From the IMG/VR virus record IMGVR_UViG_3300030389_001291, positions 1 to 59,520 of that record: a DNA stretch of 59,520 nucleotides. One strand, 5' to 3'. Under the pieces are notes generated by a model, which had not been told where the DNA came from, did not search any database, and worked only from the letters and a program-made list of their open reading frames with translations. The position numbers and the translations under genes were made by a program. This DNA is from a virus. The first letter of the stretch is position 1, and each line of letters begins with the position of its first letter. Below are positions 1-59,520 of the stretch, piece after piece.

Positions 1-98
1 AAATCAGAATTTTAACCTTAACTGTCCTTGGAGGGACAATTTATTATGCAAAATAATCATAATAAAAAAACGGGGTCTCCAGTTTCTACTGTAGTTTC
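1..98. repeat. Terminal redundancy (left copy) marking a circular genome
   Basis: Bases 1-98 are identical to 59422-59519. The next base differs (t at 99, a at 59520). The overlap means the sequence closes into a circle of about 59,421 bp, as expected for a circularly permuted or assembled-to-completion phage genome. The cut point falls inside a hammerhead ribozyme and just before a gene, so it is an arbitrary assembly break and not a natural end. Confidence 0.9.
23..38 (+). promoter_or_regulatory. SD-in-loop hairpin (stem UGUCC/GGACA, loop UUGGAG)
   Basis: Bases 23-27 pair with 34-38 in five perfect pairs, leaving the loop TTGGAG, which is the Shine-Dalgarno of the gene at 46. The same loop with different, compensating stems precedes five other genes (1073, 55197, 55597, 56820, 57925). 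The covariation argues for an RNA structure under selection. Confidence 0.75.
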
Positions 99-828
99 TG
101 ATGAAACGAAACTTTGGTTAGAAAACTTAGAGACTAAATATGGTATTGGTGTTGGTAGACAACTTTTTTATGTCTTAGCAGACATTATTCAATCTGAAAA
201 AGATTTAGAAAAGTTGGTAGTCAAAGGATTACTTAAAGAGCATGAAAGCAAAGGGAAACTTTTGCAAGATATGGCTAATGAACTTGGATTAAATTCTAAT
301 TCTAAGCCAGTTATTAGTGCTAATGTTGTTGATGTTTTTACTAAAAAAACTAAACCAATAAACAAGACTATTAAGAAAGTCTTAAAGACTAATTCTGATA
401 TCAATACTAAAATGAAATCCGCTATGCAAGATTGCGTTAGTAAAAATCAATCGAATGAATTTGAGATTGATTGGACTAGCCTAGGCAAATATAGATATTC
501 TGATTTAGATATTTTAGGAATGTCATTGAAAGGATATTCTGTATTAAAAGAAGATAATCTTTTCTGTGGATTTAAAAGTGGTATGTTTGCTACTCTTCAC
601 AACCAAGCGTTGGCATTGTGGAGGGATGAGGAAAAGCAACCTACGATTAAAGAAATTGTTAGATTGCAACCACGATATACCAAGACTGGAGAACTTAGGA
701 ATTTGTGTATTCAGTCTATCGCCAAGAGATTATTTAAGGCTATTGTTCACTTTGGAACTGCGGAAGAGAAACAGTTGTTATTTGGAACTTCTGAAATCTA
801 TCCTAAGCCAAGGAAGAAAAAAGCCTAG
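46..828 (+). CDS. Unknown 260-aa protein, last large gene of the ribozyme operon
   Basis: I do not recognise this protein. It is hydrophilic and rich in Lys/Asn, with a charged central linker (about residues 85-140) between an N-terminal helical part and a C-terminal part ending in a basic PKPRKKKA tail. No membrane segment or enzyme motif is visible. The ATG at 46 is chosen over the upstream TTG at 28 because the TTG lies inside the ribosome-binding sequence CCTTGGAGG (26-34). That sequence sits in the loop of a hairpin (23-38). Upstream, across the circle junction, are a hammerhead ribozyme and the VWA gene, so it is probably cotranscribed with the MoxR/VWA genes. A terminator follows at 852-882. 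Confidence 0.85.
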   Translation: MQNNHNKKTGSPVSTVVSDETKLWLENLETKYGIGVGRQLFYVLADIIQSEKDLEKLVVKGLLKEHESKGKLLQDMANELGLNSNSKPVISANVVDVFTKKTKPINKTIKKVLKTNSDINTKMKSAMQDCVSKNQSNEFEIDWTSLGKYRYSDLDILGMSLKGYSVLKEDNLFCGFKSGMFATLHNQALALWRDEEKQPTIKEIVRLQPRYTKTGELRNLCIQSIAKRLFKAIVHFGTAEEKQLLFGTSEIYPKPRKKKA

Positions 829-838
829 AAAATAATAG

Positions 839-853
839 ACTGGTAAATATTTT
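839..853 (+). repeat. Dispersed ACTGGTAAATATTTT element
   Basis: This is one of about a dozen copies of an element whose full form is the palindrome ATTTAC(CA/TG)GTAAAT followed by ATTT. It lies right after the stop of the gene ending at 828 and just before a terminator hairpin. Confidence 0.6.
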
Positions 854-882
854 ATCATCTGATTCGGAGATGGTAATTTTTT
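852..882 (+). terminator. Rho-independent terminator
   Basis: TTATCATCT (852-860) pairs with AGATGGTAA (868-876), with one G-U pair and a 7-nt loop, and is followed by six T (877-882). It would end transcripts of the gene at 46-828. A second inverted repeat (TTAAGAGGG near 891-899 with CCCTCTTCTTAA near 928-939) lies just downstream. Confidence 0.7.
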
Positions 883-977
883 GAGCTGATTTAAGAGGGG
901 GGTTTTTTGGGGTATCTTATGCCCTTACCCTCTTCTTAAATTTGCAATAGGCGAAGTCTCACGAAGTCAATTTTTGC

Positions 978-1038
978 AAAACTGTATAGAAAATGCGTAT
1001 TTTCTACTGATGATTGCCAAAAGGCATGAAACAGTTTT
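978..1038 (+). ncRNA. Hammerhead ribozyme, type III (HH-B)
   Basis: Stem III is AAAACTGT (978-985) with ACAGTTTT (1031-1038). The cleavage site is after A986. Stem I is TAGAAAA (987-993) with TTTTCTA (1000-1006). The core CTGATGA is at 1007-1013, and stem II TGCC(AAAA)GGCA is flanked by a U-U mismatch. GAAA at 1028-1031 completes the core. All core residues of the family are present. It lies between the terminator of the previous gene and the start of the gene at 1073, in the same strand. The first pair of stem II (U-U instead of G-C) is a deviation shared with two other copies and may slow cleavage. Confidence 0.85.
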
Positions 1039-1050
1039 ATTAATTTTAAC

Positions 1051-1066
1051 TGCCCTTGGAGGGGTA
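1051..1066 (+). promoter_or_regulatory. SD-in-loop hairpin (stem UGCCC/GGGUA, loop UUGGAG)
   Basis: Bases 1051-1055 pair with 1062-1066 (one G-U), displaying TTGGAG (1056-1061), the Shine-Dalgarno of the gene at 1073. The stem differs from the other copies but stays complementary. Confidence 0.7.
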
Positions 1067-1072
1067 ATTATT

Positions 1073-1393
1073 ATGAAAAATGAAAAAGAATATGTTTATG
1101 ACATTGAGGAATATTCCCAAGATGTTAGGCATTATCAAATTACATCTAATGTAAAACTTACTTATGATGAAGTTAGGAACTCTTATCAAGAAAGTGATGC
1201 TTATAATAGAGTGAAAGTCTTTAGAGGTTTTAAAAATAGTTGTAATAATTTATCAAAACTTATTGACTGGTCTAATGATAGATTTACAAATCATCAAATA
1301 GACAAACAAATCAAAGTCTATGGTGTTTTTCAAGGCACAAAGTATGGCGATGATTGTCAAGTTGATATAACTGGAGAATTTGAAAATGACTAA
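1073..1393 (+). CDS. Unknown 106-aa protein after a hammerhead ribozyme
   Basis: A small, charged protein (MKNEKEYVYD start) of unknown function, with no membrane segment or known motif. Upstream in-frame codons run through the ribozyme, so the ATG at 1073, placed 7 nt after the SD-loop hairpin, is the supported start. Its end overlaps the next gene by 8 nt, suggesting translational coupling. Confidence 0.8.
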   Translation: MKNEKEYVYDIEEYSQDVRHYQITSNVKLTYDEVRNSYQESDAYNRVKVFRGFKNSCNNLSKLIDWSNDRFTNHQIDKQIKVYGVFQGTKYGDDCQVDITGEFEND

Positions 1394-1652
1394 TAGGGAA
1401 TTGTTAGAATTTACTTTGAAAGTAAACATAGGAACTTGCAACGAAATCTATACGAAGATTGATAGGCAACTAGAAGAGAAATCAGATATTGATATGGCTC
1501 TAGTTAAATATTTTAATACTTTGGTTTCGATTAATCACAAAGTGCAAGATGTTTTATACAAAGAAAGGGCGGATATGAATTTACCTTTTCCAAAACATCT
1601 TGGATTTACAAGTGATAATCAAATAATAGAAGTTGAAGTGCAAGATATATAA
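1386..1652 (+). CDS. Unknown 88-aa protein, last gene of the ribozyme operon
   Basis: The reading frame starts at the ATG at 1386 inside the end of the previous gene (TAA at 1391-1393), so it is likely translated by coupling and has no ribozyme of its own. The product is short, helical and of unknown function. A strong terminator follows 9 nt after the stop, closing the operon. Confidence 0.75.
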   Translation: MTNRELLEFTLKVNIGTCNEIYTKIDRQLEEKSDIDMALVKYFNTLVSINHKVQDVLYKERADMNLPFPKHLGFTSDNQIIEVEVQDI

Positions 1653-1660
1653 ATAAATTA

Positions 1661-1704
1661 AGGCGGGATGCTACTGTAAAAGGTGGTGTCCCGCCTTTTT
1701 TTTT
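1661..1704 (+). terminator. Strong Rho-independent terminator
   Basis: AGGCGGGA (1661-1668) pairs with TCCCGCCT (1689-1696) and is followed by a run of nine T. It ends the ribozyme operon before the origin region. Confidence 0.9.
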
Positions 1705-1752
1705 GGTCTAAAAAAAGAGAATATGGTGGAGCTATCGCAGGTGCTAATAAAA

Positions 1753-1770
1753 AATATTTACTGGTATATT
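1753..1770 (+). repeat. Dispersed element, variant (AATATTTACTGGTATATT)
   Basis: A variant copy of the ATTTACTGGTAAAT palindrome (TAAAT replaced by TATAT). A half copy (ATATTTACTGG) lies at 1842-1852. Both are in the intergenic origin region. Confidence 0.5.
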
Positions 1771-1861
1771 GTTTTTTCTGGTGTTGCGTGGTGTCAAATT
1801 TGAGGACATGAACACATGATTCAATATGCTATAAATTATATATATTTACTGGTTTTTTGGC

Positions 1862-1893
1862 TGTGGATAAGTCTGTGGAAAAGTTGTGTATAA
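1862..1893. other. Cluster of three DnaA boxes, candidate replication origin
   Basis: Read on the minus strand the 9-mers are TTATCCACA (1862-1870, a perfect DnaA box), TTTTCCACA (1874-1882, one mismatch) and TTATACACA (1885-1893, perfect under the TTATNCACA consensus). Starts are 12 and 11 bp apart, close to one helical turn, in the same orientation. The surrounding DNA is AT-rich, non-coding and flanked by terminators. The phage has a primase-helicase but no visible polymerase, which fits recruiting host DnaA and replisome here. An isolated DnaA-like 9-mer TTATCAACA also occurs at 5449. Confidence 0.65.
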
Positions 1894-1896
1894 CTC

Positions 1897-1925
1897 TTGC
1901 AATATGCTATCTTTTATATTATATT
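1897..1925 (+). promoter_or_regulatory. Sigma70-type promoter for a small RNA
   Basis: TTGCAA (1897-1902), a 17-nt spacer and TATATT (1920-1925). The only product before the terminator at 1984-2018 would be a non-coding RNA of roughly 85-90 nt. Confidence 0.5.
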
Positions 1926-1931
1926 GTGATT

Positions 1932-2018
1932 ACCAACATGAAATATAGAATGTAAGTTCATTTACTATATTACCTCCAAGGTAGGGAGGCAGTCGAAAAG
2001 ACTGCTTCCCTTTTTTTT
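1932..2018 (+). ncRNA. Predicted small RNA with anti-SD loop CUCCAA and terminator
   Basis: The 5' end is estimated 7 nt after the -10 box. The 3' end is a classic terminator: an 11-bp stem (1984-1994 with 2000-2010) and eight T. Just before it, TACC/GGTA (1971-1974, 1980-1983) forms a mini-hairpin exposing TCCAA. The stretch CCTCCAAGG (1973-1981) is the exact reverse complement of CCTTGGAGG, the ribosome-binding sequence of the ribozyme-led genes. It could repress or otherwise control those genes in trans by loop-loop contact followed by 9-bp pairing. The transcript is predicted, not shown. CCTCC alone also matches the 16S rRNA tail, so only the CAAGG extension is specific. Confidence 0.55.
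1984..2018 (+). terminator. Rho-independent terminator of the small RNA
   Basis: GGGAGGCAGTC (1984-1994) pairs with GACTGCTTCCC (2000-2010) with a single G-U, loop GAAAA, then T8 (2011-2018). Confidence 0.9.
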
Positions 2019-2090
2019 GTCTTTAAGTGATAGTCTAGTGATAGTTGTCCTTATAGTTGCAAACTACACACCTGTCAGTTCCATCAAAAA

Positions 2091-2166
2091 AATTTACTGG
2101 TAAATATTTTTTTTTAGCTAGAACCTTCTAGCTCCTTCGGTAAAACAATAGACTGGTAAATATTTA
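2091..2166. repeat. Two dispersed elements flanking a perfect 8-bp inverted repeat
   Basis: AATTTACTGGTAAATATT lies at 2091-2108 and GACTGGTAAATATTTA at 2151-2166. Between them AGCTAGAA-cc-TTCTAGCT (2116-2133) is a perfect 8-bp inverted repeat without a T tract, so not a terminator in either direction. The arrangement resembles an operator or initiator cluster beside the origin. Confidence 0.5.
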
Positions 2167-2227
2167 TATAAAATCCTACGGCTGTGTTGTACAACCTGTG
2201 GTGCAAATAATACAGCAGTAGGGTAAA

Positions 2228-2243
2228 TGTTCCATGTAGAACA
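2228..2243. promoter_or_regulatory. Palindromic operator-like site TGTTC-N6-GAACA
   Basis: A perfect 5+5 palindrome (2228-2232, 2239-2243) immediately upstream of the -35 box at 2252. It is a plausible binding site for a dimeric regulator of the promoter before the gene at 2289, perhaps the ribbon-helix-helix protein encoded there. Confidence 0.45.
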
Positions 2244-2251
2244 ATATGTAT

Positions 2252-2280
2252 TTCACTTTGATAGCATTTTGCATTATAAT
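2252..2280 (+). promoter_or_regulatory. Promoter giving a near-leaderless message
   Basis: TTCACT (2252-2257), a 17-nt spacer and a perfect TATAAT (2275-2280). The ATG of the next gene is at 2289, so transcription would begin within a few bases of the start codon. No Shine-Dalgarno is visible. Confidence 0.6.
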
Positions 2281-2288
2281 AGTAGCTT

Positions 2289-2603
2289 ATGTATGCGGTA
2301 ATAAGACACACATATCACTTAGATATACCCGAGCCAAGTAATGTTCACTCAACTAAATCTAGTGCTAAATGGCGACATTTCGTATGGATATTTGAGACTG
2401 AACTAAACGCTCTTGCTTTTGCCATATCTCTTTTAGATGACCCTTTGATTATGTCTAACGAATGGTTAATCGAAAGTGCTATCAAGCAATTAGAAGAAAA
2501 TAGGTATTATCAAGTAGGTAGGGAAAGTGTTGCTATTGCAGAAGTGCAAGACAGTCCGCAGATAATTTATAAGGATGATAACCATGAAAAGTCTATTCAT
2601 TAG
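2289..2603 (+). CDS. Unknown 104-aa protein
   Basis: A small protein of unknown function with a Trp-rich stretch (KWRHFVWIFETE near residue 27). It starts 8 nt after a TATAAT box and lacks a ribosome-binding site, so the message is probably leaderless. It overlaps the following regulator gene by 20 nt, so the two likely form one unit, possibly an early or regulatory pair next to the origin. Confidence 0.75.
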   Translation: MYAVIRHTYHLDIPEPSNVHSTKSSAKWRHFVWIFETELNALAFAISLLDDPLIMSNEWLIESAIKQLEENRYYQVGRESVAIAEVQDSPQIIYKDDNHEKSIH

Positions 2604-2847
2604 ATGTTCAGAAGAAACCTATGAATTGGCACATTCTCTAGCTAAGAAAGAAAGTCGCTCACTCAACAAACAAATTATTCATATGATACATAGTTTGGCA
2701 GATGAAAAAGGACTTAGTGTAGAAGAAGATACTGCTGAACAAGAGGGTAAAGCTATATTTAGCGGAACTATCAATAGCGATAACTACGATACTAAACTTG
2801 GTTTGCGAGGGATTGCTGAAACAAGGAAACAGGATTTTTCTGATTAA
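2584..2847 (+). CDS. Ribbon-helix-helix (Arc/MetJ-type) DNA-binding protein
   Basis: 87 aa. The N-terminus reads as an Arc-type fold: a short strand (KSLFIRCSEETYELAHS), then two helices with SLNKQIIHMIHSLADEKG, typical of dimeric ribbon-helix-helix repressors. The tail is acidic and polar. The ATG at 2584 is preferred because AAGGA (2571-2575) sits 8 nt upstream; an in-frame ATG at 2575 is the alternative. It could bind the palindromes around 2091-2243. Its end overlaps the convergent gene on the other strand by 56 nt. Confidence 0.7.
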   Translation: MKSLFIRCSEETYELAHSLAKKESRSLNKQIIHMIHSLADEKGLSVEEDTAEQEGKAIFSGTINSDNYDTKLGLRGIAETRKQDFSD

Positions 2848-3310
2848 GATACCAGTATGTTAGTAGTGCATTAGAACATTCTTGCATTACTAACTCCTTG
2901 GTTTTGTTAATTTTAGTAGGATTATCTACCATTATTCGCCAAAAAATCTTCTCTCTCTCATGCCCACACTCACTCACTATTCTTTTTTGAACTCTCGATA
3001 ACATAACCGCCCTTGGCAAAGGCTTAAAAAAACTATGACTGGTAAATATTTCTTTCCCATCTCCAGAACTGTGTGGAAAAACTCCGCTTTTTGATATTAA
3101 TTCCAAGTAGCGATTACATACATTATGTTGTTGTGCTGTTAGTTTGTTATCTAAATAAGATTTATCTATGATGTGTTGGTCGAACACGATTGCTCTTCCA
3201 ACCTTGCTTTTACCAATTCTAGTTATTGCAACTTGGTTTCGTAGATGTAAATAAGGACTGCCTAAATCATTAATCTGTAATGTTTCAGAACTCCCAGTCA
3301 AAGTTATCAT
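2792..3310 (-). CDS. Unknown protein downstream of the primase-helicase
   Basis: About 172 aa from the ATG at 3310; an in-frame ATG at 3340 would add 10 residues and overlap the helicase gene further. I do not recognise the family. The C-terminal half is helical and charged (for example EREKIFWRIMVDNP). It is translated by coupling from the helicase gene, which it overlaps, and is probably a replication accessory factor by context only. A copy of the dispersed ACTGGTAAATATTT element lies inside it at 3037-3052. Confidence 0.7.
   Translation of the reverse strand: MITLTGSSETLQINDLGSPYLHLRNQVAITRIGKSKVGRAIVFDQHIIDKSYLDNKLTAQQHNVCNRYLELISKSGVFPHSSGDGKEIFTSHSFFKPLPRAVMLSRVQKRIVSECGHEREKIFWRIMVDNPTKINKTKELVMQECSNALLTYWYLNQKNPVSLFQQSLANQV
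3037..3052 (+). repeat. Dispersed ACTGGTAAATATTT element inside a gene
   Basis: GACTGGTAAATATTTC lies within the coding sequence on the opposite strand. An intragenic copy fits a DNA-binding or replication role better than a terminator. Confidence 0.45.
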
Positions 3311-5054
3311 CAACTTCTTCAATTTCTGCGTATCTCCCATTTACTGGATTAAAGGACATATTAACACTTCCTAACTTACCTTGCCAACCCCATCTAGCTT
3401 TCCAGTTATGTATCTCAACTCCCTCTTCTCCTCTATAAACAGTCAATCCAGTATCAGCTTTACTAAACCAAGCATAAGATTTAGCTACATCAACACCAGT
3501 ACAAACATTCTTTTTGCCATCCCTAATGAAAGGCTTTGTAGGATGTGCGACAAAGAACACCAATACATCATGTTGCTTTGCGAATAACTGCACTTTTGTT
3601 AGCATTTCGCTGACCATATCAGTTTCTAACCCAGTATGTTCAGTATGTATAAAGTTAAATGGGTCTATGACTAATACTCTTATGCCATATCTCATAACTG
3701 CACTTGCTCCCTTTTCTAAGATAGCTTCTATTGTTGGCAACCCGCCATCTTGATAGTCTTGAAATAGTATGTGTTCTCTTATCCAAGTCTCCGCAAAGTC
3801 TTTCTCTTCTTGGGTCATTCTTATATTAGTACCCTCAAAGAATGGCTTACCTACAAGGATTTGAGACAACTGAACTGCATGAAGCTGAACTGGTTTTTCA
3901 AAAGAACAGAAACAAGTTTTCCACCCGTTGTTCCTTGCAACATTAACCACTAATTGGTCTATGAAAGCTGACTTACCATCCCCCGCATGACCAGTACACA
4001 CAACTAAATTGCCTGTAGATAAAGTAAATATCTCATCAACACTTGCATATCCTGTAGATACACCGCTTGGCATACCTTTATCATATAAACTTTGAAACTC
4101 ATCTGCATAATGGTCTAGGTTATTTAAACCATGTAAAGGTATTGGCTCGGCATTTAGCACGACATCTCTTAGCTTTTCTGCTCCATGTTTTAATAGAACA
4201 TCATTAGCATCTTTACAATCTAGGTTATCTACTCTATAACATCTAGCTTTATTTAATCTTCTAGCTAATTCATCTGCTAGTATGTTTCCGTTTTCATCTG
4301 CATCTGTACAAAGAATAATCCTTTCAACATTCTCAAACTTATCCCTATCATTCCATACATACTTAAATCTACCATCTTCGCTTGGGTCTATCTTGTTATC
4401 AGTAATCTTGTTTGGAGCTCCATTGGGAACAGAATAGCAATCTACATTCATCACACCCTCAAAAGCTGTTTTGATAGCTAGTGTGTCCATTTCTCCCTCG
4501 GTTATGATGATTGTGCTTTTTAATGTTGGCAATTTGCTATCATAAACCTGTTGACCCCACAACTTTTGAGCGTTCCCATCCCACCAAAAACTCTTGCTTC
4601 CATTTGCACTTCTATACTTAACTGCTTCTACCTCTCCATCGCTAACGAAGGAAAAACCTATGACTGGTTTATATTTTTTTTCCGTCAGGATGCACCCTGC
4701 TGTCTCCGAGGCTGTAATACTTATACCTCTTTCCTGCAACCAATCACTAGCTTTACCATTAGATATATTTTCTGGAACTTCTACTGGTTTTTTTACTTCT
4801 TGTTTTACTACTTTCATTTTAAAATCCTCTCTCCTTGAAACTAAACCATTGATACCGCAATGATGACAATGATATATAACCTTATCAGCTTCTATGTTTA
4901 CTGATAAAGGCTTGTCTTGTTTGTTTTTACTTCTTTGGTTTTGGCATACATGACAAGATATTTTATGTTGACCAAGTTTCATACCGCTTGTCCTTGGCTG
5001 ATTATTTACATGACTTAAAAAATCTCTTTTATCCATTTCACTATTGACATACAT
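3285..5054 (-). CDS. Bifunctional DNA primase-helicase (T7 gp4 type)
   Basis: 589 aa. Domains in order: an N-terminal zinc ribbon (C34xxC37 ... C63xxC66), a TOPRIM primase core with EGEMD (186-190) and DAD (251-253), and a RecA/DnaB-type hexameric helicase with Walker A GHAGDGKS (355-362), Walker B VLVIDPFNF (about 460) and the FFVAHP motif (about 495). It would prime and unwind at the fork. A good ribosome-binding site (AGGAGG on the minus strand) precedes the ATG at 5054. With no phage polymerase visible, it presumably works with the host polymerase. Confidence 0.93.
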   Translation of the reverse strand: MYVNSEMDKRDFLSHVNNQPRTSGMKLGQHKISCHVCQNQRSKNKQDKPLSVNIEADKVIYHCHHCGINGLVSRREDFKMKVVKQEVKKPVEVPENISNGKASDWLQERGISITASETAGCILTEKKYKPVIGFSFVSDGEVEAVKYRSANGSKSFWWDGNAQKLWGQQVYDSKLPTLKSTIIITEGEMDTLAIKTAFEGVMNVDCYSVPNGAPNKITDNKIDPSEDGRFKYVWNDRDKFENVERIILCTDADENGNILADELARRLNKARCYRVDNLDCKDANDVLLKHGAEKLRDVVLNAEPIPLHGLNNLDHYADEFQSLYDKGMPSGVSTGYASVDEIFTLSTGNLVVCTGHAGDGKSAFIDQLVVNVARNNGWKTCFCSFEKPVQLHAVQLSQILVGKPFFEGTNIRMTQEEKDFAETWIREHILFQDYQDGGLPTIEAILEKGASAVMRYGIRVLVIDPFNFIHTEHTGLETDMVSEMLTKVQLFAKQHDVLVFFVAHPTKPFIRDGKKNVCTGVDVAKSYAWFSKADTGLTVYRGEEGVEIHNWKARWGWQGKLGSVNMSFNPVNGRYAEIEEVDDNFDWEF

Positions 5055-5059
5055 CTCTT

Positions 5060-5137
5060 ACCTCCTATAGTATGTATATACTTACTATGTAGTAGATACT
5101 ACTTAATATTAAAATATAGTAAGTATCTACCTACTAT
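5060..5137. promoter_or_regulatory. Direct/inverted repeats upstream of the helicase gene
   Basis: The gap between the two leftward genes contains TATACTTACTATGTAGTAG-like repeats and ATAGTAAGTATCTACCTACTAT (5116-5137, given here as two joined halves). The latter matches ATAGTAAGTAAATACCTTCTA upstream of the terminase gene (from 53702) at most positions, suggesting a shared operator or promoter element. Confidence 0.45.
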
Positions 5138-5420
5138 ATATACCAAAATACTCATCAACCATATCGCAGACATCTTCTGCAAGTCTTTTCTTAGATAGTA
5201 TTGGATAAGTATTTAACTCCTTTATTGCATTGAAAATGCCATCAGAATTGATGTCATTACGCTTACACAAATTGGAAAAATCATCAGACATAAAGTATAA
5301 TAAGGCTTCACTAGAAATTTTTGGATGCTTACTAGCTACATCTCTTACTGCTTGTTTGACTACTAAACCATCTAAAGTTTTTTGGTCTGTATCTGAATTT
5401 ATGTAGTCAGTCTGTTGCAT
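5127..5420 (-). CDS. Unknown 97-aa protein, first gene of the primase operon
   Basis: A short acidic protein of unknown function. The promoter -10 box ends 7 nt before its ATG and no ribosome-binding site is present, so it is probably read from a leaderless transcript. It heads the leftward replication operon and may be an early regulatory or initiator factor by position only. Confidence 0.75.
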   Translation of the reverse strand: MQQTDYINSDTDQKTLDGLVVKQAVRDVASKHPKISSEALLYFMSDDFSNLCKRNDINSDGIFNAIKELNTYPILSKKRLAEDVCDMVDEYFGIYSR

Positions 5421-5426
5421 AAAAAT

Positions 5427-5455
5427 ATATTACAATAAACTCTTGACATTATCAA
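5427..5455 (-). promoter_or_regulatory. Leftward sigma70-type promoter of the primase operon
   Basis: On the minus strand, TTGATA (5455-5450), a 17-nt spacer and TAATAT (5432-5427). Transcription would begin at or just before the ATG at 5420, giving a leaderless message. Confidence 0.6.
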
Positions 5456-5538
5456 CACATCATCTACACTTATATATGACATCAACTGAATACAAGTTCA
5501 AACAACTTTATTTATAGTGATGAATTTGTAGATGTCAA

Positions 5539-5685
5539 TGCAAAGTATAGGGATAACTTGGAATGTATTACGCCAAGGGTTCGTTGATAATACACGCTTT
5601 GCACAGTAAGGTTAGCGGAAAAGTGGATAGCTATTAAAGTATAAATCCAGTTTGAGAAAAACGCTCATATGAACAACGCCTTACT
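5539..5685 (+). ncRNA. Structured leader RNA with nested stems and a likely pseudoknot
   Basis: Domain 1: TGCAAAG (5539-5545) pairs with CTTTGCA (5597-5603). Inside it, TGTATTA (5564-5570) pairs with TAATACA (5588-5594). CTTGG (5557-5561) can pair with CCAAG in the hairpin loop (5573-5577), giving a pseudoknot. Domain 2: AGTAAGG (5605-5611) pairs with CCTTACT (5679-5685), enclosing AGCG/CGCT (5614-5617, 5662-5665) and TGGAT/ATCCA (5624-5628, 5645-5649). A terminator follows at 5762-5805, just before the first gene of the rightward operon. It could be a riboswitch-like attenuator, a ribozyme or a stable small RNA; I cannot assign a known class. Confidence 0.55.
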
Positions 5686-5761
5686 AGACTGATTTTTCCT
5701 CATGTGCGAGGGTGTTTCAATGTCGATAAATAACAAAACACAGCATTGCGGGTCAGCTTTT

Positions 5762-5805
5762 TGCTAGTTTTACAATTCCCAAACCAAAAAAAACTAGCAT
5801 TTTTT
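5762..5805 (+). terminator. Intrinsic terminator/attenuator before the recombination operon
   Basis: TGCTAGTTTT (5762-5771) pairs perfectly with AAAACTAGCA (5790-5799), followed by six T. It ends 10 nt before the ATG at 5816, so readthrough must be regulated or partial for the operon to be expressed from an upstream promoter. Confidence 0.85.
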
Positions 5806-5815
5806 AGGAAAGCAT

Positions 5816-5977
5816 ATGACAACATTAGATGAAAAAGAAATACTTCTACTACAAATCTTGTTAGACAAAATCACACCACAACAGTTAGCACATATAAGTA
5901 GTATGCTTAATGTAGATGCTAACTACATAAAAGGCTTATCAGCTAAATTGAATTTTTTACCAAAAGGAGGACAATAA
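5816..5977 (+). CDS. Small unknown protein (53 aa)
   Basis: It reads MTTLDEKEIL... and ends ...LPKGGQ. Two short amphipathic helices, no known motif. AGGAA lies 7 nt upstream of the ATG. Its stop codon abuts the next start (TAA then ATG) and its last codons supply the next gene's ribosome-binding site (AAAGGAGG). First gene after the attenuator. Confidence 0.65.
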   Translation: MTTLDEKEILLLQILLDKITPQQLAHISSMLNVDANYIKGLSAKLNFLPKGGQ

Positions 5978-6220
5978 ATGCAATTTAAAATAGAAGATGG
6001 CATACCTGTACCAAAAGGAGTAGGAAAGCCTAGAAAGTATGATTTACCTTTGGAGGACATGAACAAGGGTCAGACTATAAAAGTCCCTCTAGCGAAGTCT
6101 AAGATAGCTTCTGAGGTAAAGATAATTAGAAACTACTGTTTAAGGTTTACACACAAAAACCCTAGTTATAAATTTACTGTTAGGCAATTAGAAGATGGAG
6201 TAGGTATATGGAGATTGTAA
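5978..6220 (+). CDS. Small conserved phage protein (DUF7303-like)
   Basis: 80 aa. The pattern (IEDGIPVPKGVGKPRKYD, then a basic C-terminal half ending VRQLEDGVGIWRL) resembles a short family common in marine phages near recombination genes, by memory of the family pattern. Function unknown; the basic character suggests nucleic-acid contact. Strong AAAGGAGG ribosome-binding site. Confidence 0.75.
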   Translation: MQFKIEDGIPVPKGVGKPRKYDLPLEDMNKGQTIKVPLAKSKIASEVKIIRNYCLRFTHKNPSYKFTVRQLEDGVGIWRL

Positions 6221-6381
6221 AAAGTCAAATGCAAACTTTAGAACAGCGATTAAAAGAAGCAAAGAATATACTAAAAGAAAGTAAAGAAATGGTAAAGCAA
6301 ATGCAAGACACAGTTTTCTGTATGGAAGTAGATATAGCTAGACTAAAAGAAAAGATAAAAGGAAGTGAAGTACACCAATAA
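6208..6381 (+). CDS. Small coiled-coil protein (57 aa)
   Basis: It starts at the ATG at 6208 inside the end of the previous gene and ends inside the next. Heptad-like Leu/Ile/Met spacing over most of its length (MEIVKSQMQTLEQRLKEA onwards) predicts a coiled coil. Function unknown. Confidence 0.6.
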   Translation: MEIVKSQMQTLEQRLKEAKNILKESKEMVKQMQDTVFCMEVDIARLKEKIKGSEVHQ

Positions 6382-7252
6382 ACACAATGTACCGCAAGAG
6401 ATAATCAATGCGGTACATAATGATAGCTACAGTAGGGGTAAAGCTACCATATCTGCTACTGGTCTATTACAACCACCAAGGATTAGATTGTTGGCACAAG
6501 AACATTACGAAGAATTAACTATAGATATATCAGATGAGATATGGAAATTGTTAGGTCAATCAGTCCACACTATATTAGAAAGAGCCAACGAGGAGAACGA
6601 GGACACTATTACAGAACAAAGAATGTATGCAATAGTAAAAGATTGGACAATAAGCGGTCAGACAGACAGCATAGATATTAAAAACAACATATTAAAAGAT
6701 TACAAGATAACTTCTGCTTGGTCTATCGTGTCTGCTTTGCAAGATGGCAAGAAAGATTGGGAACAACAGCTTAATATATATGCGTATCTGTACAAGCAAA
6801 ACACAGGAAAAACTATTGACCAGTTAAATATTATTGCGATAGCGAGAGACTGGAACAGAAATCAGTACTTGCGTAGTGGTGGGGATTACCCGCCATCCCC
6901 AATCACAGTTTTAAACATAGATTTATGGAGCGATGAAGAGCAACAAGCCTTTATCGAAGAAAGAGTTTCAATCCATCAAGAAGCAGAAGTGCAGTATCTC
7001 ATCAATGATGAGTTGCCTTTGTGTACTGATGAAGAAAGGTGGAGAAGAAAAGATACTTATAGAGTGGAAAAGAAAGGTAGAAAGACTGCTGTTAGAGTGC
7101 TTGATACTAGAGAAGAAGCTGATGAGTATATAGGTGGTCATAAAGATAGTAAGTTGCTGAAAGTCGTAGAAGCCAAAGGCGAGTGCGTTAGATGTGCTAA
7201 CTATTGTGATGTGGCTGAATTTTGTAATCAATATAACGAGGAAAGCAAATGA
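6365..7252 (+). CDS. PD-(D/E)XK nuclease (Cas4/RecB-like exonuclease)
   Basis: 295 aa from a GTG at 6365. The nuclease core shows GQTDSID and LKDYKITSA (the D and DxK of the PD-(D/E)XK motif), followed by QQLNIYAYLY (the QxxxY motif). Four C-terminal cysteines (CVRCANYCDVAEFC) could bind an Fe-S cluster as in Cas4/AddB-type enzymes. It probably resects DNA ends for the annealing protein encoded downstream. The start is uncertain because the AAGGA site is only 2-3 nt from the GTG. Confidence 0.85.
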   Translation: MKYTNKHNVPQEIINAVHNDSYSRGKATISATGLLQPPRIRLLAQEHYEELTIDISDEIWKLLGQSVHTILERANEENEDTITEQRMYAIVKDWTISGQTDSIDIKNNILKDYKITSAWSIVSALQDGKKDWEQQLNIYAYLYKQNTGKTIDQLNIIAIARDWNRNQYLRSGGDYPPSPITVLNIDLWSDEEQQAFIEERVSIHQEAEVQYLINDELPLCTDEERWRRKDTYRVEKKGRKTAVRVLDTREEADEYIGGHKDSKLLKVVEAKGECVRCANYCDVAEFCNQYNEESK

Positions 7253-7602
7253 ATATTGAAGTAAAAAAAGCTATTGAGGTTATCGAAAATGCTTTGATTT
7301 TTTATGCAGAAGAGGGTATATCTTCTGATAAAAAAGCACAAAAAGAATTAGATGATGCTTGGAATATAGTGAAAGAAAAAAAGAATTATGGATATGGTTA
7401 TGATGATAGCAATTCTATAGTTATTATTTGGGAAATAGATGATATAAAAAACATTAGACCCGATTTGACTGATGATGAGTGCATGGAAGTTTTAGATTAT
7501 GCAGAAAGAAAACATGATGCAACATTGGGTATTACTTACGATACTTTAGAGTGGCATTGTGATTATCTGTTTCCAGTAAAGGAGGAAGCAAATAATGGCT
7601 GA
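7249..7602 (+). CDS. Conserved phage protein of unknown function (117 aa)
   Basis: ATGA overlap with the nuclease gene indicates coupling. The C-terminal part (ERKHDATLGITYDTLEWH, then CDYLF) matches a short pattern I associate with many phage hypothetical proteins. Acidic; no enzymatic motif is visible. Confidence 0.8.
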   Translation: MNIEVKKAIEVIENALIFYAEEGISSDKKAQKELDDAWNIVKEKKNYGYGYDDSNSIVIIWEIDDIKNIRPDLTDDECMEVLDYAERKHDATLGITYDTLEWHCDYLFPVKEEANNG

Positions 7603-7936
7603 ACTGAAACTAAAACCAATTAAAAAGAAGATGATACTGAAAATAGATTTAATCTATTGGCTAACAGAAGAATGGGATAGAAGAGATGTTATTAATTTAG
7701 GTATTGGCACAAAGAAAGGTATTGAATGGGAAATATTTTCGTGTATAGGAGATTGGCTACCTATTTATTACATACATAACTGGGAAGAAGTTAAACCTAT
7801 TTTAGATGAACAAACAGAACAAGGTATGCCTTTAGGAGATTATGCTGAAAAAGAGTATGAGTTAATGTGGCAACACGAAGATAACCCTAAATATGAATGG
7901 GACTATGAATTTTATTATGGAGAAAGCGATGAGTAA
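7595..7936 (+). CDS. Unknown acidic protein (113 aa)
   Basis: A basic N-terminus (KLKPIKKKMILKI) followed by a Trp/Tyr/Glu-rich acidic body. No known domain. It overlaps both neighbours by 8 nt, so it is part of the coupled recombination operon; a ribosome-binding site AAAGGAGG lies upstream. Confidence 0.75.
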   Translation: MAELKLKPIKKKMILKIDLIYWLTEEWDRRDVINLGIGTKKGIEWEIFSCIGDWLPIYYIHNWEEVKPILDEQTEQGMPLGDYAEKEYELMWQHEDNPKYEWDYEFYYGESDE

Positions 7937-8639
7937 AGAACTTACATATAAAGAAGTATGGGACAACCTATCTAAGATAGATTGTTCTGATAAAATAGAA
8001 AAGAAGATGAATTTATCTTATCTATCTTGGGCGTGGGCGTGGGGTGTTCTACAAGAACATTATCCACAGGCACAATACTTATTCTATCAAGGCGAGGGCG
8101 ATGTGCCTTATGTCAAATACCCCGATGGTACAGCAGAAGTTAGATGTAGAGTATCTATAGATAACTTAAATAGAGAAATGACACTAAGTGTTATGGACTA
8201 CAAGAACAATGCAGTACAAAACCCAAATTCAAGACAAGTTAATGATACTAAGATGCGATGCTTGGTTAAGTGTTTAGCCATGTATGGTCTTGGTCATTAT
8301 ATCTATGCAGGAGAAGATGTGCCTAGTGCAGATAAAGAGCCTGTTAAGAAAAAACCTATTACTGAGTTAAAGAATGTTGTAGAAGAAACATCTAAACCAG
8401 TAGAAAAACCAACAGAAGATGTTGAAGCAGATGCAGGTTATGGCACGGAAGCGTGGGCGGAGTTATATACTAAGAGTTTCTTAGACTTAGCAAAACTCAA
8501 CAAAACCAAAGAAGCTATGACATCTTACTATAAAACTAACACTAAAGACTTAGCAACATTAAGGGATAACTTTCCCAAGATGAAAGAGGATTTAGATGCA
8601 GAACTTAAACAAATCGTAGCAAACCTAAAGGAGGAATAA
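7929..8639 (+). CDS. Sak3-type single-strand annealing protein (DUF1071)
   Basis: 236 aa from the ATG at 7929. The N-terminal 140 residues carry the family pattern: an early KEVWDNLSKIDCSDKIEKK, NLSYLSWAWAWGVLQEHYP, then NDTKMRCLVKCLAMYGLGHY. This is the DUF1071/Sak3 group of phage recombinases that anneal single strands, usually beside a nuclease and an SSB, as here. The C-terminal part is a charged variable tail. A start at 7893 would overlap the previous gene more and has no good ribosome-binding site. Confidence 0.88.
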   Translation: MSKELTYKEVWDNLSKIDCSDKIEKKMNLSYLSWAWAWGVLQEHYPQAQYLFYQGEGDVPYVKYPDGTAEVRCRVSIDNLNREMTLSVMDYKNNAVQNPNSRQVNDTKMRCLVKCLAMYGLGHYIYAGEDVPSADKEPVKKKPITELKNVVEETSKPVEKPTEDVEADAGYGTEAWAELYTKSFLDLAKLNKTKEAMTSYYKTNTKDLATLRDNFPKMKEDLDAELKQIVANLKEE

Positions 8640-8641
8640 TT

Positions 8642-8953
8642 ATGTACGATAACAAAAACCAAAGTGATGGAGCAATCTACACTAATAACTACAAACAGAA
8701 TGACAAACAACCCGATTGGACTGGAAAGGTAGAGATTAGTAGAGATATGTTAAAAGAATTAGTTAGTATTGTTAAAGAGGGCGGTACTGGAGAACTAAGA
8801 GTAGCTTTGTGGAATAGAACTTCTAAGAATGGCAACGAATACAAGTATGCTAGATTAGACATTCCACAAAAGAAAGAAGAGCCTAAAGAAGAGCCAGTAG
8901 AGGACAAAGCAGATGATGTTGAAACCTTTACTGATGATGACATTCCATTTTGA
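8642..8953 (+). CDS. SSB-like single-stranded DNA-binding protein
   Basis: 103 aa. The C-terminus ends in DDDIPF after an acidic, Pro/Glu-rich tail, which is the hallmark tip of bacterial SSB proteins used to dock partners. The core (WTGKVEISRDMLKELVSI) is shorter than a classical OB fold, so this is a minimal phage type. It lies 2 nt after the annealing protein, with AAAGGAGG upstream. Confidence 0.75.
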   Translation: MYDNKNQSDGAIYTNNYKQNDKQPDWTGKVEISRDMLKELVSIVKEGGTGELRVALWNRTSKNGNEYKYARLDIPQKKEEPKEEPVEDKADDVETFTDDDIPF

Positions 8954-8965
8954 GGAGGTAAAGAT

Positions 8966-9115
8966 ATGTCTGATGCGTTTAGAAAAGCATTACAAGATGC
9001 TATGAAAAAAGTTAAAAAGCTAGACTTGGAGGTAGCTTTAATAAAAGAAATAGAACAAAAACAAAAATTTATGAGAGGTAAAGATGAGCAAGGGAAAAGT
9101 AGAATACAAAAATAG
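8966..9115 (+). CDS. Small lysine-rich protein (49 aa)
   Basis: It starts MSDAFRKALQDAMKKVKKLD and ends KSRIQK. Predicted to be a basic helix or coiled coil. A strong GAGGAGG site lies 6 nt upstream. It overlaps the next gene by 32 nt. Function unknown. Confidence 0.6.
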   Translation: MSDAFRKALQDAMKKVKKLDLEVALIKEIEQKQKFMRGKDEQGKSRIQK

Positions 9116-9344
9116 CTGTAATAAATATACTTACGGCAAAGACTTCGTTGTAGAGATTGAAGAAAATATTGACGAGTATATATTTTTTGAGTTCATGTCT
9201 GCGTACAGGACTTTGATGGAACAAATCAAAAAAGTAGATACTGGTTTTGGAACTACAGCACATGAAAATCTAATGGACTATTTGTTTATGAAGATTGAAG
9301 ATGAAAGAAACGAACACTTTAAAAACAAGATGGGGGTTGAATAA
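9084..9344 (+). CDS. Unknown 86-aa protein
   Basis: A charged, aromatic-rich small protein with no recognised motif. Its ATG has the site AGAGGTAAAG just upstream inside the previous gene, and its TAA overlaps the next ATG (TAATG). Confidence 0.7.
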   Translation: MSKGKVEYKNSCNKYTYGKDFVVEIEENIDEYIFFEFMSAYRTLMEQIKKVDTGFGTTAHENLMDYLFMKIEDERNEHFKNKMGVE

Positions 9345-9487
9345 TGAGTAAGTTTAAAAAAGAATGGAAATTATTTAGACAAGAATTTAAGCGACAAGCG
9401 GATGCAAGTTTTATGTTTAGACTTAATTGGTATGTGCTAAAACCAATAGCAGTAATTCTAGTTTTAATAGCATTTAGTATTTTATAG
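9344..9487 (+). CDS. Small membrane protein (47 aa)
   Basis: A positively charged N-terminal half (MSKFKKEWKLFRQEFKRQA) followed by one C-terminal membrane segment (LKPIAVILVLIAFSIL). It could be a tail-anchored host-modifying or lysis-timing peptide; unrecognised. Its start overlaps the previous stop by one base. Confidence 0.6.
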   Translation: MSKFKKEWKLFRQEFKRQADASFMFRLNWYVLKPIAVILVLIAFSIL

Positions 9488-9503
9488 GAGGTTAAAATAA
9501 ATT

Positions 9504-9737
9504 ATGTTTATAAATCCTAAAACACAACAAGAAGCAGACTTGTTATATAAAAAGTTATCACATGAAATGTCAGATGAAATTATCTATCAAGATGGAGAAG
9601 CAACAGAAACACAAGCCAAGAATACATATTTGTATTGGTTAGATAAAGCCAAACAAATAGAAAGATTAGGCTTTAAACCTACTATTGATAGTGATGTTTT
9701 TTTTCCTAAAGGTCATGTTCCTAAAGGTTGGAATTAG
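9504..9737 (+). CDS. Unknown 77-aa protein
   Basis: A small acidic protein ending in KGHVPKGWN, with no known domain. TAGGAGG lies 16-10 nt upstream of the ATG. Sits in a run of tiny early genes. Confidence 0.65.
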   Translation: MFINPKTQQEADLLYKKLSHEMSDEIIYQDGEATETQAKNTYLYWLDKAKQIERLGFKPTIDSDVFFPKGHVPKGWN

Positions 9738-9739
9738 AT

Positions 9740-9838
9740 ATGAGCAAAATAGACAGAAGAAGAATACCTAAACATCTTAGACATTTATCCGATAAGGTAT
9801 TAAAAGCATTGTTTTATTTATTTAGAGGGAGTTTGTAA
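9740..9838 (+). CDS. Very small basic peptide (32 aa)
   Basis: It reads MSKIDRRRIPKHLRHLSDKV and continues LKALFYLFRGSL. It begins 2 nt after the previous stop, and its stop abuts the next ATG, which supports real translation. Basic and amphipathic; function unknown. Confidence 0.45.
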   Translation: MSKIDRRRIPKHLRHLSDKVLKALFYLFRGSL

Positions 9839-10177
9839 ATGGATGAACAGATAGAGAGTTGGCAGAATAAGATAAGGGATTTAGCTCCTTTAATGCAGAA
9901 AGCTGAATACGAACTGTTAAAATCACAAGCAGATGAGAAAAGAGTAATAGCCTTATGTAAGGCTGTTGCTCTATCTGAGGGCATTAAAACTGCAAGTGGT
10001 CAAGATAACTACGCAGAAAATCAAGATGAGGTTTATCAATCTAGGTTAGCTATTGCAGTTGCCAAAGGTCAATTAAGTGCTATCAAAGTAGAACTAAAAT
10101 CATTAGAAGTTGGGTTTGAAGAATGGAGAACTAAGATGGTTAATGCTAGAGAAGAAAGAAAGAGGTATGGAGCATGA
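9839..10177 (+). CDS. Coiled-coil protein of unknown function (112 aa)
   Basis: Almost entirely helical and charged, with a coiled-coil pattern in the first 50 and last 45 residues. The ATG follows the previous TAA directly, with GAGGGAG upstream. Tight packing with both neighbours marks it as part of the early operon. Confidence 0.7.
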   Translation: MDEQIESWQNKIRDLAPLMQKAEYELLKSQADEKRVIALCKAVALSEGIKTASGQDNYAENQDEVYQSRLAIAVAKGQLSAIKVELKSLEVGFEEWRTKMVNAREERKRYGA

Positions 10178-10299
10178 CAAAAGGTAGCAAACAAAGACCA
10201 TACGACAAAGATAAGTATAACGAAAACTTTGAAAAGATATTTGGGAAAAAGAAAAATAATGTCCATAAAGGGAAGAAAACCAACAAAGAAAGAAGTTGA
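10174..10299 (+). CDS. Small conserved basic phage protein (41 aa)
   Basis: MTKGSKQRPYDKDKYNENFE followed by KIFG matches a short pattern (GSKQRP...KYxxNxxxIFG) seen in many phages, from memory. Very basic, so perhaps it contacts nucleic acid. ATGA-type overlap with the previous gene; overlaps the HNH gene by 41 nt. Confidence 0.6.
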   Translation: MTKGSKQRPYDKDKYNENFEKIFGKKKNNVHKGKKTNKERS

Positions 10300-10564
10300 A
10301 CACATGAACAAGGTAAGCCAATTAGGTTGCATTGTTTGTAGGAATACTAATGGATTTATAACACCTGCTGAAATACACCACATAGAAGGTAAAACAAAGG
10401 CTAATTCACATTTTAAAGTATTACCTCTTTGCTTTGAACATCATCGTAAAGGCAATAGATTTAGACCTATAAGCAGACATCCATATAAGAAAAGATTTGA
10501 AGATGCTTACGGAACAGAAGAAGAGTTATTAGAACAAGTTAATAAGTTGTTAGATGAAGATTGA
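10259..10564 (+). CDS. Ref-like HNH nuclease (RecA-dependent recombination enhancer type)
   Basis: About 101 aa from the ATG at 10259 (an in-frame ATG at 10229 is possible). Motifs: GCIVC near the start of the domain, EIHHIEGK, then LPLCFEHHRKGN, the Cys/His pattern of Ref/DUF968-type HNH proteins. P1 Ref is a RecA-activated nuclease that enhances recombination. Here it sits between the SSB/annealing genes and RusA, consistent with a recombination role. Confidence 0.75.
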   Translation: MSIKGRKPTKKEVEHMNKVSQLGCIVCRNTNGFITPAEIHHIEGKTKANSHFKVLPLCFEHHRKGNRFRPISRHPYKKRFEDAYGTEEELLEQVNKLLDED

Positions 10565-10940
10565 CTTGCCTTTAGAGGTTTACTACACCAAGAACAAAAA
10601 GTTTATTCTTAACTTAAATAACTATCGCAACGCTCATTACAGAACACTAGCAAGTGCCAAGAAGATTTATGCAGACAATTTGGTTGATAGGATTAGTCAT
10701 CCTAAATACGAAGAGCCAGTTGTATTAACTTATACCTATTATGCAAAGAGTAAAAGGAGATTAGATGTGAGTAATCCTTGTTCTATTATTGACAAGTTTA
10801 CTTGCGATGCTTTAGTTAAAGCGGGAATTTTAGAAGATGATAGTAGTAAACAGATTAAAAAAGTTGTTTACAAATATGGTGGGATTGAAAAAGAAAATCC
10901 TAGATGTGAATTGGTGATAAAAAAATTGACTCGTAAATAA
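10554..10940 (+). CDS. rusA: RusA-family Holliday junction resolvase
   Basis: 128 aa. The acidic active-site pattern RLDVSNPCSIIDKFTCDAL, then GILEDDSSKQI, matches RusA (D..N...K..D.L...G...DD). It would resolve four-way junctions and branched DNA before packaging. It overlaps the Ref-like gene by 11 nt. Confidence 0.88.
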   Translation: MKIDLPLEVYYTKNKKFILNLNNYRNAHYRTLASAKKIYADNLVDRISHPKYEEPVVLTYTYYAKSKRRLDVSNPCSIIDKFTCDALVKAGILEDDSSKQIKKVVYKYGGIEKENPRCELVIKKLTRK

Positions 10941-10970
10941 TATTTTTTTGCAGCCTGAACCAGCAGCGAT

Positions 10971-10987
10971 AAAAATATTTACCAGTC
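10971..10987. repeat. Dispersed element (AAAAATATTTACCAGTC)
   Basis: A reverse-orientation copy of ACTGGTAAATATTTTT in the short gap before the gene at 11012. Confidence 0.5.
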
Positions 10988-10991
10988 AATG

Positions 10992-11009
10992 GTTTCTTGG
11001 GAGGGAAAC
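10992..11009 (+). promoter_or_regulatory. Variant SD-in-loop hairpin (stem GUUUC/GAAAC)
   Basis: GTTTC (10992-10996) pairs with GAAAC (11005-11009), exposing TTGGGAGG, the ribosome-binding sequence of the gene at 11012. The loop is longer than the UUGGAG of the ribozyme operon. No ribozyme is seen upstream, so this is a relaxed seventh member at best. Confidence 0.4.
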
Positions 11010-11011
11010 AG

Positions 11012-11395
11012 ATGTTAAAAAATATGCTACAAGAAAAGTTGGATAAACGAAAAAGAAAGTGGTGGAATTGGCACAAAAAAAACCCACAAGTTTGGGATAA
11101 GTTTGAGCAATACACACTAGAGGCTATCAATAGTGGTAGGAAAAAGTACTCGCATTGGGCGATAATCAATCGTATTCGTTGGCACAATGAGATAGAAACT
11201 AGAGGTGGAGACTTTAAGATAAGTAATGACTACATCTGTTTCTATGCCCGTTTATTCCACGCTAGACATCCACAATACAAAGACTTCTTTACATTAAAAC
11301 CATTAAAAGAAGAAAAGGATATGGCTATGTTAGAAAGTACCCATGTGAGTAATGGGAATGTTCGCTCTCTTTCTCAATTCAGGAACCATAGCTAA
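11012..11395 (+). CDS. Conserved phage protein of unknown function (127 aa)
   Basis: Basic, Trp-rich (KRKWWNWHKKNPQVWDKFEQ), with SHWAIINRIRWHNE and YARLFHARHP motifs, a pattern I recall from many phage early regions. A DNA-associated role is only a guess. The ATG at 11012 follows GGAGGG by 6 nt. The 3' end overlaps the convergent ejection-protein gene by 66 nt. Confidence 0.8.
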   Translation: MLKNMLQEKLDKRKRKWWNWHKKNPQVWDKFEQYTLEAINSGRKKYSHWAIINRIRWHNEIETRGGDFKISNDYICFYARLFHARHPQYKDFFTLKPLKEEKDMAMLESTHVSNGNVRSLSQFRNHS

Positions 11396-14300
11396 TCGCC
11401 TATCTCTTTCTAATTCAAGCCTTTCAAGAGCATCCTGCTTCGCTGTGAGAGACATATTTTTGTTTTGAAGTATTTTATCTCTTCTCTCTCTCCATTTAGC
11501 AAGATACCTTTCCATCTTTCTAACTTGATTTTTAACATTTAACACACCTTGCATACTGTTCCTGTATGCGTAGTATTCATCCATTCTACCTGCTTTTTTA
11601 AGACTGTTAAGAGTTTGTGTCATTCCATCTACTTCATTTCTTAACTCATAGAATTGTTGTTGTAATCCACCTGCTTTGTCTGTATTCATTAACACTCGGT
11701 TAAACAAAGGTATTCTATTTAAACTTACATTACTAGGTAGTATATCTTCTCCTGTTGCTCCTCTTGATGCTACATCTATAACGCTTAATACATGACCTCC
11801 TAATGTTCCTGTATAACCTCTAATAAAATGTTCTGCTTTAGCAGGTGAAATATTTAAAAATTCTGCTATTTCTTTAACTAAATAATTGGTAGTCGGTCTT
11901 GCTTGTAATCCTGGAGCTTTCTTTTGTTGATAGTAGGGAACAATTTCTTGTCCAGTATATGAGTTTCTATTGTATATTACTTCTAATAAAGGTTTTATTA
12001 GTTGAGGCGTATCTATACTTAAAGAAGTTTTTAATCCTCTACGAGTACTTGTTATAAGTTCTTGTCCTGATTTTTTAGAAAAAGCATCATCTCCTAAAGT
12101 AAAATCAAATAATCTTTCTGGAACAGTCTTAAATAAAAATCCTACTTCAAATGGCACAGGAATTTTAACTGCATAATCTTTAAATATTGGTAGTACCCAG
12201 TTATCATCTCTAACTTCTCTTTTAAGATTTTTATATTCATCATCATCATGCATCATCATGTAATAAGCAAAAGTTATTGCTATTAAGATACCAGCATTTG
12301 TAGCCATATTAATTTGTATTCTTCTTTTTACATCATTGATAGTCTCATTCTTACCTAATTTTTCTACTGCTGAATATTGACCTGTACTACTTCTCCATAA
12401 AACATCAAGACCTTGTACTCTTGCATTTAAGAAAGGTATTGCTGCAGTAATAAATCTAAATGCTGGATTAGCACCTCTTCTACCAAAGTTAATTATTTCT
12501 AATGCTTGAAATGCTGCTTCTGATTGTGCCTGTGCTTCTGTAGCTCCTTCTTCTTTTAATTTTTTATATACTGCGTTATATACTGCTAAACGAGTTGCAC
12601 CATCAGATTTGGTAGTTAAATTACCAAGTCCATCCCATAACATAAAGAAAGCTTTTTTAGCAGACATTCCATTTTCATTGGTTAAGCCTGATAGTCGCAT
12701 ATTTCTTTTTAAATATCTTTTGATACTACCTTCATCATTTTGAAAATCATAACCACCTATCACACCAAATTTTTCTAATTCAGCCATATCTTTACCCATA
12801 GATTTAAAAGTATCTATGATAGGTGTATAGTTTGCTCCTGATGTAACCATAGTAGATAGACTATCTCTAAGTAGGTTTACTGCAATAAATCCTGGGTCTC
12901 TAGTAACTGTATCTCTTAGTAAAGAAGATGCTCCTCCAAATATATTTGTTAATACTCCAGTTGGAGTTCCACCTACTTCTTTAAATACATTGAAAGCTTC
13001 TATATTTTCTACTTCATAGTAATTTTTTTGCCCGTTATTAAATACAGCTACAACATCTAAATTATTTTTTATTTTAGGATTTTTAGATATTTCTACAGGA
13101 CTTATTGGTCTTGCTGTACCATATATCTGCATATCTCTAATTAACTTAGCTGTACCATCATTTTTCATTGCAGCAGTTAATATAGCTAATGAATTTCTTG
13201 ATATAGCTTCAATTACATCTACATCTATTTGTTCTTTAGAGCCTTCTATTTTTATACTTAATGGATTGTTAGGCAATGAACCACTAGCTATATTTGGACC
13301 AGCTACAGTATCATCTGTCATTTTTCTGTAGAAAGGATAATAGTCTGAGTTTTCTTTCCAAATTTGAGCAGTACCTCTTGTTTCTATTTGTTTGTCGGCA
13401 CTTAATTCTTTATTTAAAACATTAACCTTATTCATTAATTCTTCATAAGATAACTGTATTAAATCATTCTCATTTTCTTTTGTTATTGCAGATATATCTT
13501 CTGCTAGTTCAGATATGTTTCTTGTTTTACTTAATAAGCCTTTAGCAACTGCAAAGTCTATTAATCTATTATTCCATCTTTGATAGTTTTGATATGCTTC
13601 AACAACTACTGGATAATTAGATTGTATTTTTCTAATATCATTTAAGTTTTTTTCTGTTATTGGTGTTTCAATTTTTCTACCAGATTTATCAAAACCTTGT
13701 TTTCTTTTTAATAAAGCATAGTATTTAAATATACTTTCTAAGTCTGTTTCTGTGCTATATAAAGGTGCTAATATTTGCATTAATCCACCTGTACCAGTAT
13801 CACCTTCAATAAAAGGATTATATCTAGTACTAATACTTAATGGGACTGTATTTACTAATGATAAAGCACCATCTACTGTATCAGTAACATAACCTGTATT
13901 TAACATACCTTGGAATATACCTCTTGCTCTATCCATTAATCTAATAGCAGCCATAGTAGATGTATCAGCAGTATTATTTAATCTTCTTACTTGTTCATTT
14001 TCTTCAGACATTTTTATAATAGCTTTTTGAGCTTTATCTGCTTTGTCTATTATTTGCTCACGCATATTGTTATAAAAATATTGAAGCTTTCCAGAAATAT
14101 TATCTTTAGCTACATCTATAAATCTATAACCCATAGAGTTTTTAGGAGTAGTTCTACTACCTGTACTATTAATACCTTCAACTATAGATGGGTCAACACC
14201 ATCAAGATTTTTTAAGAAAGTAGGAATATCATCTGGAGGCAATGCACCTTCATCTTCTATAAACTCTTTAGCAGCTTCTAAGGCTGTGTCTGAAGCATTT

Positions 14301-17300
14301 AAATTGTAAACAGGTATTCCGCCTCTAGCTGTATTATTAACTGTTTCTATAACTTCTTCTAAAGCTTTATTTGGAGTTTTATTATCTCTTCTACCTCTAC
14401 TAAATAAAGGCACATCATTAATTAAACTAGCTTGTCTATCTTTAGTTGCAGGAGAATATTGATATGTTGGTTTGATGCCACGAAGGTCAGCAAGAACTTC
14501 TGCTTCTTCTTGAAATCCATTATATTCAAATATAGCATCGGCTAATAATTCTTCTGTTGTTTGTTCTCCTTGATATTTATAGAAATCTCCTTTTGCATCT
14601 GCTTCTTCTATTGCTGCATCTAATTCTTCTTGGGACATGATTCCTGAACCAGCCATATCACTTTCAAATTCTGTAATAAAATCTGATTCCATAGCTTTTA
14701 ATAACATAGGCACATAACCTTTTACTTTATTCATAGGAACTTCATATCTAAGTATTTCAGGATTCCATGTTGCACCTTGACTTTGTGCTTTTGTAAATAA
14801 ATTACGACTTATTTTTAATGCTTGTCTGCTATCTAATGTTGTACTTGCAAATAAATCTTGTGGAAGTTGTCCATAGTTTTTAATTTTTTCGCCTTCAGGA
14901 ATATTTAAAGCTCTAAATAAAACTAAATTACCTTTTTTATTTGTAAATTTTTCTAAAAACTTTTTACTAGCTTTTAATAAAGGTCTATTATTTTTACCTT
15001 TAAATGCATCAACTATAGCCATTTTAAGTGGTCCTGGATTATCTCTAGTACCGCTTATTCTACTTTTTATTAATTGGTCTAATATTGCACCAGTTTCAAA
15101 ACGATTATTACTTGCCCAATTAAAAGGAACTTCAATATCTTCTGGTATTAAATTAGTTCTACTAAATGTAGGTAACTCAAATCCTGTATCTTCTCCAAAA
15201 TATACTCTATCAATAAATTCTTTTGCTTCATATAATGAATTTGTTTGGTCCTCAAAAATATCAAATTTACTAAGTGCTTCTAATGCAGTTAAACCTTCTG
15301 GAATTTTTGCAAATTTCCAAGCTGGTCCAGGTAATTCACTATATCTTCCTGTTTCTTCAATAACAAAACCTCTATATTCATAAGCACCAGGTACTATAGT
15401 TCCATCTAAATTTTTAATTTTTTTAGCTGGTCCAGGTTTATATGCTCTACTAAATGTAGGTAAATCTCCAGCTTTTAAATCAGCTATTTTTTGTCTTTGA
15501 TTTTTTATTTCTCTTTCTAATCTTTTAGCACTAGAATCTGTCATAGTGCCTCTTTCTGCATCTAGCTGTGCTTGTTTAAACTCTATACTTGATTCTAAAT
15601 TAGATATTGTTCTTTTTCTTTTTTCTCTATCAAAATAAGCTTGGTCTGCTTCTCTACTAAAAGTAGGTATATCATCTACGGGTTTTATTCTTGGAAAATA
15701 ACCCCATCGTGCCCAACCATTATTACCATCCCAACGAATATCACCTGCTCTTAATTTGTAAGTATGCACCTTTGATGGAGTTACATCAGGCATATCAAAC
15801 ATATCTATAATTCTATCTATCGCTTCAAAGTTTTTTTCTTGTTGTAAATTAACAACTCCTTCTGCTCTTCTTCTAGCTTTATCTGCTTCTCTTATTTCTT
15901 TTCTTGTAATTTTAGATTCATCAACAAGATATTGTGCATCACTTAAAAATGGAGTTATTAAATCTCCTTCTCTCAAATCTCTTGATGGTGCAGCTTGATA
16001 TACAGTTATTTCTGCATTTGGATTATCTTTTATCTCTATAAGTTTATTTATAAACTCACGCTCTTCTTGTTGTTGTATTTCTGTTCTAGCAGTACTAAAT
16101 ATTCTTAAATTGTTATAATCTACATCAGCACCAAAAGTAGAATAACCTTCAGGAGTAAATTCTTCACTAGGCATTTCATTTAAATCATGTGCAGGTGGAC
16201 CATATTGTGCAGGTACATAATCAGCTACATGACCAGATGTTTCATCTCTAGGTCCTCTTTTTGAAAATAAAGGTGTATCTAAATAATCATCTTCTACTTC
16301 ATCTAATACTTTGCCTATTGTTGGTGGTGGTCCTTTATCTAAAAGTTTAGTTGTTCTTATTTTACCTCTAGTTCTTTTACCAATTCTACCAGCTTCAATT
16401 TCTTCAAATATTTGATTTGCATTATCAAATCCAGATATACGCAATGATTCACCAAGTTCAGCAAAAAATTCAATAATTTTATTAAATATACCTTCTGCTC
16501 TTTCTGGTAAAGGAGACTCAACTTTTCTATTTCTATACATTTCTGCAATAGCTTCTTCTGTATAAAACTCATTAATTTCAGCAGGACTACGAAATATAGG
16601 TGCTTTAGTAGGAGTTGGTTGTTGTTCTTCTGCAATAGTAGGTTCATTAATTCTTTTAGCTCTATCAAAATAAGTTTCTTTTTTATCAAAAGCTATTTTA
16701 TCTACAGATTTTGGAACTCTAACTTTTTTAACTTGTTTTCTTAAATAGTCATATTCTTTTTCATTAATTAAATCTTTTTCTCTTAGAGCATGGATTAATT
16801 CATGGTCTAATATTTCATTTAATTTTCTTTGTATATCAGCATCTGTTGATGTGCCATTAGGATTAACAGCATTTAAAGATATAAATATAATATCTGTCTG
16901 TCTATCATATTCTGCCTTTACAGTTTTATCTCTACCTACAAATCTAATACTACCATCTGCTGTTTGTTCTAAAGCACCTGTAGATAATATTTCATCACTA
17001 ACAATAACACCTGTTTCTTTTAATCCTACTTTTGCTAATCTTTGTCTTAACTCTTGTGCAAATTTATTTATTCTTCCTTTTTCTACAGCTTCAGCAAAAT
17101 CTATAGTTCTTTTTGCTTCTTCTACAGGAGGTAGTTGTTGAGATTCTTTATTGTTTTGTTCTTGTTCTAATTGTGCTATTGCTTCTGAAGATAATTTACC
17201 TTCAGTAACAAGTCTATTAACAAATTCTTCTGTAGTTTCATTAAAAGCATCTGCTCTTCTATCTATTTTTTCTTGGAAATTATCTGCAATTTTATATTGA

Positions 17301-19306
17301 TTGCCTTTAACTTTTTCTGCTCTACCACTATAAACTAAATCTTCAAAGAATTGTGGGTCTTTTATACCTATCATTTTAAGACTTTGTTTATTAAATAAAG
17401 CTTTACTATTTTTTAAATTAGATACTGTTTCTGACACATCTTGTGCAGAATAAATTCTAGGCTGTAAATTTGGAAAATCTATTTTAGTATTAAATCTAGG
17501 TAATGATTGTATTCTAGCTAATAACAATTCTTTTTGAGGTTTAGTCATCTTTGCAAAAGAAGATGTACCAGTTAATCTTTTTGCTGCATATTGAAATGCA
17601 GCATCATTTACATCAATATTTATATTTTTTGAATTACCTATTTCTTTTAATCTTTTTATTGTTACATTAGTTTTATTGTTGTTTTCTATAACGGAAGGAT
17701 ATTTAGAATTTTTTGCAACTTGTTGAGACATATCTGTTATAAAAGTATTAAAGTCTTTTGCAGATAAAAGTTGTTTAACTTCTGTAAGTGTATAACTTTC
17801 TTTTAATGGTAGTTTTTTATATTTTTTATTTTTGCCTAACAATACATTTTGCATTGCTTGTACATTTTTTAAAGATGAATCATAGGGCACAATCTCTTTA
17901 AGACTAGCAGTAGTAGTATCTGTGTCCATAACTGTTTGTGCTAGTTCATAAGCAGAAGAACTTTTATTTAAACCTAATATATATAAATCATTATCTAATA
18001 TTTGTTTTTGTAAATTAACTTCAAAATCTTTTAACAGTTGTTCTTTTTTATTTATAGCATCAACTTCTTTATTAAAAGTATCAACTTCACCTAGATTATT
18101 ATCTATAAGGCTAAATGTATTATTTTGATTTTTTCTTATTTGTAATTGAGGAGGTGTAGAGGTTTCTACAGGTTTGGGAACATTATCTAATAATGGAAGG
18201 AGTAATGTTTCTTGAACATTAATATCTTGTGTTGGGTCGGCTATATCTATAACACCTTGTTGTTGTGCTATATCAAATGTTTTAGTTCTTAATAAGTCTT
18301 GTTTTTTCTTTTCTGCTCGTTTTTCTTGTTCTGCTCTATATTCTGATGCTATACCTCTTCTACCGCCATATCCTTGTATAACAGTATTTAATAAACCACC
18401 AGCAAAACCACCTACAGTAAAGTCATCAAATAGACTTTCTCCTATAGGAAGTTCATCGCTATAAAAACCTCTAGCATTTAAATCTTGTAATAGTCCTGCT
18501 GTACTTTCTTGAAGTCCTTCTTGAACAAAACCTGCTGTAAAGTTTTTAGCATGAGCAAATATTTTTTGAGATGTTGTTGCATCTCTTAATGCACTTTTAG
18601 GTATACTTCTAAAAAAATTAAATATAGGTAAAGCTTCTGTTGCACCAATAACAGATGATGTTAATGTACTTAAATTTTCAGCAAAGAATCCTGGTTTTTC
18701 TTCTCCATATACTTCTTCTGCTATATCCATCATATCTGCATTTTGAGACATATAAACAGATGAACCTAAACCTGCTGGATATAAAAATGGTTTTGATGTT
18801 AAAAATTTTGCATTAAAGTTTAAAGGATTTACTTTACCAAAACCTTTTGTACCAGGTTTAAATACTGGCATATATTTAGTACTTTTACCTCTTGATGCAG
18901 CACCTAATGCAACAAAAGGTATTAATGAGCCTACTGCTTGACCAGCTTTAGTACTAAAAGCATCTGCATATCTAGGGTCTCTATATCCTGCAATATTTTG
19001 AGCTATTCTTTCTTCTGTAGCTTTCATTTTATCTGCAAGTCTAACTAATGGACCTTCGCCTAATGAATCTTGTGCTAGTGCTTCAATAGGACCTCTTAAT
19101 CCCATAAGAGTAGTTTGTGCTATACCTCTAGGAACACTTTTTAGTGCTTCTATACTTTGTCCTATGAATGTGCCTTCTGTATATTCTTTTGCTACATCAG
19201 GACCATATTCAGGTATTTGTGATAATGCATAACCAACTTCTGCTCTAAGATTAGGGTCATCAGGAATGTATATTTCTCTTCCATCTGGTAAAGTAAAAGT
19301 TTTCAT
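11330..19306 (-). CDS. Giant polyvalent/ejection protein (2658 aa)
   Basis: A mosaic of domains. N-terminal hydrophobic region (about residues 115-190); helical linkers; a zincin-like metallopeptidase with HELIHALREK (about 832); an ADP-ribosyltransferase of the polyvalent type (ITVYQAAP near 1097 to ARWGYF near 1202); a second ART-like domain (LVLFRALN near 1457, ASTTLD, QEEAEV near 1600); and a C-terminal LPD38-like region (about 1990-2520) with a membrane stretch and a TGTLGG motif. Five near-identical linkers (PTFSR, LFSRG or LFSKR) separate the middle domains. It follows the transglycosylase gene by 2 nt. Such proteins are packaged and injected with DNA (known for the class); the ART domains may modify host targets (inference). 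Confidence 0.85.
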   Translation of the reverse strand: MKTFTLPDGREIYIPDDPNLRAEVGYALSQIPEYGPDVAKEYTEGTFIGQSIEALKSVPRGIAQTTLMGLRGPIEALAQDSLGEGPLVRLADKMKATEERIAQNIAGYRDPRYADAFSTKAGQAVGSLIPFVALGAASRGKSTKYMPVFKPGTKGFGKVNPLNFNAKFLTSKPFLYPAGLGSSVYMSQNADMMDIAEEVYGEEKPGFFAENLSTLTSSVIGATEALPIFNFFRSIPKSALRDATTSQKIFAHAKNFTAGFVQEGLQESTAGLLQDLNARGFYSDELPIGESLFDDFTVGGFAGGLLNTVIQGYGGRRGIASEYRAEQEKRAEKKKQDLLRTKTFDIAQQQGVIDIADPTQDINVQETLLLPLLDNVPKPVETSTPPQLQIRKNQNNTFSLIDNNLGEVDTFNKEVDAINKKEQLLKDFEVNLQKQILDNDLYILGLNKSSSAYELAQTVMDTDTTTASLKEIVPYDSSLKNVQAMQNVLLGKNKKYKKLPLKESYTLTEVKQLLSAKDFNTFITDMSQQVAKNSKYPSVIENNNKTNVTIKRLKEIGNSKNINIDVNDAAFQYAAKRLTGTSSFAKMTKPQKELLLARIQSLPRFNTKIDFPNLQPRIYSAQDVSETVSNLKNSKALFNKQSLKMIGIKDPQFFEDLVYSGRAEKVKGNQYKIADNFQEKIDRRADAFNETTEEFVNRLVTEGKLSSEAIAQLEQEQNNKESQQLPPVEEAKRTIDFAEAVEKGRINKFAQELRQRLAKVGLKETGVIVSDEILSTGALEQTADGSIRFVGRDKTVKAEYDRQTDIIFISLNAVNPNGTSTDADIQRKLNEILDHELIHALREKDLINEKEYDYLRKQVKKVRVPKSVDKIAFDKKETYFDRAKRINEPTIAEEQQPTPTKAPIFRSPAEINEFYTEEAIAEMYRNRKVESPLPERAEGIFNKIIEFFAELGESLRISGFDNANQIFEEIEAGRIGKRTRGKIRTTKLLDKGPPPTIGKVLDEVEDDYLDTPLFSKRGPRDETSGHVADYVPAQYGPPAHDLNEMPSEEFTPEGYSTFGADVDYNNLRIFSTARTEIQQQEEREFINKLIEIKDNPNAEITVYQAAPSRDLREGDLITPFLSDAQYLVDESKITRKEIREADKARRRAEGVVNLQQEKNFEAIDRIIDMFDMPDVTPSKVHTYKLRAGDIRWDGNNGWARWGYFPRIKPVDDIPTFSREADQAYFDREKRKRTISNLESSIEFKQAQLDAERGTMTDSSAKRLEREIKNQRQKIADLKAGDLPTFSRAYKPGPAKKIKNLDGTIVPGAYEYRGFVIEETGRYSELPGPAWKFAKIPEGLTALEALSKFDIFEDQTNSLYEAKEFIDRVYFGEDTGFELPTFSRTNLIPEDIEVPFNWASNNRFETGAILDQLIKSRISGTRDNPGPLKMAIVDAFKGKNNRPLLKASKKFLEKFTNKKGNLVLFRALNIPEGEKIKNYGQLPQDLFASTTLDSRQALKISRNLFTKAQSQGATWNPEILRYEVPMNKVKGYVPMLLKAMESDFITEFESDMAGSGIMSQEELDAAIEEADAKGDFYKYQGEQTTEELLADAIFEYNGFQEEAEVLADLRGIKPTYQYSPATKDRQASLINDVPLFSRGRRDNKTPNKALEEVIETVNNTARGGIPVYNLNASDTALEAAKEFIEDEGALPPDDIPTFLKNLDGVDPSIVEGINSTGSRTTPKNSMGYRFIDVAKDNISGKLQYFYNNMREQIIDKADKAQKAIIKMSEENEQVRRLNNTADTSTMAAIRLMDRARGIFQGMLNTGYVTDTVDGALSLVNTVPLSISTRYNPFIEGDTGTGGLMQILAPLYSTETDLESIFKYYALLKRKQGFDKSGRKIETPITEKNLNDIRKIQSNYPVVVEAYQNYQRWNNRLIDFAVAKGLLSKTRNISELAEDISAITKENENDLIQLSYEELMNKVNVLNKELSADKQIETRGTAQIWKENSDYYPFYRKMTDDTVAGPNIASGSLPNNPLSIKIEGSKEQIDVDVIEAISRNSLAILTAAMKNDGTAKLIRDMQIYGTARPISPVEISKNPKIKNNLDVVAVFNNGQKNYYEVENIEAFNVFKEVGGTPTGVLTNIFGGASSLLRDTVTRDPGFIAVNLLRDSLSTMVTSGANYTPIIDTFKSMGKDMAELEKFGVIGGYDFQNDEGSIKRYLKRNMRLSGLTNENGMSAKKAFFMLWDGLGNLTTKSDGATRLAVYNAVYKKLKEEGATEAQAQSEAAFQALEIINFGRRGANPAFRFITAAIPFLNARVQGLDVLWRSSTGQYSAVEKLGKNETINDVKRRIQINMATNAGILIAITFAYYMMMHDDDEYKNLKREVRDDNWVLPIFKDYAVKIPVPFEVGFLFKTVPERLFDFTLGDDAFSKKSGQELITSTRRGLKTSLSIDTPQLIKPLLEVIYNRNSYTGQEIVPYYQQKKAPGLQARPTTNYLVKEIAEFLNISPAKAEHFIRGYTGTLGGHVLSVIDVASRGATGEDILPSNVSLNRIPLFNRVLMNTDKAGGLQQQFYELRNEVDGMTQTLNSLKKAGRMDEYYAYRNSMQGVLNVKNQVRKMERYLAKWRERRDKILQNKNMSLTAKQDALERLELERDRRLAMVPELRKRANIPITHMGTF

Positions 19307-19308
19307 AT

Positions 19309-21390
19309 TTAAGCTAATCTTCTATCTACAGCGTCTTGTCCATATGCTTTTACTACATAATTATAAGCATCATTACCTATTGGTCTGCCATCACTACTTG
19401 TTATTGATTTAAGTGTATTTATATCTCCTCCTGAATTTAACCATTTATCAACATTACCAGGTCCTAAATTATAAGCTAAAGTACCAAGAAAAACATCGCC
19501 ATTATATTTATCTACCATTGCATAAAAATATTCTTCACCAACTCTTATTTTTTCTTCAACAGAATTATTTTTAGCAGGTTCAATACCATAACCAGGGTCA
19601 TCAAGAGTGCTAGGTAAAACTTGCATTGGACCTGTAGCTCCTGTAGTGCTATTTACAACATCTCTACCACTACTTTCTATTCTAATTATATTATCTATAA
19701 GAGGGTCTCCAGTAAGAAATTCAGTACTAGCATAACCTTCATCATTTGGATTTGGTGTTAATTTATCTTTTTTTTTATCTCTTGTACTTAAATAATTTTC
19801 AAGAAGTTTAGAACCTACACTAAGAAAAGGATATTTTACAGAAAAAGTTTTTTCTATTGCACCTGATATACCTTTTGATTCTGTATCTGGTGTATCTGAT
19901 TTTTTAACAGTTAGTGATTCAATTAATTTAGCAGGGTCAGGACCTTCAATACCATATAAAGTATTTATTTGTTGTACAACAGCATTTTGTGCTTGAATTA
20001 ATTGTTTATATCTTTCTGATTCTGTATCAGTTTCATTTTCTATAGCTTTAGAAATAGCATTTAATCTGGTATATAACATTTGTTCTTGTTGACCAGTTAA
20101 TACTTTTTCTTTATATCTTCTTTCTTGTATATCACCAGCTAATGCAGTAATGCCAGACCCTAATTCGCTCATATTTCTAGCACCCATAATAATACCGCCT
20201 AGTTTAGCTAAGTCTAATGGGTCTATGCCTGACTTTTTTTCAGGTGGTGGTGGTTTATCACCTCCACCAAAATCACCTAAATCTGGTGTTTTTTCATCAT
20301 CTTGCAAAGCATAATATCCTGTTGTTAATCCTGCAGCACCTAAACCACCATATAAAAATTTAGCTAATCTTGGATTTCTACTTAAAAAATTACCACCAAT
20401 TACTGCTAAAGGTCCTCCTCCTGATGGAACTAAACTTGTACTTGAACTTATAGGAATTAAATTTGTTCCTGTAGTTGGTATATTTGGTTTAGGTAAATTA
20501 GAACCACCTGGTTTAGGTAATATTTTAGGCACATCATCAGTAAAATCTATAACATCATCAGCAACTTTGCTACCTCTTAAACCTTTGATACTTTGAATTG
20601 TACCTTGTACTCCTCTTATAGCACCTCTTCCAGCTAAACCAAAAGCTCCAGCTAAAGGTATATAGTTTAAATAATCCATTGGTTCATCTGTCATTCTAGC
20701 TAGTGTAGGTCTTTCAGCATCTGGTCTTGGGTCTCCAAAAAAGAATTGTGTACCACCTTCTATAAATTTATCAAAAGCACTAGGTTCTTTTGCTGCATCT
20801 ATTGCAGCTTGTAAATCTTCTGGTAATTTTGTTGGTGATAATAATACATCTGAGATTGAAGAACCTAGTGGTATCGAAGGTTCTGTCAATAAACGAGTAC
20901 TTGCATCAGGGTATAAATTTAACAAATAACTTTTTCTTCTTTCATCATTTGCTAAATTAATTTGTTCTATAATTTCTTTATCAGATAAATTTACAATATC
21001 AATTCCTAAAGCATTAGCTTCTGCAATTTGTTGTCTTGTTAAACCACCAGATTGATAACCAGTTCTACCACCACTAGCCATTATTTGCATAGGAGAGGGC
21101 GGAGCCATGTTCTCCGTGCCACCTAGTTGGAAAGCATTTAGTGTACCAGGTGGTTGAGCCATAGCTCCTAAACCTTGACTACCAGAAAATTCAGCTACTA
21201 ATTCTTCAGCAACTGTAGTTTCTGGTTTTGGTTGTTGAGCAGCATACATTTTTTCCATTTGTGTACGCCTTTGTATTTCACTTAATACTAAAAAAGATGG
21301 ATAACTAGCATTAGGGTCTTGCGACATTTGTATAAGTTGTTCTTTAGGAACAAACTCTAACTCTTCTGCTGCTCTAACTAAATTTGACAT
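19309..21390 (-). CDS. Virion protein with C-terminal lytic transglycosylase
   Basis: 693 aa. A long low-complexity N-terminal part with the motif SGGRTGYQSGG (about residue 108), Pro/Gly stretches and two hydrophobic segments, then an SLT-type domain (about 555-690): catalytic IESSGRD, GPMQVLPST and AYNLGPGNVDKWL. It would cut peptidoglycan locally during DNA entry, like T7 gp16. The stop/start overlap (19309/19306 and 21390) ties it to the other ejection proteins. Confidence 0.88.
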   Translation of the reverse strand: MSNLVRAAEELEFVPKEQLIQMSQDPNASYPSFLVLSEIQRRTQMEKMYAAQQPKPETTVAEELVAEFSGSQGLGAMAQPPGTLNAFQLGGTENMAPPSPMQIMASGGRTGYQSGGLTRQQIAEANALGIDIVNLSDKEIIEQINLANDERRKSYLLNLYPDASTRLLTEPSIPLGSSISDVLLSPTKLPEDLQAAIDAAKEPSAFDKFIEGGTQFFFGDPRPDAERPTLARMTDEPMDYLNYIPLAGAFGLAGRGAIRGVQGTIQSIKGLRGSKVADDVIDFTDDVPKILPKPGGSNLPKPNIPTTGTNLIPISSSTSLVPSGGGPLAVIGGNFLSRNPRLAKFLYGGLGAAGLTTGYYALQDDEKTPDLGDFGGGDKPPPPEKKSGIDPLDLAKLGGIIMGARNMSELGSGITALAGDIQERRYKEKVLTGQQEQMLYTRLNAISKAIENETDTESERYKQLIQAQNAVVQQINTLYGIEGPDPAKLIESLTVKKSDTPDTESKGISGAIEKTFSVKYPFLSVGSKLLENYLSTRDKKKDKLTPNPNDEGYASTEFLTGDPLIDNIIRIESSGRDVVNSTTGATGPMQVLPSTLDDPGYGIEPAKNNSVEEKIRVGEEYFYAMVDKYNGDVFLGTLAYNLGPGNVDKWLNSGGDINTLKSITSSDGRPIGNDAYNYVVKAYGQDAVDRRLA

Positions 21391-22574
21391 TAACTTAAAC
21401 CTCTATATAGACCTAAACCACTTAATCCAGCACCGACTGCTGTTTGAAATAATCCTGGTTGTTGTTGATATGTGCTTATATTTTGTTCAGGCTGTACAGG
21501 TATTCCTTGTAATAATCCACCTAAAAAACCTAATTGTTGTTGACCATAACCTTGTTGTCTTAAAAAATCTTGATAACCCATATCTAAAGCTGCTTGTTGC
21601 ATTGCTCTTTGTTGTTGACCTATACCACCTAATGCTGCAATTCTTTCTCTTACATCGGATTGTATATCTCCACCAACATTTCTTAGAGCATCTATAGATG
21701 CTAGACCAAATCTTTGAGACATATCATAAGCTGATTGGTCAAATTTTTCTTGTGCTTGTCTAGCAGCTTCTTCTTGTTGTTGTGCTGTTAAACCAAGTTT
21801 TGCTGCTTGTTGTCTTGCTGATTCAGCAGCTAGGTATCTTTGTGTTTGTAATTGTGTTTCTCTTTGCCTACTTTGTTCTTCAGCCATATATTGTTGTAAA
21901 TTTAACTTTTGTCCAGTTAATTGTGCTTGTCTTTCTGCTGCTAATTGTTGTTGTGCTGATTGATAAGCACCTAAACTACCTTTTGTTTGTATATCGCTTA
22001 ATTGTTGTGCTAAATTACGCTCTCTTTCTGCTTGTATGATACCTTCACGATAACCACCTAAACCACCAACTCTTGTTGCTGCATCTGATGATTTATCACC
22101 CATCATTTCAGAAGCTCTTATAGCTTCTCTTTTTGCTATATCTGTAACATTTTGTTGATAAGGATTCATAAATCTATTGATATTAGATTCAAAATCTAAT
22201 GTATCAAATCTTGGTCCAAAATTTCTTGATTGATAACCTTGTCCTATCATTCCTGCTTGATAACCAGGGTCAAACATACCAGCTTGATAACCAGAACCAT
22301 ATGGTCCACCCATCATTATTGCTCTATTAGATGCTATTTGATATTCTGGAGGTGTACCTGCTTGGGCATAACCTCTAGTCATACCCTGTGATGTTAACTC
22401 ATCAGGAGAAAAATAAGCTATTCTTTCTCCACCATATGGTGTATATGGTTGATTAGATTCAGCTTCTCCTCTTTGTAAAAGTCTCTCAAAATATGGTTGT
22501 ACATATTCTGGTAAATTACTTTGAGTTACTTTTGTTTCAGTTGGTGCTGGTGTACTTTTACTTCTTCCGCCCAT
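21390..22574 (-). CDS. Gln-rich internal virion protein
   Basis: 394 aa, with an extreme Gln/Ala content in the second half (helical, coiled-coil-like) and a Gly/Tyr repeat (GYQAGMFDP, GYQAGMIGQ, GYQSRNFGP) near residues 94-122. The C-terminus is Gly-rich and hydrophobic. This pattern is typical of internal or ejected proteins of short-tailed phages. Coupled to both neighbours by single-base overlaps. Confidence 0.7.
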   Translation of the reverse strand: MGGRSKSTPAPTETKVTQSNLPEYVQPYFERLLQRGEAESNQPYTPYGGERIAYFSPDELTSQGMTRGYAQAGTPPEYQIASNRAIMMGGPYGSGYQAGMFDPGYQAGMIGQGYQSRNFGPRFDTLDFESNINRFMNPYQQNVTDIAKREAIRASEMMGDKSSDAATRVGGLGGYREGIIQAERERNLAQQLSDIQTKGSLGAYQSAQQQLAAERQAQLTGQKLNLQQYMAEEQSRQRETQLQTQRYLAAESARQQAAKLGLTAQQQEEAARQAQEKFDQSAYDMSQRFGLASIDALRNVGGDIQSDVRERIAALGGIGQQQRAMQQAALDMGYQDFLRQQGYGQQQLGFLGGLLQGIPVQPEQNISTYQQQPGLFQTAVGAGLSGLGLYRGLS

Positions 22575-23053
22575 TATTCATTCTCCTTAAACTCATATTC
22601 AAAAAATATTGCTGTTTTTTCCCAACCTTGTCTATCTTTTATCCAGTTCCAAAAACCTGGTCTGCCTATACCTTCAATACCAACACATTCATTACTTTTT
22701 GCCCATTTATTAATAACTTCAAGACCTCTATCAATCCATTCGTTCATTTTTTTACCGCCTATATGGTCTATATTTAACATTTTTTTACCAGTAGGATATA
22801 TAGCTATTTGAGTTATTGCACATCCAAATATGTCTAATGTTTCTTTATCAAAGATAATCCATAAAGAAGCTTTTTGATTTAAACAATCATAAAATATATC
22901 TTGTGGTAAAGCTCTTCCATTAGAGCGTTTACAAGATTTTTGTAAATGTTTTTCACAATCTTCCCATACTAAAGTTAATTTATCGCTTGGTACAAGAGAT
23001 ATATCAAAATCATTTTCTATTTCTAGTTTTAATTTTTCTGCTACTTCATTCAT
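22574..23053 (-). CDS. GNAT-like acetyltransferase/putative internal protein
   Basis: 159 aa. The layout matches a GNAT fold: ASLWIIFDKETLDIFGCAIT strands, a central IYPTGKKMLNIDHIGG, then a helix and GIEGIGRPGFWNWIKD. Similar small acetyltransferase-like proteins sit among ejection-protein genes in many marine podoviruses. The acetyl-CoA loop is not strongly conserved, so activity is uncertain. Confidence 0.65.
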   Translation of the reverse strand: MNEVAEKLKLEIENDFDISLVPSDKLTLVWEDCEKHLQKSCKRSNGRALPQDIFYDCLNQKASLWIIFDKETLDIFGCAITQIAIYPTGKKMLNIDHIGGKKMNEWIDRGLEVINKWAKSNECVGIEGIGRPGFWNWIKDRQGWEKTAIFFEYEFKENE

Positions 23054-25251
23054 GCTGGTAATACCTTATCTACTTCTATAGGTTCTGCTTGTGTTGTACC
23101 ACCAGTTTTAGCCATTCTAACTCTATCTAACATACCATCTAGTTGTTTAGAACCTGCATCAGAACTGCCATCTCCTAACATTGATACAACATCTGCAGGA
23201 ATAATATATTCATCTTGTGATACAGCAGCAGCAGTTCTATCTGCTCCTATTGACATAGATAAATCATCAGCCATACCACTATTACCACGACCTGTTATAA
23301 GTCCCTCAGTTTGGGCATTAGGATTATTTGCAGCTTCTTTTAATATACTGTCTCTTAACATTCTAAATTGGTCTGTACCATATTTATTAACAAATATCAT
23401 AATAATATCTTCATTATCAGATTCGCCTAAAATAAATCTTATAGTTTCTTGTACTATTGGGTCTTGCATCATATCAGTTGGACCACCTGCATCAAACTTA
23501 TCAGTTTTAGCTGCAATTTTTTCTACACCTTCTTTACCTTTAGGTCCAGAATCATACATAGCTTTTAATCCTTCAGGTAGTTTATCTACTTCTACATTAG
23601 TATCTCCACCACCTGAAAACATAGGTGCACCAAACATAGGCATACTACCCATAGGTTTAAATCCTGTTGGCGGTGTCATGGGTGTATTAAATGGTGCTGC
23701 TGGTGAGGGTGGTGTAAATACAGGTCCTCTCTCATTAAATGTAGGACTGCTACCTGGAAATACTCTAACTGGGTCAGGCATTGGTTTATTTATTTCACCA
23801 CCTGGTCCACCTATAGACATAAAGTTATCTCTAGGATTAGTAGTATTTATTTTTGTAAAATCAGGTATTGTTACATCTGCACCACCTTCAATAGGTAAGG
23901 TTATTGTTGGTTCAGGTGTTATTGGTGGATTTACAGGTCCAGTTGCTACAGGTCCAGGAGTAATAAAATTATCTGGTGGTGCAATAGGTTGTTCTATTTT
24001 AGTTCTACCTTTACGACCTATATTATCATCAATAGGAGGAACTATAGGTCCATCTGGAGGTGGTAAATCACCACCATCACTAGGAGGGGGAACATCACTA
24101 GGAGGTGGTGTATTTACAGGGGGGTTAAAAGGTTGTGGAAAAAATGATGGTATAGGTTGTGTATTAAATCTTGCATATGGATTATACATACCACTTGTTT
24201 GAGGATTGCCATAAAAACTTTGATAACTTGAAGTTTGCATAAATGGATTACCAAATCCTCCAAATCTAGGTGTAAATGGTCTAAAACCTCTACCTCCCAT
24301 AAATGGTGGTTGTACAGGCATAGGTGGTCTGAATCCACCATAATTTAACATAGGAGGTAGTGCTTCTGTATTTTGTGGTTGACTTATATTACTAGCATAT
24401 CTTGTTAGATATGTTGTTGGGTCATCTCCTTGAAAATAACGAAATTCAGGAGAAAAACCTGGCATAAAACCAGATGGTATAGGTCTAGCTCTTCTTGCCA
24501 TAAATTGTAAACTACCATCAGAACTTGGATTAAAATCATTAGTTTGTCTTGGGTCGTAGTAAACATTTTGACCTCTTCTATATCCTGTTTTACCGCCATC
24601 TGCAAAACTTGTACTACCACCTGAAGCTATTGGTATTTGTTCAGGATAATTTTCATACATTTTTCTTTTACGCTCTTCTTCATCTAATTGAAGTTGAGCC
24701 ATTTCTCTTTCAAATTGTTCTTGTGATGCCATTACTCCTTGTGTTCCTGCACTAACTCCTGCTACTATTCCACTTGGAGTCATTGCTGCATCAGCTAAAG
24801 TTTTAACTCCTATATCAAATTTATTTGTACCACCTCCTGGAGTTTGAGTAAATATATCTTTCATTGATGCAAAAGCTGATTGGTCTACAGGTGCACCTGT
24901 ACCACCTGCTGCTGTACCTAAAGCTTTTGTACCCATACCTGCTGTAAGACCTGATAGTAATGCTTTACTTCCAGAACCACCTGTTTGTGCATATGTAGCT
25001 AAACCTGCTCCTATACCTGCCATAGCTGCTGCTGATAAACCTGTTCCAGCTAAAATAGCAGGTGCTATTGCTGCACCTAATACTGGTGCTAAGAAAGGTA
25101 AGAAAGCTTCAGGTTGTCCTGTTTGAGGATTAACTGTTATTGGCATAGCTTGTGCTAAACCTTTAACTTCTGCAGGATTTACATGGAGAAGCATAGAATC
25201 TCCAAAACGACCTTGTGCTGCTACATTCTGAGTTTGTTGTTTTATATCCAT
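23050..25251 (-). CDS. Pro/Gly-rich virion protein
   Basis: 733 aa. N-terminus with GRFGDSMLLHVNPAEVKGL and NPQTGQPEAFLPFL, then an Ala/Gly hydrophobic stretch (about 50-110), DGGKTGYRRGQ (about 217), a proline-rich middle (about 255-540) and a conserved C-terminus (SQDEYIIPADVVSMLGDGS). I associate this pattern with structural proteins of marine phages. Function unknown; probably internal or tail-tip. Confidence 0.7.
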   Translation of the reverse strand: MDIKQQTQNVAAQGRFGDSMLLHVNPAEVKGLAQAMPITVNPQTGQPEAFLPFLAPVLGAAIAPAILAGTGLSAAAMAGIGAGLATYAQTGGSGSKALLSGLTAGMGTKALGTAAGGTGAPVDQSAFASMKDIFTQTPGGGTNKFDIGVKTLADAAMTPSGIVAGVSAGTQGVMASQEQFEREMAQLQLDEEERKRKMYENYPEQIPIASGGSTSFADGGKTGYRRGQNVYYDPRQTNDFNPSSDGSLQFMARRARPIPSGFMPGFSPEFRYFQGDDPTTYLTRYASNISQPQNTEALPPMLNYGGFRPPMPVQPPFMGGRGFRPFTPRFGGFGNPFMQTSSYQSFYGNPQTSGMYNPYARFNTQPIPSFFPQPFNPPVNTPPPSDVPPPSDGGDLPPPDGPIVPPIDDNIGRKGRTKIEQPIAPPDNFITPGPVATGPVNPPITPEPTITLPIEGGADVTIPDFTKINTTNPRDNFMSIGGPGGEINKPMPDPVRVFPGSSPTFNERGPVFTPPSPAAPFNTPMTPPTGFKPMGSMPMFGAPMFSGGGDTNVEVDKLPEGLKAMYDSGPKGKEGVEKIAAKTDKFDAGGPTDMMQDPIVQETIRFILGESDNEDIIMIFVNKYGTDQFRMLRDSILKEAANNPNAQTEGLITGRGNSGMADDLSMSIGADRTAAAVSQDEYIIPADVVSMLGDGSSDAGSKQLDGMLDRVRMAKTGGTTQAEPIEVDKVLPA

Positions 25252-25259
25252 AAGTTTCC

Positions 25260-27038
25260 TTATTTATTTAATTTTTTTTGTACTAATTTTGTTAAACCAC
25301 CAGACTTAAAAAAAAATGATACTGGTTTTATTTCTCCTGATTCAGGTATTAGTTCACCTGGTCCTTCAGGATTACCATATAATTCTATATTTTTTAATGC
25401 TTCTTCTTTTTTTATTGTATCTTGATAACCTTGTTTAACATCAAAAAAATATTTTTGTGGTTTTTTAATAATACTTTGTCCAGTTTTTTTAAGTTTATTT
25501 TCAAATTCATTAATTTGTTGTATTGCTTCATCTAAAGTTATTTTTTGTTCTGCAGCAAATACACCAAGTTGATATGGGTCTTGATAAAAAATTGTATTAC
25601 TAAATTTTGGTGATTCTGTAAAACCTTGCGTAGAATCTGCTAAGGAAGCACCTGCTGCAATCATACCTAATTGATGTGCTGTTAAAGGAGGATATTTTTC
25701 TCCAGTTATACTAGCAGTTCTTCGTTTAGTCATGCTAGTAGTTTTTGGTTTAAAATTTGTTAATAATTTAGCAACTTTACCTGTTGCATAACCTACTTTA
25801 CCACCATTTGCTTTTTCTTGTATTGGTATACTATAAATTGGTCTTGAATAATCTACTGGTTCTATACCTGTTAAATTAAAATATTTAGCTACATTAGGAT
25901 TTTCAGATATTAATTTTAATATTCCTGGACTCATTTTATATGAAAACTCTTTATCATCTATAGTTTCATATACAGGTCTATCGTATATAAGTTTACCTCC
26001 CTCTTCTATAGCTGGAGTTCCTGCTTGTGCTAATTCTTTTAATCTTTGTTCATTAAAAAAATCTTCTGTTATATCTACTCTCTCACCTGCTGGATTTATA
26101 TATCCTAGTGGAGAACCTTCTCCTGCTCCAAAATATGTATATCCAGGAGTTACTGGAGTATCTCGACCTTCCATTACTACTGGAGCAACATCTGTTCTTA
26201 CTGGTTCTTGTGTATATTCTTCTCTACCAGTTACAACTCTTTGTCCAATAAGTTCATTAATCCTATCTCTAGTATAATCTACAACTAGAGGAGACTTTGT
26301 ATCTGCTAAAGCATCTACTATTTGTTGTTTATCATAACCAAAAGAAGCTAATAATCTTACTATATTTTCTGCTTTTGTTTGCATAGCACCTGGTTCTTCA
26401 TCACGACCAGATGTTGCAAATATTTCTTTAGGCATATCTTTAAATTGAGGGTCTATAGAACCTAATATATTGTATATATCTTGCCTTCCTGGAAAAGCAT
26501 CTACTATATATCCTTGTTCACTAAATTTTAATGGATTAGATGTATCTCTTACAATTCTTGATAAATCATTAGGTGCACTTTGACTAAGTATATTATTAAT
26601 GTTTTTAGTTGCTTCATCTTTTGATATGTTGCCATCTAATAAATTTTTATAAGTATTTGTTATATCACCAATATTATCAGACAAATACCTAGAATGTATG
26701 TTTACAGATTTACTTTTTGGAAAATCGTCAAACATATCTCCACGACCTATTTTATTTAATATAGGATTATTCTTTGCTAAATATAATGCTTCTTCTATAG
26801 CTTTTATATCTTTACTATTATATCTTGTTGCAAATTCTGGTCGTCTTAACTTAGCTCTAAAGTTATAAGGATTATTGTAACCAGCAGTTTCTAGGTAATC
26901 ATTAATTAAAAAATTATCACTAGAAGCACCAAACATTTTTTTTGTATATGTTTTTTCTATTTTATCTTGTGGTGTCAATAAAAATTCTGTAAATTCTTGA
27001 ATTTCTTTAGCAATATCTACTTTTTTTTCTTTTGCCAT
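25260..27038 (-). CDS. Unknown virion protein (592 aa)
   Basis: A large hydrophilic protein with no recognised enzyme motif. It contains KANGGKVGYATGKV (about 410), the same short GG(K/R)xGY motif found in two neighbours, and a C-terminal SFFFKSGGLTKLVQKK. Its place between tail and ejection genes suggests a structural or ejected role. Confidence 0.65.
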   Translation of the reverse strand: MAKEKKVDIAKEIQEFTEFLLTPQDKIEKTYTKKMFGASSDNFLINDYLETAGYNNPYNFRAKLRRPEFATRYNSKDIKAIEEALYLAKNNPILNKIGRGDMFDDFPKSKSVNIHSRYLSDNIGDITNTYKNLLDGNISKDEATKNINNILSQSAPNDLSRIVRDTSNPLKFSEQGYIVDAFPGRQDIYNILGSIDPQFKDMPKEIFATSGRDEEPGAMQTKAENIVRLLASFGYDKQQIVDALADTKSPLVVDYTRDRINELIGQRVVTGREEYTQEPVRTDVAPVVMEGRDTPVTPGYTYFGAGEGSPLGYINPAGERVDITEDFFNEQRLKELAQAGTPAIEEGGKLIYDRPVYETIDDKEFSYKMSPGILKLISENPNVAKYFNLTGIEPVDYSRPIYSIPIQEKANGGKVGYATGKVAKLLTNFKPKTTSMTKRRTASITGEKYPPLTAHQLGMIAAGASLADSTQGFTESPKFSNTIFYQDPYQLGVFAAEQKITLDEAIQQINEFENKLKKTGQSIIKKPQKYFFDVKQGYQDTIKKEEALKNIELYGNPEGPGELIPESGEIKPVSFFFKSGGLTKLVQKKLNK

Positions 27039-27379
27039 TATCTATCTTCCTCTTTTGTTTCACAGCCAAACATATTAAAACTCATGTCAACTGCACTTGT
27101 ATAAACTTTTACTACATCTGTTTGATTTAATGTAATTCCTAAAACTATTGCTAATGAATCATTAGCTGCTACTGATTTATCATAATAAAGAAATTGTTTA
27201 TCATCAGCAGATGCTCCTGCTACATGAACACTTAATCTAAATGTTATTGCAGAACCTGTTCTATTTGCTGCAACTATAGAACTAACTGTTGTTTGTGTCA
27301 TATCTGGCACAGTATAAAGTGTAGTTGTTGTTGTTGCTGCTGGGTCAACTTGACCTAAAACTTTTAAATTATCAGCCAT
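27038..27379 (-). CDS. Small virion protein (113 aa)
   Basis: A beta-rich, Thr/Ala-rich protein (LGQVDPAATTTTTLYTVPD at the N-terminus) of the kind found beside tail genes in marine phages, perhaps a tail or fibre accessory. Overlaps both neighbours by 1-8 nt. Confidence 0.65.
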   Translation of the reverse strand: MADNLKVLGQVDPAATTTTTLYTVPDMTQTTVSSIVAANRTGSAITFRLSVHVAGASADDKQFLYYDKSVAANDSLAIVLGITLNQTDVVKVYTSAVDMSFNMFGCETKEEDR

Positions 27380-27575
27380 GCTTCATTCCCATTAATAAAA
27401 ATTGATGTCTTTTTATAGCTTTACTTGAATTAACATCTTGTAATCTACTTAACCTATCTATTTCAATAGCTAAATCTTGTAATGCTTGTTCTACAATTCT
27501 TCTAGTAACTGCTTCAGTATTAGGGTCATATTCTAATTCTGGTATTGGTAATGCTACAGTTTTAGAATGTGCCAT
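27372..27575 (-). CDS. Small helical protein (67 aa)
   Basis: Contains EAVTRRIVEQALQDLAIEID, a predicted helix, and a short basic C-terminus. Coupled to the gp10-like tail gene by one base. Function unknown; likely virion assembly. Confidence 0.65.
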   Translation of the reverse strand: MAHSKTVALPIPELEYDPNTEAVTRRIVEQALQDLAIEIDRLSRLQDVNSSKAIKRHQFLLMGMKHG

Positions 27576-29425
27576 TATCTTTTACCATCAGGTCTTATAT
27601 CTAATCTTAAATCACCAAGTCTCCAACCATAATCATTTGATGAATTAGATACTCTTATTGCACATTGTCTACTTCTAGCTCTTGTATTTGTAAATGTAGA
27701 AGCTGGTGTTACTGATACAGTAGATAAAGTAGATAAATCTTCTAAAGGATAGTTTCTACCTTTTATTGTTATAGTTACACTATCAGCAGTAGATTGTTGG
27801 TCTCTAAATTGTATATCAGGTATTATTTTATTTACTGCTATAAATTTATCTCCATTTGGGTCTAAATCAAAATCACTAGATTCTATAAAAGCTGTAAAAT
27901 CACTACCATCGTCTCCATGACCTATCTCATGTGCATAAATATAGTTATTATTACTTGTACTACTATTTTTACTTGCTGCTATTGGATTAGTTAGTATTAA
28001 TGCTTCATCCCAAGCAGTTCTTACAAAATTATCTGATGTTGTGCCAATAGACCAAACATTTTCTAAATAATTAAACATTACATATCTATCTATTTCATTA
28101 CTATCTTTTGATGGATAAAACCACATTATTTCATTAGCACTATCATTTACTGCACCAAATATTTTAAATGCTTGTCCTAAATTTAAATCACTTAAAACAT
28201 AATCTAAGACTGTGCATGGTAATCTTTGTGCAGAACCTGAATATACATAGAATCCTCCATTATCCATAAAATAAACTCTATTATTAGCATTTACTGCTGC
28301 ATTTGGAGATATTAAAGAAGGACCATGTGCTACTTCATTAAATGAAAAAACAAAAGGTGCTCCAACAAATCTCATAGAAACTATTCCGACATCTGTCCAA
28401 ATAAGTATTTCTTGTCTTGTTTGTAAAGCTCCAATTATTGAAGAACCCATTGATAGTTGAACTCCACCTGCTTGATTAATAGCTGTAGGTGTCCAATCTG
28501 TAATACTTTCTTTATCAGAAAATCTTACTAATAAAGGGTCTAGTGTAGAAGAGCCTATAGGATTACATCCAAAAACTATAGCGTGTTTATCTACATCAGA
28601 TACCATAACTTGTAAAGCTGTAGTAGGAACATCACTAGCTCCTGCTAAACTTGTAGCATTTACAGCTCTTGTGCTTGTACCAGATGATTCATCCCAAAAA
28701 AATATACCTCCAGCTCTAGGATTAAATACAGCATCATCTCCAAAATTGTCTATAGACCATAATCTTAACTGATTTGTAAAAGATAATGATGTAGATGAAC
28801 CCCATGTCCCTGAACCCCAAGTACCAGCACCCCAACCTGTAGATTGTACATATGAATCTAAACCAGAATTTAATTGATATACTGCATCTGCTGCAGAACC
28901 ACCATTACCAGTATCACTTGAATTTGCTGTTGCAGTAGCTGTAAAAGTAAAAGTATTTACACTTGGAACACTATCTATTTGATACTCTTGATTTAAAACA
29001 CTAGCAGTTATATTTCCTCCTAAACTTACTGCTTCACTTATAGTTACAAAATCTCCTGCTACAGCTCCATGATTGCTATCTGTTGCTGTTATAGTAGTAG
29101 AGCCATTTGTAGCTGCAAAAGTTATACCATTAGTTGTTGTAGCTCTAATAGGTGTTATATCAGCATATTCATTACCTTCTAATACATATAGTTTTTGATG
29201 TGTACCAAGAGTAATATAATTAGAACCATCTGAAGATTTATATGTATATATTTTTCTGCCTGTACCAATAAAACTATCTGTGCTTTGTTTTTGCCAACCA
29301 CCTATTCTTTCAGGTCTGCCTTTACGAAATCTAACTTTATCTGCATCAAACCAACCGCCCTCATTACTATAATTAGTACCTTCTTTATTTATTCCTGGTT
29401 TAAATACATACTTTGCTAATGGCAT
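27575..29425 (-). CDS. Tail/DNA-stabilisation protein (P22 gp10-like)
   Basis: 616 aa, beta-rich. The N-terminal KPGINKEGTNYSNEGGWFD and VRFRKGRPERIGGW mark a family of tail-hub/stabilisation proteins in short-tailed marine phages. Repeated WGSGTWGS near 200 and predicted propeller-like strands. In P22, gp10 plugs the tail after packaging; that homology is by pattern, not proven. Confidence 0.75.
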   Translation of the reverse strand: MPLAKYVFKPGINKEGTNYSNEGGWFDADKVRFRKGRPERIGGWQKQSTDSFIGTGRKIYTYKSSDGSNYITLGTHQKLYVLEGNEYADITPIRATTTNGITFAATNGSTTITATDSNHGAVAGDFVTISEAVSLGGNITASVLNQEYQIDSVPSVNTFTFTATATANSSDTGNGGSAADAVYQLNSGLDSYVQSTGWGAGTWGSGTWGSSTSLSFTNQLRLWSIDNFGDDAVFNPRAGGIFFWDESSGTSTRAVNATSLAGASDVPTTALQVMVSDVDKHAIVFGCNPIGSSTLDPLLVRFSDKESITDWTPTAINQAGGVQLSMGSSIIGALQTRQEILIWTDVGIVSMRFVGAPFVFSFNEVAHGPSLISPNAAVNANNRVYFMDNGGFYVYSGSAQRLPCTVLDYVLSDLNLGQAFKIFGAVNDSANEIMWFYPSKDSNEIDRYVMFNYLENVWSIGTTSDNFVRTAWDEALILTNPIAASKNSSTSNNNYIYAHEIGHGDDGSDFTAFIESSDFDLDPNGDKFIAVNKIIPDIQFRDQQSTADSVTITIKGRNYPLEDLSTLSTVSVTPASTFTNTRARSRQCAIRVSNSSNDYGWRLGDLRLDIRPDGKR

Positions 29426-29427
29426 CG

Positions 29428-29871
29428 TTATACCTCATGCCATTCTTTGCCTTCAAATAATAAGGCTTCTGCTTCTCTTCTTCTTATTAAACCTTGCAAT
29501 ACTTTACCACCTGCTTTATTCCATCTTTTTATTTGTGCAGGAACTCCTTCATAATCTTTATTATTTAATACTTTTAACAAAGTAGAGTTTTTTAAGTTAG
29601 TTGGTCCAAGATTAAATGTCCATGATATAAGAGCATCAAATTGATTTTGTTCTAAATCTACCTCAACTAAATTATTTACAGCTTCTTCAAATACATCAAC
29701 ATCTTCAAGTAATAACATATCTGCTCTTTCTTGTGATATTTTCATACCTTCTTCTACATTATTAGTACTTCCATATCCTATAGTCCATACACCTGCTGCA
29801 CATTTATACGCTTCAAGTTTACAACCTTCAAACTTTTTAATTAAGGATAAACCTTCTTGTGATATTTCCAT
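29428..29871 (-). CDS. Endolysin, T4-type lysozyme (GH24)
   Basis: 147 aa from the ATG at 29871, with AAGGAG well placed. The catalytic region reads KFEGCKLEAYKCAAGVWTIG: Glu and Thr match T4 lysozyme E11 and T26, while the position of D20 holds Cys. A Cys there is known to support activity in T4 lysozyme (D20C mutant) and occurs in other phage lysozymes. No signal peptide, so it depends on a holin, encoded just upstream. Confidence 0.92.
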   Translation of the reverse strand: MEISQEGLSLIKKFEGCKLEAYKCAAGVWTIGYGSTNNVEEGMKISQERADMLLLEDVDVFEEAVNNLVEVDLEQNQFDALISWTFNLGPTNLKNSTLLKVLNNKDYEGVPAQIKRWNKAGGKVLQGLIRRREAEALLFEGKEWHEV

Positions 29872-29872
29872 A

Positions 29873-30352
29873 TTACTCTCCTTTATCGTTGGTATGAGAT
29901 GCTCCGAAATAAAACGAAATAATTGCACTAGCAAGTCCTCCTAAATAACCTAACACTAAATTTATAAGTGCTTCGCTATTCTGTTCTGGTGGTTGTAATG
30001 TTACTAAAAATATATAACCAAGAAATCCACCTATAGTAAATAATCCTATAATACGAGCAGTCCAGTCTTTACTAAACATACTTCTTGCGTGTTGTTTTTC
30101 TTGTGCTTCAAGTTTAAAAACATCCACATCTAATTCTTTCATTTGTACTTCAAACTCTTGTTCAGCTTTTTTGAGCTCAATCATTTGTTCTGGTGTTGCA
30201 TTTTGTACTGCTTTTTCTACAGATTTTTGGTCTGCTGGACAACCTAATACTTCTGCAATTTTTCCTAAAGCCATATTACCCATAGGTCCAGCTATTGCTG
30301 TTCCAAGTGTAGGAGCTACAGCTCCAACTATATTTTTTAATAATGCTTTCAT
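29873..30352 (-). CDS. Holin-type membrane protein (3TM family)
   Basis: 159 aa. An N-terminal hydrophobic Gly/Ala region (LKNIVGAVAPTLGTAIAGP), a long charged helix (about 50-90), then two strong membrane segments (IIGLFTIGGFLGYIFLV and LVLGYLGGLASAIISFYFG) and a hydrophilic end. It matches the 3TM holin/gene-transfer-release family and sits 1 nt before the endolysin gene. Confidence 0.8.
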   Translation of the reverse strand: MKALLKNIVGAVAPTLGTAIAGPMGNMALGKIAEVLGCPADQKSVEKAVQNATPEQMIELKKAEQEFEVQMKELDVDVFKLEAQEKQHARSMFSKDWTARIIGLFTIGGFLGYIFLVTLQPPEQNSEALINLVLGYLGGLASAIISFYFGASHTNDKGE

Positions 30353-30360
30353 ATTATTCC

Positions 30361-32115
30361 TTAATTAATTGTATATATTTGTATTGGTTCTTTTTTACCT
30401 TTTACACATATATTTTTTAGTTTCTCTAATATTATTTCAGAACTAAAATTTTCAGTCTTAATAGTATTATATCCAATAATTATATCTTTACCGACTTCTT
30501 TTGTAGAACTTTCTAATCTTGCTGCTAGATTAACTGCATCACCAATAGCGGTATAATCAAATCTAGTTTCGCTACCCATATTACCTACAACAGCATATCC
30601 AGTATTTACTCCTATACCAATTTCTACACCAAGATTAGCTTTTTTAATATTTTCTTGTATTTCATTTGCACATAAAACTGCTACGCTTTCGTGATTAATT
30701 AAATCTATTGGAGCATTAAATATTGCCATCATGGCATCACCTATATATTTATCAACCATACCCCCGTACTTTTTAACTGCATCAGCTTGTATGGTTAAAG
30801 CTTTATTCATAATTTTAGTTACTTCTTCTGGTTCTAGTTTTTCTGACATAGCAGTAAAACCTCTAACATCTGTAAATAAAAAAGTGCAATATCTACGCTC
30901 TCCACCTAGTACTAAAGATTCAGGATTATCTTGTAGTTTTTTAACTTGTCTTGGGTCAAGATAATGTTCAAATTGTTTTTTAATTTGTTGTCTTAATTTG
31001 TATTGTTCTCTAAATCTTAAATAAAATCCTATAGATGCAGTAATAAATTGTGAAATCAAAGTCCAACTAACATCTATTAACAATCCACGCTGTATTAGAT
31101 AATGTCCAAAAAATATTGTTGAAAAAAATAATAGACTGGTAAATACTATTCCTCTCGTTATTCCAAAAATATTTACACATAACCAAGTCAAAGCTACTGT
31201 TATCACTAAAATTAATATTTCAACAGCTAATGCCCAATCAGGTATATAAGGACTATTTTCTATTAATATGCTTTCTGCTAATGCTGTTTGTATTTTATGT
31301 GGTTCTAATAAACCAACTGGTGTAGCAATTTGTGGCATAACACCATTTGCAGTAACACCTATAAAAACAAACTTACCATTAACATTCATCTCTTGTAAGT
31401 CTGTTTGTGGTGTATCAACCCAACTAATCCACTTGCGACCAAGACTATCTGTTTTAACTGGTGGTATTCCTTGTATTGATATTTCTTCTATACCATTATC
31501 ATTAGTTTTTATAATGTAAGTTTTAACATTTAATAAAGATTTATATACTTGTGTTCCAAAACTAGGAATCCATTCATTATTTGGTGTTCTTACTAAAAGA
31601 GGTATTCTTCTTACAAGTTGGTCTATATCGGTGGGAGCAATGGCTAAACCCTGCAATGTATTATCTGATAAGATGTTCAGGTTTTCCTTAACTCCCGTAG
31701 ATACTATACCACCAATATCATTACCAAGTACAACAGTTCCTGGTGATTGTGGATAAACACCTTTACCATCTTCAAACATAGCTATAACAGATGGTGCATA
31801 ACCTAAAGACCTTGCAAAGCTTTCATCACCACCCATTCTATCTGGTTGTGGAAAAGATATAACCCAACCTACACCTAAAGCACCTTTGCCTATAATATCT
31901 AGTTGTATTTCAGCTAATCTTTGTCTAGGTAATGGATAACCACCTTCTCGTTCTACATCTTCTTCTGTTATATTAAGTATTACAAAGTTACCTGAAGCTT
32001 CTGGAGTTTTAATAAAAGCATCAAAAATTTTTAGTTTTAATATTTCTGTGGGCGTACTTTCAAATAATAGAGGCAATACTAATAATATAATTATTGGAAA
32101 TATTAATTTTTTCAT
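30361..32115 (-). CDS. CHASE2-domain adenylate cyclase
   Basis: 584 aa. N-terminal signal anchor (about 3-18), an extracytoplasmic CHASE2 sensor (about 30-290), three membrane segments (about 296-366), a short helical linker and a class III cyclase domain (about 405-584). Catalytic residues are intact: D416 (TDVRGF) and D460 (YIGDA) for metal, K456 and D520 (RFDYT) specifying adenine, N529 and R533 (NLAAR). It should make cAMP in response to an outside signal. It lies downstream of, and abuts, a FecR-domain gene, a pairing seen in bacteria. A membrane cyclase is rare cargo in a phage. A dispersed ACTGGTAAATA element lies inside at about 31133-31146. Confidence 0.93.
   Translation of the reverse strand: MKKLIFPIIILLVLPLLFESTPTEILKLKIFDAFIKTPEASGNFVILNITEEDVEREGGYPLPRQRLAEIQLDIIGKGALGVGWVISFPQPDRMGGDESFARSLGYAPSVIAMFEDGKGVYPQSPGTVVLGNDIGGIVSTGVKENLNILSDNTLQGLAIAPTDIDQLVRRIPLLVRTPNNEWIPSFGTQVYKSLLNVKTYIIKTNDNGIEEISIQGIPPVKTDSLGRKWISWVDTPQTDLQEMNVNGKFVFIGVTANGVMPQIATPVGLLEPHKIQTALAESILIENSPYIPDWALAVEILILVITVALTWLCVNIFGITRGIVFTSLLFFSTIFFGHYLIQRGLLIDVSWTLISQFITASIGFYLRFREQYKLRQQIKKQFEHYLDPRQVKKLQDNPESLVLGGERRYCTFLFTDVRGFTAMSEKLEPEEVTKIMNKALTIQADAVKKYGGMVDKYIGDAMMAIFNAPIDLINHESVAVLCANEIQENIKKANLGVEIGIGVNTGYAVVGNMGSETRFDYTAIGDAVNLAARLESSTKEVGKDIIIGYNTIKTENFSSEIILEKLKNICVKGKKEPIQIYTIN
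31133..31146 (+). repeat. Dispersed element inside the cyclase gene
   Basis: AGACTGGTAAATAC within the coding region is a lone copy far from the origin. It may be chance, but the core ACTGGTAAATA is exact. Confidence 0.3.
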
Positions 32116-33254
32116 TAATCACTTTGCCTTATAGTTATTATAGAATCTCCACCACCATTAATTTTTACTATATTTGATATACCATCTTGTATAAAAATAA
32201 CTGTATATGAGCCATTTGTATCAATATTTAATTGTACACTTTCACTTATACTTCTTTGTAATTTAATTACATCACCTTGTATTAGTGTAGTTATTTGTGT
32301 ATCAGGGTCTTTACCTAATAAAGTGCCAGTTATTTGAGTTGATGTTGCTTCAGCTAATTGGTCCTCTTCTTCTTGTATATCTAATTCATCAAGCACATTT
32401 AATAAATCTTCAAGAAAATTAACATCAAGATAATTTATATCTAATTCTGTAAATTCTAAACTATCATCTTTTAAATAATCTTCTGCAAGATAATCTATAT
32501 CTAAATCATTAAAATCTAATACACTATCTGTTTGTGAAGTTATGTTTTCTTCTTCTATTACATCTTCTTCTTTAGGTGGTGTAACAATTAACATATTGTC
32601 AATAATGTCTAAAGATAAATCTAATATAACAGGCTTAGTTGGAGCAGACTCAAATACACTTACTGTAGTTGCTTCATAAGGTTTATTTAATATAACAGTA
32701 CCCATTGCTGTAACTACCTCTATTTCGCCACTAGAAAGTCCTAGAGCATCAGGTAGCAAAATTATAAGGCTACGCCCTAGTTCATCAACTGTAGCTGTAA
32801 AATCAGTTCCTCGTATAGCTATATTTGCTGTAGGTGTTTTTAATTCTATATTTTGTTTATCTATACGATTTAAATTGCCTGTAATAAATCTAGCTGTTCC
32901 AAGACCAAAAGTAAGAGCCATTTTTGCTTTTGATGGGTCTGGGTCATAAATATACTCATCAATTACTAATTGTGAATGTTCTGTTAGTTTTACAGTTGAG
33001 TCATCAAGAAATGTTATTGCCATTCTGCCATTAGTAGTAATAGCTTCATCATTACTTTGTATAGCAAATTTTAAATCTGCTTCATAAGATTTATCTCTTA
33101 CTATTTGGGCATTACCATTTAGTTCAGATATATCTCCAATATCAACAGCTTGTGCTTGTACCTTGGTCGTTTTGAACAACGCACACAGTACCACTATTGC
33201 CAACAGATGTAATTTTAAGCCAATCTGCAACCAATGTTGAACCTTGTGTAACAT
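32115..33254 (-). CDS. Secreted FecR-domain protein
   Basis: 379 aa from the ATG at 33254: a signal peptide (hydrophobic KLHLLAIVVLCALF, cleavage after QAQA), then a FecR-type beta domain (DIGDISELNGNAQIVRD, STVKLTEHSQLVIDEY, IRGTDFTATVD), an acidic segment with repeated LDINYL or LDIDYL units (about 230-285) and a C-terminal beta domain. FecR domains sense or transmit periplasmic signals; the next gene is the CHASE2 cyclase. Its first 113 nt, encoding the signal peptide, overlap the end of the curlin-like gene in another frame. An upstream TTG/ATG start at 33305 is possible but would put 17 polar residues before the signal. Confidence 0.8.
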   Translation of the reverse strand: MLHKVQHWLQIGLKLHLLAIVVLCALFKTTKVQAQAVDIGDISELNGNAQIVRDKSYEADLKFAIQSNDEAITTNGRMAITFLDDSTVKLTEHSQLVIDEYIYDPDPSKAKMALTFGLGTARFITGNLNRIDKQNIELKTPTANIAIRGTDFTATVDELGRSLIILLPDALGLSSGEIEVVTAMGTVILNKPYEATTVSVFESAPTKPVILDLSLDIIDNMLIVTPPKEEDVIEEENITSQTDSVLDFNDLDIDYLAEDYLKDDSLEFTELDINYLDVNFLEDLLNVLDELDIQEEEDQLAEATSTQITGTLLGKDPDTQITTLIQGDVIKLQRSISESVQLNIDTNGSYTVIFIQDGISNIVKINGGGDSIITIRQSD

Positions 33255-33858
33255 TAAATGTTCTGCTGTTTCCTGTTTGGTCAAGATAGAAATATCCACC
33301 TGCATATCCGCTTCCTGTAAAGTTTACTGTGTTGCTATCTCCATCTACATCTACATAGTTGGTTGCACCATCATAATTAATATCAAAATCAAATGTATTG
33401 CTATCGCCTTGTATTATCCAATCTAAATCTAATGTAGCTGCTAGTGCAGATGTACCTGTATCTAAAGTAAAAGTATTAGAATTACCTGTTGTATCTACAT
33501 TGTAATTAGAACTATCAATACCATAAGTATCTGTTGGGTCGCCTTGAATTGTAAATGTATTACTATCTCCATCAAATTCAAAAAATCCTGTAATACTATC
33601 TCCAAAAATATCTCCAAGAAATTTATTACTATTACCTATTTGATTAATATCTAAAGTAAGATTTAAACCATCTAGGTCTAATGCTGTTAATGTTCCTGCT
33701 ACAGAATTTAATCCGCCTATAATATTAGAATTACCTAATTGTTCTAAATCTATATTTGCTGTTGCACCAGATTGGTCAACATATATTTCATTATCAGCCC
33801 CGTATATTGGCAATGCACTCAGCATCACAATCAAGCTGATTAATTTTAGTTTCATCAT
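33142..33858 (-). CDS. Curlin-like secreted repeat protein
   Basis: 238 aa. Signal peptide KLKLISLIVMLSALPIYGA, then repeats of the curlin type spaced by about 20-30 residues: VDQSGATANI, LEQLGNSNII, INQIGNSNKF, GDSNTF (several), VDVDGDSNTVNF and LDQTGNSRTF. The Q-x-G-x-(S/A)-N spacing is that of CsgA/CsgB amyloid subunits, though many repeats have Asp in place of Gln. It lies next to csgG and csgF, its expected secretion partners. Likely exported as an amyloid-like or surface fibre. Confidence 0.75.
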   Translation of the reverse strand: MMKLKLISLIVMLSALPIYGADNEIYVDQSGATANIDLEQLGNSNIIGGLNSVAGTLTALDLDGLNLTLDINQIGNSNKFLGDIFGDSITGFFEFDGDSNTFTIQGDPTDTYGIDSSNYNVDTTGNSNTFTLDTGTSALAATLDLDWIIQGDSNTFDFDINYDGATNYVDVDGDSNTVNFTGSGYAGGYFYLDQTGNSRTFNVTQGSTLVADWLKITSVGNSGTVCVVQNDQGTSTSC

Positions 33859-34648
33859 ATTTCCAATAACCTCTCTCAATTCCTGTGTAAATTATATTTA
33901 AAATACCTGTTTCTACTGCTTTTTGTAAAGCTATAGAAACACTTTCATTTTCTGCAATACCACCTTCAACTTCTACTAATTCTGTTCCAGCTTCAATAAA
34001 ACGAAAAATGTCTTGCGATATATTTGTAGAGACAATACTTTTAGATACTAAAGTTTCTATTAATACTTCTCCAGTAGATACTGAAACTAACCTTAATGAT
34101 ATAGTTACTGTATCTTCTCTATATTGTTTGCTAGTACCTATTCCTAAATATCTAGCACCTAATCCTCCAGATTTAAGATTAGCTTCATAGCTAATTACTC
34201 CACCTTCAATGATTAGTCCAGCAAATAATAAGGGTTGCATCTTATTATCTTCTTTAAACTCTTGTCTTGTACTTCTTATTAGCTGTCTTTCTTTGGTTAA
34301 ATTATCTAAACCAACTCTTTCAACAACTGTAAAAAATTCTCCATTTGCTGCGTGTTTTAATGCTCTAATTAAAAAAGCTTCTGGAGCTTGTGTTATAGCT
34401 GTACTAAATAAAGCAAAAGAACTATTACTTTTTCTTTGTCCTGTTAAATCTCTAAAGCTATTTGGATATACAGCTATAGAAGGTTTTACTTTTGCAGGAG
34501 ATAAATTTTTAAGTTCTTCTGATTGTAAATCTAATATTGCACTAGATTCAATATTTTTTGTTAATGCTAAATCTTTGTTTTCATTTAATACAGCACAGCT
34601 AGAAAGTAAAATTACCGACAGGCAAAGAAATCGTTGTAATATTTCCAT
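33794..34648 (-). CDS. csgG: CsgG curli secretion channel lipoprotein
   Basis: 284 aa. Lipoprotein signal with lipobox LLSSC (Cys about residue 18). CsgG family motifs: IAVYPNSFRDLTGQRK, FTVVERVGLDNLTKERQLIR, IIEGGVISYEANLKSGGLGA followed by RYLGIG, and LRLVSVSTGEVL. CsgG forms a nonameric outer-membrane pore for curlin export. Length and order match bacterial CsgG, with a short extra C-terminus carrying CDAEC. Overlaps csgF by 50 nt and the curlin-like gene by 65 nt. Confidence 0.93.
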   Translation of the reverse strand: MEILQRFLCLSVILLSSCAVLNENKDLALTKNIESSAILDLQSEELKNLSPAKVKPSIAVYPNSFRDLTGQRKSNSSFALFSTAITQAPEAFLIRALKHAANGEFFTVVERVGLDNLTKERQLIRSTRQEFKEDNKMQPLLFAGLIIEGGVISYEANLKSGGLGARYLGIGTSKQYREDTVTISLRLVSVSTGEVLIETLVSKSIVSTNISQDIFRFIEAGTELVEVEGGIAENESVSIALQKAVETGILNIIYTGIERGYWKYDETKINQLDCDAECIANIRG

Positions 34649-35099
34649 CTTGGTCCGTTATAGTTAGTGTTATTATCCCATCAACAACTTTGTATGTAAT
34701 TGTATTTCCCTCTAATGTTAGAGTACCTTCTGTGCTTGGTGTTTCACCAAATAAATTTTCTACAAGTTGTCTTGATAGTTGTGCATAAATTCTTGATTCT
34801 AAATTTCTTATAAATCTAGCTAATGTTGTATTTTCTTTATCTCTTTCTATTTGTTCCTGTAAAGCTTTTATTTCAGCTCTAAGTGCTTCTTTACGATTAA
34901 ACTCTTGATTTTCTATTGTAAGATAATGTGCTGATGTTCCTACTCCACTAAAACTAGGATTTTTAAATTTAAAAACTATTTCATCAGCTTTTATATTTAT
35001 AGCTAAAATACCAAAAAATAAAATTAAACCTATAAATAAAAGACCTATAGTAATTCTATATTTTTCTACTTCGTGTTTATCAATCTTTTCTTTGGTCAT
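34599..35099 (-). CDS. csgF: CsgF-like curli assembly factor
   Basis: 166 aa from the ATG at 35099. A cytoplasmic N-tail, a hydrophobic segment (about 18-37) and a likely cleavage before DEIVFKFKNPSFSG, which mirrors the mature N-terminus of CsgF that plugs the CsgG pore. Middle helices (about 70-110) and a C-terminal beta part (GIITLTITDQDGNITTISLP) also fit CsgF. It overlaps the preceding XhlA-like gene by 20 nt. Confidence 0.85.
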   Translation of the reverse strand: MTKEKIDKHEVEKYRITIGLLFIGLILFFGILAINIKADEIVFKFKNPSFSGVGTSAHYLTIENQEFNRKEALRAEIKALQEQIERDKENTTLARFIRNLESRIYAQLSRQLVENLFGETPSTEGTLTLEGNTITYKVVDGIITLTITDQDGNITTISLPVGNFTF

Positions 35100-35430
35100 C
35101 TCTATCCGCCTTAGCAATTTTATTGCTATCTATAAGTTGTGGTACTCCTAATATAGTTTTAACTAAAGTATCTTGTCGTATTATTTCATTATCTAAACTA
35201 CGCACTCTATCTATTAATGCTACTAATATTCCATGTTGTGAATCAAGTTTTGTGCCTAGTCTTTCTTCTAATGCTGCTATTTGACTTTCAACTTTTTCAT
35301 CAACAGTATCTAATTTAGTTTCCATACCATCAACAATACGCATTATAAGTTTATAAATGAACCAACCAAGACCAAGAGCTGCTGCAATAGGAAAACCAAC
35401 TTCTTGTATTAAAGTAACAGCTGATTCCAT
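35080..35430 (-). CDS. Membrane coiled-coil protein, possible second holin (XhlA-like)
   Basis: 116 aa. One N-terminal membrane segment (VGFPIAAALGLGWFIYKLIM) followed by a coiled coil (VDEKVESQIAALEERLGTKL). This layout is common in phage lysis modules (XhlA/BhlA-like). Function by context only; it directly precedes csgF. Confidence 0.65.
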   Translation of the reverse strand: MESAVTLIQEVGFPIAAALGLGWFIYKLIMRIVDGMETKLDTVDEKVESQIAALEERLGTKLDSQHGILVALIDRVRSLDNEIIRQDTLVKTILGVPQLIDSNKIAKADRDDQRKD

Positions 35431-35810
35431 TAAAAATCACCCCAAACTTTTTTCTTTTTTCCTCCATCATATTCTACAGCATGACCTTCTGTTATTAATA
35501 CTTGACACATATCTCTACCATCTTCTGTATAAGGTATGCCTAAGATACGACCATATTTACCTTTACCTAAAGATTTAACTTTTATTTTTCCTATGCAAAG
35601 TTCTTTTAATCTTTCTTTTGCAGCAAGACCAAGTTTCTTTTCTGCTAAATCTCTAGTTCTACTTTCTGGTGTATCAATGCCTGATAATCTAATACGCTGT
35701 TTATGTAGCTTTACATCAAAGCCTAAATCAAGACAACAATCAAATGTATCTCCATCTACAACTCTTTCTAATGTAGCATTATAAACAAATGCATCTGGTG
35801 ATTTAGCCAT
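35430..35810 (-). CDS. Thermonuclease-family (SNase) nuclease
   Basis: 126 aa. SNase fold motifs: RVVDGDTFDCCLDLGF, IRLSGIDTPESRT and KYGRILG with the conserved Arg/Asp/Glu set. No signal peptide, so it acts inside the cell or in the virion, maybe on host DNA. One-base overlaps with both neighbours. Confidence 0.85.
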   Translation of the reverse strand: MAKSPDAFVYNATLERVVDGDTFDCCLDLGFDVKLHKQRIRLSGIDTPESRTRDLAEKKLGLAAKERLKELCIGKIKVKSLGKGKYGRILGIPYTEDGRDMCQVLITEGHAVEYDGGKKKKVWGDF

Positions 35811-36052
35811 TATCTTTTTTTTCCTTTATGCAAACCATGTTTTGCGTGTTGTTTACCTGCTCTTGTAGCTGCTCTTTTTTTTCTATTAGCTGCTGCAAGT
35901 TTTCTTCTTCCTTTTGGTGTAGATTTTAATCTATCTATTTGTGCTTTTGGAGCATATACTTCACCTGTCTCAGATGATTTCTTGCCACTAGGAGTAGTCC
36001 ATTTTTGACTTGTCCATCTTTTTAAACTTTTTTGAGATTTTTTTAATGGCAT
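35810..36052 (-). CDS. Small basic protein (DUF5872-like)
   Basis: 80 aa, very basic, with SLKRWTSQKWTTPSGKK at the N-terminus and a Lys/Arg-rich end. Short proteins of this pattern are common in marine phages and giant viruses (family name from memory). Probably nucleic-acid-binding. Confidence 0.65.
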   Translation of the reverse strand: MPLKKSQKSLKRWTSQKWTTPSGKKSSETGEVYAPKAQIDRLKSTPKGRRKLAAANRKKRAATRAGKQHAKHGLHKGKKR

Positions 36053-36738
36053 TAATCTTCCTTATTATTATCATTATATAAATTATCAAATACTTGATTA
36101 ACATCTAAAGTATAATCTAAATCAGATTTACTATAATGAATATGTTGTGAGGGTTTAAAATCTGGAGCACCTTCTCCTAGTTCAAATTGTGCAGGTCTTG
36201 TAACTCTAACTCTATTATTTGGTAAAGCTACTATATTACCTGTCCATTTACCTGCATCTAATAATTCAATTACATGATTTTGTTTATGTTGTGCAGGGTC
36301 ATCAGATGTATCAGACTTTGTATAATCTACAGTAAAATAATATTTTGCAGGATAAAATTTACCATCTATTTTTGCTAACCAAGGACATGGAGTACAATTT
36401 TCTAAAACATATACACTATGTGTACGAGATGCACAATCCCAAGGTTGAGCCTCCCATACTTCCATAGGTTCTGCCCATTCTTCAAAAGGAGTATCACCTA
36501 CAAGAGCTGTAATCGGCATCCTTGCCCACATTGCTCCACCATGAACATTTGGTTCATCTGTATCGTAAGTTTCTGCACCTGTAAAAATTACTTGAAAAGA
36601 TAAACATCTTTTTGGAATTGTTGTAACTCCAATAACCATAGCGTGTAAAAATTCACCATGATATTTTTCGTGATTGTGTGTATATTCTTTTCTAACCCAA
36701 CACTTAAAATAAGGTATGCTACTTTGTAAATAAGCCAT
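36052..36738 (-). CDS. Conserved phage protein, possibly structural (228 aa)
   Basis: Contains HGEFLHAMVIGVTTIPKRCL and HGGAMWARMPITALVGD, a pattern I recall in cyanophage and pelagiphage genomes as a conserved hypothetical. Cys-rich centre (CTPCPWLAKIDGKFYPA). No enzyme motif is assigned. Confidence 0.7.
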   Translation of the reverse strand: MAYLQSSIPYFKCWVRKEYTHNHEKYHGEFLHAMVIGVTTIPKRCLSFQVIFTGAETYDTDEPNVHGGAMWARMPITALVGDTPFEEWAEPMEVWEAQPWDCASRTHSVYVLENCTPCPWLAKIDGKFYPAKYYFTVDYTKSDTSDDPAQHKQNHVIELLDAGKWTGNIVALPNNRVRVTRPAQFELGEGAPDFKPSQHIHYSKSDLDYTLDVNQVFDNLYNDNNKED

Positions 36739-36921
36739 TTACTTATATCCACCACCTGCTTTTTTATAAGCTTTTGCTAACATCTGTGCTTTCCTTGCTG
36801 ACCATTGTCCAGGTCTGCCACCTTTACCACCAGCTTTTATTCTATTAAATATACGCTTACGCATACCTGGTTTAGTATAATTACCAGCTTTATTTACTGT
36901 TGATTTTTTTGCTCTACCCAT
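36739..36921 (-). CDS. Small basic conserved protein (60 aa)
   Basis: MGRAKKSTVNKAGNYTKPGM, then a Lys/Arg/Gly-rich body ending in KKAGGGYK. Frequently seen as a short basic protein in marine phage late regions. The ATG at 36921 overlaps the upstream gene's stop; the longer frame has no supported start. Confidence 0.65.
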   Translation of the reverse strand: MGRAKKSTVNKAGNYTKPGMRKRIFNRIKAGGKGGRPGQWSARKAQMLAKAYKKAGGGYK

Positions 36922-37103
36922 TATATAAACCTCGCTAAAAATACTACACCAACAATAAAAGGATAAACTGCCCAAATCATATTATCTAATTTATCAAATC
37001 TTTTAGAGCCATCTTCTAAGCGTTTATCTATACTTTTATATATAGCTGCACATTCTTTTTCATGTGATTCTATGGCATTTAAAGCATCTTTAATTGTTGT
37101 CAT
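36921..37103 (-). CDS. Small membrane protein with C-terminal anchor (60 aa)
   Basis: A polar helix (IESHEKECAAIYKSIDKRLE) followed by one C-terminal membrane segment (MIWAVYPFIVGVVFLARF). Typical of small phage lysis or spanin-like accessories. Coupled to its neighbours. Confidence 0.65.
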   Translation of the reverse strand: MTTIKDALNAIESHEKECAAIYKSIDKRLEDGSKRFDKLDNMIWAVYPFIVGVVFLARFI

Positions 37104-37264
37104 TATTTATCTTTGGCTTTGCCTATATTTAAAGCACACCAGTCAATTACACGATAAATGTAACTAAACCAATGGTCATCTTTTGGAGTAGGTGTTATTG
37201 CTGCTATAACTGAAGCTATAGATATAATTGCAGTTATCCATACTAATATATTAAGTATTGTCAT
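37103..37264 (-). CDS. Small membrane protein (53 aa), lysis-type
   Basis: An N-terminal membrane segment (ILNILVWITAIISIASVIAA) followed by a TPTPKDDHWFSYIYRVIDW stretch. The PTPKDD motif after a membrane segment is common in small phage lysis-module proteins. TAATG overlap with the next gene; its start lies 14 nt inside the previous gene. Confidence 0.65.
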   Translation of the reverse strand: MTILNILVWITAIISIASVIAAITPTPKDDHWFSYIYRVIDWCALNIGKAKDK

Positions 37265-37457
37265 TTTTTGTTTCTCCCTCTTTAGAGTTATTATTTATTT
37301 TAGCTGTTTCTTCAGCATAAAGATTAGTAAATACAGATAAACCTGCTTTTACTTGGTCTATTTGAAAATTTAAAGTAGCTAATTTTTGATTTAAATCGTC
37401 AATTTGAGCTTGACAATATTTCTGTTCATTTGTTAATTCTATTTCTTTTTTTGACAT
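37251..37457 (-). CDS. Small coiled-coil protein (68 aa)
   Basis: Heptad pattern across ALTNEQ-type residues 8-45 (CQAQIDDLNQKLATLNFQID), then an Asn/Lys-rich tail. Function unknown; lies in the fibre-to-lysis interval. Confidence 0.6.
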   Translation of the reverse strand: MSKKEIELTNEQKYCQAQIDDLNQKLATLNFQIDQVKAGLSVFTNLYAEETAKINNNSKEGETKNDNT

Positions 37458-37515
37458 AATTAATCCTATAAATAAGTATTAATTATAATGCAATTTGCTA
37501 TCAAAGTGAAATCTA

Positions 37516-37791
37516 TTAATTAGCTGCTATATATGCTTTACCTGTAGTAATAGCATTTGTGCAATCAGTTTTTTTACTACTTGATGACCCTTTAACATTA
37601 GGTGTATCGTCATCACTATCAACAGGTGCGTATTCTAAAATAGTTTCTAAATGGTCAACATTTCTTTGCACCATTTCATTTATTTCAGTTTGTGTCATAC
37701 CTTCAACATTCCAACTGCCGCCATTTACGCCATTAATTAAATTAACGCTATCCATAGCGTGGTTTAAACATTCTGTTACTGTTTGTGCCAT
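37516..37791 (-). CDS. Small acidic protein next to the tail fibre (91 aa)
   Basis: A short acidic protein with Trp in GGSWNVEGMTQTEINEMV, and a Ser-rich linker. It starts 1 nt after the tail-fibre gene, so it may be a fibre accessory or chaperone. Not recognised. Confidence 0.6.
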   Translation of the reverse strand: MAQTVTECLNHAMDSVNLINGVNGGSWNVEGMTQTEINEMVQRNVDHLETILEYAPVDSDDDTPNVKGSSSSKKTDCTNAITTGKAYIAAN

Positions 37792-37792
37792 T

Positions 37793-40525
37793 TTATTCTC
37801 CTTGGTTTAATTTAGCTTTTAATTCTTCTACTTGTGTAGAAAGTTCTTGTACTGCTTTAATTAATGGAAATACAAACATACTTTCACTAATCATTTGCAT
37901 ACCATCTTTTTCTTCAGACCAACCAGAAAACTCATCAATACCAAGTTTATCAAGAACTAATTTAACTTCTTGTGCGACTAAACCATGTTGTAAATCTTCT
38001 GTGTTTCTTTCTGAATGTTCACATCTAAGTTCTTCTGGTACATCTTCTTGTTTTTTCCAGTTGTATGTAACTGTTCTTAACTGATTTATAAAATCTAAAC
38101 CTAAACTATTATCTTCTATATTTTCTTTAAGTCTTTCATCTGAACTGTGTGTCCATGTAGCATTAGAACCCCATGTATTAGTAATAAATGTACTACCACT
38201 ACCAATTTTAATTGTGTTACCTGCTGTAGCACTTAAAGATGTGCCGAATGTAAATCTACTACCAGCATCGCCAGTATCAACATCATTACTAAAACCTACA
38301 GATACATTACTACTTCCTGTTGTTAATGAATCATAATTATTATGCCCAATTAAAGTATTGTTAGCACCAGTTGTAACATTCATTCCTGCCCTATGACCCA
38401 TAGCTACATTATTGCCTGATGTAGTCAAATCCTCTAAACACTCAAACCCAATAGCAATATTTGAATCACCTGTAGTACATGAAAGTAAAGAATTAGAGCC
38501 AATAGCTACATTACCACCACCTGATGTTGTTAATGCACTCATAGCTGCATAGCCTAAAGCTGTATTACTGCCACTTGTTGTACAGGCATCAAGAGCAAAA
38601 GTACCAACTGCTACATTTTGAGTTCCTGTAGTGTTTGATAATAAAGAGTTAAACCCAACTGCTACATTGTTATTTGCTGTGGTGTTTGCATTTAAGGCTT
38701 GTGAACCTAAAGCTGTATTTTGAGCTCCTGTTGTAGTTAAATCAAGAGCATGATAACCAACAGCAGTATTATTATTTGCTGTGGTATTTGCAGATAAAGC
38801 TCCTTTTCCAACTGCGGTATTTTGTGTACCTGTTGTATTTAATGTAAGAGCAACAAGACCTATAGCAGTATTATTACTTGCTGTTGTGTTGGCTTCTAAT
38901 GCTTTTTGCCCTACTGCTACATTTTGTTCTCCAGTCGTATTAGCTGCCATACAATCCATTCCAACAGCAACATTATTTTGACCTGTAGTATTCGCATTTA
39001 ATGCTGTTGAACCAACAGCCACATTTTGAGTACCTGTAGTATTTGCTTCTAAACATTTAAAACCAAGTGCTGTATTTTCATTAGCAGTTGTATTAGCTTC
39101 TAAGGCATCTTTACCTATTGCAGTATTAGATGTACCTGTAGTATTTGCACTAAGTGCTTTATAACCTACTGCTGTATTGTCTCCAGCAGTCGTGTTTGCA
39201 TCTAAAGATTTATCGCCAATAGCTGTATTTCCAGCACCAGTAGTATTTACCAGTAAAGCGTTGTACCCAACTGCTGTATTGTTATCAGCAGTTGTATTAG
39301 CATTAAGTGCTTGTGAACCTATACCTGTATTATATTGACCTGTTGTTGTTTGTTCTAACGCAGTAAAACCTACTGCTGTGTTATGGTTAGCATCATCATT
39401 ATTTTGTGTATCTAAAGCAAAGTAACCTACAGCTGTTGACCTGCTTCCTGTATCTTCTGCGTTAAGAGCATTATATCCAATAGCAACATTGAAATCACCA
39501 GTAGTGATTGCAGCACCAGCATTAGAGCCTATGGCAACATTTCTAGTTCCACCACTTGCTATTGATGCACCAGCACCATCACCTAATCTTACATTGTTAC
39601 TTCCAGGTGTGCTTGTAATAATTTGACCAACAAAAGTAGCATTACCCCCTTCTGACATATCAAGAGTAAGAGCAGTTATTTCACTAGAACCATCAATTCC
39701 ATTGAACATAATATCTTTATCTGCTACAGGTGCTAGTATTAAAAGATTATTGCTATTATCTACAAACCTGCCCCATTCTGTACCAGCGTGTTTTAATCTT
39801 ATATCTGCACCATCAGTATCAAGAATAATATCTCCACCAGCATCTATTGTAAAATCACCTGCATCCGAAATAGTAGAGCCATCAATGGTTATATCATCTA
39901 CTGTAAGTGTTGTAAGAGTTCCAAGACTTGTAATATTTGGTTGTGCTGCTGTACCAAGTGTTCCTATAATACTTTGTGCAAATGTTACTTGCCCACCATC
40001 AGCTATAGTCATGGCATCATCTCCATCAGTATATTCTATAAGAGGAGTTTGAATGGAAGAACTGGTTTCAATGATACCACTTGTTTGTAAATTTAATGCA
40101 GCAAAAGCATCTATAACTGCTGCTCCTGAACCTGCTCCATCAGAATAAACTACTCTAGTTTTACCAGAAGGTATTGTTACATTAGAACCACTACCTTGTG
40201 ATATATTTATTGATTGAGAACCTGATGTTGCATTTTCTATAATCCATACTTTAGATACAGTATTAGGTGCAATAGTAAGTGTTCTTGTAGCAGATAAACT
40301 ACCAGATGAAGTAACTTTTAAATAAAGACTTCTTACTGGGTCTGTTGCTCCATCAGCTATAGTAGTTGTTACATCAGCATCAGAACTAAAAGATGCTTCT
40401 GTGCCATAACTAAAAGCTTCTGCAATTAGTTCTAAATTTGTATTTGTAGTATCACCCCATGTTCCACTAGCATCGCCAGTAGCCATTTCGTTTAATCTTA
40501 AATCATTTACATATGAACTTGCCAT
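37793..40525 (-). CDS. Tail fibre with YadA-like head repeats and S74 chaperone
   Basis: 910 aa. A conserved N-terminal virion-binding part (ASSYVNDLRLNEMATGDASG), a beta domain, then about 25 repeats of 14-16 residues such as NTAVGYNALLVNTTG and NTAIGKDALEANTTA (Hep/Hag, YadA-head type, about 330-760), and a C-terminal S74 intramolecular chaperone with the cleavage signature SDERLKENIE. This is the main receptor-binding fibre; the repeats allow length variation. GGGAAAA ribosome-binding region and an ATGGC start like other virion genes. Confidence 0.92.
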   Translation of the reverse strand: MASSYVNDLRLNEMATGDASGTWGDTTNTNLELIAEAFSYGTEASFSSDADVTTTIADGATDPVRSLYLKVTSSGSLSATRTLTIAPNTVSKVWIIENATSGSQSINISQGSGSNVTIPSGKTRVVYSDGAGSGAAVIDAFAALNLQTSGIIETSSSIQTPLIEYTDGDDAMTIADGGQVTFAQSIIGTLGTAAQPNITSLGTLTTLTVDDITIDGSTISDAGDFTIDAGGDIILDTDGADIRLKHAGTEWGRFVDNSNNLLILAPVADKDIMFNGIDGSSEITALTLDMSEGGNATFVGQIITSTPGSNNVRLGDGAGASIASGGTRNVAIGSNAGAAITTGDFNVAIGYNALNAEDTGSRSTAVGYFALDTQNNDDANHNTAVGFTALEQTTTGQYNTGIGSQALNANTTADNNTAVGYNALLVNTTGAGNTAIGDKSLDANTTAGDNTAVGYKALSANTTGTSNTAIGKDALEANTTANENTALGFKCLEANTTGTQNVAVGSTALNANTTGQNNVAVGMDCMAANTTGEQNVAVGQKALEANTTASNNTAIGLVALTLNTTGTQNTAVGKGALSANTTANNNTAVGYHALDLTTTGAQNTALGSQALNANTTANNNVAVGFNSLLSNTTGTQNVAVGTFALDACTTSGSNTALGYAAMSALTTSGGGNVAIGSNSLLSCTTGDSNIAIGFECLEDLTTSGNNVAMGHRAGMNVTTGANNTLIGHNNYDSLTTGSSNVSVGFSNDVDTGDAGSRFTFGTSLSATAGNTIKIGSGSTFITNTWGSNATWTHSSDERLKENIEDNSLGLDFINQLRTVTYNWKKQEDVPEELRCEHSERNTEDLQHGLVAQEVKLVLDKLGIDEFSGWSEEKDGMQMISESMFVFPLIKAVQELSTQVEELKAKLNQGE

Positions 40526-40544
40526 AATTTTTCCCTTTTATTAA

Positions 40545-41240
40545 TTAAGCTACTTCACTCCAATCTGGAGTTTGTGAAGTAGAAACTTCTGAATAACTTG
40601 CTGTTTGTGTAGTTGATATATCTTGATAGTCTGGTATTTGTGTATCATTAATAATAGTCCAGATATTAACACCTTGTATTTGACCAGTACCAAATACTCC
40701 TGTTATATCAACAACTGATTTAGTTATTACTGTTTCATTACCTAGTGTTGTTGTACCTACTAAACCAGTAACTGATAATATATTAACACTTATTGTACTA
40801 ACTGTTCCTAATGAACTTGTAGCACTTAAACCTGTAAGAGATACAGTAGCTCCTGCAGAAACTGATTCATCACCAAGTGTTCCTACTGAAGCAGAACCAG
40901 ATACGCCTGTTACTGCAGCACCTGCTGTAATAGCATTACCAAGTGCTGATGTACCTGCTAATCCTGTTGTAGATGTATTTGCACTTGCTGCAACTGTTTC
41001 ACTACCTAAAGCTGATGTACCTACATTTCCTGTAACAGATATATTAGCTACACCAATAACAGTTTCGCTACCAAGTGCTGATGTTGCACTTACTCCAGTT
41101 ACACTAACTAAAGCTTTTGCTATTACTGTTTCGTTACCAAGTGCAGTAGTTCCTGAAACTCCAGTAACAACAACTGGTATAGGTTCACCCCAAGTAAGTT
41201 GTCCCCAGGTCCCTCGACCCCAACCAGTTATATTAGCCAT
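40545..41240 (-). CDS. Repetitive tail-associated protein
   Basis: 231 aa, built from about nine imperfect 17-19-residue repeats (VTGVSGTTALGNETV-type) after an N-terminal WGRGTWGQLTWGE, ending in repeats of STSQTPDWSEV. Likely an elongated beta fibre component. Degenerate DNA repeats underlie it. Confidence 0.75.
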   Translation of the reverse strand: MANITGWGRGTWGQLTWGEPIPVVVTGVSGTTALGNETVIAKALVSVTGVSATSALGSETVIGVANISVTGNVGTSALGSETVAASANTSTTGLAGTSALGNAITAGAAVTGVSGSASVGTLGDESVSAGATVSLTGLSATSSLGTVSTISVNILSVTGLVGTTTLGNETVITKSVVDITGVFGTGQIQGVNIWTIINDTQIPDYQDISTTQTASYSEVSTSQTPDWSEVA

Positions 41241-41246
41241 AGGCTA

Positions 41247-41678
41247 CTAAGCTATTCTTATAATAGCATTTGAAGCATCTGCTGTAGGAAACTGTATAGT
41301 AAAATCTCCTGCTGTTGATGTTTTATCGCCACCAAAAGCTAATACAGCAACTGCTGGGTCTCCTGAAGCACTATCATTAAATATTAAAGCTCCATTAGCA
41401 GTTATAGTAGCTGTACTAAATGTTAAATCTGCAAAGTCTGTTAAAGCAGTTGTGCCTGAAGTTGATGGGTCAACTCTAGTTAAAGTACCGCCTTTAGCTG
41501 AATAACCTGTACCACTAACTTCATTAGAAGTAGTATATGCAGTAGTAGAAGCATCTAATGATGCTGAACTTGTATATAGTGCTAATTGAAAAGTACTACC
41601 ACCACTATTTTTAAAATTATGTACACCTTCTAATAATTCTTTTTTAAATGAAGTACACATTGCTTGTGAAATTGCCAT
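41247..41678 (-). CDS. Beta-rich virion protein (143 aa)
   Basis: Residues MAISQAMCTSFKKELLEGVH then TFQLALYTSSASLDAST mark a family of small tail-linked proteins common in marine podoviruses and siphoviruses (from memory). Likely a tail or fibre-base part. Confidence 0.7.
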   Translation of the reverse strand: MAISQAMCTSFKKELLEGVHNFKNSGGSTFQLALYTSSASLDASTTAYTTSNEVSGTGYSAKGGTLTRVDPSTSGTTALTDFADLTFSTATITANGALIFNDSASGDPAVAVLAFGGDKTSTAGDFTIQFPTADASNAIIRIA

Positions 41679-41968
41679 TAAAGTCTCCTTATAATATCAG
41701 CCATATCTTTATGACCTTGTTTTTGTAATAATCCTGCTACAGTAGCTCTATCACTAGCTATAGCTTGTTTTAAATATAAAAGTACAACTTGTGTCATACT
41801 ATCTTTAAATGCTTGTGCTTGTGCTTTAACCATAGGGTCAGCATTATCACTAATAGATATTAGTCTATCTATAATTCTTTCAGTCCAATATTCAGGACTT
41901 AAACCTTTGTTATTAGTAGTTTTAACATTTATATCACCAACATTACTTGTTATATCTACACTAAACAT
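41678..41968 (-). CDS. Small helical virion-region protein (96 aa)
   Basis: A helical protein with YWTERIIDRLISISDNADP and a C-terminal KDMADIIRRL. Found between adaptor and tail genes, so perhaps a connector accessory. Single-base overlaps with both neighbours. Confidence 0.65.
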   Translation of the reverse strand: MFSVDITSNVGDINVKTTNNKGLSPEYWTERIIDRLISISDNADPMVKAQAQAFKDSMTQVVLLYLKQAIASDRATVAGLLQKQGHKDMADIIRRL

Positions 41969-42609
41969 TATGTTACCTGTTGTCTTACAGGACCAGTCCT
42001 ATAATTATCTTTAGTATTTTTACCTTCGGCAAATACTTTTAACCTTGCTATAGCTTCTTGAAACCTTTTATCATAGTTAGCCATAACATCAGCTTCTCCT
42101 TTCATAAAAGTATATGCTTCAACTAATGAGCCATATAATAAACAATCTGGTGCATTTGTACCTAAATAACTTGTACCATCACTACTTGTTGTAATAGATG
42201 TTGGTCTATATTCATAATGTAGTTCTGCTGTAAAATTTGCATTAGGTGTTGGTGCTACAATAAAACTATCTTCATCAAATCTAGCATAATATTTAGGAAC
42301 ACCAGTTGTAGAACTATTAGGATATGCTTCTCTTATAAAAGCTACATCTTTAAATAATAAATATTCGTAACCACTATTATCTACTGCTAATGAATGTGAA
42401 GATAAAAAGTCTGTAGGTGTTGATAAATACTGATTGCCAGATGTTAAAGTACCTGTAACATTTTTTCTAAATACTGGTAATGATACAAGTTTTTGTATTC
42501 TATCTTCTGTATTAACAATAAATTCATCTAAATTATTTACAAAAGTAGTTTCTGTATTATTAGTATAGTCTTGTATTGCTGTTTTTAATGTTGTAAATGT
42601 CCAAGCCAT
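41968..42609 (-). CDS. Head-tail adaptor protein
   Basis: 213 aa. An N-terminal helical WTFTTLKTAIQDYTNNTETTF and EFIVNTEDRIQKLVSLPVFR, then a beta part and a C-terminal helix. The layout matches the adaptor proteins that follow the portal in short-tailed marine phages. Confidence 0.78.
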   Translation of the reverse strand: MAWTFTTLKTAIQDYTNNTETTFVNNLDEFIVNTEDRIQKLVSLPVFRKNVTGTLTSGNQYLSTPTDFLSSHSLAVDNSGYEYLLFKDVAFIREAYPNSSTTGVPKYYARFDEDSFIVAPTPNANFTAELHYEYRPTSITTSSDGTSYLGTNAPDCLLYGSLVEAYTFMKGEADVMANYDKRFQEAIARLKVFAEGKNTKDNYRTGPVRQQVT

Positions 42610-42923
42610 TATTCTGTACTCACTTTAACTGTTCCTATTTTTGTTCTTAAAACTAAACCTGTACCTGCTACAGGGTCAAAACCATAATATTCAGTAGATG
42701 ATTTTTTACCTCTATCAGGTCTTGGATTATATAACGCTTGATTATCTGATGTATCTATCTCACCAATCTTTAATTGTGGATGGTCTATATCAAAACAATC
42801 ATCACAAACTCTTAATCCATTACGAATACCATCTTCTATTTCATATCTTAAATCTTTTAACTTATAGGTAAATCCACATCTATCACAATCACCTAAAGCT
42901 TTTTTTCCAACAGCGTAACTCAT
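42609..42923 (-). CDS. Zinc-ribbon protein (104 aa)
   Basis: Two Cys pairs, CDRCGFTY and CDDC separated by about 25 residues, form a likely zinc ribbon; the rest is polar. Proteins of this kind lie between adaptor genes in many marine phages. Role unknown, perhaps connector assembly. Confidence 0.75.
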   Translation of the reverse strand: MSYAVGKKALGDCDRCGFTYKLKDLRYEIEDGIRNGLRVCDDCFDIDHPQLKIGEIDTSDNQALYNPRPDRGKKSSTEYYGFDPVAGTGLVLRTKIGTVKVSTE

Positions 42924-43615
42924 CTATAAACATTCATATCAGGAACAAATTTTACAGGTGCTTTTTCTCTATCAGCATCACTAACATCATTCCAAAGTTC
43001 ATCATATCTTTGTTTAATTATACCTATTCTATTTTGTGCTTCAGGTATTTTATTAGCTAAATTAAAAGCTAAAGCATATGTAAGGCATGGTAAATATCTA
43101 CTAGGTACATCTGCATTATTACTTGCTACATTACCTGCATCTTCTATTCTTTGAATATAGTCATAAACTAAAGTATATGTTTCTGCAGAATCAGGTGTTG
43201 CCCATAGCACTATACTATTAGAACTTGTACCTTTATCTACAAAAAATTGTGTTGGTTTAGATTGTAATAATTTACTAGCTTGATGATTATATTCTGTTCT
43301 TGATATTCTATTTAATCTTTGGTCAAATTGATTATCTGTATCACCTGCATCAGTTCTTATAAAAGCATCTACAACTTCTAAAGCACTAGATTCTAAAGTA
43401 TATGTATTTGTACCAGCAGTTAGTGTTTGTGTAGCTTGTTCTATTTTCCAAAGATTTAAACCTTTATTTTGCCACTCTAAAAAAATAAGATTAAGAGCTC
43501 TTTTAGCTCCTTTATAATCATAACCAGAACGCATTTCACTACCACATATATCATAGGCTTCTTCCATAATATCGCCTAAATCTAATGTAAATGTTGTTGT
43601 TCCACTTGTTGCCAT
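42920..43615 (-). CDS. P22 gp4-like tail accessory/connector factor
   Basis: 231 aa. Helical N-terminus (IMEEAYDICGSEMRSGYDYK, then GAKRALNLIFLEWQNKGL), a beta middle (YTLVYDYIQRIEDAGN) and a C-terminal helix (RIGIIKQRYDELWND). The order matches P22 gp4-like connector proteins. ATGA overlap with the zinc-ribbon gene. Confidence 0.8.
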   Translation of the reverse strand: MATSGTTTFTLDLGDIMEEAYDICGSEMRSGYDYKGAKRALNLIFLEWQNKGLNLWKIEQATQTLTAGTNTYTLESSALEVVDAFIRTDAGDTDNQFDQRLNRISRTEYNHQASKLLQSKPTQFFVDKGTSSNSIVLWATPDSAETYTLVYDYIQRIEDAGNVASNNADVPSRYLPCLTYALAFNLANKIPEAQNRIGIIKQRYDELWNDVSDADREKAPVKFVPDMNVYR

Positions 43616-43902
43616 TATTTACCTTTCTTTTTTCTAATTGCTTCTTTACCTTTTTTAGCTATAGCTGCTTGTTTAGTTTTACCCGCAACTTTAGCTCTTT
43701 GTTCTAATACAGTTAATATTTGTATTTTACGAGCAAAAGGTTTATTTATTCTTTTAACTTTTGCTACAGTTGCTCTAGCATCTGCTGGAGTTTTAAATTT
43801 AATACTAACTGTATCTTTTGGATTTTCATCAGTATATAACCTACGACCTGAGCCTTTAGGTTTTTTACCTGTTCCTACTTTAGGGTCTCTACGCTTTCTC
43901 AA
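43615..43902 (-). CDS. Basic conserved protein (95 aa)
   Basis: A Lys/Arg-rich protein starting MRKRRDPKVGTGKKPKGSG and RRLYTDENPKDTV, a pattern recurrent in marine phage head regions. Likely nucleic-acid-binding or packaged with DNA. Confidence 0.7.
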   Translation of the reverse strand: MRKRRDPKVGTGKKPKGSGRRLYTDENPKDTVSIKFKTPADARATVAKVKRINKPFARKIQILTVLEQRAKVAGKTKQAAIAKKGKEAIRKKKGK

Positions 43903-44193
43903 TTAACACTTCCACCTTCTACGAGCTTGTCTAATTCTTGAATTAGGGTCGTTTCTAGTTTTAGCTGAACTGCGTTTAAGTTGTCCTAAAGACCTTGCAC
44001 AGTAAGACTTTCTGCGTTTTGCAGCCTTACTACCTTTTTTTACTTTACCTGTTACTGCTGTTTTTAACTTAGAACCAGGATTTAAACGCCTATAAGCTTT
44101 TACACCAGCTTTAGTCATACCAGCACCAGATTTAGTAGAACGAAAGTTCTTTTTATTTCTAGGAGGCATTTTAGCCTGTTTTCTCATAGGCAT
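43903..44193 (-). CDS. DUF6321-like basic protein
   Basis: 96 aa. GAGMTKAGVKAYRRLNPGSK, then LKTAVTGKVKKGSKAAKRRK and SYCARS are hallmarks of DUF6321. Very basic, maybe DNA-condensing in the virion. Confidence 0.78.
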   Translation of the reverse strand: MPMRKQAKMPPRNKKNFRSTKSGAGMTKAGVKAYRRLNPGSKLKTAVTGKVKKGSKAAKRRKSYCARSLGQLKRSSAKTRNDPNSRIRQARRRWKC

Positions 44194-44202
44194 AATTATA
44201 AG

Positions 44203-44598
44203 TTAAGACTTACCGCCTTTAGCATAGCTTTTAGTTTTCATGGTTCTTTTACCACCACGCATACCACCTTTAGTTTTCATGGTTCTTTTACCACCACGCA
44301 TACCACCTTTAGTTTTTATCATGCGTTTTGTGTTTTTACCACCTCGCATACCACCTTTGGTTTTCATGGTTCTTTTACCACCAGCCATACCACCTTTGGT
44401 TGTCATAGGTCTTTTACCCATTTCAACTTTTTTACCTGCAGCATAACCTTTGTTTTCTATAGGTTTGTCATTAGTCATTCTAGTATTCATACCCATACTA
44501 AACATTCTTTTGACATATTGTTTATTAGATTCAGCTCCGATTTCAGTTGTTTTTGGTCGTCTGCCTCCAGCCATACCACCTTTTGGTTTTATTTTCAT
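44203..44598 (-). CDS. Tandem-repeat basic protein (131 aa)
   Basis: Built of a 13-residue unit KTKGGMRGGKRTM repeated about four to five times, ending in AKGGKS. The DNA repeats are 39 bp and nearly identical between 44234 and 44400, so copy number is likely unstable. Extremely basic; perhaps a DNA-binding internal protein. Confidence 0.7.
   Translation of the reverse strand: MKIKPKGGMAGGRRPKTTEIGAESNKQYVKRMFSMGMNTRMTNDKPIENKGYAAGKKVEMGKRPMTTKGGMAGGKRTMKTKGGMRGGKNTKRMIKTKGGMRGGKRTMKTKGGMRGGKRTMKTKSYAKGGKS
44234..44400. repeat. 39-bp tandem repeats within the basic gene
   Basis: Units begin near 44234 and 44273 and continue with small insertions to about 44400. A 9-bp insertion in the middle gives one longer unit. 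They keep the reading frame. Confidence 0.8.
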
Positions 44599-44609
44599 AA
44601 TTAATTACC

Positions 44610-44915
44610 TTATTTAGATGCAGCTTTTTTAGGTCGCCCCTTTTTTTTAGCTGCGGGTTTTTTAGTTGTTTTCTTTTTTGGTTTTTTACCACCAACATAA
44701 GCTTCATTTACATCAGGAGTTGATGGGTCATCAGCTACATAATGACCTTTGTCATTTCTAGCTCTAACACCATTCATCTCATCACATTTGCGTTGTGCAT
44801 CTGCTAAATCTGGGTCTGGACCAAATATTGGTCTCCATATACCATCATCTGAAGATTCTAAAACTTTATATTGTGGTGGAAATTCACCTGTTTCTGATAT
44901 TATATAATTTGCCAT
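44610..44915 (-). CDS. Protein with histone H1-like lysine tail (101 aa)
   Basis: A folded N-terminal part (YKVLESSDDGIWRPIFGPDP, then DLADAQRKCDEMNG) and a C-terminal KKPKKKTTKKPAAKKKGRPK stretch, like histone H1 or AlgP tails. Suggests DNA compaction in the head. Confidence 0.68.
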   Translation of the reverse strand: MANYIISETGEFPPQYKVLESSDDGIWRPIFGPDPDLADAQRKCDEMNGVRARNDKGHYVADDPSTPDVNEAYVGGKKPKKKTTKKPAAKKKGRPKKAASK

Positions 44916-44927
44916 AATAAATCCTAA

Positions 44928-45335
44928 TTAATCAGAATATACTTTAACCATCTCTAAAACGATAGAATAAGTATCTCCTGAAGAGTGTCCTTTAGTAGTA
45001 AACAAAATATCTCCTGTTTTACCACTACCTGCATTATTTGGTAAACCACCAAAGTCTTTAAAGTCCATATGTCCATTACTACTTTCAGCAAGTTCCATTA
45101 AAAGAACATTACTTGTAGCGTCTAAAAATAATTGAACAGACATACCTACAATAGCATGGCTAATTCGCATTACTCTAACTTCAGAACAAGCTGTACCTGC
45201 TGAGTTAGAAGCCAAGGCAGATACATCTACCTTGGCTACTGCTGATTCTCCTGTGCCATCGCTGACATTGGTAAATTTCATAACGCAATTTCTTTCACCA
45301 TCTATTATGGTTTGTGTTGTTACTGCATCAGCCAT
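44928..45335 (-). CDS. Virion protein (135 aa), head-region family
   Basis: It starts MADAVTTQTIIDGERNCVMK followed by FTNVSDGTGES, and ends DTYSIVLEMVKVYSD, a pattern common for small structural proteins near the capsid gene in marine phages. Beta-rich; probably a decoration or head-completion protein. Leader AGGAGATAAATT-ATGGC like other virion genes. Confidence 0.75.
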   Translation of the reverse strand: MADAVTTQTIIDGERNCVMKFTNVSDGTGESAVAKVDVSALASNSAGTACSEVRVMRISHAIVGMSVQLFLDATSNVLLMELAESSNGHMDFKDFGGLPNNAGSGKTGDILFTTKGHSSGDTYSIVLEMVKVYSD

Positions 45336-45348
45336 AATTTATCTCCTA

Positions 45349-45855
45349 TTAAGCATCAGCAAATGGAGTTACTAAAGTGCCTGAACCTAAAATGATTCCT
45401 TCTACAGCGTATTTAGCACTACCCATTGCAGTTACCTTAATAATACTACCTGCTAATCCACCTTTAGTTGAGCCATTTAATGTAATAACATCATTAGATG
45501 CACCAGAAATAAATGTTTTACCTGTAGCATCATCAACTCCTGTATATAAACCACCTACAAATTTATCTGTACCATCTGTAAGTATATCCATATCAGTAGC
45601 TGCTGTTTCTACTACAAAAAAGAAAGATGCACCTAAATTATTTGTTTGATTTGGGTCTCCATCTTCACCTGGAGCTGTTGCTACTATGCTAGGTAAAGTA
45701 AACTTACCATCAGCATCATTACAAGTTAATATTTTTCCTGCGTGTGCTGCAACAGTAAGTGTAGTATCTGCTGTTAAGCTAACTACATTTGCATTACCTG
45801 CTGATATAAATCCTGCTAATGACTTAACTGGACCTGAAAATGTTGTTTTTGCCAT
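45349..45855 (-). CDS. Beta-rich virion protein (168 aa)
   Basis: Reads KTTFSGPVKSLAGFISAGNA and continues as Val/Thr/Gly-rich strands with DADGKFTLPSI. The first gene after the terminator behind the capsid gene, with a 131-nt gap and its own strong leader (GAGGAGAAAATT-ATGGC). Likely a head or tail surface protein. Confidence 0.7.
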   Translation of the reverse strand: MAKTTFSGPVKSLAGFISAGNANVVSLTADTTLTVAAHAGKILTCNDADGKFTLPSIVATAPGEDGDPNQTNNLGASFFFVVETAATDMDILTDGTDKFVGGLYTGVDDATGKTFISGASNDVITLNGSTKGGLAGSIIKVTAMGSAKYAVEGIILGSGTLVTPFADA

Positions 45856-45875
45856 AATTTTCTCCTCGAAAATAA

Positions 45876-45917
45876 GTTCTATCGTCTTGGCTTGTCTGCT
45901 AGGTCAGTCTATAGAAC
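45876..45917 (-). promoter_or_regulatory. Inverted repeat in the 5' untranslated region
   Basis: GTTCTAT (45876-45882) and ATAGAAC (45911-45917) enclose 28 nt, just upstream of the ribosome-binding site of the gene starting at 45855. It could be a leader hairpin or an RNA-processing site. No hammerhead core is present. Confidence 0.4.
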
Positions 45918-45950
45918 AATTAAAAATCCTAGATATTAATAATATAACAT

Positions 45951-45978
45951 AAAAAAAAGGGGAGCGTGTGCTCCCCTT
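45951..45978 (-). terminator. Rho-independent terminator after the major capsid gene
   Basis: On the minus strand AAGGGGAGC-ACAC-GCTCCCCTT followed by a run of T. It separates very high capsid expression from the genes below, so readthrough or a further promoter must feed the remaining late genes. Confidence 0.88.
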
Positions 45979-45986
45979 AACAGTTC

Positions 45987-46901
45987 TTACGAACTACCTG
46001 GTGAACCAAAGATACCTAGTGGGTCAGATACACCGAAAGAATATCTTTCTCTCGCTTTATATCTAACATTACCAGTATCGAAGTCTCCATCCATAGTAGT
46101 AGTCATAGGAGCTCTAACAAAATGCTTCATTCCATCTGGAACATCTGTTGTGATAAAGAAAGCATTTGTATCAGTTAAATAATGATTAACTGAATAACCT
46201 TCTGGTATCACACCATTAGTTTTTACTGCATTTATGTCATTGTCAGCAGTTCCTACTCTATAATCACTTTGTAACAATCTAGTTGCTACAAACTGTAAAT
46301 CACTAGGAATAATAAGCTTTCTAGCTTTTGCTGCAATTTTTAGACCTCTTTCATCAGTCCATTTGCCAATTTGAATGATTGCATCTTCTAAAGATGTTTC
46401 ATTTAAATCTGCACCTGTTGATGGTCTATTACTATTGGTACTGCCGTTTACAAGCGGATGAGCTGTGCTAAATAAAGCGACACCATCACCAGAAGAAAAA
46501 GTAGTTGAGAATCCATTATTTAATGGAAACGCTGCTTTTACTTGCTTTGTATAAGACATAGCTCTAGCTAATGCTTTAGTATATCTAGCTGATACTGATA
46601 CATAGAGGTTATCCTCCATAGCTTCTTCAGTAATACTAAATCCTAAACCAATAGTTTCGTGAGTATATCTTGCGACAAAAGATTCTTGTGCTGTATCGTA
46701 AACGATAGCAGAACCTTCATCTTTGACTGGAGCTGCTCCAAAACCAGATAACTTTAACTCTTCTTCGAAACTTCTTTCTGAGTTTTCAGTTACATAGATT
46801 TCTTCATGCTCGTTCTCATAACGATTATATTCTTCTCCGAATAATGCGTTAAGACCAGGTAAGAGTTGTTTTAACTCGTTAGCTCTTGAAATAGCTGCCA
46901 T
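45987..46901 (-). CDS. Major capsid protein
   Basis: 304 aa. SRANELKQLLPGLNALFG at the N-terminus, an acidic arm, then YTHETIGLGFSITEEAMEDN and a C-terminal YKARERYSFGVSDPLGIFGS, as in Mu gpT/HK97-fold capsid proteins of marine podoviruses. Upstream lie the decoration-like, scaffold, GroES-like and portal genes; a strong terminator follows. It has the AGGGAGATAAATT-ATGGC leader. Confidence 0.92.
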   Translation of the reverse strand: MAAISRANELKQLLPGLNALFGEEYNRYENEHEEIYVTENSERSFEEELKLSGFGAAPVKDEGSAIVYDTAQESFVARYTHETIGLGFSITEEAMEDNLYVSVSARYTKALARAMSYTKQVKAAFPLNNGFSTTFSSGDGVALFSTAHPLVNGSTNSNRPSTGADLNETSLEDAIIQIGKWTDERGLKIAAKARKLIIPSDLQFVATRLLQSDYRVGTADNDINAVKTNGVIPEGYSVNHYLTDTNAFFITTDVPDGMKHFVRAPMTTTMDGDFDTGNVRYKARERYSFGVSDPLGIFGSPGSS

Positions 46902-46913
46902 AATTTATCTCCC

Positions 46914-47501
46914 TTAACCTATACCTGTTGTATTTAACAACTGGTGTCCGACATTAAACATTACTAATACATCTGTGAAAGAATCACCAACTGCACTATC
47001 TGGTCCATCAACAAAGTCAACGATTTTTAAAGGTAGTGTGTTAGTGGTTGCTACAGTAGATATATCAACCGAATTTTTGCTAGTACCTATCGATGTACTT
47101 CCTGCAGTTTGCACAACAGCACAGTTCTTACCAAGGTCATCTTGGTCGGCTGCACCATCACATTGCATTTGCATAAGTATAAATGGGTCAGTAGCAACAT
47201 AAGCTACAATATCATCTGCAGCAGTTGATGCTGGATAATATTGATTTGGCGTAAATTGGTTTGTATTTGGGTCTGTGTAAGCACAACCAAGGAACACACC
47301 AATAGGTGTTAAAGCTGTTGTACCAGTATCTTTTTGGATAGTGGTATTAGGGTTATCATCACCCCACTTTACGAAATCGCCATAAAATATGGATGTACCA
47401 TACGCATTTTTAATTTTGTAATGTGTAACTTTTCCTTGATAGGGACTTCCAACTACAGTACCAACTGGTCTGGCTCCATGTGGAGCTGCACTTGATGCCA
47501 T
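46914..47501 (-). CDS. Capsid-associated protein (decoration type)
   Basis: 195 aa, beta-rich, starting ASSAAPHGARPVGTVVGSPY then HYKIKNAYGTSIFYGDFV. Always beside the capsid gene in similar marine phages; probably a head decoration or stabilising protein. AGGAGAAAATT-ATGGC leader. Confidence 0.75.
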   Translation of the reverse strand: MASSAAPHGARPVGTVVGSPYQGKVTHYKIKNAYGTSIFYGDFVKWGDDNPNTTIQKDTGTTALTPIGVFLGCAYTDPNTNQFTPNQYYPASTAADDIVAYVATDPFILMQMQCDGAADQDDLGKNCAVVQTAGSTSIGTSKNSVDISTVATTNTLPLKIVDFVDGPDSAVGDSFTDVLVMFNVGHQLLNTTGIG

Positions 47502-47539
47502 AATTTTCTCCTAAAAAAAAATATTAATATATCAAGATA

Positions 47540-48043
47540 CTATGAATCTTTACCAAATGTTGTTCGTGATTTTCTTTCAAAAACTTGTTTGGTAGCCATT
47601 CTTGAATCTTGGTCCTTAAAATAAGTGTTATCGACAGATTCCATTTGAGATTGTGCTAATTCCGAAAAATATTCATCTCTAGCTTTCGCTTTTTCTTCTG
47701 GCATCTTACATAACAGTTGTCCACCAATTTCAACATTACCTTTCTTTGACCATTCAGAATTGTGGTCCATCATATGAATTTGAAGTTCTGGGTGGTCCTC
47801 TAATCTACAAGGTTGCCATCCTTCCCTCAATTTTCTTGATACATTAGGATTATCAGTTTGACCTAAAAGGCTAGTTCTAATATACCTAAAGACCCATCCT
47901 TCTTGTGGTGTTGGATTTGGTAAGTTTGATGGATTTTCCCAACTTTGTACTCGTTGAGCAGCCTCTCGGCTTTCTATTTCCCTAGGGGTACGCTCTACTG
48001 ACTCTTCAGTATTTTCAAGTTCTTTATTATCTTGTTCAGACAT
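47540..48043 (-). CDS. Conserved head-region protein (167 aa)
   Basis: An acidic N-terminus, then PQEGWVFRYIRTSLLGQ and GGQLLCKMPEEKAKARDEYF. A conserved phage pattern placed between scaffold and capsid genes. Function not established; likely head assembly. Confidence 0.7.
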   Translation of the reverse strand: MSEQDNKELENTEESVERTPREIESREAAQRVQSWENPSNLPNPTPQEGWVFRYIRTSLLGQTDNPNVSRKLREGWQPCRLEDHPELQIHMMDHNSEWSKKGNVEIGGQLLCKMPEEKAKARDEYFSELAQSQMESVDNTYFKDQDSRMATKQVFERKSRTTFGKDS

Positions 48044-48044
48044 T

Positions 48045-49082
48045 TTAAGACTCCTTTAATAATTGATTTGCATACTGCTCAGGCGTTATATTAAGTCGCT
48101 TTGCGAGAGCAACTTGGCTTTGAGTCAGATGTATTTTGCGAGGAGGTTTACCGCTATTCCTCGTTGCGGGTGCTACAGGATTTACTACCTGCTTTCTAGG
48201 TGTTTCTACAACTGGTTCTGCTTCCGCAGTTTGTTGTGTAACACCAAAGAAATTTGGAAATTGTTTTCTCATACCTGCATCAACTTCAGAATAATATTTC
48301 TGACTATCTTTTGCAGGGTCGATACCATTAGCTTGTAAAGATTGGTCTATATACATAGCATATGATGTCATTTCTTTGTGTATTGGTTCAGTACCCATAA
48401 ACCATGGATTTTTTTGCGACCAAGCATCCATATCTGGGTCTAAAGGTTGTGGTTGTGATTGTACTTGTGGTTGCACAGGTTGTTGCTTTACAAAATTAGA
48501 TGCAACATTTTGTTGTAGCTGTTCTGCATAATTAGCTGATTGTTGTTCTGCTAATGTAGCATTTGCTATTTCAGCTTGTGCTTCTGCCATTGCATCAGCA
48601 TTTCCATCTTCATAAGCTTTTTTATATTTTTCTTGTGCGTTATGTTTTGCCCATTGTGCATTATGTAATGCTTGTTGATTTAATACATCTCCACCTTGGT
48701 CAACTATATTTTGTAATTTTTTATTTTCACTAATTAAAGTTTTTAATACTCTAGTAGCTTCTTGTGATTCTCTTAAAGCAGCTTCTTTAGCTCTTCTTTC
48801 TTCGTGATATTCATATTTTATTTTATTAATTCTATCACCAGCAGCTTTACTATAATCTGCTATTTCTTTATCTAAAGTTTCATCATCAACAGGTTGTTCT
48901 TTAGTTTCAACTTTAGGTGCTCTTCTATCTTCTTCAGGTCTTTCATCAATAACTTCTACTTCAATATCTTTTGGAGAAGAAGTATTAATTTCACTTGCTA
49001 CACCAAAAAATTTATCTTCTGATGTTTGTTCTGATACAGGTTCTGCGTTTGTATCTATTACTTGTTCTATACTTTCACTCAT
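48045..49082 (-). CDS. Scaffolding protein
   Basis: 345 aa, acidic and helical, with a long coiled-coil centre (about 95-200), Gln/Pro-rich linker and a basic C-terminal helix (PPRKIHLTQSQVALAKRLNI) that probably binds capsid. Position just upstream of the capsid gene is the classic scaffold place. Confidence 0.8.
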   Translation of the reverse strand: MSESIEQVIDTNAEPVSEQTSEDKFFGVASEINTSSPKDIEVEVIDERPEEDRRAPKVETKEQPVDDETLDKEIADYSKAAGDRINKIKYEYHEERRAKEAALRESQEATRVLKTLISENKKLQNIVDQGGDVLNQQALHNAQWAKHNAQEKYKKAYEDGNADAMAEAQAEIANATLAEQQSANYAEQLQQNVASNFVKQQPVQPQVQSQPQPLDPDMDAWSQKNPWFMGTEPIHKEMTSYAMYIDQSLQANGIDPAKDSQKYYSEVDAGMRKQFPNFFGVTQQTAEAEPVVETPRKQVVNPVAPATRNSGKPPRKIHLTQSQVALAKRLNITPEQYANQLLKES

Positions 49083-49483
49083 GCTCTAACTACTCCTGTT
49101 GGGTCATCGACTACTGCTTCCACAGTATCATCGTTAATTAAACGAAACTCTTTACCATACATTTTCATTCTAGTACCTGAATAAGCTCTAAATATTACCC
49201 AATCACCTTCTTTACACCAAGGTCCAGTTGGAAATCTTTTTTTATCAACATATGCTTCTTTACCTAATTTTAAAACATAACCACAAATATTTGATGTTTC
49301 TTCATCAACTCTAGTCTGACTAGCTTTTATAATGCCACCATCTGTAGTTTCTTTAGCTTCAGGCATAGCAATAAGTATTTTCCATCCTTTAGGCATTGGT
49401 AGTTGGCTTTTAACCTCAGCAGTAGGCTCAGGTTTTTTAACGCTTTCTGGTTTTGGGATATTTACTTTTTTATCTTTATCCAT
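49079..49483 (-). CDS. GroES-like co-chaperonin
   Basis: About 134 aa from the ATG at 49483 (a GTG at 49492 is possible). After a charged N-terminal extension comes the cpn10 fold: LPMPKGWKILIAMPEAKETT, DGGIIKASQTRVDEE (mobile loop area), then VEAVVDD near the end. Phage T4 gp31 replaces GroES to fold capsid protein, so this may pair with host GroEL for capsid folding. Overlaps the scaffold gene by 4 nt. Confidence 0.78.
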   Translation of the reverse strand: MDKDKKVNIPKPESVKKPEPTAEVKSQLPMPKGWKILIAMPEAKETTDGGIIKASQTRVDEETSNICGYVLKLGKEAYVDKKRFPTGPWCKEGDWVIFRAYSGTRMKMYGKEFRLINDDTVEAVVDDPTGVVRA

Positions 49484-49511
49484 ATTTTGCACGACATAAG
49501 GTGTCGAGTTC

Positions 49512-49715
49512 CTATTCTTTTAAGTGTTGTTCTTTCCAATCAAGAACTTCACGCTCCGCAAGAGCTAATCCTTCTATAACTCCTGTCAATTTTTTATATT
49601 CAGAAAAGTCTTTACAACTTCCTGTTGAGATATGGTCTGAACATTCATGCATCATATCTCTTAATTTTTTAATTAAAAAGGTAGATAGTGATTGCTCATT
49701 AATATCATTACTCAT
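49512..49715 (-). CDS. Small helical protein between portal and GroES-like genes
   Basis: 67 aa, helical, with a C-terminal KLTGVIEGLALAEREVLDWK pattern common in phage morphogenesis operons. Overlaps the portal gene by 8 nt. Function unknown. Confidence 0.7.
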   Translation of the reverse strand: MSNDINEQSLSTFLIKKLRDMMHECSDHISTGSCKDFSEYKKLTGVIEGLALAEREVLDWKEQHLKE

Positions 49716-52179
49716 TCAATTTGCTATCTTCTACTATATTTTTAGCAATGTCAATACCTGTTTTATAATCATCTAATACTTTTTGTTCTGCTCTTTCTTC
49801 TCTATCTAGCAAATCACTAGCAATTTGCTGTCCTATTTTTAAACCGCTTGACTCTTGTTGAGCTTCAATTCTTTTTTCTTCAAGCTCTTTATTGTTCATT
49901 GCTTTAACAGTATCTAGTTGTATCTTAGCTTGACCTTCTTGTGTTTTTCTTTGAACTTCAGCTTCTTTAATAGCAACTTCTCTTTCTTTCATTTGTATTA
50001 ATGGGTCTTGCTGTTGCTGTTGTATTCTTTGTTGTTCTGCTTGTGCAGCATTAGTAGTTGCTACCCTTTGAGCAGCCTCAGCAATAAGTGTAGATAATCT
50101 TTTCTCTACATCTGCTGGTAGTGGTTCACCTACTGGAGGTAACTCTACACCCATTTCTCTTTCAACTTGGTCTCTAAACTGTAATGATAAATGTTGCATA
50201 ATGTAATCAGAACCAGCACTTTGTATAACTTGTGCATTAGGACTTTGTTGTACTTTTGCTTGTATATTTGGGTCTTGTTGTGCAGCCGCTAATGTATTGA
50301 TATGAGCTTCATGGTCTTGGAACTCATATGCTTTTACAGGCTTACCATTAATAATATTTTGTACTGCAGTAACTGGGTCAACTGGTGGTACTTCATCTTG
50401 TGGAGGCACAATAGTTTCTGCATCTTTAATTCCTAATACTTCAAGCATTTGTCTATGTAATTGACCTAAATCATATAGTTGTGGTGCTTGTTGTGCTAAT
50501 TGCATAGCTGCTTGATACTGCATAATTCTTTGTGCCATAGTTGCAGCATTTGGGTCTGATACAGGTAATACATCTACTCTAGCATCAAAATCTTGTAATT
50601 TAATTTGTTGTCCTTCTTCTACTTCATATGGATAAGCAGGAGTTGTAAAATCTGTTATTACACCAACTAATATTTCAAACTCTCTTTTCATAGAAGAATG
50701 TAATCTAGCTTGTACTGCTGACATTACTTTCATGTTTCTTTCTAGTAATGCTAGTGTAGTGCCTACGGGTGCTTGACTATTCATGTCTGCTGTTTTCATA
50801 TCTGCAATACTTGCAAACCTTTTACCTTCCTCTACTATATTACCTAATAAAGAAAATAATGTTCCTGAAGGCTCTTTATAAGGTAAGAAAGTAATATTAT
50901 CTCTTATAGCACCACCTGGCACATCTACATCTCTAAACTCTCCAGGCATAATGGGACTATCGTCTCCTTTTATACGCAATCCTCTAGCTTTTAAACCACC
51001 AGGTAAATTACTTAAAGTACCTGCATCTACTAATTGTCTAAGTATAGATGTAGCTGATTTTGCTAATCCACCAATCATATGTATTAATCCAAAGCCATAA
51101 AAACCTAGTCCTGGTAGATATTGATAGTGAACAAAGTGCATCCTTCTTAATTTAGCAGGGTCATCTTCATAATAGTTTCTTCTAATACTAAGAATAATTC
51201 CAGAAGGATGGTCTATAGTTACAACATAAGGTAATGCTATCCCTGTGTCTTGACCACTTGCATCTTTATCTTCAAAACCTTTTAAATCTAAATCAACCTG
51301 CATTTCTAAGATAGTATGTCTTGTATCATAGCTATAGCTTTCTGATTCACCAGTCATCTCATTATATTTTTTAGTAATATCAGAAGATGTTGGTGTTGCA
51401 TCTGGTAATTCTATATTTCTATAAAATCCATTGACTTGCATCTTTCTAATATCATTAGATGACTTTTTCATTACATGAGTAGCTCTTTCACAAGTTTCTA
51501 AATCACTTGCACCATAATTAACCACAACATCTTCAGCAGGTACAAATATACCGCTTGGTCTATTTAATGTTGGGTCAAAATAAACTTTTCTAAACGCTGA
51601 ACCTGCAAGTGGTAGAGAAAATAACATTTTTTCTGTTTCACTTCTGTATTCAGTCATTTCGTAAGTTAAAAGATAATTAAGATAATCTTGTACTCTTTGA
51701 CTTTGTTTTTCTTTAGCAGAATCAATACTACCAACTATTTTAGTTCTTACTGGACCTGAAGCAGGAAATATTTCAGATATAGCTTGTGATTGAAACTTTA
51801 CTACAGCTTCACTTAACATAGGATGAAATACACCACAAGCTCCATTCCAAGGAGTAGTTCTTTCTTCTATCTTTAAACCTAGTTGGTCTAAGCCTTTTAC
51901 ATAGGTTTCTTCCCATTCTGACCTAGAATCTTTATCTGCTTGAAATGCACTTATTAACTCATTACCTATAGAATTTAATTCATCTTCATCTATAAAATCT
52001 ACTAAGTTAGAGTTAAAATCAGCATTATTCATTTGTGATGAACTTGGGTCAAAGTCAATAATCATGCCACCATCATCAGTTTCAGTAGTTTCTATCTCTA
52101 CATCTAAACCTGATTCTGGTTCCATTTCTACTAGACCATCTATTGGCGTAGCAGGTTCGTATTGTTTTTCTATAGCCAA
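49708..52179 (-). CDS. Portal protein (P22 type)
   Basis: 823 aa. Acidic N-terminus, then the portal core: DQLGLKIEERTTPWNGACGV, RVQDYLNYLLTYEMTEYR, and helical crown region; a long C-terminal Gln-rich coiled-coil (about 690-800) resembles the P22 barrel. It forms the dodecameric DNA gate. It follows the terminase gene by 9 nt. Confidence 0.9.
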   Translation of the reverse strand: MAIEKQYEPATPIDGLVEMEPESGLDVEIETTETDDGGMIIDFDPSSSQMNNADFNSNLVDFIDEDELNSIGNELISAFQADKDSRSEWEETYVKGLDQLGLKIEERTTPWNGACGVFHPMLSEAVVKFQSQAISEIFPASGPVRTKIVGSIDSAKEKQSQRVQDYLNYLLTYEMTEYRSETEKMLFSLPLAGSAFRKVYFDPTLNRPSGIFVPAEDVVVNYGASDLETCERATHVMKKSSNDIRKMQVNGFYRNIELPDATPTSSDITKKYNEMTGESESYSYDTRHTILEMQVDLDLKGFEDKDASGQDTGIALPYVVTIDHPSGIILSIRRNYYEDDPAKLRRMHFVHYQYLPGLGFYGFGLIHMIGGLAKSATSILRQLVDAGTLSNLPGGLKARGLRIKGDDSPIMPGEFRDVDVPGGAIRDNITFLPYKEPSGTLFSLLGNIVEEGKRFASIADMKTADMNSQAPVGTTLALLERNMKVMSAVQARLHSSMKREFEILVGVITDFTTPAYPYEVEEGQQIKLQDFDARVDVLPVSDPNAATMAQRIMQYQAAMQLAQQAPQLYDLGQLHRQMLEVLGIKDAETIVPPQDEVPPVDPVTAVQNIINGKPVKAYEFQDHEAHINTLAAAQQDPNIQAKVQQSPNAQVIQSAGSDYIMQHLSLQFRDQVEREMGVELPPVGEPLPADVEKRLSTLIAEAAQRVATTNAAQAEQQRIQQQQQDPLIQMKEREVAIKEAEVQRKTQEGQAKIQLDTVKAMNNKELEEKRIEAQQESSGLKIGQQIASDLLDREERAEQKVLDDYKTGIDIAKNIVEDSKLNE

Positions 52180-52188
52180 TTTTATCTC

Positions 52189-53685
52189 CTAGTAATAATC
52201 TGCTGTTCTATTGTGTTCTAGTGGCTCATCTTCTTCATCTGAATCAAGAGGAACAAAACCACCTTGCCTAAATCTTAATAATGCTTGTGTACTGCTATCA
52301 ACTAAATCATCATGTTCCATATTAGGAAATCCAGCAAACTCTTCTATAACTTCTTCTGCCCATCTAGTTGCAGGTGCCCAAATAACTCCTGAAGCAAATA
52401 GGTCTGATACAGCGTTTACTCTTGATATTTTGTCATTACCACGACTAGGTGTATATTCTTGTACAGGAATACCAGTTGCCCTTAATTCAAATATAAGAGG
52501 CATACCTGCTGCTTTAGCTTCTACAATAAAAGCATCAGGCTTATAAGCATTGTATTTTTCTAAAGCTGTTTTCTTTAAATCTGGGAACTCTAAACGCTCT
52601 TTATAAGCATCTAGTAGTATTAGTTGTGGAGCAACAAGTCCTTCATCATTCTCTTTATAAAACACTCCCCATGTGGTACAAGCTGAATAGTCAGCTCTTT
52701 GTGTTTTAAGAAAGGCTGTGTCCCATGATTGAATAATAAACTCACAATCTGGGGGATTTATACCATCCCATGTTTTCCACCATTCTCGTTTAACAAGAGC
52801 ACTTTCTTCAGAAGTAGGGTCTTGTTGATACTGAGCCATCCACTTAGAATTAGGCAGTTCAGCTCTTAAAGCTTCTAATTCTTCTATTTTCCAAAAAGCA
52901 CTCCATAAAGGCTTTCCAGAAGGTAATATTGCAGGTAGCTCTATAACTTCCCATTGGTCGGCTCCGCCACGCTTTATACTAGCATCTACAACTTGTCCAG
53001 TTAGGTCTTTATTGTGCCATCTTGTCATTACTACAACGATTGCACCATTAGGCTGTAAACGCTGTCTAGGACCAGATGTGTACCATTCGTAGGTACGATT
53101 AAATACATTGATGTCTGCTGAAGCTCCTTCTTGTTCTGAGTGCGGGTCATCGATGATAAGCAAGTCTGCACCTTTACCAGTAACAGCACCACCTACACCA
53201 ATCGCAAAATATTCACCGCCTTTGTTCGTATTCCAACGACCCGCAGCTTTAGAATCCGACTGCAAACTAACATTGGGGAATATACGCTTAAAATCTTTGC
53301 TTCCCACAAGGTTTCTAACCTTTCTACCAAAGCCTACAGCTAGTTCTGCAGTATGTGCGGTTTGAATTATCTTCTTTTCTGGCTTACTTCCTAAAAACCA
53401 AGCAGGTAAAAGATAAGATGCGAACTCGGATTTAGTGTGTCGAGGTGGCATATTGATAATTAAACGCTTTAAATCGCCATTAGCAACACGCTCAAAGGCA
53501 TCAGCCATGATTTTATGATGCGGACCCTCTATAAAAGCACTCCACATCTCCTTAACAAAGTGCATATAGTCGTCTGCACACCTCTCACGAGCCTTTGCTT
53601 CCTCTAATTCATCCAATAAACCTAGTAACTCTCTCTTTTCATCTAAAGAAAGGTTCTGTACTTGGCTTAATATTTGGTTATTCAT
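52189..53685 (-). CDS. terL: Terminase large subunit
   Basis: 498 aa. ATPase: NMPPRHTKSEFASYLLPAWF (a variant Walker A typical of this group) and LLIIDDPHSEQEGAS (Walker B). RNase H-like nuclease: QSWDTAFLKTQRADYSACTT with catalytic Asp residues, and DLVDSSTQALLRF at the end. Drives DNA packaging. Its ATG has AGGAGAT just upstream. Confidence 0.95.
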   Translation of the reverse strand: MNNQILSQVQNLSLDEKRELLGLLDELEEAKARERCADDYMHFVKEMWSAFIEGPHHKIMADAFERVANGDLKRLIINMPPRHTKSEFASYLLPAWFLGSKPEKKIIQTAHTAELAVGFGRKVRNLVGSKDFKRIFPNVSLQSDSKAAGRWNTNKGGEYFAIGVGGAVTGKGADLLIIDDPHSEQEGASADINVFNRTYEWYTSGPRQRLQPNGAIVVVMTRWHNKDLTGQVVDASIKRGGADQWEVIELPAILPSGKPLWSAFWKIEELEALRAELPNSKWMAQYQQDPTSEESALVKREWWKTWDGINPPDCEFIIQSWDTAFLKTQRADYSACTTWGVFYKENDEGLVAPQLILLDAYKERLEFPDLKKTALEKYNAYKPDAFIVEAKAAGMPLIFELRATGIPVQEYTPSRGNDKISRVNAVSDLFASGVIWAPATRWAEEVIEEFAGFPNMEHDDLVDSSTQALLRFRQGGFVPLDSDEEDEPLEHNRTADYY

Positions 53686-54211
53686 ACATCTCCTATACTA
53701 GATAGTAAGTAAATACCTTCTAAAATTAAAAACTTACTAAATATCCACCACTTAGTGGCATTTAGCAAGTAAATACTTTACAAGTAGGTACTTACTGGAT
53801 GTAAATCACGCTAGATTTTAACATAATTGCACATCTTCACATAAAAAACAACTATTTTTGCAAAATAATATGGGGGTTTTAGGGTCCCTTGGCTGTTTTC
53901 TACAAAAATTCTAATAATATCTTACAAAAAACGCTATCAAAATGCAATATATAGGGGGGGGTACATAAAAATAGGTAATATCCTGTGCAAATCACTATGT
54001 ATATATGGTAGTCAGGTAGCGTGTTGCAAAAAAAGGGGGGTGGGGTCTATTAATAGTGGGAAATCACAACACAACATCTAGTGTTTTTTTGATCCATCTG
54101 GAATACAACATCTTGTGTTTCATCCTATATATAGTGCATCCCAAAATCACACAGCACACAGCACACACACAGCACACATAATGCACGATTAGATAGTTGG
54201 TTGTTGGTTGT
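53686..54211. other. Non-coding region between small and large terminase genes
   Basis: 526 bp without a supported gene. Near the terL side: ATAGTAAGTAAATACCTTCTA (from 53702), a near match to the site at 5116 before the helicase gene, and related AAGTAAATACTT/AAGTAGGTACTT motifs. Further on: G8 (53954-53961) and a G-rich stretch near 54036; a pair of 16-mers ACAACATCT(A/T)GTGTTT (54071-54086, 54105-54120) 34 bp apart; and CACAGCACA-type repeats (about 54149-54178). Candidate late promoter, operator or packaging-site DNA. Confidence 0.5.
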
Positions 54212-54691
54212 CTATTGTTTGTTAAGTAATGCTTCTATTCGCTCTTCAATATCTCGCTCGACTTCATCACTTGTTCTCGCTTCTTTGGTCTCAACTACAT
54301 CACTAAATAACGATACGCTCTTACCCAGTAATTCCAATGCTCGAACTCTTGATGCATCGCTATCCGCTTCTTTGCTTTCTCTATATAACTGCTCGATAAC
54401 ATAGTTTCTTGTTCTGAGCGATGTAGCAACTGATGACTGCTCTTTTCTTTGGATAGCCTTTTGTATGCTTAGTGCTATCTTAGGGTTAGCGACTAAACGA
54501 CTTGCTTCGACTTCTACCCATTTTGGTATCTTCCCAGTCTTGGTTAATTCAACATCATAAACCTTTGCATATGCTTCTTTATAACTACCTAACTTTCCCT
54601 TGATAATTTCATCCACAAACTGGCGTTGCTTAATCGTTAAATCTTTATCTTGTTTTACTACTTTTAATTTTGGTTTCTCTTCTTTGCTCAT
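54212..54691 (-). CDS. terS: Terminase small subunit
   Basis: 159 aa. An N-terminal helix-turn-helix region, LTIKQRQFVDEIIKGKLGSY and KEAYAKVYDV, then long helices (oligomerisation) and an acidic tail. The pattern is that of small terminases that recognise the packaging site. Unlike usual packaging operons, it is separated from terL by 526 non-coding bp. Confidence 0.82.
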   Translation of the reverse strand: MSKEEKPKLKVVKQDKDLTIKQRQFVDEIIKGKLGSYKEAYAKVYDVELTKTGKIPKWVEVEASRLVANPKIALSIQKAIQRKEQSSVATSLRTRNYVIEQLYRESKEADSDASRVRALELLGKSVSLFSDVVETKEARTSDEVERDIEERIEALLNKQ

Positions 54692-54752
54692 ACTGAAATC
54701 TTATCTCATGTATGGAGAAAATATAATGCTCACAAAACGATAGCAAAAATAG

Positions 54753-54769
54753 TGAACTGGTAAATAATT
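54753..54769. repeat. Dispersed element upstream of the ribozyme-operon promoter
   Basis: TGAACTGGTAAATAATT lies 10 bp before the -35 box at 54779, a natural place for an operator. Confidence 0.5.
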
Positions 54770-54778
54770 AATATGGTG

Positions 54779-54807
54779 TTGAATATGATGTTTACATCGC
54801 TTATACT
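54779..54807 (+). promoter_or_regulatory. Promoter of the ribozyme-punctuated operon
   Basis: TTGAAT (54779-54784), a 17-nt spacer and TATACT (54802-54807). Transcripts would begin near 54814 and carry a long structured leader before the first gene at 55197. Confidence 0.6.
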
Positions 54808-54813
54808 GTTCTC

Positions 54814-55126
54814 AACAAAGACCAAAACGATTATGTCTCTAAACTGTAGCCAACCACCCGCAAGGGTCTCGAAAGAGGTAAGGTTGAAACCTAAGTCCTA
54901 GGATTAAGAGGTTAAACTTAATCAGACTTATTGGAAAGAAAAGGTTAGTCCAGTCCAATAATGAATTCGCTTCAAGGTAGCTAGTGGGAAACAATAGGAT
55001 AGTTAAAGTCGTGATGACTTCAGCGAGACCCCCAAGACCAAAAGGAAATTATCTTTTTGCCATTGATACAAAAATTGATATGGACTTACTTAAAGATTTA
55101 TAACTTTTGGGACTGCTCCAACAGTC
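54814..55126 (+). ncRNA. Long structured leader RNA ending at a ribozyme cleavage site
   Basis: About 313 nt, non-coding. A long-range helix GGGTCTCG/CGAGACCC (54864-54871 with 55024-55031, 8 bp) closes a domain that holds TTATTGGA/TCCAATAA and AAGTC/GACTT hairpins. The RNA ends in GACTG-CTCCAA-CAGTC (55111-55126), a hairpin whose loop is complementary to the SD loops UUGGAG of the operon. The predicted ribozyme HH-F would cut exactly after 55126, releasing this RNA with its anti-SD hairpin at the 3' end. I compared it by eye with RNase P RNA, tmRNA and group I introns and did not find their conserved elements. Confidence 0.5.
55111..55126 (+). promoter_or_regulatory. Anti-SD hairpin (loop CUCCAA)
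   Basis: GACTG (55111-55115) and CAGTC (55122-55126) pair perfectly, exposing CTCCAA (55116-55121), the exact complement of TTGGAG. The 3' arm CAGT is also needed for stem III of HH-F, so the two folds exclude each other. Confidence 0.6.
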
Positions 55127-55184
55127 TATGAATTGACATACTGAAGAGCATCCTATTTTGGGATGCAAGAAACTGACCTTGGAG
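55116..55184 (+). ncRNA. Divergent hammerhead ribozyme, type III (HH-F), sequestering the SD
   Basis: Stem III CAGT (55122-55125) pairs with ACTG (55172-55175) and can extend by CTCCAA/TTGGAG (55116-55121, 55179-55184) past a 3-nt bulge, hiding the ribosome-binding site. Cleavage after C55126. Stem I TATG/CATA (55127-55130, 55137-55140), core CTGAAGA (55141-55147; position 7 is variable in the family), stem II GCATCC/GGATGC (55148-55153, 55161-55166). Two extra A (55167-55168) lie before GAAA (55169-55172), so activity is uncertain. Confidence 0.5.
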
Positions 55185-55188
55185 GGTC
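55175..55188 (+). promoter_or_regulatory. SD-in-loop hairpin (stem GACC/GGUC, loop UUGGAG)
   Basis: Bases 55175-55178 pair with 55185-55188, exposing TTGGAG for the gene at 55197. Confidence 0.65.
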
Positions 55189-55196
55189 TTAGAATT

Positions 55197-55484
55197 ATGG
55201 AAAAAAATAAAGAACAAATAATATTTTTTATTGACCATATAAATACTTTTAGCGATATAGAAAAAGAACTTCATCTAACTGGAGCAAAATATATCTCAAT
55301 GGAACATTCAAAAAGATATGAATGTTTAAAAGTGAAATTTGAAGTTGATGATTATCATCAAAGAAATAAATTAATTAAACTTGCCTTAGAACACGACATT
55401 GATACTAAGATAATTTTTGATGATAGATTTACTCTTAACCAAATTCACGAAAAAGTATTTGATAGATATATCAGAACTTATTAA
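55197..55484 (+). CDS. Unknown 95-aa protein, first gene of the ribozyme operon
   Basis: A small, charged protein (IIFFIDHINTFSDIEKELHL near the N-terminus) of unknown function. The ATG at 55197 lies 8 nt after the SD-loop hairpin; the longer frame begins inside the ribozyme. Its stop codon directly abuts the next ribozyme (HH-E starts at 55485), so cleavage trims the message right at the end of the coding region. Confidence 0.8.
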   Translation: MEKNKEQIIFFIDHINTFSDIEKELHLTGAKYISMEHSKRYECLKVKFEVDDYHQRNKLIKLALEHDIDTKIIFDDRFTLNQIHEKVFDRYIRTY

Positions 55485-55544
55485 ACCGACTGATGAGCCA
55501 ATGAAATTTTGGCGAAACTAGATAAGAAATTATCTAGTCTTGGT
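55485..55544 (+). ncRNA. Hammerhead ribozyme, type I (HH-E)
   Basis: Stem I ACCGA (55485-55489) with TTGGT (55540-55544, one G-U), core CTGATGA (55490-55496), stem II GCCAA/TTGGC (55497-55501, 55509-55513), GAAA (55514-55517), stem III ACTAGATAA (55517-55525)/TTATCTAGT (55530-55538) closed by GAAA, cleavage after C55539 in the classic GUC context. Every core base matches the consensus; this is the most canonical copy. Confidence 0.92.
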
Positions 55545-55561
55545 GTTAGCAATTTGCTAAC
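55545..55561 (+). other. Hairpin directly after HH-E
   Basis: GTTAGCA (55545-55551) and TGCTAAC (55555-55561) form a 7-bp stem with a 3-nt loop. It would cap the 5' side of the downstream cleavage product and could protect it. Confidence 0.5.
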
Positions 55562-55576
55562 AAATATTAAACTTAA

Positions 55577-55592
55577 AATTCTTGGAGGAATT
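55577..55592 (+). promoter_or_regulatory. SD-in-loop hairpin (stem AAUUC/GAAUU, loop UUGGAG)
   Basis: Bases 55577-55581 pair perfectly with 55588-55592, exposing TTGGAG for the MoxR gene at 55597. Confidence 0.75.
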
Positions 55593-55596
55593 AATT

Positions 55597-56667
55597 ATGT
55601 TTAAACCTAGTGAAGCAAAAAAATCATGCCTACATATTTTGAAAGGAAGTAATATTCCATTCTTAATTGGTGGTACTGGTGTTGGTAAATCCGCTATCGT
55701 TAAAGAGATTGCGGAAGAACTTGCGAATGGTAGAACTTTAACTGATAACATCAATCCAAAAAAAGATGAATTTGGTTTTATCTCTTTTAGATTGGGATTA
55801 GTTGAAAGTATTGATTTAGGCGGACTGCCACACATTGATGAAGAAACTGGTATTCAGAAAAAAGCAATGTTGGGTAATTTGCCAAGAGGTGGCGAGGGTC
55901 TATTTTTCTTGGATGAATTTGCACAAGCTCATTCATCAGTCCAAGCAACGATAGGTCAATTACTCGACCCAAAAGGAAAAAACGAAGAGCGAAAAATTGG
56001 CGAATATGTTTTTCCTAGTGGGTGGAAAATTGTCCTAGCGGGTAATAGACATACTGATAGAAGTGGAGCAAATAAAATTCTTAGGCATTGCCAAGATAGA
56101 ACTACTGCAATTCAGTTTACTCACGATGTAAACGACTGGTTAGACTGGGCTGATAGCAACGATGTTGACTTGAATGTCCAAGGTTTAATTAGATTTATGC
56201 CACAACTACTTTGGGACTTCGACCCAAAATCTAATGACCCACAACCAAGTCCAAGAAGTTGGGTAAGGTTAAGCGATACACTAAAAACTAACCCGCCTAA
56301 AGAGTTGAGACAAAAACTCTTCGAGGGCGATGTTGGTCAAGAGTGTGCCATTGAATTGATGAATTTTATTTCACTTCAAAATGATGTGCCAAACATATCA
56401 AAAATATGTAAAGGCGATGAAGTAGAATTGATTGATGAAGCGGGTCTTTGTTATGCGACTACGATTGCTCTAACTACAGCGATTGCACAAGCGGATGACA
56501 AAAACATATATGACTACTTTGAAAATGCTTTAAATTATGTGAAGCAATTTTCGACTGTAGAATTTTCTATATTCTTTGTTAGAAAAATTACTGGACTTAG
56601 AAACGAACTCAAAGAGTGCGATGTATATTCTAAATTCAAAGTTGATAACCAAGATTTAGAAATCTAA
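55597..56667 (+). CDS. MoxR-type AAA+ ATPase
   Basis: 356 aa. Walker A IGGTGVGKSAIVKEIAEE (about 24-41), Walker B GLFFLDEFAQA (about 107-117), sensor-like KIVLAGNRHTDRSG and an arginine-rich HCQDRTTAIQF region. MoxR ATPases work with VWA-domain partners as chaperones that mature or activate other complexes. The partner is two genes downstream. The ATG at 55597 follows the SD-loop hairpin by 4 nt. Confidence 0.9.
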   Translation: MFKPSEAKKSCLHILKGSNIPFLIGGTGVGKSAIVKEIAEELANGRTLTDNINPKKDEFGFISFRLGLVESIDLGGLPHIDEETGIQKKAMLGNLPRGGEGLFFLDEFAQAHSSVQATIGQLLDPKGKNEERKIGEYVFPSGWKIVLAGNRHTDRSGANKILRHCQDRTTAIQFTHDVNDWLDWADSNDVDLNVQGLIRFMPQLLWDFDPKSNDPQPSPRSWVRLSDTLKTNPPKELRQKLFEGDVGQECAIELMNFISLQNDVPNISKICKGDEVELIDEAGLCYATTIALTTAIAQADDKNIYDYFENALNYVKQFSTVEFSIFFVRKITGLRNELKECDVYSKFKVDNQDLEI

Positions 56668-56683
56668 ATTTACATGGCGAGTT

Positions 56684-56718
56684 AAGGAATATTTATTATT
56701 TACTGGTAAATATTCCTT
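56684..56718. repeat. 12-bp inverted repeat containing the dispersed element
   Basis: AAGGAATATTTA (56684-56695) and TAAATATTCCTT (56707-56718) form a perfect 12-bp stem around TTATTTACTGG. No T tract follows in either direction. It sits between the MoxR stop and HH-C. Confidence 0.65.
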
Positions 56719-56724
56719 TCCCGC

Positions 56725-56785
56725 TAATTCTAATATCAAGATGTGTGTCTTGGCTGATGATTAGGAAACTATGAAATTAGAATTA
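56725..56785 (+). ncRNA. Hammerhead ribozyme, type III (HH-C)
   Basis: Stem III TAATTCTAAT (56725-56734) with ATTAGAATTA (56776-56785, 10 bp), cleavage after A56735, stem I TCAAGA/TCTTGG (56736-56741, 56748-56753), core CTGATGA (56754-56760), stem II TAG(GAAA)CTA flanked by U-U, GAAA (56773-56776). Stem I is identical to HH-A while stems II and III differ with compensation. Confidence 0.88.
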
Positions 56786-56798
56786 TTAATCATAAACC

Positions 56799-56812
56799 GA
56801 CCTTGGAGGGTC
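56799..56812 (+). promoter_or_regulatory. SD-in-loop hairpin (stem GACC/GGUC, loop UUGGAG)
   Basis: Bases 56799-56802 pair with 56809-56812, exposing TTGGAG for the gene at 56820. Confidence 0.7.
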
Positions 56813-56819
56813 AAGTATT

Positions 56820-57785
56820 ATGAAAAAAGATAATGTAAATACTCTATCTGAAAATGCTACTTTGGTGCGACTTACAACGAAGCATCCAAGCGGTATTAAA
56901 TCAGATAAGAATTTAAAAGAGGGTTTAGCAATAGACCAAAATGCACATGAAAATTCGCTTCATGTCGCTAAGTATATTTTTGGTAAAGAAACGAATAAAT
57001 ATTTTCGTAGAATTATCAATCAGTTTAGGAATAATTATTTTTATCCTTTAACTGTTCCTTGGGATGATAATACTAGCGACTACGAGGGAAAAGTTTTAAG
57101 CGGGTGGAGATTATGTCCTAACCAAGAACTGGATAACCTTGTTGATAAAGTGAATGAAGCTAAGGCGGATTTTGATAAAGAAGTTAAACAATTTCTTGAT
57201 AGCTACGATAATTTAATCGAGCAAAATAAATACGCTCTTGGTAATGCATTTAAGTTGTCTGATTATCCTACTAAAGAAGAGATTGAGCATAAGTTTAAAT
57301 TTGATTTTGAACTTGGCACAGTCCCACAATTTAGTAGCAACGATATTCGTATTGGTGTATCTGAAAAACTTCGCAAGAAGATTGAGAATGATGCATTAAA
57401 AAGGGCAACCAAAAATGTAGAAGCGATAACTAGAACAACAGTCGAAACTCTTTTGGAAAGTGTTGAGCATTTAGCTGACAAGCTAAAATCATACGACCCA
57501 AAAACTAAAGGTGGAGGTTTCTTTAAGAAATCATCATTCGATAAGTTGAGACAATTTTTAGATACGCTCCCAAGTATCAATTCTGACATTCTAGGGAATG
57601 ACAAAAAGATAACGGAAGCACATCAAAATTTAGTTAGCGTTTTTGCAAAAATTAATGATGTCGATGCTCTTCGCGAAGATGATGATTACACAGCCAACAA
57701 AAGAAAACAGTTGGCTGATGATTTAACTTCGAGTGTCGATGATTTAAAAGGCGGATTTTTAGATAATATGTATTCTAAAAAGTAG
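56820..57785 (+). CDS. Unknown helical protein of the MoxR/VWA unit (321 aa)
   Basis: A long, mostly helical, charged protein with coiled-coil stretches (about 108-140 and 185-240) and an N-terminal part with NYFYPLTVPWDDNTSDYEGK. I do not recognise the family. Its place between the MoxR ATPase and the VWA protein, each with its own ribozyme and SD loop, suggests a third subunit, as in bacterial MoxR-X-VWA triads. Confidence 0.8.
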   Translation: MKKDNVNTLSENATLVRLTTKHPSGIKSDKNLKEGLAIDQNAHENSLHVAKYIFGKETNKYFRRIINQFRNNYFYPLTVPWDDNTSDYEGKVLSGWRLCPNQELDNLVDKVNEAKADFDKEVKQFLDSYDNLIEQNKYALGNAFKLSDYPTKEEIEHKFKFDFELGTVPQFSSNDIRIGVSEKLRKKIENDALKRATKNVEAITRTTVETLLESVEHLADKLKSYDPKTKGGGFFKKSSFDKLRQFLDTLPSINSDILGNDKKITEAHQNLVSVFAKINDVDALREDDDYTANKRKQLADDLTSSVDDLKGGFLDNMYSKK

Positions 57786-57803
57786 TCTGATGAGTTGCGG
57801 GGA

Positions 57804-57831
57804 AAAAACTATTTACCAGTAAATATTTTTT
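57804..57831. repeat. Hairpin with perfect ATTTACCAGTAAAT palindrome
   Basis: The 14-bp palindrome is at 57811-57824. Extended pairing of AAAAA (57804-57808) with TTTTT (57827-57831), with one mismatch, gives an AT-rich hairpin followed by T. It might act as a weak terminator or a protein site between gene and HH-D. Confidence 0.65.
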
Positions 57832-57837
57832 CTTCGC

Positions 57838-57892
57838 TTCTGTCTTAGGATGTAGTCCTAACTGATGATGACTGAAAACAGTCGAAACAGAA
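57838..57892 (+). ncRNA. Hammerhead ribozyme, type III (HH-D)
   Basis: Stem III TTCTGT (57838-57843) with ACAGAA (57887-57892), cleavage after C57844, stem I TTAGGA/TCCTAA (57845-57850, 57856-57861), core CTGATGA (57862-57868), one extra T, stem II GACTG(AAAA)CAGTC (57870-57883), GAAA (57884-57887). All stems differ in sequence from other copies but pair. Confidence 0.85.
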
Positions 57893-57904
57893 ACTCATAA
57901 ATAA

Positions 57905-57920
57905 AATTCTTGGAGGGATT
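57905..57920 (+). promoter_or_regulatory. SD-in-loop hairpin (stem AAUUC/GGAUU, loop UUGGAG)
   Basis: Bases 57905-57909 pair with 57916-57920 (one G-U), exposing TTGGAG for the gene at 57925. Confidence 0.65.
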
Positions 57921-57924
57921 AATT

Positions 57925-59310
57925 ATGATGAATAGTGAAGAGCGAATAATAAAAGCTAGAGCAAAACTTATGAAAGGTAATGTTGGAATGGCAACCATGT
58001 TATTAAAACTTACTTTGATTGAGAACAATGAGCGATGCCAAACAATGGCTACTGACGGCGTTAATATTTATTGGAATGATGAATTTGTTAAATCAATAAC
58101 AGATGAGGAAATCCAAGCGGTATTGGTACACGAAGCTAGTCATGTTATTTGGGAACATCCGCTTAGAAAAGGAAATCGAAATCACGAACTTTGGAACATA
58201 GCTACTGACTATGTAATTAACTCTTGGATAGCATACGATTTACATATGCAATTACCCGAGGAGGGATTACTTGATAGGAAGTATCACGGACAAAGTGCGG
58301 AGCAAGTTTATAGAACTTTATCGAATGATGAAGATGCTTTAAACGATGCTCTTGAAGATTTAAAATCAAAATCTGATAATGGCGATTCTGATTCTGATTC
58401 TGATTCTGATTCTCAAAATGGTACTGGCGATTCTGATTCTGATTCAGATTCAGATTCAGATTCAAATTCTGATTCTGATTCTAGTTCTGACTCAAACGAT
58501 ACTGCTAATGGAAATGGTAAAGGCAAGTCTCTTGAAGAGAAACTTGCTGATGTTCAATTACCAAGTGGCGAAGTATGGATGCCAACGAATGATGAGGGCA
58601 AAGAATTATCTCCTAGTGAAATGGCTGACTTACAAGAACAGTTGCAAAGAACTATTGCCATGGCTGACAAATTGGAAGGTATGAGCGATGAGGGATGCGG
58701 TGGTTTTGGCGATGCCATGAAACAACTTAATGAAAGTTATGTTGACTGGGTAGATGTGATGCGAGACTTATTGCAAAGTGCTATTGCTACCAACCCCACA
58801 TGGACAAGATTGAATAAAAGACATTCTTGGAGGGGGATTAACTTGCCAAGCAAAGACAAAGAGCCACAAGGTGGCGAACTTGCGATTGCTATAGATACAA
58901 GCGGAAGCGTATGCCAAGAGGAACTCAATGTTTTTGCTACTGAAATCAATGCCATTGCAGAAGATTGCGGTATCAATAAAATTAGAGTTTGCTATTGCGA
59001 TACTACTGTCCGCAAAAATTCTAAAGGCGAATGGTGGGATGAGTACGACTTAGATTGTGAAGAGTTGGAACTCGTTGCCCGTGGTGGCGGTGGAACTAAT
59101 TTTGACCCGCCTTTTAACTTATTCAATGACTATACTGATAATACGGATGAAGTGATAGCGTTTATCTACTTTACGGATGCTTACGGATATTGTTCTGAAG
59201 AAGTTGAGCCTAATGTCCCAGTAATATGGGCGTTAAGTGGCGGAGAAAATTACTATAGCGATGAACTCCCTTTTGGCGAAAAAGTTGCTATCGATTTCTC
59301 TAGGTTTTAA
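57925..59310 (+). CDS. Metallopeptidase-VWA protein (DUF2201 type)
   Basis: 461 aa. The N-terminal putative peptidase domain carries HEASHVIWEHP (H69, E70, H73 zinc motif). A Ser-Asp repeat linker (about 150-195) follows, coded by GATTCT/GATTCA hexamers. The C-terminal VWA domain has the metal site DTSGS (in AIAIDTSGSV, about 325) and a late GGGGTNFDPPF loop. VWA proteins pair with MoxR ATPases such as the one at 55597. The ATG at 57925 (or 57928) follows the SD-loop hairpin. Role in infection unknown. Confidence 0.88.
   Translation: MMNSEERIIKARAKLMKGNVGMATMLLKLTLIENNERCQTMATDGVNIYWNDEFVKSITDEEIQAVLVHEASHVIWEHPLRKGNRNHELWNIATDYVINSWIAYDLHMQLPEEGLLDRKYHGQSAEQVYRTLSNDEDALNDALEDLKSKSDNGDSDSDSDSDSQNGTGDSDSDSDSDSDSNSDSDSSSDSNDTANGNGKGKSLEEKLADVQLPSGEVWMPTNDEGKELSPSEMADLQEQLQRTIAMADKLEGMSDEGCGGFGDAMKQLNESYVDWVDVMRDLLQSAIATNPTWTRLNKRHSWRGINLPSKDKEPQGGELAIAIDTSGSVCQEELNVFATEINAIAEDCGINKIRVCYCDTTVRKNSKGEWWDEYDLDCEELELVARGGGGTNFDPPFNLFNDYTDNTDEVIAFIYFTDAYGYCSEEVEPNVPVIWALSGGENYYSDELPFGEKVAIDFSRF
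58380..58498. repeat. GATTCW hexanucleotide repeats coding a Ser-Asp linker
   Basis: Two blocks of (GATTCT/GATTCA)n, interrupted by a short Gln-Asn-Gly-Thr-Gly coding stretch, keep the frame and encode (DS)n. Copy-number change by slippage is likely. Confidence 0.8.
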
Positions 59311-59324
59311 TCGCAAATTGGTGT

Positions 59325-59362
59325 GGGGGAAAAATTATTTACCAGTAAATATTTTTTCTCCC
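59325..59362. repeat. Long hairpin with ATTTACCAGTAAAT palindrome
   Basis: The palindrome at 59337-59350 is flanked by GGGGGAAAA and TTTTTCTCCCC, giving a stem of about 18 bp with one mismatch and one G-U. It lies between the VWA gene and HH-A, the same order as after the two previous genes. Confidence 0.7.
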
Positions 59363-59375
59363 CTCCGTATCGAAT

Positions 59376-59430
59376 TTCTGATATCAAGATGTGTGTCTTG
59401 GCTGATGATTGCAAAAGCATGAAATCAGAA
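59376..59430 (+). ncRNA. Hammerhead ribozyme, type III (HH-A), spanning the contig junction
   Basis: Stem III TTCTGAT (59376-59382) with ATCAGAA (59424-59430), cleavage after A59383, stem I TCAAGA/TCTTGG (59384-59389, 59396-59401), core CTGATGA (59402-59408), stem II TGC(AAAA)GCA flanked by U-U, GAAA (59421-59424). It controls the gene at 46 on the circle; its 3' end is repeated at bases 1-9 because of the terminal overlap. Confidence 0.87.
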
Positions 59431-59519
59431 TTTTAACCTTAACTGTCCTTGGAGGGACAATTTATTATGCAAAATAATCATAATAAAAAAACGGGGTCTC
59501 CAGTTTCTACTGTAGTTTC
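59422..59519. repeat. Terminal redundancy (right copy)
   Basis: Identical to bases 1-98. The final base of the window (a at 59520) disagrees with base 99 (t), either an assembly-edge error or a real variant in the population. Confidence 0.9.
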
Positions 59520-59520
59520 A

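Follow-up and report, generated by a model that had tools for sequence, protein, structure and literature searches.

Small RNAs of phages are known mostly from temperate phages and from single targets, and c4 RNA is made in the transcript of its target and then processed out. RNAIII has a length of about 500 nt, and Yfr1, a host gene of cyanobacteria, consists of a stem-loop, a conserved unpaired C-rich motif (about CUCCUCACAC) and a terminator stem. The candidate small RNA (sRNA) described here, found in a stretch of viral DNA of 59,520 nucleotides (the window), shares this build with Yfr1, but the latter is a host gene with another motif. Staphylococcus aureus RNAIII pairs with Shine-Dalgarno (SD) regions of several mRNAs, additionally makes loop-loop contacts and blocks 30S binding (PMC2837412). 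Similarly, the sRNA would cover the SD of several mRNAs and make loop contacts, and a block of the 30S subunit is proposed here, whereas RNAIII is a chromosomal RNA whose targets are virulence mRNAs from scattered genes, and here a phage RNA of ~87 nt faces an SD-loop hairpin that is repeated at most genes of one operon (PMC2837412). With the LhrC/UCCC class of Listeria it has in common the short length, a C-rich anti-SD motif in a loop or linker and the proposed block of translation, but LhrC is present in five copies with three motifs each, compared with one copy, one motif and lineage-specific flanks here (PMC4132741). The Rhizobiales sRNAs SmelA075 and SmelA099, which carry CCUCCUCCC loops, likewise combine a conserved anti-SD loop with diverged stems; in the sections of the source considered they are described as chromosomal, with several identical loops and a generic anti-SD motif, and a matched operon is not reported there (PMC3927594). 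The c4 RNA of phages P1 and P7 is also phage-encoded, probably has its complementary stretches in loops and blocks translation at a ribosome-binding site (RBS), as is proposed here, yet it is directed against one antirepressor mRNA in inter-prophage immunity, while in these uncultured marine phages a separate unit faces six leaders (review PMC12197685). Co-transcription as for c4 is not found, since a terminator (1660-1705) lies between the operon and the sRNA unit, and the latter has a promoter motif of its own. Of the traits of SD-blocking sRNAs as a class, the sRNA shows a C-rich seed that is predicted to be looped or single-stranded and that matches the SD regions of the operon leaders over 8-12 nt. 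The promoter and terminator sequences that an independent transcript would require are present and conserved. What is new relative to these systems is the operon-wide standard hairpin, the origin in uncultured marine phages and the lineage-specific flanks; a search of a limited literature collection found neither a paper on small RNAs of pelagiphages nor anything combining bacteriophage small RNA, anti-Shine-Dalgarno and hairpin loop.

The elements of the unit and of the operon are compiled in Table 1, and quite probably they represent a trans-acting sRNA encoded by the phage, which binds the operon's SD loops by base pairing, blocks ribosome binding and represses translation. The first-pass annotation had pointed to promoter-like boxes and to a mini-hairpin exposing TCCAA, both of which are present in the window, and to an 11-bp terminator with T8, which exists with its T-run but has one pair more. 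It had also taken CCTCCAAGG (1973-1981) as complementary to all six SD loops. The loop TTGGAG is indeed common to 6/6 hairpin leaders, but the exact 9-nt complement is found in four of them (at 55177, 56801, 26 and 1054), while those at 55580 and 57908 read TCTTGGAGG and pair with the seed over 8 nt. Within the window CCTTGGAGG occurs six times, compared with 0.12 expected by chance, with five plus-strand copies and a single minus-strand copy, the latter being the sRNA site. As the window carries the same sequence at both ends (1-98 = 59423-59520), the plus-strand copy at 26 recurs at 59447 as one and the same site, which leaves four distinct plus-strand sites. The two ends are identical except for the last base, giving a unit of about 59,422 bp, and the genome is therefore circular or terminally redundant. 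The sRNA was without a match at gathering score among the Rfam 15 covariance models (4227 families), its best weak match being HrrF, which scored 21.6 bits where the cut-off is 77.

Table 1. Positions of the candidate sRNA unit, the target operon and the SD-loop hairpins in the window
Feature	Position	Strand	Basis or remark
DnaA-box-like sites TGTGGATAA and near copies	1864-1895	+	immediately upstream of sRNA promoter
Candidate sRNA promoter	1897-1925	+	-35-like TTGCAA, 17-nt spacer, -10-like TATATT (sequence, scan)
Predicted sRNA, about 87-89 nt	1932-2019	+	start predicted from -10 box, end from terminator
Seed UACCUCCAAGG	1971-1981	+	part 1973-1981 (CCUCCAAGG) complementary to CCUUGGAGG
Mini-hairpin TACC-TCCAA-GGTA	1971-1983	+	sequence
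Rho-independent terminator of sRNA	1983-2019	+	12-pair stem 1983-2011, T8 at 2012-2019
Target-operon terminator	1660-1705	+	16-pair stem, T8; between operon and sRNA unit
Target operon, first part	55197-59310	+	Pfam and PHROGs
95-aa protein gene	start 55197	+	first gene of target operon
MoxR-like AAA ATPase	55597-56667	+	PHROG 1297
DUF3150 protein	56820-57785	+	Pfam/PHROGs
DUF2201 metallopeptidase + VWA-like domain	57925-59310	+	PHROG 1314
Target operon, second part (past circular join)	46-1652	+	260-, 106- and 88-aa proteins, function unassigned
SD-loop hairpin GACC(TTGGAG)GGTC	55175-55188	+	leader of 95-aa gene (start 55197)
SD-loop hairpin AATTC(TTGGAG)GAATT	55577-55592	+	leader of MoxR-like ATPase gene (start 55597)
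SD-loop hairpin GACC(TTGGAG)GGTC	56799-56812	+	leader of DUF3150 gene (start 56820)
SD-loop hairpin AATTC(TTGGAG)GGATT	57905-57920	+	leader of DUF2201/VWA gene (start 57925)
SD-loop hairpin TGTCC(TTGGAG)GGACA	23-38 (repeated 59444-59459)	+	leader of 260-aa gene (start 46)
SD-loop hairpin TGCCC(TTGGAG)GGGTA	1051-1066	+	leader of 106-aa gene (start 1073)

The target operon, on the plus strand, extends from ~55175 past the circular join up to its terminator, and its 88-aa gene (1386) is without an SD-loop hairpin. Hammerhead-like elements lie between some of its genes, so that the label "ribozyme operon" is plausible: a match to RF00008 at 57837-57893 (32.4 bits, E 0.0004) and a RAGATH-1-hammerhead-like element at 55452-55544 are both below the Rfam cut-offs, and two copies recognized by eye (56725-56785 and 59376-59432) are 88% alike and read CTGATGA...GAAA. 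A further copy of TCTTGGAGG is located at 58825-58833 inside the VWA gene, away from any gene start, and the related contigs L006 and L020 retain it, the latter in hairpin form; it may be an internal sRNA site or merely conserved coding sequence. The same DUF2201/VWA protein contains an (Asp-Ser)n stretch encoded by a run of GATTCT/GATTCA repeats at 58384-58500.

With the primase-helicase that adjoins the sRNA as query, 43 IMG/VR loci were retrieved, and its profile added more. The sRNA unit is carried by 77 related contigs, forming 31 clusters at 90% primase identity, and keeps a constant position after the operon terminator and before the primase, the typical order in most relatives being operon terminator, promoter motif, CCTCC and second terminator. 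A homologue of the operon terminator (AAGGCGG...CCGCCTT) is likewise present in most relatives. When second terminators were called without using the seed, 36/36 in the first set of relatives had CCTCC within 60 nt upstream, and for all contigs CCTCC was found just upstream of 59/73 such terminators versus 3/68 operon terminators, against a background of 4% of random 79-nt windows; the 14 terminators without it mostly resemble diverged operon terminators or stem from contigs without the sRNA unit. The promoter motif TTGC..TGC[AT]A precedes the seed by up to 110 nt in 19/28 clusters, with 0.014 expected, and the seed recurs as (A)ACCUCCA(A/U) variants. The recurrence of the arrangement in 77 related contigs goes beyond chance, and the conservation of the unit and of its complementarity to the leaders is firm. 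The earlier proposal of a small RNA gene with a seed complementary to the operon SD loops is supported, and the conservation of the seed where the SD loops are conserved, on which the first-pass annotation had staked its candidate, is observed in the relatives.

Strong hairpin leaders accompany the sRNA, as the contigs L034, L089 and L090, which are without it, have 0/23, compared with 84/242 where it is present, and the parts examined of three named pelagiphage-like genomes have 3/77; cultured pelagiphages that lack the hairpins are likewise without the sRNA. No DNA match to the window was found among the cultured phages searched. The nearest terminases include those of Pelagibacter phage HTVC027P and seawater phage 023Pt_psg01 (58-61%), the relatives being at 51-58% for pelagiphages, 61% for a seawater phage and 58% for a gammaproteobacterial phage. 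A protein search with MoxR gave a close relative in no named phage (best identity 28%), and the MoxR/VWA operon was not found in the gene tables of terminase-related cultured phages that were examined. The host is left unassigned, because bacterial genomes gave no relative of the primase.

The hairpins themselves are maintained by compensatory changes. Among 117 distinct TTGGAG leaders, 326/468 cells of the first four stem positions are paired, compared with 239 +/- 9 after shuffling of the arms, and the stems exchange C-G, A-T, T-A and G-C while the SD loop remains constant. Stems of at least four pairs are formed by 116/199 operon-side leaders versus 17/93 other leaders. CsrA/RsmA sites consist of a short hairpin that covers the SD and has GGA in its loop, and the leaders resemble them, with the loop conserved and the stems free, so that the hairpins could instead be sites of a protein repressor (CsrA-like or a phage protein), with the sRNA as decoy, anti-decoy or unrelated. 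This is distinctly unlikely, as the flanks of seed and leader tend to covary, and an sRNA that carries the complement of the loop rather than the loop cannot be a classical CsrA sponge.

The predicted 89-nt sRNA folds better than shuffled sequences (z = -5.5), mostly because of its terminator. The predicted folds share the order of a 5' hairpin (in many), seed, second small hairpin and terminator, and the seed is predicted to be unpaired with a mean probability of 0.3 to 1.0, exceeding 0.5 in most clusters. In most lineages the seed is placed in a single-stranded linker that leads up to the second hairpin. It is looped out by a hairpin in L036, L057, L058, L065 and L091 and weakly in the window, where the mini-hairpin, shared by the nearest relatives, leaves the seed with a mean unpaired probability of about 0.5; the RBS complement is loop-borne in these cases, as is likely for c4 RNA, and linker-borne elsewhere. 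A kissing loop was therefore rejected as the general geometry and is one way of exposing the seed rather than a defining feature: the kissing mini-hairpin that had been proposed is limited to the window's nearest relatives, with another form in five lineages. The opposite strand was considered as well, because in the window the minus strand carries TACCTTGGAGGTAATATAGTAA-ATG and then a frame of 15 codons, spaced much as in the operon leaders, as if it were a seventh SD-hairpin leader of a small leftward gene. However, the frames vary from 4 to 67 codons and are unrelated between lineages or absent, and in most lineages both the promoter motif and the terminator with its T-run indicate the plus strand. 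A minus-strand leader peptide was rejected on account of the unconserved frames, and a functional minus strand is scarcely credible.

For the plus-strand sRNA, duplexes between the seed region and five listed operon leaders have calculated energies of -14.8 to -21.8 kcal/mol (the opening of the stems not charged), compared with -9 to -13 kcal/mol when these leaders are paired with the 16S tail. These five are among the eight best sRNA targets in the window by duplex energy, and the sixth leader (1073) is missing from the ranking because its frame has an earlier ATG. The ranking bears on the alternative that the sRNA imitates the 16S anti-SD tail in a general way, titrating host and phage SDs at large, with an incidental match to the operon. 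Such a mimic would agree with the CCUCC core, which is the core of the anti-SD, and with non-operon leaders, including some primase leaders, that pair over 6-9 nt and show weak covariation on the 3' side. It is nonetheless unlikely, given the rank of the five leaders, flanks that differ between lineages rather than being fixed at CACCUCCUUA, and hairpin leaders that outpair the non-operon leaders of their own genome (2.83 vs 1.36, p = 0.0015).

Seeds differ among the relatives (AACCUCCAU, AAUCCUCCA, AACCUCCUA, AGACCUCCAA) and the operon leaders tend to follow this variation (AUGGAGGUU, UUGGAGGAUU, UAGGAGGUUUU, GAUGGAGGUCU). In the window the seed CCUCCAAGG is paired with the leader CCUUGGAGGG, in the L025 group AACCUCCAU with AUGGAGGUU, in L042 AAUCCUCCA with UUGGAGGAUU, in L058/L061 UAAAACCUCCUA with UAGGAGGUUUU(A), in L038/L040/L088 AGACCUCCA with GAUGGAGGUCU, and in L014 CUCCAAAAAA with UUUUUUGGAG. 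The view that CAAGG carries the specificity is half right, as some lineages match mainly 5' of GGAGG and others 3' of it (L042, L069: GGAGGAUU), and for L021, L055 and L074 the match to their own leaders is poor on one or both sides. When the sRNAs were shuffled among genomes (swap test) and scored by the mean number of pairs beyond GGAGG, own leaders reached 2.57 versus 1.68 for foreign leaders (28 clusters, p = 5e-5), with p = 5e-5 for 14 clusters at 80% identity and p = 2.5e-4 for seven at 75%, the test being powerless at three or two clusters; other CCTCC sites within the same contigs reached 0.97. For the hairpin leaders the effect was seen on the 5' side (1.63 vs 1.11, p 1e-4) and the 3' side (1.19 vs 0.65, p 1e-4). 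For non-operon leaders it was absent on the 5' side (0.40 vs 0.38) and present on the 3' side (0.92 vs 0.58, p 0.001), so that part of the signal may reflect a genome-wide SD style or further targets, e.g. the primase. In path-disjoint pairs of the primase tree with different seeds, own leaders were better in nine cases and worse in two, with four ties (one-sided Wilcoxon 0.027, sign test 0.065), and for the hairpin leaders alone better in seven versus worse in three (p = 0.097); single-site tests on this tree had too few independent changes and were hence powerless. Given this modest outcome, covariation between seed and leader is suggested rather than proven once descent is allowed for.

From these sequences we infer that the sRNA is transcribed, pairs in the cell and has a repressive effect. 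It would be made from its own promoter and terminator between the operon terminator and the genes on the far side, and would expose an anti-SD seed composed of ACCUCCA and lineage-specific flanks. At most operon genes the seed would first contact the loop of the short hairpin that holds the SD, the stem would then open, and a duplex of 8-12 bp would form over the SD. The SD would thereby be hidden from the 16S tail, with the sRNA competing with the ribosome and initiation prevented, and the operon genes would be repressed together, setting the output of the operon, perhaps late in infection.

A DnaA-like box is found within 320 nt upstream in 14/28 clusters, with about 0.03 expected. These boxes adjoin the promoter and would fit an origin-associated RNA acting as primer or in replication control, with the leader match as a secondary use, but this is very improbable, because a primer needs neither a strong terminator nor a seed that tracks the operon leaders. 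For the translational repressor, the boxes beside the promoter provide a circumstantial link to replication, and timing by replication is possible. More tentatively, the system may be a lineage-private lock-and-key switch, in which an sRNA timed by replication, through transcription beside the DnaA-box cluster, shuts off a ribozyme-containing operon, and in which the flanks of seed and loop drift together, so that related phages in one cell need not cross-regulate. If the repressor reading is true, uncultured marine phages possess an sRNA devoted to a single operon, nearly all genes of which carry a standard landing hairpin. The natural variation between lineages would then offer ready-made seed and loop changes for compensatory tests, and an SD-loop hairpin repeated in one operon, together with its complement before a terminator, would serve as a simple rule to search uncultivable viruses for sRNA-operon pairs.

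Several further sequences were noted around the locus. The SD of the primase leader at 5054 (minus strand), TAGGAGGTAAG, can pair with the remaining half of the seed, GGAGGTAA, over 8 nt in the window and over 6-9 nt in the other clusters listed, and the primase may be a second sRNA target. A partial palindrome, ATTTACTGGTAAATATT, is repeated in intergenic places at about 839, 1751, 1835, 2086, 2142, 3038, 54755, 56697, 57806 and 59333, and at comparable places L030 and L033 read AATATTCACTAGTGAATATT, resembling an operator with a lineage-dependent sequence. The promoter motif of the sRNA, TTGCAATATGCTATC (1897-1911), is mirrored as GATAGCATTTTGCA at 2258-2272, upstream of a gene at 2289, where the mirror copy has a TATAAT of its own, and one regulator could act on both promoters.
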